The notes beneath the pieces are model-generated. The model had not been told where the DNA came from. It saw only the letters and a list, made by a program, of their open reading frames with translations, and made no database searches. Below are positions 1 through 64,000 of a DNA stretch of 64,000 nucleotides, in pieces (position 1 is the first letter of the stretch; every line of letters starts with the position of its first letter). The DNA is from Sphaerolaimus hirsutus (Eukaryota; Nematoda; Chromadorea; Monhysterida; Sphaerolaimidae). The stretch is taken from NCBI GenBank assembly GCA_964036195.1, contig OZ038460.1, positions 19,121,526 to 19,185,525 of the forward strand, given 5' to 3'. The translations under genes and the position numbers were made by a program.

Positions 1-691
1 ATAAAATTGACACTGGGGGTTTGCATCCACTTTTTTGCATGTAAAAACGTCATTATTTCACTTTTTATAATTTCCACTAATTTTTCCGGGATCGGGATCC
101 CGGACTTGGGAGTTTCTCGGGATCGGGATTTGAAAGTTTTCGGGATCGGGATCGGGATTGGTATTTTTGGATTTTGGGATCGGGATTGGGGTTTCGGAAT
201 CGGGATCGGGACTGGTAAATCCCGGAATTTCACGGGATCCGGGATCGGGATCGGGATCCCGTTTGAACCCTATCTGCTACCATGGGTTAATAAGCCGTAA
301 TATGTTGCTGTAGTATATAATATTGAGGTAATGTGGTTCCATGTACCTCCACAGTGTGTAACATCACTCCCAAAGTAACAACCTCCTTTTATAACCTTGT
401 TTGATCACTATTCCGTGCCAAACTTTACCTGAAGTCATGAACATTCAACTATAAGGCGATATACGAATGATATGTCGACGAAAAATGGATATTTTTGACA
501 CAAATCACCACTTATAATGCTATCCCATGGCTCCACAGAAATTATATGGTGATATATAACATCACAGTGTTTTGCCACTGTCTGATATACCTATATATGT
601 TGACACAAGGTCATATCTGGGAGCTTTTAAAAAAAACGTTTTTTTTTTTTTTAAACATCGAGTTAAAAAAACCCGTTTTTTTCCAACCCTA
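1..691 (+). mobile_element. hAT-like MITE, cut by window start
   Basis: Same family as 16758-17440 (shared blocks such as TAATAAGCCG..ATATGTTGCTG and CACAAATCACCACTTATAATG), ending TTTTTCCAACCCTA. The left end is outside the window. An ATCGGG-repeat element is nested within it. Confidence 0.8.
46..271 (+). repeat. ATCGGG-repeat element nested in the hAT-like MITE
   Basis: Imperfect tandem ATCGGG/CGGGATT units ending CCCGTTTGAACCCTA, the right terminus of the AGGGTTCAAACGGGAT family. No matching left terminus is visible, so the left edge is approximate. Confidence 0.6.
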
Positions 692-1260
692 ATTTAGAGA
701 TATACAGTTGAAAATGAGTTCTTTTTATAGCTCATGCCATTTATTTCCTTTGGCATTTTTCGGAGTAAATAGTGCATTTTCATTATATTTTTTCGTTTGG
801 CCACCTTGTATTGAGTTACCCTCAGGGAACGTCGCGGAGAATTTTTGCAAAGCTGCTTTATAAACTTTCAGCGCCTATCAGCCATGAAAAGGTTCGACTA
901 ATTCAATTTGCAACATATTTTTGTACACGGCAGACATGTCAATTTGGTTTCCAACTTTGATTTGATGAATAGTAGATTTCTGTCGCATTCGGAGTTGCGG
1001 AATTGTTGTGTTATTTTTTTTTGAATTTTTCATTTTTTTCTGCAACAGAGTCTCTCACAACTTAAACTTTGCAACTTGAGCAACTGAAATAATTTGTTAT
1101 TGTTTTCTTTTGCGTTCCGTTTATGCATAGGAAGCGCTACACATCTTAGTAAATATATGATGAAAAACACAGATAGGTTCTCTGGTTCGCGTTATTTAGA
1201 CATTTTTACGAATCCCGATCTCAGTCACGGCAATTTTTTCAGCTCCAGCATAGAATTTTA
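692..1260. other. Intergenic AT-rich sequence
   Basis: No coding pattern, RNA gene or repeat recognised. Confidence 0.5.
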
Positions 1261-2410
1261 CCGTATTTCCTCGAAATATCCCCCCCCCTATTGAAATACC
1301 CCTCCCCAGATTGAGTGTAAAGAGAACGTACATGCCAAATACTGCAGTTTGTGTTCTGCGTAGTGCAGAACACACGTTAAAACAATGTCGGAATCACGTT
1401 AGAACAGTGTTTATACCATCTATTTACGTACTAATATTAGTCTACATTAGGGTTCAAACGATATGACTTTTCGATATCGATATTCGATATTCGATATTTT
1501 TTCAAAATTTTCGATATCGATATTCGATGTTCGATATTTTTTTCTGAAACTCGATATTCGATATCGATACGATATGGAACCTCGATATCGATATTCGATA
1601 TTCGATATTGAAAAATGGTCGATATTCGATATTCGATATTTCGATATTTTCGATATTCGATATCGCGATATGCTTTTGGTATAGCAAGGCATATTTCAAG
1701 TGGCATATTGTATTTTCATGTGGTTGCACACATGTTTAATCATCTCTTTACTGAAATTTGAATGGTGCAAGTGATTTTAACAAGCTTTACATCACTCAAT
1801 GGTAGAAAATAGAAGAAAAACAAGGTGTATCGGACAAATAACAATTGGTAGATATTACAGTTCATCCTAACCTAATTGCTTAAGGGCATGTTGCAAAAAA
1901 GTATATCAGCGTTTTCTGGCTTCAAATTTAGCACTCCAACAACAATGACATTATAAATACTGTACTTTTACTCATCAAATACAATACTATAAGCACATCA
2001 GATCAACCATAAACATCTCAAAATGAAAATGAAAAGTAAATTTGGGGACACAATACAGGTTCGATATATCGAAAAAATGGTCGATATTCGATATCGATAT
2101 TCGATATTTTTTCAAAATTTTCGATATCGATATTCGATATAAAAAATGGTCGATATCCGATATTCGATATTCGATACGATATATCGTTTGAACCCTAGTC
2201 TACATAACCTTATAAATGGCGGTTTTTGTTGTATTTTTCGACGTCTGCGTACGTTTCAGACGACAATTTCGTACTGGGATTTAAAAAAATTTCTTGTGAA
2301 ATAATAACCCCCCCCCCCCCTCGAAATACCCCCCCTCGTTTGACCCCCCCCCCCTCTCGGGACCACTATGAAACAATCACCCCCCGGGGGGGTATTTCGA
2401 GGAAATACGG
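1261..2410 (+). mobile_element. TA-target MITE with CCGTATTTCCTCGAAATAC ends, interrupted
   Basis: Terminal inverted repeats of about 20 bp (CCGTATTTCCTCGAAATA.. / ..TATTTCGAGGAAATACGG) flanked by TA on both sides. C-rich and G-rich stretches lie inside the termini. A TCGATAT-repeat element (1448-2197) is inserted in it; without that insert the MITE is about 390 bp. Confidence 0.85.
1448..2197 (+). mobile_element. TCGATAT-repeat hAT-like element
   Basis: Starts TAGGGTTCAAACGATATG, ends ATATCGTTTGAACCCTA, and is flanked by a perfect 8-bp duplication GTCTACAT (1440-1447 and 2198-2205). Interior: long runs of TCGATATCGATAT around a unique core of about 350 bp. The 8-bp duplication supports the hAT superfamily. 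Confidence 0.88.
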
Positions 2411-2591
2411 TAAATGAATCCTGGCGTTAGAAAATTGAAAAAATCTCTTCAAAAATGATAATTCTGATTCCAATTTTCATTCTTGCAACTTCGTAGTTTT
2501 TACCATCAAAATTGAACTACATTACCTGGAACCGGTCTTGTTTGACCCCTAAACAGGGAGAGCTTATGGCTGATGGCCCTAAGCCCATATC

Positions 2592-2800
2592 TGGTGCCAA
2601 TTCCACAAGCGAACTAGTGAAGTGTAAAGTGGGAAGTGTTAAGTAAATCAAAGTGGTAAGCCAACTGTCAGGCTAAAAAAAAAATTAGGTAATTTATTGT
2701 CATTGATAAATTTACTTGGAACTTGACTTCCATTTACAACTTGACACTTAACACTTACCACTTTTCGTGTCACTTGCCCACTTATTGAATTTAACATTGT
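2592..2800 (+). repeat. Foldback element with AAGTGTAAAGTGG arms
   Basis: TGGTGCCAATTCCACAAGCG at the left, and repeats of AAGTGTTAAGT answered by inverted ACTTAACACTTACCACTT on the right. Ends are diverged. Same general type as 3325-4774. Confidence 0.6.
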
Positions 2801-3324
2801 TCCAACTGTTTATTTGATTCCTATGGCGAGTGTGGAAGCCATTTGGCAAAGGGCAAATGCAAGTTGCTAATGTAGGTGCCCAAACAAGCATGTAATATTT
2901 ATTCATGCTGGATGGGGGGTATTTCTATTAAAGGAGGTGTGATACAGGGTGGCTCACTGTTACTGATAGGATTTGTTTTTCCATTATCTAATAAATTATA
3001 AAAATAGGGGTTCAGTGTGGAGCACTCTGAAACCCCAACTATCTTTATCCCTAGAGATTTTTTCCTGTTTTTCCTCAAAAAGTAAAATTCTGCCTGGAAG
3101 CATTGAGCTTTCAGATCCTAATAACAATATAATGTCTAAATAAAAATCCTAGGTTCCTTCATCCATTTAACAGCAGTTACATCCATCTATTTTCCAGAAA
3201 CAGCAGTTACATATAAACATGGATGTAAACCTGTGTTGTTAAACGAAAAGATACAAAACTGATTCAGACTGTGTTAATCCACACTTTGTCACTTATCTCA
3301 TACTGCAACAAAACAAACATACAC
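2801..3324. other. Intergenic, nothing recognised
   Basis: AT-rich sequence without coding character, apart from a possible remnant of the TA-target MITE near 2910-2945. Confidence 0.4.
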
Positions 3325-3996
3325 CAGGTGCCGGTTCCGCAAGTGGACAAGTTAAGAGTTAAAAGTTAAGAGTTGAGTAAAATGACAAATGGCGAGTTAA
3401 GAGTAAAGTTAAAGTTTAAGAGAAAAGTTAAAATTTAAGAGTTGAGTTAAAAGTTGAGTGAAATGTTAAGAGTGGAGTTAAAGGTTAAAAGTTGAGTTAA
3501 GAGTTAAGAGTTGAGTTAAGAGTTGAGTTAAGAGTTGAGTTAAGAGACAAGTGGAAAATGATGGTAAAAAAATAAAAATGTGAAATTGGTATTGATACGG
3601 CTGTTCGCTGGCATGCTGCCAATGTTGTATGCACGACATTTGAAAATAACGTATCCAAAAAAATTATCGCAAAAAAAAAATCGCGGAACGTTTTTTCAAA
3701 ATGGCCGTGCGGGGACAAAATATGATTGAAGATCAGCGTATCACACTTCTGCAACGAATGACCCATTTGTCTTTTAAATCAACTTTTGACTCAACTTTTA
3801 ACCTTTAACTCAACTCTTAACTTTTAACTCAACTTTTGACTCAACTTTTAACCTTTAACTCAACTCTTAACTTTTAACTCAACTTTTGACTCAACTTTTA
3901 ACCTTTAACTCAACTCTTAACTTTTAACTCAACTTTTAACCTTTCACTCAACTCTTAACTTTTAACTCTTAACTTGTCTACTTGCGGAACTGGCCC
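3325..3996 (+). mobile_element. Foldback element, first of a tandem pair
   Basis: Starts CAGGTGCCGGTTCCGCAAGTGG and ends CTTGCGGAACTGGCCC. Arms are made of AGAGTTGAGTTA/TTAACTCAACTCT units around a unique loop (about 3550-3770) that is shared with the neighbouring copy. Confidence 0.8.
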
Positions 3997-4774
3997 CAGG
4001 TGCCGGTTACGCAAGTGGACAAGTTGAGAGTTAAAAGTTAAGAGTTGAGTAAAATGACAAATGGCGAGTTAAGAGTAAAGTTAAAGTTTAAGAGAAAAGT
4101 TAAAGTTTAAGAGAAAAGTTGAAATTTAAGAGTTGAGTTAAAAGTTGAGTTAAATGTTAAGAGTTGAGTTAAAGGTTGAGTTGAATGTTAAGAGTTGAGT
4201 TAAAGGTTAAAAGTTGAGTTAAGAGTTGAGTTAAGAGTTGAGTTAAGAGTTGAGTTAAGAGTTGAGAGACAAGTGGAAAATGATGGTAAAAAAATATAAA
4301 AATATAAAAATGTGAAATTGGTATCGATATGGCTGTTCGCTGGCATGGTGCCAATCTGCTGTTGTATGCACGTCATTTGAAAATAATGTATCCAAAAAAA
4401 TTATCGCTAAAAAAAGAAAAAATCGCGGAATGTTGTTTCAAATCTAACGCTCTCAAGATCCAAATTCATTTTTTAAATTTTTATTTTATTTTTTATTACA
4501 TTTTTCCCCCATTTGTCTTTTAAATCAACTTTTAACTCACCTTTTAACCTTTAACTCAACTCTTAACTCAACTTTTAACCTTTAACTCAACTCTTAACAT
4601 TTCACTCAACCTTTAACTCAACTCTTAACATTTAACTCAACTCTTAAATTTTAACTTTTCTCTTAAACTTTAACTTTTCTCTTAAACTTTAACTTTACTC
4701 TTAACTCGCCATTTGTCATTTTACTCAACTCTTAACTTTTAACTCTTAACTTGTCCACTTGCGGAACTGGCCCC
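3997..4774 (+). mobile_element. Foldback element, second of a tandem pair
   Basis: Same ends (CAGGTGCCGGTTACGC .. TTGCGGAACTGGCCC), the same repeat-built arms and the same loop beginning GACAAGTGGAAAATGATGG. It directly abuts the first copy. Confidence 0.8.
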
Positions 4775-5535
4775 AGGTACACTTTTGTCATCCAACCCAT
4801 TTGAGGCCCACCCTGCATTCTATGGTTTGCATATGTAATGAGCATGGAACTGCATGCCTCTATCTTGCATTATTATGAATATTGAATGGCTAAAAGCAGC
4901 CACATTCCCAGTGGAAATAAATGATAGCTTGGGCATGTGTTTACTAAATGTTTGGTACACATAGGTGATATGTAATCTTGTGTTTATTACATCTTGTCCT
5001 ATTACTGTCACTTCATATCAGACATAAATATACATGATATTCACATTTCTTCATGGATATAAATAGTATTTGGCAGGCATACTATTTTCTATTTGGACTG
5101 TATGTTAGCCAATTGGAAGCACTGATTGAAAAGTTACTTTTTTCATAGCAGAATATAATGTATTTGGCTCCAAAATTGCAATTTGACAGCACTTCTTGAA
5201 TAATACAATTGAAATTCATAAACATCAATTTTTGGACTCATAAAAAATGAAAATGTTAAAAAAAGTAGGTTTGTCACCTGATGGAGTGACATTGCGCAGT
5301 GATGAAAACTTTTTTTACCTCATGTACATTTTTCTGTACACATTTTCTTTACTTATGCATGAAAAGACCAATGTTGTGTCAAATTTATCTTTCATGAAAT
5401 ATGCCAATGGTTTGCCATTTGCGGTGCATTCTTGAGGTAAACCTTTGCCCTACATTTTGTCTCGGCTGCCATTAAACCTTCTGTTATTTTGTGGTTGGGA
5501 ATATAGGTATTTTTTCAGGATATTACCTATACCTT
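4775..5535. other. Intergenic AT-rich sequence
   Basis: No gene or repeat recognised. Confidence 0.5.
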
Positions 5536-5792
5536 GGTGTTCAAATGGGAATGACTTTTCATGATCGGGATTGGGGTCACGGAATCGGGATCAGGATTTC
5601 GGCCGAAGTTCTGGTATAGAGGGTTTTTTCTCTAATTTTTCACATAAAAGTCTAAAAACACACTTTGATGCCACAAAGTGGACGTTTCAAATAAAAACAA
5701 CGTTCACATTTATCTTTTTTTATATTTTACTCGAAATTTGCCGGGATCGTGATCTTGATCGTGGCAGTTTTCTCCGTTTGAACCCCCCCTTT
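5536..5792 (+). repeat. Degenerate ATCGGG-type element
   Basis: Begins TGTTCAAATGGGAATGACTTTTC and ends TCTCCGTTTGAACCCC, decayed versions of the AGGGTTCAAACGGGAT termini, with CGGGAT units near each end. Confidence 0.65.
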
Positions 5793-5899
5793 CTAAAAAA
5801 CGTTTTTCAAAACCTTTGATAGGTATTTTGCTAACATCTTTTTGGGCGCCAGAATGGAATTTTACATATTTACAAGGCCATCGATTGTGGATTTTTTTG

Positions 5900-6509
5900 T
5901 TGTTACCATACACGTTATCAATATACCATTCTATGCTTATAAATATATAACATCACAAACTACTGCCACTTGTCTGATATACCTGTATACATATTTACCG
6001 TATTTCCTCGAAATACCCCCCCCTCGAAATAGCCCCCCCCCTCGAAATACCCCCCCTCAAAATGGACACTATGAACTTATAAACCCCCCCCCCCTCGAAA
6101 TACCCCCCACCCCCCCAAATTTAGTGTATAGAGAACGTAAATGACAAAGGCTGCGGTTTGTCATCCCGGCAATGCAGAACACACGTTAAAAACGATGACT
6201 CTGTTATGTGAGAACAGTGTTTGTACATCTACACACCTGTAAACGTCTTTAGAGTCTTATAAATGGCGATTTTTGTTGCCTTTTTCGACGTCTGCGTACG
6301 TTTCAGACGACATTTTAGTACTGGGATTTCGAAAAATTTCTGGCGAAATAATACCCCCCCCCCCCTCGAAATACCCCCCCCTCAAAATTCTCACTCTGAA
6401 ACAATAAACCCCCCGGGGGTATTTCGAGGAAATACGGTATGTTGACTCATAACCATATTTGGGAGCTTTAAAAAACGGGGTTATAAAAAACGTTTTTTGT
6501 CCATCCCTA
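5900..6509 (+). mobile_element. Decayed hAT-like MITE interrupted by a TA-target MITE
   Basis: Flanking blocks (TAACATCACA.., TCTGATATACC, ..ATATTTGGGAGCTT.., TCCATCCCTA) match the right half of the 16758-17440 family. The MITE 5998-6437 splits it. Confidence 0.7.
5998..6437 (+). mobile_element. TA-target MITE (CCGTATTTCCTCG family)
   Basis: 440 bp, TIRs CCGTATTTCCTCGAAATACCCCC / GGGGGTATTTCGAGGAAATACGG, TA at both flanks. The core includes CGACGTCTGCGTACGTTTCAGACGAC, shared with other copies. Confidence 0.9.
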
Positions 6510-8060
6510 TATGCACACATTTAATTTACTTATAATTATGTATGTCTGTAGATAACTTTTATGGCTTAAAATCAGCTTAAAATACCGCTACCTACTTACA
6601 TTTCAAAATGTAGCCCATCACAAGAGTGACCCTCTATATAATACTGGGCACAATTTCTTTGCATAACAAGCCTCTGTGCTTGTGCATTTTATGTAGTCTT
6701 CCTGTTGGGTTTTCATTGGCAGAAAAGTGCACTGCATGTGTGCCACTTCAAAAATAGTCTGTCACTTTGTCACTTTGCAACTTTTGAGTTAAAGTGCAGA
6801 GGAAGTTGAATTTTCAGTCAAATTTTCCACCAATGCTCACATGAACTGCAGCTGCCCTCATTTCCAGAATGCCAGAAGGTGCTCTGCATCTTTGAGCTTT
6901 TTAGGTGACTTTCAATGAACTTTTTGTGCTCAATCTTTTCCATTGAACTGCATTGTGTTCATATGATGAATTATTAATGGTGTGAATTTCTCTCTGTATG
7001 TGTGTATGTACATGTGTTAATTTTTATGTATGTACATTTCTAAATGTTTTGTTGAATGGTTTTATGGGAAAATGTTTTTGAATTGGATTTTTTGAATGAG
7101 CTTAGATATTAGTATATAGCATACTTGTAAATAAATTCTATACTTGACATAGGGATGAAAATTGAGTTATCCTCACTGTATATTCATTCTGATTGGTAAG
7201 AAAATGTCACTGACTGTTATTTGAGAAACTGAAATCCCATAACCCATTTTTATGAAATTTGATTATAATTAAGCCATGACTTTTGTTTTTCTCTGCTATA
7301 TTTGGCATTTATGACTAAAATCGATATTCTTGTGCTGTCCCCATTATGCAATGCAAGTATTCTACAAAATGTGCTTATTTGAGCATGCCTAAAGCAAACT
7401 GAATAGAATAGAACCATTGAAATTTTTTCATGCCTCACCTGTCACTGAAAAATTACAGCCATTTCTGGTTAAATATGACGGAATGATGTTCTTTTTGGAT
7501 GCTATCGTTTTAGATGTGCTCGGAATTTTGTATAAAATGTAAAATGTGTGATTTTTATTTGTAATCCTTACTAGTTTGATTTTTCCAGCCTAGATTATTT
7601 CGCGTGTGTTCGATTACAAATTAAATAAATTAAGGCCTTCGGATAGGAAGCACGAAGTTGTCCGGCTTGATTTACATAATGTTTTTGGTACAAACCCATT
7701 ATAATAATCTTCAAACTGTAGAAAGTTTAAATATATTTTTTGCTTAAAAGTTCGATTTTTGAAAAATTGGTCCGATGGAAAAGTTTTTGTTTGTATACTC
7801 ACGGACCGCATGCTATGCATTTTTCTGAAGGAAACACTCCATCATGACGTCACCATTAATAAAATAAAAATAATTCCAGCAAAAAAGAAAAAACATTTCG
7901 GGAAAAACATTCCTCCTTTGTATGCGACTCCGCCTTTTTCTTTTTAAATTTTTTTTCTTTTTGTGAAAATGCATACATAAGTATCCAGCTCGCGCGTTAT
8001 CGACCAAGACATAAATAATTTTGGGCGCATACTTTCTGGTCCGCCAAGTATAACCATGAT
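6510..8060. other. Intergenic, nothing recognised
   Basis: About 1.5 kb of AT-rich sequence. No exon-like open frame with conserved motifs and no clear element ends. Confidence 0.5.
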
Positions 8061-8106
8061 TAGGATTCAAATAAGTCCCGATCCCGATTTGAACCCTAAC
8101 CACGAG

Positions 8107-8232
8107 TAGGGTTCAAACGGGATCCCGGGATTTTCGGAACATTACGGTCCCGATCCTGAAGCCCCAATCCCGATCCCGAAAACTCAAAAAAACAAATCCC
8201 TATCCAGAAAAGTCGACCCCGTTTGAACCCTA
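8107..8232 (+). mobile_element. Short ATCGGG-type hAT-like element
   Basis: 126 bp, TAGGGTTCAAACGGGATCCC .. CCCGTTTGAACCCTA, with near-perfect 8-bp flanks ACCACGAG / ACCACGGG. The interior is CCCGATCCCGAA units. A degenerate sister end lies just upstream (8063-8098). Confidence 0.8.
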
Positions 8233-8740
8233 ACCACGGGGGCTTCTTTTTATGGTTTATTCAATTATCCTTTTATCAAATCTGTGCAATGTATGTGTGC
8301 CACCGAGCATGGGGGCTTTAACTCATTTATGGAGCCACTGTGAATAATTTGCAAACACTTTATTTCCCAGTGCCACAAAAGTACAGAAAGTTACTTCCCC
8401 CTGTAATGCAATAGTTTACTTTTTTATATGTCTTCCAAGTTCCAGCAGTTTCCCAAGAAGATAACTTTTTGCCCAGTGGGACAACTTTTTTTGAGATTTT
8501 TTTACAATTTGCCCAATTTTTTGACTGTGCTGTGAGCTCCACACTGTAATTACATCACATGCTTTTACTATATGTTTATAGCCTTCAGCCAGCTTTATCA
8601 ATACTGCAGTGGCATGCAAAAATGCATCCTTCTATGCAATTGAATTTGGACAACACTAAGTTGTGTGTGGTCTGGTCCGGTTTAGTGAATTTACTTTGCT
8701 CAGCTGAGCTGAGTGCTACTGAGACACTTTAAAACACGGC
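8233..8740. other. Intergenic, nothing recognised
   Basis: No coding or repeat signal I can support. Confidence 0.4.
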
Positions 8741-8744
8741 ACAC

Positions 8745-9455
8745 TTGTCTTTGCGGCGAGTGAAATCGTTAAGTGCTAAGTGTCAAGTGAAGTTGTAATG
8801 TAATGTAAGCTATGTAAATACTTATGTGTTAGTATTGTCACGTGATTGTTGTCAGAAACATGCATTTTTGTAATTTTCTTGTCACTTAAATCATTAACTA
8901 TCACATAATAACTTATCATCACTTATTATCATTGACAACTTATCACCTGTCTACTTCTCATGCTTACAACTTTTTTTATCACTTATCAGGGACGTAGCCA
9001 GGATTTTTGAGCGGGGGGGGGCGGATTGTATACGGAGCCCGGCGAACGGGGGGGGGCGGCGCCCCCCCCCCCTAAAATTTTACCCCTGTTGTAGGGGAAT
9101 GGCGCCATGGCGATTGCGCCATTCAAAGGCGCCACACTATGGCGCCACTGGCGTTGGCATTGGCGCCAAAACAGCAGTATACGTCTGTATTTTACAGGCA
9201 TATACAGCGACATGGACAGAAATTGAGTCCATTTTCACTGGCTTTTAGGCCGCGGAGACTGGTCTGCCAAAAAGATATGTTGTGAAGGGAAAATGCGCGC
9301 TTGCGCGCAAAATTTTTTCAAGCCGTCCACAAAATCGTCGTCTGAATGTGCCATTTCTGGCACATTTTTTGGTCCGGCCCGGGAAGGGGGGGGGCGGCCG
9401 CCCCCCCCGCCCCCCCCCTGGCTACGTCCTTGTCACTTATCATTTTTCTTATCGG
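8745..9455 (+). repeat. Foldback remnant with AAGTG/CACTTATCA units, split by 8987-9432
   Basis: GCGAGTGAAATCGTTAAGTGC arms face CACTTATCA-rich sequence. The hAT-like element at 8987 is inserted in a TCACTTAT unit. Edges are approximate. Confidence 0.5.
8987..9432 (+). mobile_element. hAT-like element, CAGGGACGTAGCCAGG family
   Basis: CAGGGACGTAGCCAGGATTTTT .. CCCTGGCTACGTCCTTG with a perfect 8-bp duplication TCACTTAT (8979-8986 and 9433-9440). The interior has G/C homopolymer runs and GGCGCCATGGCG repeats. Confidence 0.88.
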
Positions 9456-10084
9456 TTGAAACAGTGCCGAAAAAGCGTAAATATGTGAATGTCAACGTAG
9501 ATCGGTAGATTTGATATCTTCGCGCAGTGGATTTACTGAAAAATTCTCTACCGTACCGGTAATTTACCGTATCTACGTTTACCGGATTCCTTAAATTGCC
9601 CCCAATTCCGGGAAAGTTGAATCCGACCCCTGGCGTCGAAGAAAAATCGGGAAACCTGACTGACGCATTTGCCGCGCGGCGGGCAAAAATGTCGCCGCTG
9701 GCGCGCGCATGTTGTCGCATTGTCTTTTAATGTAAAAGTGGCGCTATTTTTAAGTTTCCGACTATTTCATTTCTTTTCACCTGCCCCCCCCCTACTAATA
9801 GCTTTTGCCCGCTGCCGCGTACTGAAGATATTTTTACATAAATTGCATTTGTGATGTAACGAGCAAGTTTTTTGTTGAGGGGGGTCGATTTCTAATGTAT
9901 TTACTGTGATTGTTCATGATTAGCATTGAAAAATTGGGGATTTTGAGGAAATATATTTAAAAATAATGTGAGATGATGTCTATTACAAATGATTTAATCG
10001 CTGTGAGAAAATCTGGGAAAACGTAAATGAATATGAATGCTATATTTTTTATATTTTCTGATATTTTTAAAAATTTCTCAATAA
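9433..10084. other. Intergenic, CGGTAA-rich then AT-rich
   Basis: Contains CCGGTAATTTACCG motifs near 9550-9590, also seen near 14740 and 30800. No gene recognised. Confidence 0.45.
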
Positions 10085-10985
10085 TTACATCTGGAAATTG
10101 AGGCATCTAGTTCCGAATGTCGGTAAAGACCAAAGTGGAAAAAAATGAGTTAAGTGCGGATCTGTGATAGGTGCACTTATTTCTTCATGATAGCGAAAGA
10201 ATTTTCTCAATATCTTATACCGTTCCCGAGATACAGATATGCCGATTTTTAGAAAAAACAAAAAAAATCAACCGAAACAGGGTATCTCCACCCTCAAATT
10301 CGAAAAAATTCACTCGAAACAGGGTATCTCCAAAAAGAGCCACCAAAAATTTCACTCGAAACAGGGTATCTCCACCAACGGAAAAAATCATCCGAATTAC
10401 GGTATAGATTTGTAGCAATCAGTCCAAATTCCCATACAAAACAGAAAAAATCATCCGAATTACGGTATAGAATTCCCATTCAGCGTTTGAAAAAAATCAT
10501 CCGAAACAGGGTATCTCCAAAAAAATCTTTGTCCGAAACAGGGTATCTCCAAAAAATCTTTGTCCGAAACAGGGTATCTCCACTCAAAATTTACTCTCAA
10601 GTGGGGCCATTCTCATTGTCTGGCACCATCGACTCCAAAAGGGTGCACCACCACCGACCAGTCAATCCTATGTACTAAGTGGAGATACCCTGTTTCGAGT
10701 GATTTTTCCTAAAAAAAATCACTCGAAACAGGGTATCTCCACTGAATCTGCTGATCTGCTGTCAATCAAATCATCATAACTCCAGCTATATACGTCGGCC
10801 GCAAGGTCGAAAATATGGAAAATGTAGACAATTTCATAAGCTTTTCAAAAAGTCTTGGGCAAGACTTGTCACTTTAAAGTTGCCCGCTCGGGCCAACTTT
10901 GAATTTTCAAATGCAATTTTGGAAAAACCTAAAATGATGGAGATACCGACATTCGGAACTAGATGCCTCAATTCTGGAAAACCCT
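10085..10985 (+). mobile_element. Foldback element carrying a GAAACAGGGTATCTCC array
   Basis: The left end AATTGAGGCATCTAGTTCCGAATGTCGG is answered by CCGACATTCGGAACTAGATGCCTCAATT on the right. The interior has about eight copies of GAAACAGGGTATCTCC and one inverted copy at 10681-10700. Edges approximate. Confidence 0.75.
10250..10745 (+). repeat. GAAACAGGGTATCTCC dispersed array
   Basis: Irregularly spaced 16-base units, often preceded by ATCACTC or ATCATCC; two variants read GAATTACGGTATAGA. Spacing varies and there are no uniform spacers, so this is not a CRISPR. Confidence 0.85.
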
Positions 10986-11421
10986 GCAGGATACTTAAAT
11001 ATACTTTTTTATATTTTCTGGATTTAAAAAATATAAACGTCCCAGAGATTTCAATGTTATTTCATGTAAATATGAAAATATGTATGTATGTCCTTCTATT
11101 CGAAGAAAAATCGTATTTGTTGAAGTTTCCAGTTTTTAAGGACGAAATTTTTTTATTTGAAAAACAACGTTTCAATGACCATTGCATCTTTACAGGTGAA
11201 AAATTATATACATTCAAATAATTTACTCAGATTCTCAAATATCTATCTCCACTAAATATCGAAACAAATAAAAAACAAAAAACAACGACAAATAATGGTC
11301 GCATTTTTCTACCCGCACTCCAATCAAAGCTCAAAATCGCCCATCCATCAAAATAAAAACACGTCTACATTTCGCCGCGATGTGAATTGACCGTTTCAAT
11401 GAAGTTGGAAGCTTGCCAAAA

Positions 11422-32608
<21,187 letters not shown>

Positions 32609-32648
32609 TGTATTGTGATTTTTTTGATGGCGGGACATTTGGCTGCGG

Positions 32649-32838
32649 GTACTGGTCCCGCACCCTGTAAAGTGTCGTGAAAAGTGCGAAGTTTCGAATG
32701 AAGTTGTCAAGTGCCATTTAAAACGTGAAATATATGAAAAAAATATAACTGGCATTTTGCATTTTACATCACATTTTACAAATTTGTTTTGTCATTTTAC
32801 ATATTTGTTTTGCGTTGTGTGTGCGGGACTGGTTCCAT
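32649..32838 (+). mobile_element. Foldback element after the FAK stop
   Basis: GGTACTGGTCCCGCACCCTGTAAAGTG .. GTGTGCGGGACTGGTTCC. Lies in the probable 3' UTR or just downstream. In arm 2 the same element is split by 53049-53648. Confidence 0.75.
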
Positions 32839-33056
32839 GGTTTACTCCGCAAACGAACGCACGTGACGAGAAAATAAGTAAATTTATTGGTAGTGAGTAA
32901 AAGTGACGGGGAAACTCATAAGTGCCATGTATTTTCAATTACTATTTTACCTATCACTTAAATGTTTACTTGTAACTTGACTTACCACTTGTTAATTTAC
33001 TTATCAGTTTACATGTTTTCTGTCACTTGTCTGCTTCCCGAAACTAATTCCCTGGA
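32828..33056 (+). mobile_element. Foldback element (AGTAAATTTATTGGTAGTGAG arms)
   Basis: TGGTTCCATGGTTTACTCCGCAAACG .. CTTCCCGAAACTAATTCCCTGG with complementary AAGTGACGG/CACTTGTAACTTGAC arms. It adjoins the previous foldback and is present in both arms. Confidence 0.6.
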
Positions 33057-33685
33057 TTTCAGAAACAAAAGCAGAATTCTTTTTCAATGCCCATGTTTTT
33101 AAAAACGTTGTTCAAAAAAATGAATTTTCACATAAAAATGCTTTCAACGAGTGTTTTGAGGAGGAAATTATTAGATTTTTTAGTGGAGTGGTTGAAAATC
33201 TTTCGAGCTTTTTATTTGGAATAGCGTGCATCCAAGTAATTTTTTTTTGCGAAATACTGGTGAAATATTTATGTTCAATGGAAAATTGTCCTGACCTCGC
33301 GTTTTAAAAACAACAACGGTTCGAAAAACGGCTAGAATAAAACCCTGCCAACCCTATGTTGAGGATGCATAATGTTGCGTTTTTGTGGTGAAAGATTCCT
33401 TAAATCGATTGTTGTTAACGTGTTTTTATCGTTGCTAATTGAGCTAAAATAATGCGTAATGTAATGTGCCTGAACAATGTTAATATTCAGATAAAATACA
33501 TACGATTTGCAGATATATTTTTACGATTTTGTATCTGGTAAATTGTGATTTTTTTAAAATAATTTAATTAACCCAGTGTCAAAACATAATGTGCCCCATT
33601 TTAGAATCTCTGTAATTTTTGTGTTCACATTTACTACAAATGTACGATCAATACCTAGTGCTAGTTTCATTTTTGAAACCGTCGT

Positions 33686-34039
33686 TAGTGATGGAAAAGC
33701 GTTAAGAAGATAAGTCCATTTTCGCGTAATTTTAAAATTAGCGCCAGATGTTTACATAGTTGGCGCCATTTTTTTCATGTGCACCGCTTTATCAGAGGAA
33801 ACGTAAACGTATCTACTCAGTACTCGAGTATACGTATTTTTGAGTAAACGTAAAAATACGTTTGATTAACTATGGCGCCAGGGTCAGATCTCGCAGTATG
33901 TAAGGCGACATTTCAATTTTTCAGTGAAATTTTTCCAAGGAATCTGAAAATTTGTCACTTGACGGGTTGATGATTCACTTAATTTGAAACTTAATTTTAC
34001 ACTTTTCACTTGACTGGTCAGCTTCGCATTCCATCACTA
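33686..34039 (+). mobile_element. hAT-like element, TAGTGATGGAA family
   Basis: TTAGTGATGGAAAAGCG .. CATTCCATCACTAA with a palindromic ACTCGAGTATACG block. The inverted duplication breaks inside this element (33843), so arm 2 has only part of it. Confidence 0.7.
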
Positions 34040-34432
34040 ACGTTTACACAAACCACTTCCGAGTGTTCCTGAATAAAAAGTCCGCGTTCTATAACCGCAA
34101 ATTCTAAAATAATCCCCCTCACTGAATAACTTACTGAATGGGATTTAATTGAAAATATTCATTGGGTCAAGGTTTTAGGTTAACGATTAGGTACATTATA
34201 AATGTCATCTACCTACGTAATGATGAAATTTGGTGGGCACTGATTGAAGGCATCCGAATTTTGGCGTCTAGATTTGGCTGCTTTGTTTTTTTGGTGAATA
34301 AGTTCCAATTTTTTTCTGATTTTAAGTTTTGATGATAAGTTGATGAGTTTAAGATGATGAGTGTTTTGGCAATCCCGACGAATGCTCTCTTATTTACACT
34401 GACTTCAATACATTTCCTCCTGAATGTATCCC

Positions 34433-34626
34433 CAGGTGGCAGTCACAAGCCCTGTGAAGTGTAAAGTAAAGTGTCAAATGTAAAGTCAAATGAAAGGAAA
34501 GTGTCAATCAAAACAAAGAAAATATTTTATTACTGAACTTTGCATGACAATTGACAGTTTACTTTGCATTTGACTTTACATTTGACACTTTACTTTACAC
34601 TTTACAGGGCTTGGGACTGCCACCAG
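34433..34626 (+). mobile_element. Foldback element (CAGTCACAAGCCC ends)
   Basis: CCAGGTGGCAGTCACAAGCCCTGTGAAG .. CTTTACAGGGCTTGGGACTGCCACC. Close relative of 13487-13715. Confidence 0.8.
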
Positions 34627-34980
34627 TCGGAAGATAACTCCCAGGCGATTATTGGAGAACTTGCGGTATTATTTTTAGGTTGCTTATGTTGTTATTTATT
34701 TACATTATAAATGATATTATTTATATTTCCATGCGACAATGACCGGCATATGTTAGACAATCCCTCGCAATGTTACGTTTTCCAGAGTATTTTGAAATGT
34801 TGCATATAACATATGTCCCATAATATGCTTTCATCGAATGAAAAAAAAATTAAACTTTAAAAGCATTCGCCACATAAAAAATTGAACCCGCAACATAATT
34901 GAACTAAAATAGAGTAGATACCAAAACCAGTTGACATGCGGGGTGTGTGGCGTGAATCCACCGTCACTTAAAATCACATA

Positions 34981-35235
34981 CCGTATTTCCTCGAAATACC
35001 CCCCTCCTCGAAATACCCCCCTCAAAATGGGCACCATGTATTTGTGGTCTGGAAAATGCATAACGGACGTTCAAAACACTTACTGTGTTACGTTAGAACA
35101 TCGTTTATACCATCTACATCCTTATATACGGCTGTAAAAACTTATAAATGCTGGTTATTGTTGCATTTTCCACGTTTTTTTCTCAAAATTTACACTGAAA
35201 AAAAACCCCCAGGGGGATTATTCAAGCAAATACGG
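34981..35235 (+). mobile_element. TA-target MITE (CCGTATTTCCTCG family)
   Basis: CCGTATTTCCTCGAAATACCCCC at the left and a shortened right end CAAGCAAATACGG, with TA flanks. 255 bp. Confidence 0.8.
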
Positions 35236-35381
35236 TATTCACATTCCGGGCGCCTGCCATCCCCCAAAAGCCCCATCTAGAACCTCTGCTATTTTCAAGC
35301 ACAATCTGTCATATCTAGGGCTGGCCAGCACCTGGACAGAAACTGGCAACTTGCCAGAATTCAGCATCGATTTATTCCGTC

Positions 35382-35765
35382 CCAATGGCGCTACACACAC
35401 TGGATGTCAACTGTCAACTGTTTCGGTGTCAACTCGATTTGGTTGAATTTAGGTAGCAGGACAATTTTGAAGGACACATGCGGCAATGTCTAAGAGGAAT
35501 TTATATTGCCATGTGCATTTGAACACGGTTTCGCCACCCATAAACTAAAAATATATGAAAAACTGTCGGGCCAGTTGACATCCGACAGTTTTTCATAAAT
35601 TTTTAGTTTATGGGCCGCGAAACCGTGTTCAATTGTACATGGCAATATAAATTCGTCTTCGAAATTGCCGCATGTGCCCTTGAAAACTGTCCTGCAAGCT
35701 ACAGTGTCATAAAATCGAGTTGACACTGAAACAGTTGACATCCAGTGTGTGTGGCACCAATGGCA
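35382..35765 (+). mobile_element. Inverted-repeat element, CACACACTGGATGTCAAC family
   Basis: GCGCTACACACACTGGATGTCAACTG .. CAGTTGACATCCAGTGTGTGTGGC with long complementary arms meeting near 35570 (ACTGTCGGGCCAGTTGACATCCGACAG). Confidence 0.8.
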
Positions 35766-36065
35766 CGCAAGTAGATGGCACGCCCTGGCAGTTTGCCAGA
35801 ATTGTGTAGCCGAGGTTGAACGGCTGCACACACTTCTATTTTTGCAGTGTTTGAATGACTAAAAGTACCTGGAAAATCTTGCTTGGTTGTGGTGGTACAG
35901 GGGCCCCGTGGGATGTGCGGCTGATAACAGATTGTGAAAAAGCTGTAGGAAAGATGCCATCAGCAGTTTCGGAAACGTTGGGTCAGCCATTATTCAGATG
36001 GAATACTGTAGATTTAAGTGTAAACTGTGCAGTCATACATAAGGAGATATCTTTTGCGATGTGAT
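35766..36065. other. Intergenic, nothing recognised
   Basis: A short open frame at 35855-36064 has no recognised motif and no support as an exon. Confidence 0.4.
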
Positions 36066-36560
36066 TAACGATGGCAAAACGTCCGGAAAAAAGTATTTAA
36101 ATTTTTAAGTATTTTTTCTAAAACGACTTTTTGAATTTTCGATTTTTTCCCAAAAATACTTTTCGAATTTCGAATTTAGTTTTCGAATTTTTTAATTTTC
36201 GAATCTTTTGGGTAGTTTTCGAAATTTTTTGGTAGTTTTCGAAAAATTTTGGTAGTTTTTGAATTTTTAAAAATAGTTTGAATTTTTTGGAAAAAAAGAT
36301 TGTATTCAAAGTTATGGTATGTAATTATTGTTAAGTTATTGTATGTAATTTAATTGTCAATTGATTTGGAACATTGAACTTAAGAATACATATCAATGCC
36401 TTGAATTCCCTAAAAAATTCGAAAAGTCTTCGAATCTTTTGAAAAAAATCTATTTTTATGTATTTTTTCACCGCGTGCTCAAAAATTCGAAAAGTCCCAA
36501 AAAATTCGAAAATTCGACAAGGTTTTCGAATTTTCGAATCCTTTCTGCTATCATTAGATG
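36066..36560 (+). mobile_element. AATTCGAAAA-rich element
   Basis: ACGATGGCAAAACG .. GCTATCATTAGA with TTTTCGAATTTT units. Diverged relative of 14189-14508. Confidence 0.55.
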
Positions 36561-36921
36561 TGATAGCGTTGAATCTGAAATGTTTAATGTTTGACTCCAG
36601 TTAAAGTGAAAAGTTTCTGCGGCTCAAAATTAGAAACTTTGAAAGGTTCAAAAGTGAAACGTGAAACAAGTGAAGGGTATCAAAATTAGAAAAGAAGTTT
36701 TAAATACATAATGCAAACGTTTTTTAAATAGTATAAGATTCAACTTTCGCCCACGTAAAGTTACCCAGCAACATCGGTAGCTTCACCCGAAAAGACCGAT
36801 TTCGCAATCTCACCGCCCAAACCGTATCCAAATCTGCACACCTTTCAACTTTTCCACCAAAAAGGAAAAAAAATTGTACAACCCTAGCCCGACACCCGCA
36901 ATACCCTAAACGGAGGGAAAA
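36561..36921. other. Upstream region of UBA2
   Basis: Presumed promoter and 5' UTR. No TATA box or initiator that I would defend. Confidence 0.4.
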
Positions 36922-37068
36922 ATGGCTGAACCCAGCAACCCCGCTCTGAAACAAAACGGGCAATGGGACAATGTTTGTCGGGCGAAATTGCTCATGGTGG
37001 GCGCGGGCGGCATCGGCTGCGAGCTGTTAAAGAATTTAGTGCTGGCTGGCTTTAGAGATATTACTGTG
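36922..37068 (+). CDS. UBA2: UBA2 exon 1
   Basis: The ATG at 36922 opens [15 protein letters not shown], then [20 protein letters not shown], the ATP-binding motif at the usual distance from the N-terminus. Donor gtgagt, phase 0. Confidence 0.95.
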
Positions 37069-40000
37069 GTGAGTTTTTTTTTTTGCGGAGACTTGGGTTT
37101 GAAATTGGAATTTGGACGACGGATCATTTTCGTTTCATGTGGTCAACCTCATTGATTAGGTACGTTGTTTTCGAGCGAAATTCGACTATTCTAGGTTTAT
37201 AACCTTCTTTTGGATCAGTGCCAATTTTCTGTTGCCATTTGACGCACCTCTCGTTGAAGCAATTTGTATGACTTAACTGTTAACATTATGTGAGAAACCA
37301 TGCCATCACACAGAAAACACTGTTTTGAAACAATGTATACATAGAAATTCATACCAATAATGTAAATAAATTCAAATTCAAGTGTATAAATGCACTGGGG
37401 TGCGTAGCGTCAAAACGAAGATCTAATGTGTGTTTTGTATTTCCTTCAAAATTTCGCCAATTTAACCTGCCCGAATTCTGGCACTTTACATTAGAATCCA
37501 CACACCGTGGGGCAGAATTCGGACCACTGGCACATTGCCAACAGTAGATATAATCTGATCAAGTCACTGCATTCAGATCGACCTGGACACAATCGACGTG
37601 AGCAATTTGAACCGGCAGTTTCTGTTCCACAAACGACACATTGGCCAGCCGAAAGCTAAAGTAGCGGTGGAGAGCGCTTTGCAGCTATGTCCAGAGGTAT
37701 GTTTGAAACGTTACGGTAAAACACTTCATTTAAATAAAGAGCTAAATCTTTAATTCTCCTTAATTTTTCGCACTGCGTTCTTTCACTATCCTTGAAAAAT
37801 TTCCGCTGTCCCGCAACCTGTAAAGTGTCAAATGTAACTAGGGTTGGAAAAAAACGTTTTTTTTTAATTCCATGTCCAAAAACGTTTTTTTAATTAAAAA
37901 CATTTTTTATACGTTTTTAAAAGCTCCCAGATATGGCCCTGGGTCAATATATATAGGTATATCAGACAAGTGACAATACTCTGTGATGTTATATATGACC
38001 ATATAATGGCCGTGGAGCCATGGGATAGCATTATAAGTGGTGATTTGTGTCAAAAATATCCATTTTTGTCGATACGTTCGTATATCGCCTTATAGTCGAA
38101 TGTTCGTGACTTCAGGTAAAGTTTGGCACGGAATAGTGATGAAACAAGGTTATAAAAGGAGGTTGTTACTTTGGTAGTGATGTTACACACTGTGGAGGTA
38201 CATGGAAGCACATTACCAGAATATTATATACTACAGCAACATATGACGGCTTATTTACCCATGGTAGCACTAGGGTTGGCCGATGTTTTTTTTTAAACGT
38301 TTTTTATTAAAAAAAAACGTTTTTTTTAAAAAAAAAACATGACGTCCGAAATGTTTTTTTTTTAAAAAAAACATCGGCCAAAATTTTTAGTACTAAGCAC
38401 TAAGTATTTTGCAAAATTTTTGCGCGCAAGCGCGCAATTTCACACACAAATTAGCATTGGTGGTTGTTTTCATTGGTTTTGTGGCATTTTTAGTATCAAA
38501 GTATCCATTTCTATGTGCTACCATGGGTTAATAAGCCGACATATGTTGCTGTAGTATATAATATTGAGGTAATGTGCTTCCATGTACCTCCACAGTGTGT
38601 AACTTCACTCTCAAAGTAACAACCTCCCTTTATAACCTTGTTTGATCACTATTCCATGCCAAACTTTACCTGAAGTCACGAACATTTGACTATAAGGCGA
38701 TATACGAATGATATGTCGACGAAAAATGGATATTTTTGACACAAATCACCACTTATAATGCTATCCCATGGCTCCACAGACATTATATGGTCATATATAA
38801 CATCACAGAGTATTGCCACTGTCTGATATACCTATATATGTTGACACAAGGTCACATCTGGGAGGTTTTAAAAAAAAACGTTTTTTATTAAAAAAAAACG
38901 TTTTTTTTTAAAAAAAAACGTTTTTTTTTTAAAAAAACATCGAGTTAAAAAAAAACGTTTTTTTTCCAACCCTAGGTAGCACATAGAAATGGATGGTTTG
39001 ATACTCAAAATGCCACAAAACCCATGAAAACCACCAATGTCAACTTGTGTGTGAAATTGCGCGCTTGCGCGCGAAATTTTTGCAAAATACCTAGTGCTTA
39101 GTACTAAAAATTTCGACCGATGTTTAAAAAAAAAAAATGTTTCGGACCTCGTGTTTAAAAAAAAACGTTTGACTGTTGACATTTTTGCATGCTATTTGAC
39201 ATTTGACAATCGTTAACCTGCCACCCAGGCGAAGCTGACGTACAAGCACGACTCGGTGATCAGCGCAGAGTACAACGTGGAGTTCTTCCAGCAGTTCTCC
39301 GTCGTGTTGAATGCACTCGATAATAGAGGTCGGTGGAGTTGAATTGATTGTTTATTGATTCGATTTTTTTGTGAAAGTATATATTTTTTGTAACTGTGAA
39401 AGTGCATGTAACTTTGGGTTCACACGATGTCCGTATAGATAGCGGCAAAACATACACTCCTGGACAAATGCCTTTATCCTCCTGATCGGGAACAAAAAAA
39501 TTCAATGCCTTCCCTGCTAATGTGCTAACTGTGTTGGGATATAAATGGGATGAATTCTTGTAGATAAAGGTGCCTTTATGCCACATGTCGATTTTTAGGT
39601 TTGTGGGTGCCTTGCTGCTCGTTTGATAGCGCCCCAAAGTCAAATTTCCGGTGGAAAAACGTCTTAATCTTTTATCCTAAAACGTTAAAACAAAGAAGAA
39701 AACATGGTAAAACAATGAAAAAGACTGCGATGCAATATAAAATACCCTCAATGAACTGCTAAAATAGTTATCATTTTGCCAATTTGTATTCAAAATGGTA
39801 TACTCAGTGTACTTGATAATCTGCACTAGCATTGATTTCGCATCATGTTCAAAATTGTCTGCCGTCAGTTGGCAGATAAATATCGACCCGGCATGGAGCG
39901 CATTTTTGAATTTATGAACAAAACGAAATGTTGGCACCATGCCAGCTCACGACTGCACGCATTAAGCAAAATGTAAAAAATATATATATTGATTATGTAC

Positions 40001-43000
40001 GCAGAGTGGGGCCATATTCCGACTGTGGGGGGTTTATATAATTACCCTCTCTATGTATGAGTTTCACCACTCAGTGACCCATATTCAATGTTTGGTTCAC
40101 CATTGAACCAAAAAAGTACAAGGGATAAAGACATTTTTCCAGGAGTGTAGGTCCGTATGGGTAGCGGTGTTCGAACAAATATGTTGATACTTCTAGGTAG
40201 GGTAGGATATGGGTAGGGTTCAAACGGGATTGACTTTCGGGAATTTTCGAGATCGGGATTGGGGTTTCGGGATCGGGGCTGCAAAATCCCAAAAAAAATT
40301 CGGAATTCGAAACGCTGCAAAATCCCGTTTGATCCCAAAATCCGTCATCTAAAAATCGAAATGTCACATTCCAACAACAATCAAAATGGTTTCCCCCCCC
40401 CAGCCGCCCGAAACCACGTGAATCGTCTGTGTCTGGCGGGCAAGGTGCCCTTGATCGAGTCGGGTTCGTCGGGCTACCTGGGCCAGGTGTCCGTCATCCG
40501 CAAAGGGCACACCGAGTGCTACGAGTGCGAGCCTAAGCCCGCTGCCAAGACTTATCCTGGTGGGACTTTCAGAACATGTTAAGTGCCCTGGGAAATGTCA
40601 TGTGTTATGGAAAGTGTCTAAAGTCATGTAAAATGTCCTGGAAAATGAGAAACTCGCCGTTTGTCATTTTCCAGGGAATTTTACATGACTTTTGACACTT
40701 TGCATGACTTTTCACATTTTACAGGGCATTTTACAGGCTCTGGGAGTGCCCCCTGGCTGCACTATTAGGAATACGCCCACGGAGAGTATACATTGCGTCG
40801 TGTGGGCTAAGCATCTTTTCAAGTGGGTTGTTTTGTGTACTGTTTTGTGCCGTTTTTTTTTGTTTTTGTTTTCTGGTATTGGAGTTGCGGTGGTGTGTTT
40901 GGGCTTTTTCGGTGGTGGGCTTTTTCTTTTAAAATCTTCGGACTTCACTATACAATGTTGTTGCACTAAGGTACGATTACTTATGCCTTAAATTTCAATT
41001 TGAGTGGACCTGTTCTGTTCGATTCACGTTTGATTTTATTCAGTCCGAACTTTTTGATGAGAGAACAATCTACATAAATTTACGTCTTTTTGGCTCAATG
41101 CCAACAATTTGTAATGTGTTTGATTCTGCGCGAATGAAGGATGATTCGACGTTTACAATGATTGGTTTTCTTCGACAGAACATTTCCGATATTTTTGTGT
41201 CGACATTCCATATTGTTGCAAAAGTTGCGATACGACAAATTTTTGGCACGCAGCCAGCTGTTCGGCGAGTGCGATATTGATGAAGACGTGTCACCAGATA
41301 CCGCAGATCCTGAGCTTAAAGGTGATTTTTTGTTACATAGCATTACATTGCGGAAGTTGAATGGTTGATTTGGGGCATCTGGGTCTTTTTTTGTAAGTAG
41401 GAAGTGTCAAGTAGGAATTGAAAGTGTCAAGTTGGAATTTTTGCATTGAATTATCGCCCAAAAATAGCTGAAGCAATCTAGAGGGTCGTTTTTCATCGCA
41501 GAAAACGGTGTGCCTTCGGACGTTGCCACGAATGGATCCGGATCTACTGTGGACGAACCGGCGAAAGTGTCCACTCGCAGCTGGGCCGCCGGCAATAACT
41601 ATGAACCCAAGATGCTCTTTGAGAAGGTTGTTTCGGGGTTGGGTGAGATTAGGTGACTTGATGCGGTGTATGCATGTGTTTGTTGGCATTGTGCCAACTT
41701 CCTCACGGCGTGTAACTTTTTGTCAATCAGCAGATATATTGATGTTAGGTATTTTCACATTTATATTTACGTATGGACAAATTTACAGTAAATAACAAAT
41801 ATTTTCGTTTTGTAATAGTATATATTATATCTGATACAAATATATATTTTTAAGTAATACAATCACACTTTCAGCTGTTCCACACGGATATAAAATACTT
41901 GCTGAGCATGGGTCGTTTGTGGAAAACTCGCCGCCCGCCCACACCCCTCCAGTGGGGCGATTTACCTGATGCACGTGCGTTTTACGTTGTTTTTTTTTGT
42001 GTGGGGGGTGTTCAAGGGTTTTCTTTGTGTAGGTTTTTCATCGTGTAGAAGTCAAAATGGGTGAAAAATCGCTATAAATAGGTGAAAAATAGGTCCCGTC
42101 CCACACACGCTAGTTGACATCGACACCAAATGTCAACTGGTTCCTATCCCATTTCCAAGCTTGCATTTGAACGTCGTTCGTTGGCTCGATAGTAAGCTTT
42201 CAATCGGGATCGTTAACCAGTTGACATTTGGTGTCGATGTCAACTAGCGTGTGTCCGCCCATGTTTATATATTTACATTTCGAAAAATGATATTTTCCCG
42301 ATTTTGCCGCAGTGGCCGGCAGCGCTGCGCAGTCGGGTTCGGCAGCGGCGCAAAATCAACTCAAAGACCAGTCGGTTTGGACGCCGTTGCAGTGCCGCGA
42401 CGCTTTTAACGATTCCGTTAAAGTTCTCAGCGAAGCCATGACGGAAAAAGAGAAGGAAGGTGCAGTTTTGGTGTGGGATAAGGTCGGTTTTGTTGTTATT
42501 GTTTTTTTTTGTTTTTAAATTTTTGCCCGACATTTCGGGCAGCCCGTTTCAATTGAATATGAATTATATCAGCTATTTGGCGGAATATAATTATTGATAT
42601 CAACGCCGAAAATCGATTTCACATTTCAATCCATCCACACAAAAATTCACTCAGGACTCGGCCCCCTGCGTGGATTTCGTCACCGCTTCAGCCAATCTGC
42701 GCGCTTTATGTTTCGGCATTGTATCCAAATCTCGTTTCGAAGTGAAATCTATGGCCGGAAATATCGTGCCCGCCGTGGCCACAACGAATGCAATTGTTGC
42801 TGGAATGATTGTTATGGAGACTCTGAAAGTGGTCAGGGGACAGTTTCAGATGAATAGGGCGGTTTGTTTGGGGGGGGGGGCTTTCGTTGAAGGTAGATTG
42901 CATTTTTCTTGTTTTTGGGGTGCCAATTCCGCAAGTAGAAAAGTGATGAGAGATAAGTGATGTTACATGCCATAAGTCGAGGCAGGGCCGTATCCAGGGG

Positions 43001-45481
43001 AGCGGGCGGGGGGGGGGGGGGGGCTGAGGCCCCACCCCTCTCGGGGTGAGATCAGAAAGTGACCGGAAAATGCGATTTTTTCAACGTCAGCGTAAATTTT
43101 TTTTAGCATTTTGCGCGCATTTTCCACCAGAGATGAGATAATATCAACAGATTTGTTCCCTGTGGCCGCTAATCTTTATAAATACACTCAACGGTGTGTT
43201 TTTTGCTGTATTTATATGTATATTTACATACATATACAGTGTCCCATGGCGTTGGCGCCAACGCTAATGGCGCCATTTCGTGGCGCCAACTAATGGCCAT
43301 TCCGCCACTATGTAGGTAAAATTTGGAGGGGGCCCCCCGTTCGCCGGCCTCCGTAAACAAGCAGCCCCCCCCCGCTCAAAAATCCTGGATACGTCCCTGA
43401 GTCGAGGGACAAGTGAAATTGTGACCAGGGGTCCCATGGGGGCTGGGGGGTTACCTATCCTAATTGCCTACTATCCAAAGAAAATCGCCCAGCTATACAG
43501 CTTTCCTGAGCGATTTTTGAGAAATTTTGCCAAAATCGCTGATTTTCACGAATTGTTACCTTCTAAATTACTAATTATTACCAAATGAACCTTCTAAATA
43601 GGGTTGGGACGATATGACTTTTCGATATCGATATTCGATATTCGATATTTTTTTCTGAAAGTCGATATTCGATATCGATACGATATGGACCCTCGATATT
43701 CGATATGAAAAAATGGTCGATATTCGATATCGATATTCGATATTTTTTCAAAATTTTCGATATCGATATTCGATATGAAAAAATGGTCGATATCCGATAT
43801 TCGATATTCGATACGATATATCGTCCCAACCCTACTTCTAAAATACTAGTTCTAAGTATTAATGCCTTTCTACAGCCAGAAAGGTGTCAATTAGAAACTG
43901 ATATTAGCATCCTCACACGAGTATCACACACATACCCCCCCCCCCAAAGATGTTCATCCGCCGAGTGCCCAACCACCGGGGCAAGCTTTTAGTCGACGTG
44001 CGTCTGTGCCGGCCCAACCCAAAGTGCTACGTGTGCGCGCCCGGCCGCCGGGAAGTGTCGGTCAAGCTGAACTGCGGCTCGTTCACGCTGCGCATGTTGG
44101 ACGAGCGGGTGTTGAAGGGCGCCTTGAATATGTGCCAGCCTGATGTGACTTTGGCCGATCAGACTGGGACTATTGTGATCTCTAGTGAGCCCGGAGAGAC
44201 TGAGGGTGCGTTTGTAAATTATAAATTCTGATAAAGTTTTCGTAACTAATGGAATTTCTAGCGAAATAAGAAACCCCATTGAATGAGCCTTCTTTGAGTT
44301 AACCCCCACAAAATTTTCTGATGAAATAATCAAACCCCTGCCCTTGGTGTGGATGGTCGCAGTTTTTAAACGGCATTTTTAAACGCTGTCGTTTAAAAAA
44401 TGTTTTTTTCATTCCTTCCCCTGGGTTTAAATATTTCGAAGAAATACGGTATTAGCATTCCTGAAATAAACGTCTCCTCATTTTTGCTGAACGACTTAAA
44501 ACGGCGATTTTGAATTCATTTGTTTTCCTCTAGAATTTTCGATTATCGCACTTTTTTCCCCAACAACGTTTTCCCTTGCAGCTCTGATGGACAAAACTCT
44601 GTCTTCAATGAAGATTGTTCACGGCACGCGGTTGCTGTGCGACGAGTTCACGCAGCAGCTGGAATTCTGCCTTGTAATTGTGCACTCGTGCGTTTATTTA
44701 ATTATTTTTAAATACCAGTTTTGCAAAGTGATCTTTTTTTAAATAACACTGGCGTTGCACGTGTTTCGGAATCGGGATCGGCTTTTTGGGGATTTTGGGA
44801 TCGGGATTGAGGTTTCGGGATCGGGATCGGGACCACAAAATCCCGACCATTCTCGGGTTTCGGGATCCAGTTTGAACCCTACCTGCAACTGAATAAAAAA
44901 TGGATGAATCGTTTTCGCAGCGACTCGAGCCCCGACGAGCTCGGCGACGGCGCGGGCTTCGAGCTGCTCAACGAAATCCCGCCGCTGCACGAGATTCCTG
45001 ACGCCGACGCGCCCGCCGCCAGCGTCGCAGGTACGTTTTGTTATACTTTGCAATCGGTGTTGTGGTGTGATTACGGTACGGTGCGGATCTACGGTGAATT
45101 GTTTATTTATTATTGTGTGTATGTAGGTAATGTATTTACGATAGATGGCCACAATTCCGGTAATTAACGACACGGTCGGTTTTCCTTTCAGTTTCTGCAT
45201 GAGCATTCGAATTTTCTGATCAATCAATATTGAAAAGTGTATTTTAAAGAACATTTTCGTAGAGTTTTTTTAGTGTGGGGTTTTTTAATTTCAAAAAAAT
45301 CGCAGCCGACAAGGAACAATCTATCGATCTAGTAGAGGAATCGCCTAGATCGACCCTGAAACGGGCTGCGGGTGGAGATTCAGACAAGGATAGCCTGCCA
45401 GTGGATGTGAAACGGCGCAGGGTGTCAAATCCTGCTGGATGTGAAAATGGACAACAGCAGCCCGATGTTGTGCTGGAGTGA
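36922..45481 (+). CDS. UBA2: SUMO-activating enzyme subunit 2 (UBA2/SAE2), 14 exons
   Basis: Catalytic half of the nuclear SUMO E1 (with SAE1): it adenylates SUMO, holds it as a thioester on cysteine and passes it to UBC9. Exons: 36922-37068, 37577-37696, 39229-39328, 40404-40559, 40747-40822, 41254-41321, 41502-41626, 41875-41974, 42313-42482, 42655-42861, 43950-44205, 44582-44687, 44921-45030, 45306-45481. They sum to 1917 nt (638 residues; human 640). Seen: the nucleotide-binding [23 protein letters not shown], zinc cysteine pairs ECYEC (161/164) and KCYVC (449/452), catalytic Cys179 in GCTIRNTP, the ubiquitin-like domain, and a C-terminal SUMO-interaction-like SIDLVEE next to a basic KRRR. 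Intron 4 is a whole transposon and leaves VPP just before the catalytic site. The gene sits between the arms of an inverted duplication of the FAK 3' end. Confidence 0.95.
37577..37696 (+). CDS. UBA2: UBA2 exon 2
   Basis: Encodes [20 protein letters not shown] and [10 protein letters not shown], the signature adenylation segment of E1 enzymes, almost identical to human UBA2. Phase 0 at both ends. Confidence 0.96.
37839..39170 (-). mobile_element. hAT-like MITE (reverse) interrupted by a sister copy, UBA2 intron 2
   Basis: Starts TAGGGTTGGAAAAAAACG and runs as the reverse complement of the 16758 family. At 38270 a forward copy (38271-38974) is inserted, after which the outer copy resumes. The outer right terminus is decayed and its edge approximate. 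Confidence 0.85.
38271..38974 (+). mobile_element. hAT-like MITE nested in a copy of itself
   Basis: TAGGGTTGGCCGATG .. TTTTCCAACCCTA with a perfect 8-bp duplication GGTAGCAC (38263-38270, 38975-38982) made from the host element's own sequence. Confidence 0.92.
39229..39328 (+). CDS. UBA2: UBA2 exon 3
   Basis: Encodes [20 protein letters not shown] and VVLNALDNR, matching human YHDSIMNPDYNVEFFRQFILVMNALDNR. Ends one base into an Ala codon. Confidence 0.95.
39455..40147 (+). mobile_element. Tc1/mariner-type TIR element in UBA2 intron 3
   Basis: CACTCCTGGACAAATGCCTTTATCC .. GGGATAAAGACATTTTTCCAGGAGTG, flanked by TA. 693 bp with no transposase that I recognise, so probably non-autonomous. TA duplication and long TIRs fit the superfamily. 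Confidence 0.8.
40213..40338 (+). repeat. ATCGGG-type element in UBA2 intron 3
   Basis: TAGGGTTCAAACGGGATTGAC .. AATCCCGTTTGATCCC with GATCGGG units. Ends about 65 bp before exon 4. Confidence 0.7.
40404..40559 (+). CDS. UBA2: UBA2 exon 4
   Basis: Encodes [27 protein letters not shown] and [10 protein letters not shown]; Cys161 and Cys164 are the first zinc-binding pair. It stops at TATCCTG, one base into the codon that in other UBA2 proteins is the Gly before the catalytic Cys. Confidence 0.95.
40560..40746 (+). mobile_element. Foldback transposon forming the whole of UBA2 intron 4
   Basis: The intron starts inside CCTG|GTGGGAC and ends GGGAG|TGCCCCCTGG. Its arms are complementary runs of the AAATGTCATG/CATTTTACAGGG family seen at many other sites here. 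CCTGG is repeated at both sides, consistent with insertion at an ancestral TATCCTGGCTGC. The donor comes from the left junction, and the acceptor lies within the element's right end, so nine extra coding bases remain. Confidence 0.8.
40747..40822 (+). CDS. UBA2: UBA2 exon 5 (catalytic cysteine)
   Basis: Encodes VPP, then [20 protein letters not shown]. Cys179 is the SUMO thioester residue (human C173). The VPP comes from the end of the transposon that forms intron 4. No other upstream AG that I tested keeps the frame. Confidence 0.9.
41254..41321 (+). CDS. UBA2: UBA2 exon 6
   Basis: Encodes [20 protein letters not shown], matching human QLFGEEDADQEVSPDRADPE. Short exon between acceptor acgcag and donor gtgatt. 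Confidence 0.95.
41502..41626 (+). CDS. UBA2: UBA2 exon 7
   Basis: Encodes a variable Ser/Thr/Gly segment, then [20 protein letters not shown], matching ISTKEWAKSTGYDPVKLFTK. The start is set by frame and may be off by one base. Confidence 0.88.
41875..41974 (+). CDS. UBA2: UBA2 exon 8
   Basis: Encodes [20 protein letters not shown] and [13 protein letters not shown], matching LFKDDIRYLLTMDKLWRKRKPPVPLDW of human UBA2. Donor gtgcgt. Confidence 0.95.
42085..42262 (+). mobile_element. Inverted-repeat element, CACACACGCTAGTTGACATC family (UBA2 intron 8)
   Basis: TCCCACACACGCTAGTTGACATCGACACCAAATG .. CATTTGGTGTCGATGTCAACTAGCGTGTGTCCG. Near-perfect arms of about 45 bp. Confidence 0.85.
42313..42482 (+). 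CDS. UBA2: UBA2 exon 9
   Basis: Encodes an Ala/Gln-rich start, then [20 protein letters not shown] and EGAVLVWDK, matching LKDQQVLDVKSYARLFSKSI ... GAELIWDK. Confidence 0.93.
42655..42861 (+). CDS. UBA2: UBA2 exon 10
   Basis: Encodes [37 protein letters not shown] and [16 protein letters not shown], nearly identical to the human DFVTSAANLR ... KSMAGNIIPAIATTNAVIAG region. The donor gtttgt after NRA is chosen by homology to exon 11. Confidence 0.94.
42983..43399 (+). mobile_element. hAT-like element, CAGGGCCGTATCCAGG family (UBA2 intron 10)
   Basis: CAGGGCCGTATCCAGG .. ATCCTGGATACGTCCCTG with a perfect 8-bp duplication AGTCGAGG (42975-42982, 43400-43407). The interior includes GGCGTTGGCGCCAACGC. 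Confidence 0.9.
43599..43834 (+). mobile_element. Short TCGATAT-repeat hAT-like element (UBA2 intron 10)
   Basis: TAGGGTTGGGACGATATGAC .. ATATCGTCCCAACCCTA with a perfect 8-bp duplication CTTCTAAA (43591-43598, 43835-43842). Almost entirely TCGATAT repeats, without the unique core of the longer copies. Confidence 0.9.
43950..44205 (+). CDS. UBA2: UBA2 exon 11 (second zinc pair, ubiquitin-like domain)
   Basis: Begins in frame at an internal ATG after a C-rich acceptor (ccaaag). Encodes [20 protein letters not shown] (zinc Cys449 and Cys452) and the first part of the ubiquitin-like domain, ending [12 protein letters not shown], matching human TILISSEEGETE. Confidence 0.95.
44258..44449 (+). 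repeat. TA-target MITE remnant (UBA2 intron 11)
   Basis: TAGCGAAATAAGAAACCCC .. ATATTTCGAAGAAATACGG. Only the right terminus is clear. Confidence 0.55.
44582..44687 (+). CDS. UBA2: UBA2 exon 12
   Basis: Encodes [20 protein letters not shown], matching GSRLQADDFLQDYTLLINI of the ubiquitin-like domain. The donor gtgcgt after two bases of a Ser codon fits exon 13. Confidence 0.92.
44763..44881 (+). repeat. ATCGGG-type element (UBA2 intron 12)
   Basis: GTTTCGGAATCGGGATCGG .. GATCCAGTTTGAACCCTA. Left end not recognisable. Ends about 40 bp before exon 13. Confidence 0.7.
44921..45030 (+). CDS. UBA2: UBA2 exon 13
   Basis: Encodes [20 protein letters not shown] and an Ala/Pro/Asp tail, comparable to HSEDLGKDVEFEVVGDAPE. 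GC-rich exon with acceptor ttcgcag and donor gtacgt. Confidence 0.92.
45306..45481 (+). CDS. UBA2: UBA2 exon 14 (C-terminus)
   Basis: Encodes [14 protein letters not shown], a SUMO-interaction-like hydrophobic patch followed by acids, then [10 protein letters not shown], a likely nuclear-localisation cluster, ending at TGA 45479-45481. Human UBA2 has the same kind of tail (DDVLIVDSDEED and KRKLDEKENLSAKRSR). Confidence 0.92.
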
Positions 45482-45518
45482 TGTGCGTTTTTGTTGTATT
45501 TGCGTGTGTGCTTATCAG

Positions 45519-45715
45519 GTGGCGGGCCGCACCCTGTAAAGTGTCAAATGTCAGGTAAAATGTCATACAAATTTGTCAGATATAAAATATGACATGGACT
45601 GAAAAATTGCAACATGAAAAAGTTCGGTAGTACAAAATCTTTTCTTTGTTATTTTTATTGACATTTTGCGTGTCACCTGACTTTACACTTTACAGGGTGT
45701 GAGACTGCTCCCTGG
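45519..45715 (+). mobile_element. Foldback element just after the UBA2 stop
   Basis: CAGGTGGCGGGCCGCACCCTGTAAAGTG .. CTTTACAGGGTGTGAGACTGCTCCCTG. Likely in or next to the 3' UTR. Confidence 0.75.
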
Positions 45716-45747
45716 AATCATCTCAGTGGTAAGTCAAGTTTTAGTGC

Positions 45748-45915
45748 AGGGGTATCCTGCATTTTTACCCTCGCGGGAGTTAAAATAGAGCAAATTGCTC
45801 CCCCAGAGGGTGAGATACCTGGAAAAAAATTGGAGGACGGTTCAGGGGATAGTAGCCGAAAATTTTGCCTCTGGGTAAGGCGATAGCTGGGCAATTTGTG
45901 GGGTTACCCCCCCCC
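45748..45915 (+). repeat. Fragment of the CAGGGGTCTCC-type element
   Basis: GCAGGGGTATCCTGCATTTTTACCCTCGCGGGAG and ATAGTAGCCGAAAATTTTGCCTC recall the internal sequence of 57557-58530. Confidence 0.6.
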
Positions 45916-46190
45916 CCCAGGGCCGTATCCAGGGCTGCTGCCCCCCCCCCCTCCCGGGGCGAGACCAGAAAGTGACCGGAAAATGCGACTTTTTTAACGT
46001 CAGCTGAAAAATTTGCGCGCATTCTTCACCAAACATAAGGTATTATCGTCAGATTTGCTCCATGTGGCTGAGAATCGTTATAAATACACCCAATGTGGTG
46101 CTTTTTTAGTTTTGTATGTATATTTACATACATATACAGCGTTCCATGGCGCTGGCGCCAACGCCAATGGCGCGATGGCGTGGCACCTAC

Positions 46191-46465
46191 TAGGGTTCAA
46201 ATGTGAACGCAAACCCCAGCATTCATTTTATGCCACGTTTCTGGCATCCAACAGTGTTTTTAGACCTTTATGAACAACTGTGGATGCCAAAACATTGGCC
46301 AAAATCTCTATCCCAAGACCCCAATCCCGATCCCGAAAAAATGCCAATCCCGATCCCGATCCCGTGACCCCAATCCCGGCCAATCCCGATCCCGATCCCG
46401 ATCCTGAAATCTCAAAAAACCAATCCCGATCCCGATCCCGAAAAGTCAATCCCGTTTGAACCCTA
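46191..46465 (+). mobile_element. ATCGGG-type hAT-like element
   Basis: TAGGGTTCAAATGTGAACGC .. CCCGTTTGAACCCTA with 8-bp flanks GCACCTAC/GCGCCTAC (one mismatch). CCCGATCCCGATCC units fill the right half. Confidence 0.8.
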
Positions 46466-46549
46466 GCGCCTACTAATGGCGCCAGCGCCATGGCGCCATT
46501 CCGCCACTATGTAGCTAAAATTTTAGGGGGGGGGGCTGAGGGGGCAGGC

Positions 46550-46765
46550 CTGATACGCACACGTGCCCGATACGCACATATGCCCGTTTTTTTCACTTGA
46601 CACTTTTTCAAGTGATTTTCAGTTATGAGTAAAGTGAAAAAAAGTTGCGCAATGACATGAGTGAACTTTTTTCACTTCACTCATATCTGAAAATCACGTG
46701 AAAATGTGTCAAACGAAAAAAACGGGCATATGTGCGTATCGGGCACGTGTGCGTATCAGTGCACG
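46550..46765 (+). mobile_element. Palindromic element, GATACGCACACGTGCCCG arms
   Basis: CTGATACGCACACGTGCCCGATACGCACATATGCCCG is answered exactly in reverse by CGGGCATATGTGCGTATCGGGCACGTGTGCGTATCAG. Between them are further complementary blocks around AGTGAAAAAAAG. Confidence 0.85.
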
Positions 46766-47040
46766 CCCGGGCTGAGCCCCCCCCCCCCCTACGTCGGAAT
46801 CCGTAAACAAGCAGCCCCCCCCCCCGCTCAAAAATCCTGGATACGTCCCTGCCCCCCCCAACCCCTATTGGGGACCCCCGTTCAAGTGGTAAGTAAAATG
46901 ACACAAAGTTGTGACCCTGACTAGTGTTCTTAACCTTGTCACTTGACTCACCACTTATCAATTTTATGATTGCTTAATGCTTATCACCTTTCGTTTCACC
47001 TGTTCACTTGCGGAATCAGTACCTGGGTTTGTAATAAATC

Positions 47041-47830
47041 CCTCAATTTGTCAAGTGACGAGAAAAGGTTTAGGTGAAAAGTTGTTTTGTTAGTAATGAA
47101 TAAGACTTATTGCTTTCTGTGTAAGGTTTCTTTGCGATAATTTGCAATAACTTCTCTTGTCACTTTACATCGTAGAGTTCGATCAAATGCAGCTGTGGTG
47201 TATGCACGTATTCAGTAGAAAAGATGTTTTTATCTATAATATACTTTTGATCCATTGGTGCACATTGGCAAGTAGCCAAGTCTTGTCCAGTCAAACTGTT
47301 TTTAAACTTGTGGAAAGATGCCATGGTTTCAATGTCGTATTCCCCCCAACCCCTCCTTCTGAACTCTAAAGATCCAATAAAACGGAAAAAAATATATCAC
47401 CATCGGAAAAACTCAGTTTGTATCAGCAATGTTTTTTGAATATTTGAAAGACATTCATAAAGTGGAAGCGATAGTTTCATTCTTCAGTATAGACATTTCT
47501 GATTGGTCACTTTCGATTTATTATTGATAAAATTTTGGCTTTTTTATTTTATATTTTGTCAAAATTCTCAGTTTAATTTGGGGTTACTCCCGCGCGAACC
47601 AAAAGTTTCGTTTTGATTCAAAATCCCGACGACAAAGTGACTCCACATTGAATTAAGTGGGAAAATCACTCGCCTGAGTGAGTTATTCGAATAATTCCAT
47701 TTTTACATTTAAAGCTAAACATCACGATGGCATCTTGTCTCAGAATTCATTTTTACTTTTCGTATTTTATTTTTAATTGTAATTTTAAAATCATTTTCGA
47801 CACAAACTGAAAGTATTATTATTTGACCGA
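47041..47830. other. Intergenic AT-rich sequence
   Basis: No gene or element ends recognised. Confidence 0.5.
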
Positions 47831-47831
47831 T

Positions 47832-48556
47832 CAAGGACGTATCCAGGGGGGGGGGCTGCAGCCCCCCTTCCCGGGGTGAGACCTAAAAAGTCCCGGAAAA
47901 TGCAACTTTTCCTACATATTTTTCGATGTTTCTTAAAAAGTTTGCCCCCATGCATTGTATATTCATTGGATCGGTCCCTGTAAACCAATATCGTTCGAAA
48001 TGAACATATTTTTGCACCTGTCGCTGTACAGTGGTCCCCGGGTTAACGGTTTCCCCGGTTATAGGGTTCCCCGGGTTAATGGGTGCAATTTTGAAAAGCG
48101 GGGACACTAGCGAACAAAATTCCCCGGATTGAAGGGTTCCTCGCATTCCCGGGTTATCGGGTGGAATTTGGGAAGTTTTTTGCATTTTTTTATGTAAAAT
48201 TCCTTCAATTATCGGGTATTCAAGTGTAATAAAAACGGCATAAATGTAAACTGTGCTGTCCATGGAGTATAAATTTACATATGAACATCATAAATGCACA
48301 GCTTAAACGTTGCACAATTACTGCATTTAAAAAGCCTCATATTCTCGTATTAGTGATGTAAATGCTTGAAACGCCATGCACCAGCACTGCGACACTTCTA
48401 TAGTGCATCCCCCGGTTACCGGGTTCCCCGGATTATAGGGTGAGATTCCAAAAATTTTACTTCACCCGATAACCCGGGGATGACTGTATATGTATGCATA
48501 TTTACATACATATAAAGCGGTTCCTGGCGCAGGCGCCAACGCCAATAGCGCCCTGT
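47832..48556 (+). mobile_element. GGACGTATCCAGG-type element, truncated, carrying a pogo-like insert
   Basis: GGACGTATCCAGGGGGGGG at the left; GCAGGCGCCAACGCCAATAGCGCC at the right is internal sequence of this family. The right terminus is missing. Confidence 0.65.
48029..48486 (+). mobile_element. Tigger/pogo-like MITE
   Basis: CAGTGGTCCCCGGGTTAACGG .. ACCCGGGGATGACTG, flanked by TA. The interior repeats CCCCGGGTTA/CCGGATT units. The CAGT..ACTG ends with TA target fit pogo-group elements; there is no transposase. Confidence 0.82.
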
Positions 48557-48665
48557 GACCGATTACTTCTTCCAATGTGCACCGCACCAGAATGTTTGAT
48601 GTTTGTTTGTTTGATTGGGTTGGATGTTTCATGTGTGAAGTGCATTTCAGTACTCTATCGTGTAG

Positions 48666-48885
48666 GGCTGTAAACGCCCCACACACATTAGTTGACGGCC
48701 GAAACTTCGGTAACTGACAAATGAGATTTGGACGCATTTGAGTTCACTGGAATGAGGAGTCCGTCAACTACTGTTGACGGAGCACGTAAACTATTCATTG
48801 TGGTAATCTCAAATGTGTTTAAATTAAAACAGATAATCAGTTTAAAAAATTGCGGCCGCAAACTATTGTGTAGGGCTACAATGAT
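48666..48885 (+). mobile_element. Inverted-repeat element, CACACATTAGTTGACGGC family
   Basis: TGTAAACGCCCCACACACATTAGTTGACGGC at the left, GCAAACTATTGTGTAGGGC at the right, with inner complementary AAATGAGATTTGGACGCATTTGAG / CTCAAATGTGTTTAAAT. Ends diverged. Confidence 0.6.
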
Positions 48886-49235
48886 ACTTTTCACCAATTA
48901 ATAAAATTTCTCAGTATGAATATTGAAACCTGGTGTCACTCCCAAACCCTGTGAAATGTCATGCAAACTATTAAAAGTCATGTAATATGCCCTGTAAAAC
49001 CCTCCAATTTTTGTTTTTTACTGGAATTTTACTGAATTTTTCGTGTTGTTTTGTATGGTCTGTGAGTGGTCCCTGTATCCACTATGTGCATATTCTGAAT
49101 TGTGAGGCGTTCTTTTCGTGTTGCACCTTGTGTTCCCTTTGACATCCGTTTTTAAATGTCATCAAGTTCGTCAAATTCGATTTTGTACTGATTCTGCACT
49201 TTTGTCAATTTGCGAGGAAGTTTTTTTATCAGTTA

Positions 49236-49661
49236 TTGGGCTGTCGGGAAAGTTCGTTCCGTCTCTCCTTTGATCGTCGTGCATTGTGAGGTTTGAGTCG
49301 GTGTATAAAAGCTGGAATTATCGATCAATGTAAAATTCAAGGATAATAATTAACCGCGAAATTGATGACATAAAAGTAGATTATGATACCTATCTCCAAC
49401 TTTATGTTCCCAACTGATTTGACGTTGAAATTTCATCGAAAAATTGAAAACTCCAGAAACGGTGGATCGTGCTTGTCGAGTTGAGGGCATTATTAAGAGA
49501 TAGAATAGCGCTGGATCGACTTTTACGGTATCAATTTTGCGGTAAAATTTTATGCTTGACTAAATTCCAGATTATATACCCCAGCTGAATCCCCACTGAT
49601 CGTCCAGGACGATCCAATCTGAGACGATCTTGAAACGGAACGAACTTTCCCGACAGACCAA
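49236..49661 (+). mobile_element. mariner-like MITE
   Basis: TTGGGCTGTCGGGAAAGTTCG .. CGAACTTTCCCGACAGACCAA, TA at both flanks, 426 bp. The TIR length and TA duplication fit mariner. The interior is too short for a transposase and has only fragments of reading frame. Confidence 0.88.
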
Positions 49662-49842
49662 TACAACTGATAACATAAGTTTAAGTTAAAACGACTCAAT
49701 TTTTTTGTTTAATTGAGCAAAACAGCCAGATTTAAAAACTAACTTCCACTAAAGGCGCACTTAACCGTTCACTCAATAAATTTTCTTTTCTTCTCACCCG
49801 TCAACTCGCGGAATTGACGAATAAAAGAAAATCAATACGCAA

Positions 49843-49949
49843 TCAGGTGCACATCCCAGACCCTGTAAAATGTCAAATGTCATGTAAAATGCCCTGGAGA
49901 ATGACAAACCTACAGTTGACATTTTACAGGGTCCGGAACTGCCCCCAGA
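49843..49949 (+). mobile_element. Short foldback element
   Basis: CAGGTGCACATCCCAGACCCTGTAAAATG .. CATTTTACAGGGTCCGGAACTGCCCCC, a short member of the group that forms UBA2 intron 4. Confidence 0.75.
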
Positions 49950-50548
49950 GCAACAAAAAAGTTCTCGTCGTTTGACAAAGTGCAGAATAACCATGCTCTA
50001 CCGGTGGCAACATAAATCTGACGTTGTACTTTTGCCAATAAATTACCATTTCAAAAATACGTATACTCGAGTACTGAGTAGATACGTTTACGTTTCCTCT
50101 GATAAAGCGGTGCACATGAAAAAAATGGCGCCAACTATGTAAACATCTGGCGCTAATTTTAAAATTACGCGAAAATGGACTTATCTTCTTAACGCTTTTC
50201 CATCACTAACGACGGTTTCAAAAATGAAACTAGCACTAGGTATTGATCGTACATTTGTAGTAAATGTGAACACAAAAATTACAGAGATTCTAAAATGGGG
50301 CACATTATGTTTTGACACTGGGTTAATTAAATTATTTAAAAAAATCACAATTTACCAGATACAAAATCGTAAAAAAATATCTGCAAATCGTATGTATTTT
50401 ATCTGAATATTAACATTGTTCAGGCACATTACATTACGCATTATTTTAGCTCAATTAGCAACGATAAAAACACGTGACCAACAATCGATTTAAGGAATCT
50501 TTCACCACAAAAACACAACATTATGCATCCTCAACATAGGGTTGGCAG

Positions 50549-52498
50549 TAGGGTGTCAAATTTCCGTTTCCGTTTTCCGTTTCCGCCTTTCCGCAGGAAA
50601 ATTTTTTACCTTTCCGTTTTCCGGCAGCCGAAAATTTTTTACCTTTCCGTTTTCCGTTTTCCGGCAGCCGAAAAAATTTTACCTTTCCGTTTTCCGGCAG
50701 CTGAAAATTTTTTACCTTTCCGTTTCCGTTTTTCCGGCCCATTTTTCCATTTTCTGGCTGAAAATTTTTTACCTTTCCGTTTCCGTTTTACCAGGCCATT
50801 TTTCCATTTTCTGGCTCGATTTTCAGTATTCTGGCATTTTTCCATTGTTTTTCCAATCTGTATTTATCTTCAATTGGCTCATCCCATTGTGTTGTTTTTG
50901 TCTCTTGGAGCAGCATTGACAACTGGGATTTCAGGGTCAGTGAAACAGGTGCTGTGGACCCAATTGGGTCATATGCTGACACCAATAATTTATTCAAGTT
51001 TCATCTGGTTGGTGTTGTGATGCTGTCAATTTGCAATTTTGGTGTTGATATTGCCAGCATGTCTGTTTGGTGATTTTATTTCATGCCCATTACTGCAACA
51101 ATTTTATTCACCTTTGGACTCCTGTCGTTTTCTGCTATTTCATTCATGACTGATCTGGAGTTTGACAGCCATTCCCTCATGTTCATAGAACATTGGTCAA
51201 ATAACGCTTTGACTTTGTAATATAGTTCTAAAGCTTCAACTTCATTCGTGACACTCATGATGAAGTTATCGACGTAAATGTTGTTTATTATCATCGCCAA
51301 CTGGTTTTGTTCCCCTTCATTTTCTTCATATTCATTCATGTTGTTTATTGTCACATTTAAATGGTATTTTATGGCTGCTCCCAAAATTGCTGGGCTGCAG
51401 ACAAGTCCAAACAGTACGCGTTTAAAACAAAGTACTATTAAGTTATTTTCAGTTACTGGTTTTGAGGCATCTTTCAACCAGAAAAATTGTGTGTAAATAG
51501 TCTCTAGCTTGGTCATGCAATCCTATTTGCAAAAATGCCTTTTCAATATCGGCAATTGATGCTAGATTGCCTGCCCTGAACCTCAGGAATAGGCCCAGTG
51601 TTAATGGTGTTGTAATTGGTCGTCTAAAAAGGCACTCGTTGAAACTGGGCTTACCTGCCGACCCATCGTACACGATTCTGCATGATGTCGATTTGCCCAG
51701 CGTGATTACTGGCTGGTGTGGCAGGTAATGAATCCCCTTGTTGTCTGTTTTGTCGTCACAGATCTCAATTATTCCCTTTTCTAGTTGGTCATCCAAAACT
51801 TTCCGGTATTGTTCGAATAAGTTTGGATCTTTGTTGAATCTTCTTATCAGTGATTTAAACCACACCAAGGCTTCTGCTTTTCCCCTGGGGAAGGTTACTG
51901 ATACTCTCTTTATATGACCAGTCAATATAGTATCGTTTGTTGTTGTCATTGAATTTTATGCTATTTATTATCATCTCCTCTGCAATGTTGTCATCAATTG
52001 CATAGGGGTCATCAGTGACTCCCACTGCTTCTAGACTGTGAAATTGTCATAGTGTTTCCTTTCCTATGGCCACTATGGCTACTTTTTGATGATTTTTTGT
52101 TGGTTCAGTTAAGCTTGAACTACAAGTGAAGTTACAGGCATGATCCATAGTTGCAGAATGTACAGCTACCACAATCAAAGCCAAATAGGCAAACCTGCAT
52201 GCAGGTTTTCCTTCTGCAAATTTGTCTATTACCGTGCTAATTTCACTTTATTTTTTTCCGTTTCCGTGAAAATTTTGCTTTCCGTTTTCCGTTTTCCGGC
52301 ATTTCGTTTTTCCGTTTTCCGGCCAAAAATTTTTTTTTACCTTTCCGTTTTCCGTTTTCCGCTGAGTGAAATTTTTTTACCTTTCCGTTTTCCGTTTTCC
52401 GGCAGAAATTTTTTTTTTACCTTTCTGTTTTCCGTAAAGTGAAAAAATTTTACCTTTCCGTTTTCCGTTTTCCGTAAAAAAATTTTTTTGACACCCTA
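50549..52498 (+). mobile_element. TTTTCCG-repeat hAT-like element carrying a retroelement fragment
   Basis: TAGGGTGTCAAATTTCCG .. TTTTTTGACACCCTA with a perfect 8-bp duplication GTTGGCAG (50541-50548, 52499-52506). Arm 1 has the empty site with a single copy of that octamer near 33355, so the ends are exact. The centre holds a broken BEL/Pao reverse transcriptase. Confidence 0.93.
51076..51949 (-). pseudogene. BEL/Pao retrotransposon reverse transcriptase fragment, broken
   Basis: Two - strand frames overlap near 51449-51516 and together match the BEL/Pao reverse-transcriptase core: HQPVITLGKSTSCRIVYDGS, IADIEKAFLQIGLHD, then FWLKDASKPV, LVCSPAILGAAIKYHL and YVDN. A frameshift separates the halves, and the second Asp of the catalytic YVDD motif is Asn (near 51262-51276). 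There is no gag, protease, integrase or LTR. It lies wholly inside the hAT-like element and so was probably carried as cargo. Confidence 0.88.
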
Positions 52499-53048
52499 GT
52501 TGGCAGGGTTTTTTTCTAGCCGTTTTTCAAACCGTTGTTGTTTTTAAAACGCGAGGTCAGGACAATTTTCCATTGAACATAAATATTTCACCAGTATTTC
52601 GCAAAAACATTACTTGGATGCACGCTATTCCAAATAAAAAGCTCGAAAGATTTTCAACCACTCCACTAAAAAATCTAATAATTTCCTCCTCAAAACACTC
52701 GTTGAAAGCATTTTTATGTGAAAATTAATTTTTTTTGAACAACGTTTTTAAAAACATGGGCGTTGAAAAAGAATTCTGCTTTTGTTTCTGAAATCCAGGG
52801 AATTAGTTTCAGGAAGCAGACAAGTGACAGAAAACATGTAAACTGATAAGTAAATTAACAAGTGGTAAGTCAAGTTACAAGTAAACATTTAAGTGATAGG
52901 TAAAATAGTAATTGAAAATACATGGCACTTATGAGTTTCCCCGTCACTTTTACTTACTACCAATAAATTTACTTATTTTCTCGTCACTTGCGTTCGTTTG
53001 CGGAGTAAACCATGGAACCAGTCCCGCACACACAACGCAAAACAAATA

Positions 53049-53648
53049 CCCTAAATCCTCGAATAAGACCCCAGGGGAGTTATTTTTTCGTCAGACGTTT
53101 CGGAGGGGGGAGTTGTTCAAGGGGGGAGTTATTCGAGGGGGGGGGGGAGTTATTATTTCCTCAGGAAACCTGGACTGTATTCATTGTATGGATGCAGTAT
53201 GTAAACTCGTGTAATTCAGGTATTTCACTGTCCAACAACAACAAAACAACAAATCCTCGAATAAGACCCCAGGGGAGTTATTGTTTCGTGAGACGTTTTT
53301 GAGGGGGACTTATTCAAAGGGGGGAGTTATTCGAGAGGGAGTTATTTTTTCCTCAGAAAACTTGGACTCGAATCATTGCTGATGCAGTCTGCCAACTCAT
53401 GTTATTCAGGTATTTAACTGTACACAACAACAAAAAGATGTGTATACACTGCATACACATTATGTATTTATCTGCTGTCGCTACTATTCTTTTATAGTTT
53501 TGTATTGTATCATTTTCATCAGAAGTAGGAGTTATTTAAGAGGGGGGAGTTATTCAAGGGGGAGTTATTTTTTCCTCACCCCGCCAGCAGGGGGGACTTA
53601 TTCAAGGGGGGAGTTATTCGAGGGTGGGTCTTATTCGAGGATTTGCGG
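53049..53648 (+). mobile_element. TA-target MITE, AATCCTCGAATAAGACC subfamily (arm 2 only)
   Basis: CCCTAAATCCTCGAATAAGACCCC .. GGGTCTTATTCGAGGATTTGCGG, flanked by TA. Missing from the matching site in arm 1, which confirms its limits. An internal repeat of the left end starts near 53252. Confidence 0.9.
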
Positions 53649-55966
53649 TATGTAAAATGACAAAACAAATTTGTAAAATGTGATGTAAAATGCAAAATGC
53701 CAGTTATATTTTTTTCATATATTTCACGTTTTAAATGGCACTTGACAACATCGTTCGAAACTTTGCACTTTTCACGACACTTTACAGGGTGCGGGACCAG
53801 TACCCGCAGCCAAATGTCCCGCCATCAAAAAAATCACAATACATCACAATTCGGCCATGTGCACGTTGTGTCTAGCATCAGCGCCCGGAGCACCAGATTT
53901 TTGTAAGCTTTTTTCCGCCTCTGTCAAAGGGCTGGCTGCACTTTTCCGGCGTAATTTCGCCCGGCCCGAACGTAATCTGGCCGCGTCGACAGCTTCCAGA
54001 AAATGTTTGCAATCTAATGCTAAAACGTGTGCTTCAGATAGCAGGGCCCGCTTGTATTCGGTGTCCAGTGTCTGTTGATTTGGGGGTATTAGTTATTCAT
54101 TCGGGTGATTTTTTACGGACCATTGCAACTTCTTTTTTGTTTGTAAAAAAGCGTTCAAAATCGCTATGGGAAAATTCCCTGGCTATTTTACAAAAGAGGA
54201 TGTCACAACGATGCGAAAACATTGCGAAATTTGTATGGAATTTTTTATTTGCAAACATTATTTTGAGTCATTTATACTGTGAAAAAACCTTCCTGAAAAA
54301 ATCTGGGCCTGGGGGCAGTCCCAGAAGCTGTAAAAAAATTTTGTTAAGTGTAAAGAGACCCTGTAAAATGGTATGTGTCATGTAAAAGACCCTGTAAAGG
54401 GTCTAATCTTATGTAAAACAACCTTTAAAGTGTCATGTGTATCCACATCTTATTGTATCATATCCAAATGTTATGTGTTTGTATCCAAATAACACGTTGA
54501 CACAGGATTTGGATACAAAAACATAAGATACACACACATGACACTTAACAGGGTCTTTTGCATGACATTGACACTTTACAGGGTCTTTTACATGACAATG
54601 ACATTTCACAGAGTCGTTCACACTTTACAGGGTCTTTTACAGGGTCTCGGACCGGTACCAGGCATCATAGCAACACCCCACACCACCCCTCTCCCTCAAA
54701 CAACCCCCCCAAACGCACAGTATCACTATACTGCAGCGCGAGTCGCATGGCATCGACCAGCTTGTGCATATCGCTGCCGAGCACTTTCTCGGCCAACTGC
54801 ACGTCGGTGCGGTCCGCGTGCGCCACCGCCGTGTGCTGGTCGTCCAAGAGGGCGTCCACGGCCGAGAGTAACGTGCGCAGGCGCTCCCCCACGCTCTGGG
54901 GGGGGGGGGGGTACACCGTACCGGAATGGGGTTGTTGTGGTGGAGTGTTACGGTAGGGGATGGGGAAGATTCACCGTAGAGTGCGGGTGATTACCGGTGA
55001 ATGTGAAGGTTTACCGTAACTTGTATCGCAATTTTATACCGGGATTACAAACACCGACAATAAATGTATCGGCAACACTCTGTACCATGATACGCAACGT
55101 TTCCCACTCTACAGGCTGCGAGTTCACCACTTGCCACCCAATAGACCGGAATTAGAGCTCAGCGTCGATTCGACGTGAAATGACGACGTAAAATGACGTC
55201 GTAAAATTAATTACACAAGTTTGGATCATGCTACGGGTCTACAATTTTCTAAGGATAATATATGAATCAATAGCTTAATCGTGTCCAATACTGAGTGTTA
55301 TCAGTGTTCGATTTTCAATACCGCCCCGACCAGAAACCTCATTATGTTAAATTTTCGTCAAATTTCGCCAAGTGGTTGAAAAGTTAAAACCATGCAAACT
55401 TTGGCGCCCCCCCCCTCTAAAACGCTACCCCGAAAATCCCCTATGCCCCCGGGGCGCTATGCATGGTTTCAAAAACATAAGCGAAGTTGAAATATTCACA
55501 TGACAAATCGAGCTGAATGGTAATGAAAATCCCACTTGGTTTAAACTATTTGAATGTTTTGCCTTGCGGCACGCATAGTTGTTCCGCAGTATGCACGTTT
55601 TACCATTTAAATCGGTGAACGCTGGGAGGGAACACTAAATACCTATGTAAATTTTTAAGCAAAAATTTCCCATGCATAACGCCCCCCCCCCCGCGTAATG
55701 ACTTAACGCTCGGGCTTTATACAAGCAACCGTTGACGTGAAATGTAAAGTTAGTTCCCTGACGTAAAATGATGACGTGAAATGATAAAAATTGAATTTTT
55801 CAATTCACTCTAGTTGTGGCTGATAACACTCAGTATTGGACACGATTAAGGTATTGATTCATATATTATCCTTAGAAAATTGTAGACCCGTAGCGTGATC
55901 CACACTCGTGTAATTAATTTCACGACGACATTTTACATCGTCATTTCACGTCGAATCGACGCTGAG

Positions 55967-56910
55967 CAGGGTTGGTTTTATAAAAATTCATTTTAGTAAA
56001 ATTGTATAAAAATTGTATAAAATTTTTATTTTATTTTTATTTTATTCTTGTTTCATTTTATTTTATTTTATTCCCAAAAGTCATTAATAAAATAAAATGA
56101 CACCATTTTACAAAAGTTTACAAAATTTTACAAAAAAATCGGAATCATGCATGCAAGGCCACAAAAATGTTATAATTAGACATTTACATGAAAAACCTGT
56201 GACAAATTTTTCCCTTACTTTTCAAAAGTTGCATGCTGTAGGTATTGTTAGCTAGCTGCAAGTGTAAAGTTACAATAATTGATAAGAATGGTTTGCATTT
56301 TCAGTAGAAGGACTACTGGAGTGTGCTGGGCACATTTGTAAAATGTCATGCAAAGTGTCAATTGTCATGACAAATGCGAAGTAAAGTGTCAATTGTCATG
56401 AAAAATGTCAAGTGTCATGTAAAATTTCAAGCACAGTGGCAATTGTCATGACAAATGTCATGCAAAGTGTAAATTGTGAATATAATTTTGTGTTTTTGTA
56501 TCCATAGTATGTTTTGTATCCAAATCCTATGTTTTTGTACCCAAATGTTCACATATGATTTGGATTCAACAACAATGTAATTTGGATACAAAACATAAGA
56601 TGTGGATACAATTTGCTTGACATTTTACATGACATTTTACACTTTACAAAGCTTGGAACTGTCCCCCAGAATCATGAATAAACAGGTAGACACTCAAGCA
56701 ATGAGAAATAATTTTACAAAAAATATGAATTTTTATACAATTTTACAAAAATACAAATTTTTATACAATTTTACAAAAAATTTACAAAAGTTCAAATTTT
56801 TATACAATTTTTATTTTTATTCTTAAATTTTCCATTTTATTTTATTTTATTCTTAAATTTTCCATTTTATTTTTTTATTTATTTTTTTTTCTGAGATTTT
56901 GCCAACCCTG
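55967..56910 (+). mobile_element. TTTTA-repeat hAT-like element
   Basis: CAGGGTTGGTTTTATAAAAATTC .. GAGATTTTGCCAACCCTG with a perfect 8-bp duplication ACGCTGAG (55959-55966, 56911-56918). TTTTATTTTATT and TTTTACAAAA repeats flank a nested foldback (about 56330-56672). Confidence 0.9.
56330..56672 (+). mobile_element. Foldback element nested in the TTTTA-repeat element
   Basis: CTGGGCACATTTGTAAAATGTCATG .. CATTTTACACTTTACAAAGCTTGGAACTGTCCCCCAG, with GTATCCAAAT units in the loop as in 31168-31522. Confidence 0.65.
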
Positions 56911-57170
56911 ACGCTGAGCTCTAATCCCGGCTATAGAGAGAGCAATGCTATGCGAAAAAATGCAAAATGTCTCTTTATTCAGACGTAATACGGTAGATTT
57001 AATAGCACTACTAAAACAAACTACAACACTAAGCCCCTCCCAAACCCCAACACACCTTCACCAACTGGACATACTGTTCCGGCTGTGCGTGGGGCAAGGC
57101 CCTGCTCAACTCAGTCACGCATCTGACCACCTCTTGTCCGGGAAGGTGTTTACGACATCAGCAGTACTAG

Positions 57171-57330
57171 TGATGGAATGGCGCCATGGCAATGGCGCCA
57201 TTGGCGCCCTTTTCTCTGGCGCCATTATTTTGAATGGCGCTATGGCGCCCTTGGCGCTTGGCGCCATTTTCGCTGGCGCCCTTGGCGCCCGGCGCCATTG
57301 TTTTGGATGGCGCCAGAAATGGCGCCAAGA
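57171..57330 (+). repeat. GGCGCCA repeat cluster with a TAGTGATGGAA end
   Basis: CTAGTGATGGAATGGCGCCATGGC begins a run of GGCGCC-centred palindromes (ATGGCGCCATTGGCGC). No right terminus seen. It directly follows the arm 2 breakpoint. Confidence 0.75.
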
Positions 57331-57556
57331 TGTCGGGAAGTTAGGTAATTTTTTGCATATTGATGTGCCTCATCTGCTGAATGATATCATTCAGTTGCTA
57401 TTGAACACAGTCATCTTTGAATTTTTTTGTTAGTATTGCAAGTTTGTGCATTTTTTTACCACATTAACTGCAAATCTCCAAATATGTCTCCAAACACTGG
57501 GGCCAATAGTATTTTGAAAATATAATTGTACTGTATTTTCTAGATATACCTTGGGG

Positions 57557-58530
57557 CAGGGGTCTCCAGGATTTTGGCCCTCGCGGGGGCTGGATAGATA
57601 GCAAATCGCTCCTCCGGAGGGATAGATACCGTATTTCCTCGAAATACCCCCCGGGGGGTGATTGTTTCATAGTGGTCCCGAGAAGGGGGGGGGGGTCAAA
57701 CGAGGGGGGGGGTATTTCGGGGGGGGGGGTTATTATTTCACAAGAAAATTTTTGAAAACCAAGTACGAAATTGTCGTCTAAAACGTACGCAGACGTCGAA
57801 AAATGCAACAAAAACCGCCATTTATAAGGTTCTGTAGACTAATATTAGTATGCAGATGGTATGTACACTGTTCTAACGTGACACCGACATTGTTTTAACG
57901 CGTGTTCTGCAGTACACTGAACACAAACTACAGTTATTGTCATGTACGTTCCCTTTACACTCAATTTTGGGGGGGGGGTATTTCGAGGGGGGGGTGATTG
58001 TTTCATAGTGGTCTCGAGAGGGGGGGGGGTCAAACGAGGGGGGGGTATTTCAAGGGGGGGGGGTATTTCGAGGAAATACGGTAGCTGAAAAATTTTTCTG
58101 GGGGGGGGGGCTGGGGGGGGCTTGGGGGGGGGCTGGCGGGGGCACAATATATAGGCTTTTTCAAGGTTAAGAAGGCAGAAAGGGCAAAAAATCGCTAAGA
58201 ATCAGTTAAAAGTAGCCAAAAGCAGGTATAAAATGGCTAAAAATAGGTATATAACCATGTATATAGCCGGAAAGCACGATTTTGAAGGTGAAAAACTATA
58301 AAAAGGTGCGAAAATTGGTGATTTTGAGCGAAAATTGGGGCAAAATTTCTCAAAAACCACTCCAGATAGATAGATAGCTGAGCGATTTGGGGGGGTCTTT
58401 GGGGGTAGTAGCCAAAAATTTTGCCTCGGGATAGATAGATAGCTGAGCGGCCTCCGGGATAGATAGAAAGCTGGCCGATTTGGGGGGGGGGGGGCAGCCC
58501 TCCCCCAGCCCCCCCCCTAGGAGACCCCTG
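57557..58530 (-). mobile_element. hAT-like element, CAGGGGTCTCC family, with nested MITE
   Basis: CAGGGGTCTCCAGGATTTTGGCC .. CTAGGAGACCCCTG with a perfect 8-bp duplication CCTTGGGG (57549-57556, 58531-58538). Inverted relative to 20187-20702. The MITE 57629-58081 is inserted in it. Confidence 0.9.
57629..58081 (+). mobile_element. TA-target MITE (CCGTATTTCCTCG family)
   Basis: CCGTATTTCCTCGAAATACCCCC .. GTATTTCGAGGAAATACGG, TA flanks, inserted at a GATAGATA unit of the host element. Confidence 0.92.
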
Positions 58531-58790
58531 CCTTGGGGGTTTATTAATTTCACTAGCAAAATTTGAGGAGGGTTAATTCAAGGGGGCTTATTCGGTGGAG
58601 ACTTTATTAATACATACATCAGTAATTTCGTGAAATTCCACATACTCAGACAGCGAAATTCAACAATAACAGAGATTTATAGGTGTCTATAGTTTATAAT
58701 AAGGAGAGGTAAATATTATTCAAACTAGCTCACCCAGACCTGGGTGTATGTGTATGTGTGTGGGGGGGAGTAATTCGAGAAAATGCAGCA

Positions 58791-59136
58791 GCAATTGCAT
58801 TAGGATGTGATGGTCTACATACTTGTACATACATATCTTGTACACACTTATGCATCTCTGTTATTGTTTGATTTTTTCACTCTGATTGTCTGAGTATGTT
58901 TACAAGCAATTAATAGATACTATAATGTTTTGGCATAATTGACCCCCTCAAATAAACCGCCCATGATTTAACCCCCCAAAATTTGCTACAAAAAATAATA
59001 AAATTCCTTGGGTTGGGCGGTATTAGATTAAGATAAAGAGTTTTTGTGGCTTTTCAATATCATCAAAGTGATAAATAAATATAACACTTTTCTTTTCGAT
59101 AATTGCTTCTACTATGAAATACATGCTGATAAAGCG
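58791..59136. other. Intergenic with MITE remnant
   Basis: A weak remnant (GACCCCCTCAAATAAACCGCCC .. GGGTTGGGCGGTATTAG) lies at about 58940-59028. No gene recognised. Confidence 0.4.
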
Positions 59137-59527
59137 AATTTTACTCTTGGCGCCATTTCGGCACCTGGCGCTATTGTTTCTGGCGCCCTTTGGCGCCCGG
59201 CGCCATTATTTCAGATGGCGCCATTTTCTCTGGCGCCCTTTGGCGGCCGGCGCCAATTTTTTGAGTGGCGCCATGGCGCCATTTTTCCTGGCGCTTTTCC
59301 ATCACTAAGCAGTACCGGTGCGTCAAATGACTAACATGACAAATTTTTTGGCGCTTGGCGCCATTAACCTTTGGCGCTTGGCGCTGAGGTTCAGAAAAGC
59401 GCCATGGCCCTTTTGGCGCTTGGCGCTATTTTGCTCTGGCGCCATTGGCGCTTGGCGCTGGGGGTCAGAAAAGCGCCATGGCGCTTTTGGCGCTTGGCGC
59501 TAAAAGTCTGGCGCTTTTTCCATCACT
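59137..59527 (+). repeat. GGCGCCA/GGCGCTTGGCGC repeat cluster
   Basis: Many GGCGCC and GGCGCTTGGCGC units, ending TTTTTCCATCACTA, the right terminus of the TAGTGATGGAA family. Two internal TTTTCCATCACTA/GGCGCTTTT junctions suggest nested or tandem copies. Confidence 0.75.
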
Positions 59528-59529
59528 AC

Positions 59530-59655
59530 TCTGACCATATCTGGGAGCTTTTGAAAAAACGGTCTTTAAAATAAAACCCTGTTTTTGAAAAAAACACGTT
59601 TTTTAATGAAAAAAACCCTGTCGTTGAAAAAAAACTTTTTCGGCCATCCCTACGC
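59530..59655 (+). repeat. Remnant of the hAT-like MITE right end
   Basis: GACCATATCTGGGAGCTTTTGAAAAAACGG .. TTTTTCGGCCATCCCTA matches the last part of the 16758 family in decayed form. Confidence 0.6.
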
Positions 59656-59837
59656 GCTCCTACATTTTCCAGAAAGAAAAGGTATTTTCACTTGCTTTTA
59701 CGCTTTCCTGATAAAAATACTCGATTTATACTTCAAAATTTTATTTACGCTTTCTGTACACATAGGGCGAGTAAAAAGAAAATACTTTACGCATACGCAT
59801 ACTTTGAAAAAAGTTCGCTACTTTTCACAACTCCTCC

Positions 59838-59962
59838 TCAGACCCTGTAAAACACCCTTTTAAATGTCATGGAAGGTGTTTGAAAAAAAACATTTTTTTT
59901 TCTGACATTTTATATGACTTTCTTTAGACAATGCATGACATTTTACAGGGTCTGACAGGGGC
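59838..59962 (+). mobile_element. Short foldback element
   Basis: CTCAGACCCTGTAAAACACC .. ATTTTACAGGGTCTGACAGGGGC, with ATGTCATG arms of the common foldback group. Confidence 0.65.
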
Positions 59963-60285
59963 ACATTGTTTGCGGAAAACTTATGTTGAAAAGAAATAAT
60001 CCAGACGTCACAATTCATATTCAATCTCACTGAGCGTGTTTAGCTCTCTTCCACACTATTCACAAAACAATTTTGTCATGAAATACAGCGTCGTTTATGG
60101 TGGGGGGGGGGGGGGGTCAAAAAATTTCAGTTGCCAAAAATATCCCATCCAAAAATTTACCTCGCCGAATTAGACCCTGTCAATTTCAAGTTCCAAATTT
60201 GCGTGATCCACTTTTGAACTAATAAGGTAGTATACCTCCAATTGGCTGAATCCAATATTACATACTGCCAATATTACAGTGTGTA
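59963..60285. other. Intergenic, nothing recognised
   Basis: A G-run lies near 60100. No gene. Confidence 0.4.
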
Positions 60286-60894
60286 TATGCCGTTTCAAAT
60301 GCTGCCAAAAAGCTTCACTTCAAATGACAATTAGCTTCACTTCAAATACCAGCATGAAATCCTGTCATGCTCAACAAATGTTACACTTCAAATACCATTC
60401 TGCATCACTAAATACGCTGTAGTGCTACAGTTCAAATGCCAAATTGTTTTTGTTTCACACTCATTTTTTGCACGCTTCAAATGCTGCCCGGACGCTTGTC
60501 TACCATGCCATACATAAATAAATATCAAATGCTTAATTGTTTGGCATCAAGCTGGCAGCGAGTTGTCGGAGAGTTGCATTTCACTGTGATGTGCACCAAA
60601 CTTCCCAACTCAAGTGGATTAAAGCCTTCAAAGTGTAGTATTTGATCGAATTACTACAAGTTCACTTGTAGTAATTCAATCAAATACTACAAATGGATTG
60701 TCCGCTGCTAAAGCTCACAGTTGGCACCATTGCACATGGTTACCTAATTGCTTTTAATACATGTCTGTTATTTCATCTTTGATAACTTACCGCATACCGT
60801 TGCTCATTATCTGGGTTAAGGGATTGACGCTGCTCATTAACTGTTTTGAACATTACCGCATGCGTTGGAAACGTTTTTATATACATGGTCAGCA

Positions 60895-62505
60895 ATTTAG
60901 ACGCCCCCACTAGATTTCGAATAACTTGTCACTGGGTAGACGGATTAACGTCAAATTTTAGGTCAACATTAACAACTATATAGGAAAGGATCCTTGAAAA
61001 TATGGCTCCGATAGCTCCACTCGTTCTCAAGTTATACATGCAAACGCGTAATTGTCACTACCAACACCTTGTGACGATAGGCATTGAGCGATAAAAACGC
61101 ACAATAACCGAGACCATACGTTTTGCCCATACGGCGTATTGCACATGGGAATTAGTTGCACAATGTTTTCGCTGTGTTGCACAAAGCTAATATTGCACAT
61201 ATGCGCCAACAATTGCACATGGCCAAACAACGATTGCACATATATGGCGAGTGTCAAGTGGCACAAATTGCACATGGCACCAGTAAATTCCCCATAATGC
61301 AAAGTATGCAGCAGTGAAATCAAAGGGATCAGTAAGTATTTAGGTGTCTGTGCAAATAGGTGCATAGATAAGTTAATAAATTTGGTAAATATGCTCTCTG
61401 TATGTGATTGGTATGTATGCACACACTAGTTGACAACTGAAATTTTCAAATCTGATTAATCTGTTTTGAACTCATTGAGTTTACCATAGTGAATCATTTT
61501 TAATATCTGTGAACAGTATTGTAATTGCACACACCTGTTTACTAACAGAAGTAAACTCAATTTGTTTAAAACAGATTTATCAGCATTGGAATTTTCAGTT
61601 GTCAACTAAATAGTATGTCTAGGGCCATATATTTGGTATATTTGGTGACAATGGCTATTACTGGCTATCATTTGGAATGGCTTCTCATCTATTGATATTC
61701 CCTTCAGAGAATTTCAAATAAAAATGAGACTCAGTTCCGCTCAAGCAATGAAAAATCCAAATGGCAAACAAATCAGCCAACTGAAATTTATAGTTTTTCA
61801 ATCAACCCCAAATACAACAGTGACAGATAGTGCCAATGGCCATGAATATGTGTGTAATAAGTATAATTGACACTACTATGCAATGAAGGGCAGCTGTGTT
61901 TTTGCATTAACTTGCATTATTGTAAATACTGTGAATTTTGACCCTCCACATTTGCACCAATTGCACATGGACACAGACAATTGCACATGAAGCCTGTGCA
62001 TACTTTGTGTTATGGCAAATTGATACCCATTTTGGGGGTGAATCTTTGCCCGCCATGGGGAATCTTATGTCCCCATGTGCAATTTATAAATTTGTGCAAA
62101 GCGCTGCACTTATGGGAGGTTTATTACAAATGTGCCATCAGCGGTTATGGGGAATTGGCAATTCCCCCAATAACCAGTGCAAAATTGATGTGATGTGCAC
62201 GGACTCACAAAATGCAACAAATTATCACTCAATGTAATCACCACTCTTATCAATAGCCAACTGCAACCGGTCTGAGTTTTATCTGCAGCTTCTGTTTTGT
62301 CTATGTGTATTGCCATGAGGTGGTAGTAAAGCGACAATTATTAGTGTTTATGTGAAAAACTTGAGAACAGGTGGAGCTATCGCAGCCATATTTTCAGGGA
62401 TTTTTCCTTATTTAGTTGTCAGTGTTGACCTAAAATTTGACGTTAATCCGACCACCCAGTGACAAGTTATTTGAAATCTAGAGGGGGCGTCTAAATTGCC
62501 GCACC
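60895..62505 (+). mobile_element. TIR element with about 120-bp ends, nested in the composite
   Basis: TTTAGACGCCCCCACTAGATTTCGAATAACTTGTCACTGGG is answered by CCCAGTGACAAGTTATTTGAAATCTAGAGGGGGCGTCTAAA; the match runs on through the GACGTTAATCC and GGAGCTATCG blocks. No transposase recognised. Confidence 0.82.
61412..61630 (+). mobile_element. Inverted-repeat element, CACACACTAGTTGACAACTG family
   Basis: TGCACACACTAGTTGACAACTGAAATTTTC .. AATTTTCAGTTGTCAACTAAATAGTATGTCTAGGGCC with a further complementary AACTCATTGAGTTTAC/AAGTAAACTCAATTTG pair. Confidence 0.78.
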
Positions 62506-62835
62506 CTGTATATAGCATCAATGAATAGTGAAATGGTAAAATGCAGCATATAAAACATGTAAAGATATGAATGAAACAAAAAGGAATGAGCATTTGACTT
62601 TAAGGGGAAATACAGCATTTGAAACGTGTAAAAAATAGGTATGAAACAAAAATCAATCAGCATTTGAAGTATAGCACTAAATGGCATTTGAAGTGTGTAA
62701 AATGAGTGGTATGACAAAAAGACATGATGGCATTTGAACTGTAGCACAGTAGCATTTGAAACGGTGTATTTCAGCATTTGAACTGTGCATTTTCCTAGCA
62801 TTTGAAACGGCTAGCATTTGAAACGGTGCACCCTC

Positions 62836-63493
62836 AAAGATTCAGGATTTTTATCTTTGGAAGACATTTTTGGGCCTTTTCAACTTTTCTGTATTTTGAC
62901 GTGATTCAGCGAGAAGTTGTGATGGAGTGACCTTTTATATAACACTGCATGGGTGTGTTATAGTGATGGCAATATTTGTGTAAATGGATGCCGTTTTTAG
63001 TATTTTGGAAAAGTAGTATCAAAATCTCCGACTTTATCCCCGCAAAAATTTGTATTTAGATTTCAATAAAGTTGGAACCTGGAAAGTTTGTATCAATTTC
63101 TTTATTGTCTTATTATTACTTATTCTTATCTTATCTACCTTATTATCTATCTAAATCTATCTACCTATTCTATAGGCTATATTATTCTTTTTTAAATCAG
63201 TAGTCTGGGTTTCTCACTAATGTTTTTTTTAAATCAAAAAAAATAATAGTGATTTTACTGAATGCTATATTTTACGTTGAATGTTACCGTATTCTGATGA
63301 ACAAAGTCACATTCAGTAATTGTGCACCAAATTCACCCACTCTAAAAATGTGTTAAGTCCGGTTTGTATTACTTCACAAATAGAAAAAATTAAATAAATA
63401 TAAACTTTCAATTTTTATTTTCCATGGTTATTCGTTCCGTGTGTGTGATACCTAAAATCGACATAATTCTATGTGAGGTTAGCAATTATGTTA
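62836..63493. other. Intergenic AT-rich sequence
   Basis: No coding pattern or element ends recognised; TTATTATCTATC-like low complexity near 63100-63180. Confidence 0.5.
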
Positions 63494-63919
63494 CCGTATT
63501 TCCTCGAAATACCCCCAGGGGGGTTTATTTTTTCAGAGTGAGAATTTTGAGGGGGGGTTAAACGAGGGGGGAGGGTTATTTTGAGGGGGGGTTAATTATT
63601 TCGCCTGAAATTTTTTGAAAACCAAGTACTAAATTGTCGTCTGAAACGCACGCAGACGTCGAAAATGCAACAAAAATAGCCATTTATAAGACTCTAAAGA
63701 CTTGTATAAGTGTGTAGACGTATAATCACTGTTCTCACATATAATAACAGAGTCATCGTTTGTAACGTGTGTTTTGCATTAACCAGATGACAAACCGCAG
63801 CCTTTGTCATTTACGTTCTCTATACACTAAATTTGAGGGGGGGGGTATAAGTTCATAGTGTCCATTTTGAGGGGGGGGGGGGTATTTCGAGGGGAGGGGG
63901 GTATTTCAAGGAAATACGG
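63494..63919 (+). mobile_element. TA-target MITE (CCGTATTTCCTCG family)
   Basis: CCGTATTTCCTCGAAATACCCCC .. GGTATTTCAAGGAAATACGG with TA flanks, 426 bp. The core is GTCGTCTGAAACGCACGCAGACGTCG, the reverse of the 5998-6437 core. Confidence 0.9.
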
Positions 63920-64000
63920 TATTATCATTTTGCTGACTGTAAGATGACATTCTATTGTGCAAATTCAAATTGTATTGTTGGTTTCCCATTCAAAAATGCG

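Follow-up and report, generated by a model that had tools for sequence, protein, structure and literature searches.

Introduction

Introners, as described from diverse eukaryotes, are similar sequences that fill whole introns, and in many of their families the ends are inverted and the target is duplicated (Gozashti et al., 2022, PMC9860276). According to the sections of that survey used here, introners can carry one of the splice sites and co-opt the other from the duplication (the type of its Fig. 2C), and some of them add codons (its Fig. 2F). The same sections report that, among animals and land plants, introners were found in just two groups, both of them animal. In the dinoflagellate Amoebophrya, introner elements are hairpin inverted repeats with direct repeats of 3–5 nt over the exon boundaries, some of these boundaries departing from GT-AG; in the part of that paper considered here, the non-canonical sites are supported by RNA and the authors found no inverted repeats specific to a family (PMC7789003). 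The tunicate Fritillaria borealis also has many introns off GT-AG, and the portion of its description consulted here suggests that the divergence of its splice sites may come from introner transposons whose own splice sites are weak (PMC13326754).

The intron of UBA2 analyzed in this work is, very probably, one copy of a family of nonautonomous DNA transposons that acts as an introner in an animal, as judged from genomic sequence. The family resembles the introners of the 2022 survey, as far as the sections used here describe them, in filling whole introns of many genes, in having a duplication and inverted ends, and in a carried GT that would work with a co-opted right triplet; it differs from them in its 3-bp CWG duplication, in its full-length hairpin and in its animal host, which may or may not belong to one of the two animal groups with introners (PMC9860276). 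With the elements of Amoebophrya, in the part of their description considered here, it shares the hairpin, the short direct repeats and apparent departures from GT-AG, but the ends of the present family are conserved (PMC7789003). The likeness to Fritillaria, taken from a portion of that paper, is less direct: both are animals with introns off GT-AG, putative ones in the present case, but here the donor is nearly always GT and AG is often present (PMC13326754). We recognized no account of this family in the literature searched, a search that was not made by species name and hence says little.

Materials and Methods

The genome comprises 348.5 Mb in 762 contigs, with 11 large chromosomes; the longest contig seen is of 34.0 Mb. 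Its genes indicate that it is that of an animal. Contig C762 is mitochondrial, with 19% G+C and TGA read as Trp. By eye, atp6 follows cox1 directly in this contig, and nad1 and nad2 lie on the opposite strand; ARAGORN, run in bacterial mode, found no tRNA in it.

A total of 129 copies of the family was studied, in three samples. Sample 1 was obtained from the 40 loci most similar to the UBA2 copy, this copy included; 33 remained once one nested copy and six duplicates had been removed. Sample T was drawn from the exact matches to a rarer end (...GGGATTG...), 60 out of 62 being taken; a left end was accepted in 47 of these, and 42 were kept after removal of five duplicates. Sample C1 consisted of 60 stretches at plus-strand places of chromosome C1 among the matches listed; a left end was located in 55 and one duplicate was removed, which left 54. 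Left ends were located by their similarity to the family end, a procedure that favours copies with GT and that may have misplaced a few ends in sample T by about one base.

Joined translations (80, from 79 loci: 29 of the 33 in sample 1, 20 of the 42 in sample T and 30 of the 54 in sample C1) with a coding-looking open frame were scanned against Pfam. As the frames were picked by eye, with about 68 of the 80 in gene sense relative to the GT end, neither the proportion of Pfam matches nor their orientation is an unbiased rate. The score tables for donors and acceptors were approximate and served to list options only. A codon model, trained on the 21 loci with Pfam support, was used to score both strands of each copy, the Pfam loci being held out in turn. 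The model is weak: it gave a firm call on 12 of the 21 Pfam loci, 10 of them right, and the better-scoring strand was the right one in 17 of 21.

Results

An inverted-repeat element between two exons of UBA2

The whole stretch of DNA analyzed, referred to as the window, comprises 64,000 nucleotides and corresponds to positions 19121526-19185525 of contig C16. An earlier note on this DNA had proposed that an inverted-repeat element lies between two exons of UBA2. Such an element is present at that place, and the alignment of 40 loci refined its extent, leaving outside it a CTG on each flank (Table 1). It is MITE-like and an imperfect inverted repeat along its full length: an alignment of 201 nt with its reverse complement shows 76.6% identity. 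The predicted fold of its RNA reaches -114 kcal/mol, compared with a mean of -57 for 200 shuffled sequences, none of which was as good.

When the flanks were joined, omitting the element and one CTG, a 74-aa protein was obtained that aligns without gaps to residues 120-193 of the PDB protein 'SUMO-activating enzyme subunit 2' (phmmer, E 1e-36). The exon located 3′ of the element is the one that we take to hold the catalytic cysteine and, judged by eye, UBA2 continues in further exons downstream. Upon searching the genome with the 74-aa protein, two rows were obtained at the UBA2 locus and a single additional one, of 42%, on C9, which is probably another E1-like gene; UBA2 is hence considered single-copy.

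The donor GT that had been placed at the left junction is also found there. The enumeration of splice pairs returned two that are in frame, both with the GGGAG acceptor, and the shorter insert would retain nine bases, encoding VPP before Gly-Cys. The intron put forward earlier (40560-40746, with nine retained coding bases) thus has its GT and its AG and keeps the frame; it is, however, just one option, and the VPP insert is unproven.

Two other inverted repeats were observed at the UBA2 locus. A large foldback (window 38000-39200; arms, by eye, at about 38000-38300 and 38540-38790) is located just 5′ of a UBA2 exon and contains poly-A/T and AAAAACG repeats. The second one lies within a later UBA2 intron (window 42103-42254), with ends, by eye, ACACACGCTAGTTGACATCGACACC.

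Table 1. Features of the UBA2 locus around the element (window positions).
Feature	Position	Strand	Basis
UBA2 exon 5′ of the element, encoding AARNHVN...KTYP	40404..40559	+	phmmer match to PDB UBA2 chains; acceptor CCCCCAG just upstream, by eye
Left CTG of the 3-bp target duplication	40557..40559	+	agreement of the middle base in the family
Palindromic MITE-like element of 193 nt that fills the intron	40560..40752	+	alignment of 40 loci; fold z -13.6
Predicted 5′ splice site GT (CCTG/GTGGGA)	40560..40561	+	sequence; 54/55 sense-coding copies have GT and one has GC
Candidate AG 3′ splice site (CTGGGAG/TGCC), which would retain 9 nt	40745..40746	+	enumeration of in-frame splice pairs
Nine bases that would be left in the mRNA (VPP) if AG 40745-40746 were used	40747..40755	+	deduced from the sequence
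Right CTG of the duplication; alternative exact non-AG (TG) 3′ end	40753..40755	+	family alignment
UBA2 exon 3′ of the element, encoding G-CTIRNTP...WAKHLF	40756..40822	+	phmmer; donor GTGGG at 40823, by eye

Size of the family, ends and target site

The family had been reported from ten or more other sites, and the window does contain 16 clusters, including that of UBA2 (three of them correspond to a single match each). Most of the other copies in the window retain one recognizable end or none. A first DNA search of the genome with the element gave 81 rows, corresponding to both strands at about 40 places (the best 40 of 3,464 candidates were scored). The right-end pattern ACAGGGTCTGGGANTGCCCCCWG has 1,090 and 1,046 exact matches on the two strands, that is, 2,136 in the whole genome, and the reversed control none. 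When up to two mismatches were allowed, 7,613 and 7,600 matches were obtained (again none for the reversed control), a count that may include both ends of one element, as two bases distinguish the left end from the pattern. A strand bias along chromosome C1, which appeared one-sided among the matches listed, was rejected, the two strands being about equal (31/31; 1,090/1,046).

The ends of the family are GGTGCCANTCCCAGACCCTG...CAGGGTCTGGGANTGCCCC. They are inverted but unequal (left, GGTGCCANTCCCAG; right, reversed, GGGGGCANTCCCAG), and in the consensus a GT stands beside the triplet at the left end only. The flanking triplets of samples 1 and T have an almost invariant outer C and G, and their middle base is the same on both sides in 54 of 75 copies, compared with 35.9 expected from composition. 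In these same copies, C precedes the triplet in 45/75 and G follows it in 42/75, and hence the target looks like CCWGG or, less strictly, (C)CWG(G), with CWG being duplicated.

PIF/Harbinger MITEs are short nonautonomous inverted-repeat elements with a 3-bp target duplication of the TWA type. The present family is likewise a short nonautonomous inverted repeat with a 3-bp duplication, but it duplicates CWG rather than TWA. A genome search for DDE_Tnp_4 (Harbinger) gave at least 163 matches (150 candidates scored), and in the two regions that were read (L169 and L171) no family end could be assigned to the transposase element. L169 (C16:5448000-5452500) is a Harbinger-type DDE_Tnp_4 transposon, apparently intron-bearing, and could not be linked to the introner family. 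Its first 900 bp are 99-100% identical among the 40 copies scored, which suggests that it was active very recently. It does not look like a source of transposase for the family: by eye, its right end differs, and two family-like ends located downstream look like a degraded MITE copy. L171, of a second DDE_Tnp_4 type, shows just one weak family-like match (six edits). Among the 15 copies without an accepted left end, the sole long interior shared was of 425 bp, between L077 and L096.

Copies of the family interrupt the coding sequence of unrelated genes

Of the 79 loci scanned, 21 gave a Pfam match that exceeds the cut-off of its family and spans the join of the flanks; the remaining 58 gave no such match. 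At these 21 loci, with boundaries taken from protein homology, the gap between the matched stretches of coding sequence equals the element plus one triplet. The protein families are unrelated to each other: in sample 1 (13 loci), AMP-binding (L009), BRK (L015), UAA (L017), 7tm_1 (L021), KH_1 (L022), GH63 (L023), trypsin (L025), HSP70 (L027), Myb (L031), collagen (L034), Neur_chan_memb (L036), VWA (L043) and ThiF, which is UBA2 itself (L048); in sample T (two loci), KIF1B (L103) and C12orf66 (L053); and in sample C1 (six loci), CHGN (L122), AA_permease (L124), Srx GPCR (L133), Xan_ur_permease (L136), Rcd1/CNOT9 (L145) and AMP-binding (L151). A PDZ match in sample T (L061) begins at the join and was left out of the count. 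The introner-like behaviour that the earlier note had suggested from one case is thus supported at 20 loci besides UBA2.

The GT end lies upstream in gene sense at 19 of the 21 loci, L009 and L031 being antisense. Each of the 19 sense loci would be disrupted if the element were read through: 18 would acquire stops, and L145, the CNOT9 gene, a frame shift. CNOT9 is single-copy, and its joined protein aligns without gaps to CCR4-NOT subunit 9 from PDB (E 4e-42). In this copy the host frame runs free of stops across the whole element, yet the length of the element shifts the frame. At the antisense locus L031, in a Myb-domain gene, a possible in-frame donor (CCT/GTGAAA) was observed 18 bases into the element, together with the duplication CAG as acceptor; judged from this one sequence, both insertion orientations may be able to splice.

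If the coding calls of sample C1 (33/54) applied to the 2,136 right ends, about 1,300 copies would lie in coding sequence, or about 1,200 when the six stretches dropped from C1 are counted as noncoding, an extrapolation from one chromosome made with a weak classifier.

Copies within coding sequence are preferentially oriented

The codon model, with Pfam labels unused, called 46 of the 129 copies sense and 11 antisense (p 3e-6), leaving 8 as ambiguous and 64 as not coding; with the labels added the four figures were 55, 11, 3 and 60, respectively. Sense prevailed over antisense in sample 1 (18 to 3) and in C1 (29 to 4), and in sample T alone the bias was not significant (8 to 4). The preference is also found outside the 21 Pfam loci (36 sense vs 9 antisense, p 7e-5). 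The ratio of 19 sense to 2 antisense at the Pfam loci cannot be counted as further evidence of its own, given that sense frames made up about 68 of the 80 submitted.

Splice-site states and paired triplets

At the donor position, GT is present in 54 of the 55 sense copies (GC in the other), compared with 51/60 of those not called coding (p 0.017), a difference that is confounded with sample and age, because the contrasts within samples vary (sense vs not coding, 29/29 vs 19/20 in C1 and 8/8 vs 22/29 in T), the search for left ends also having favoured GT. On the acceptor side of the 55 sense copies, an AG occurs at the exact boundary (+0) in 31, only nine bases upstream (+9), as in UBA2, in 5, and at neither position in 19. 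An acceptor inside the right end of the element is thus one possibility among others: in those 31 copies the AG belongs to the right triplet, outside the element, and would allow exact removal. The boundary AG shows no significant difference in frequency between sense copies (31/55) and those not called coding (27/60; p 0.26). Nor is the AG at +9 enriched among copies with CTG (5/23, compared with 6/31 copies with CAG), and hence there is no sign of selection for it.

Copies with mismatched triplets were compared by direction. In C1, 11 are CTG/CAG (seven sense, three not called coding and one antisense) and none CAG/CTG; in samples 1 and T together the direction is opposite, with 5 CTG/CAG and 9 CAG/CTG. 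For all sense copies the ratio is 11 to 2, vs 4 to 7 for copies not called coding (Fisher p 0.03). The asymmetry also extends beyond the coding calls, as the not-coding copies of C1 show 3 to 0. From the excess of CTG/CAG pairs, an improvement of CTG copies to CAG seems likely.

Discussion

The family described here has defined ends, a target duplication, a high copy number, a position within otherwise continuous coding sequence of many genes, and a preferred orientation. We propose that the element transposes into an exonic CCWGG site, with duplication of CWG, and that its left end would then supply a GT donor straight after the left triplet. Where the triplet reads CAG in gene sense, its right copy would serve as an AG acceptor following CCCC; removal would be exact and the mRNA unchanged. 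Where it reads CTG, the acceptor would come either from a nearby AG (in UBA2, GGGAG, nine bases before the exon) or from the right CTG once it has mutated to CAG. The long hairpin may draw both ends together.

The copies at CTG sites are those that admit a different account of splicing, in which their introns are removed exactly, from GT to TG; the hairpin would bridge the ends and make an AG unnecessary, and UBA2 would gain no residues. Nine of the 19 sense copies without AG at +0 and +9 are Pfam-supported, a figure that speaks for this account. They include CNOT9, Xan_ur_permease (L136), the Srx-type GPCR (L133), KIF1B (L103) and C12orf66 (L053). The case of CNOT9, which is single-copy and aligns without gaps, points in the same direction: the nearest in-frame options listed for it take either an acceptor within the next exon or, with an AG at +31 (33 extra bases), a donor GC that is weak, and a TG end would be exact. 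On the other hand, the surplus of CTG/CAG pairs among sense copies points to a preference for AG. Moreover, GC or GT is present at +2 in 15 of the 19 copies and AG at +19 in all 19, and hence an in-frame insert of 21 bases is possible at most of them; the right triplets of the L017/L026 pair, now CCG and GCG, do not provide TG. We therefore regard removal as GT...TG as possible but, on balance, unlikely.

Elements that are cut from somatic DNA are known from the IESs of ciliates, and excision of this kind, instead of splicing from RNA, would account for removal at CTG sites without AG. Neither the orientation bias of 46 to 11 nor the CTG/CAG asymmetry would be expected from excision of DNA, and we consider it very improbable here.

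Two other readings concern the host sequence, and both are hardly credible. That the element sits in older introns, which it nearly fills, would agree with the 60 of 129 copies found in sequence not called coding, but at the 21 Pfam loci the coding sequence restarts at the duplicated triplet, without leftover intron sequence, and that triplet is the target duplication. That the element interrupts pseudogenes, or faulty alleles of a duplicated assembly, finds some basis in the near-identical duplicate pairs (six in sample 1, five in T and one in C1), but UBA2 and CNOT9 occur as single copies whose coding sequence is highly conserved on each side, and the same pattern recurs in many unrelated genes. 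In the six pairs of sample 1 (L013/L019, L016/L030, L017/L026, L021/L028, L027/L033 and L031/L042), host locus and element are both near-identical; the acceptor-side triplet reads CGG in gene sense in L033.

The reading that we favour is thus that of an introner family of DNA transposons spliced from RNA. Within it, a more speculative and quite doubtful proposal is that the hairpin introner would be cut exactly at the CWG duplication whatever the middle base, a large class of young introns being GT...TG and the right CTG changing to CAG only later. If this were true, introns would be born with a non-canonical 3′ end and would then mature into GT-AG.

The origin of new introns is a long-standing question, and for mass intron gain introners make a strong candidate. 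The present genome would be that of an animal in which a single family has inserted into coding sequence on the order of a thousand times or more, as roughly extrapolated. The paired triplets of this family record change on the acceptor side after insertion, and its CTG class lets an AG-less start of new introns be tested directly.
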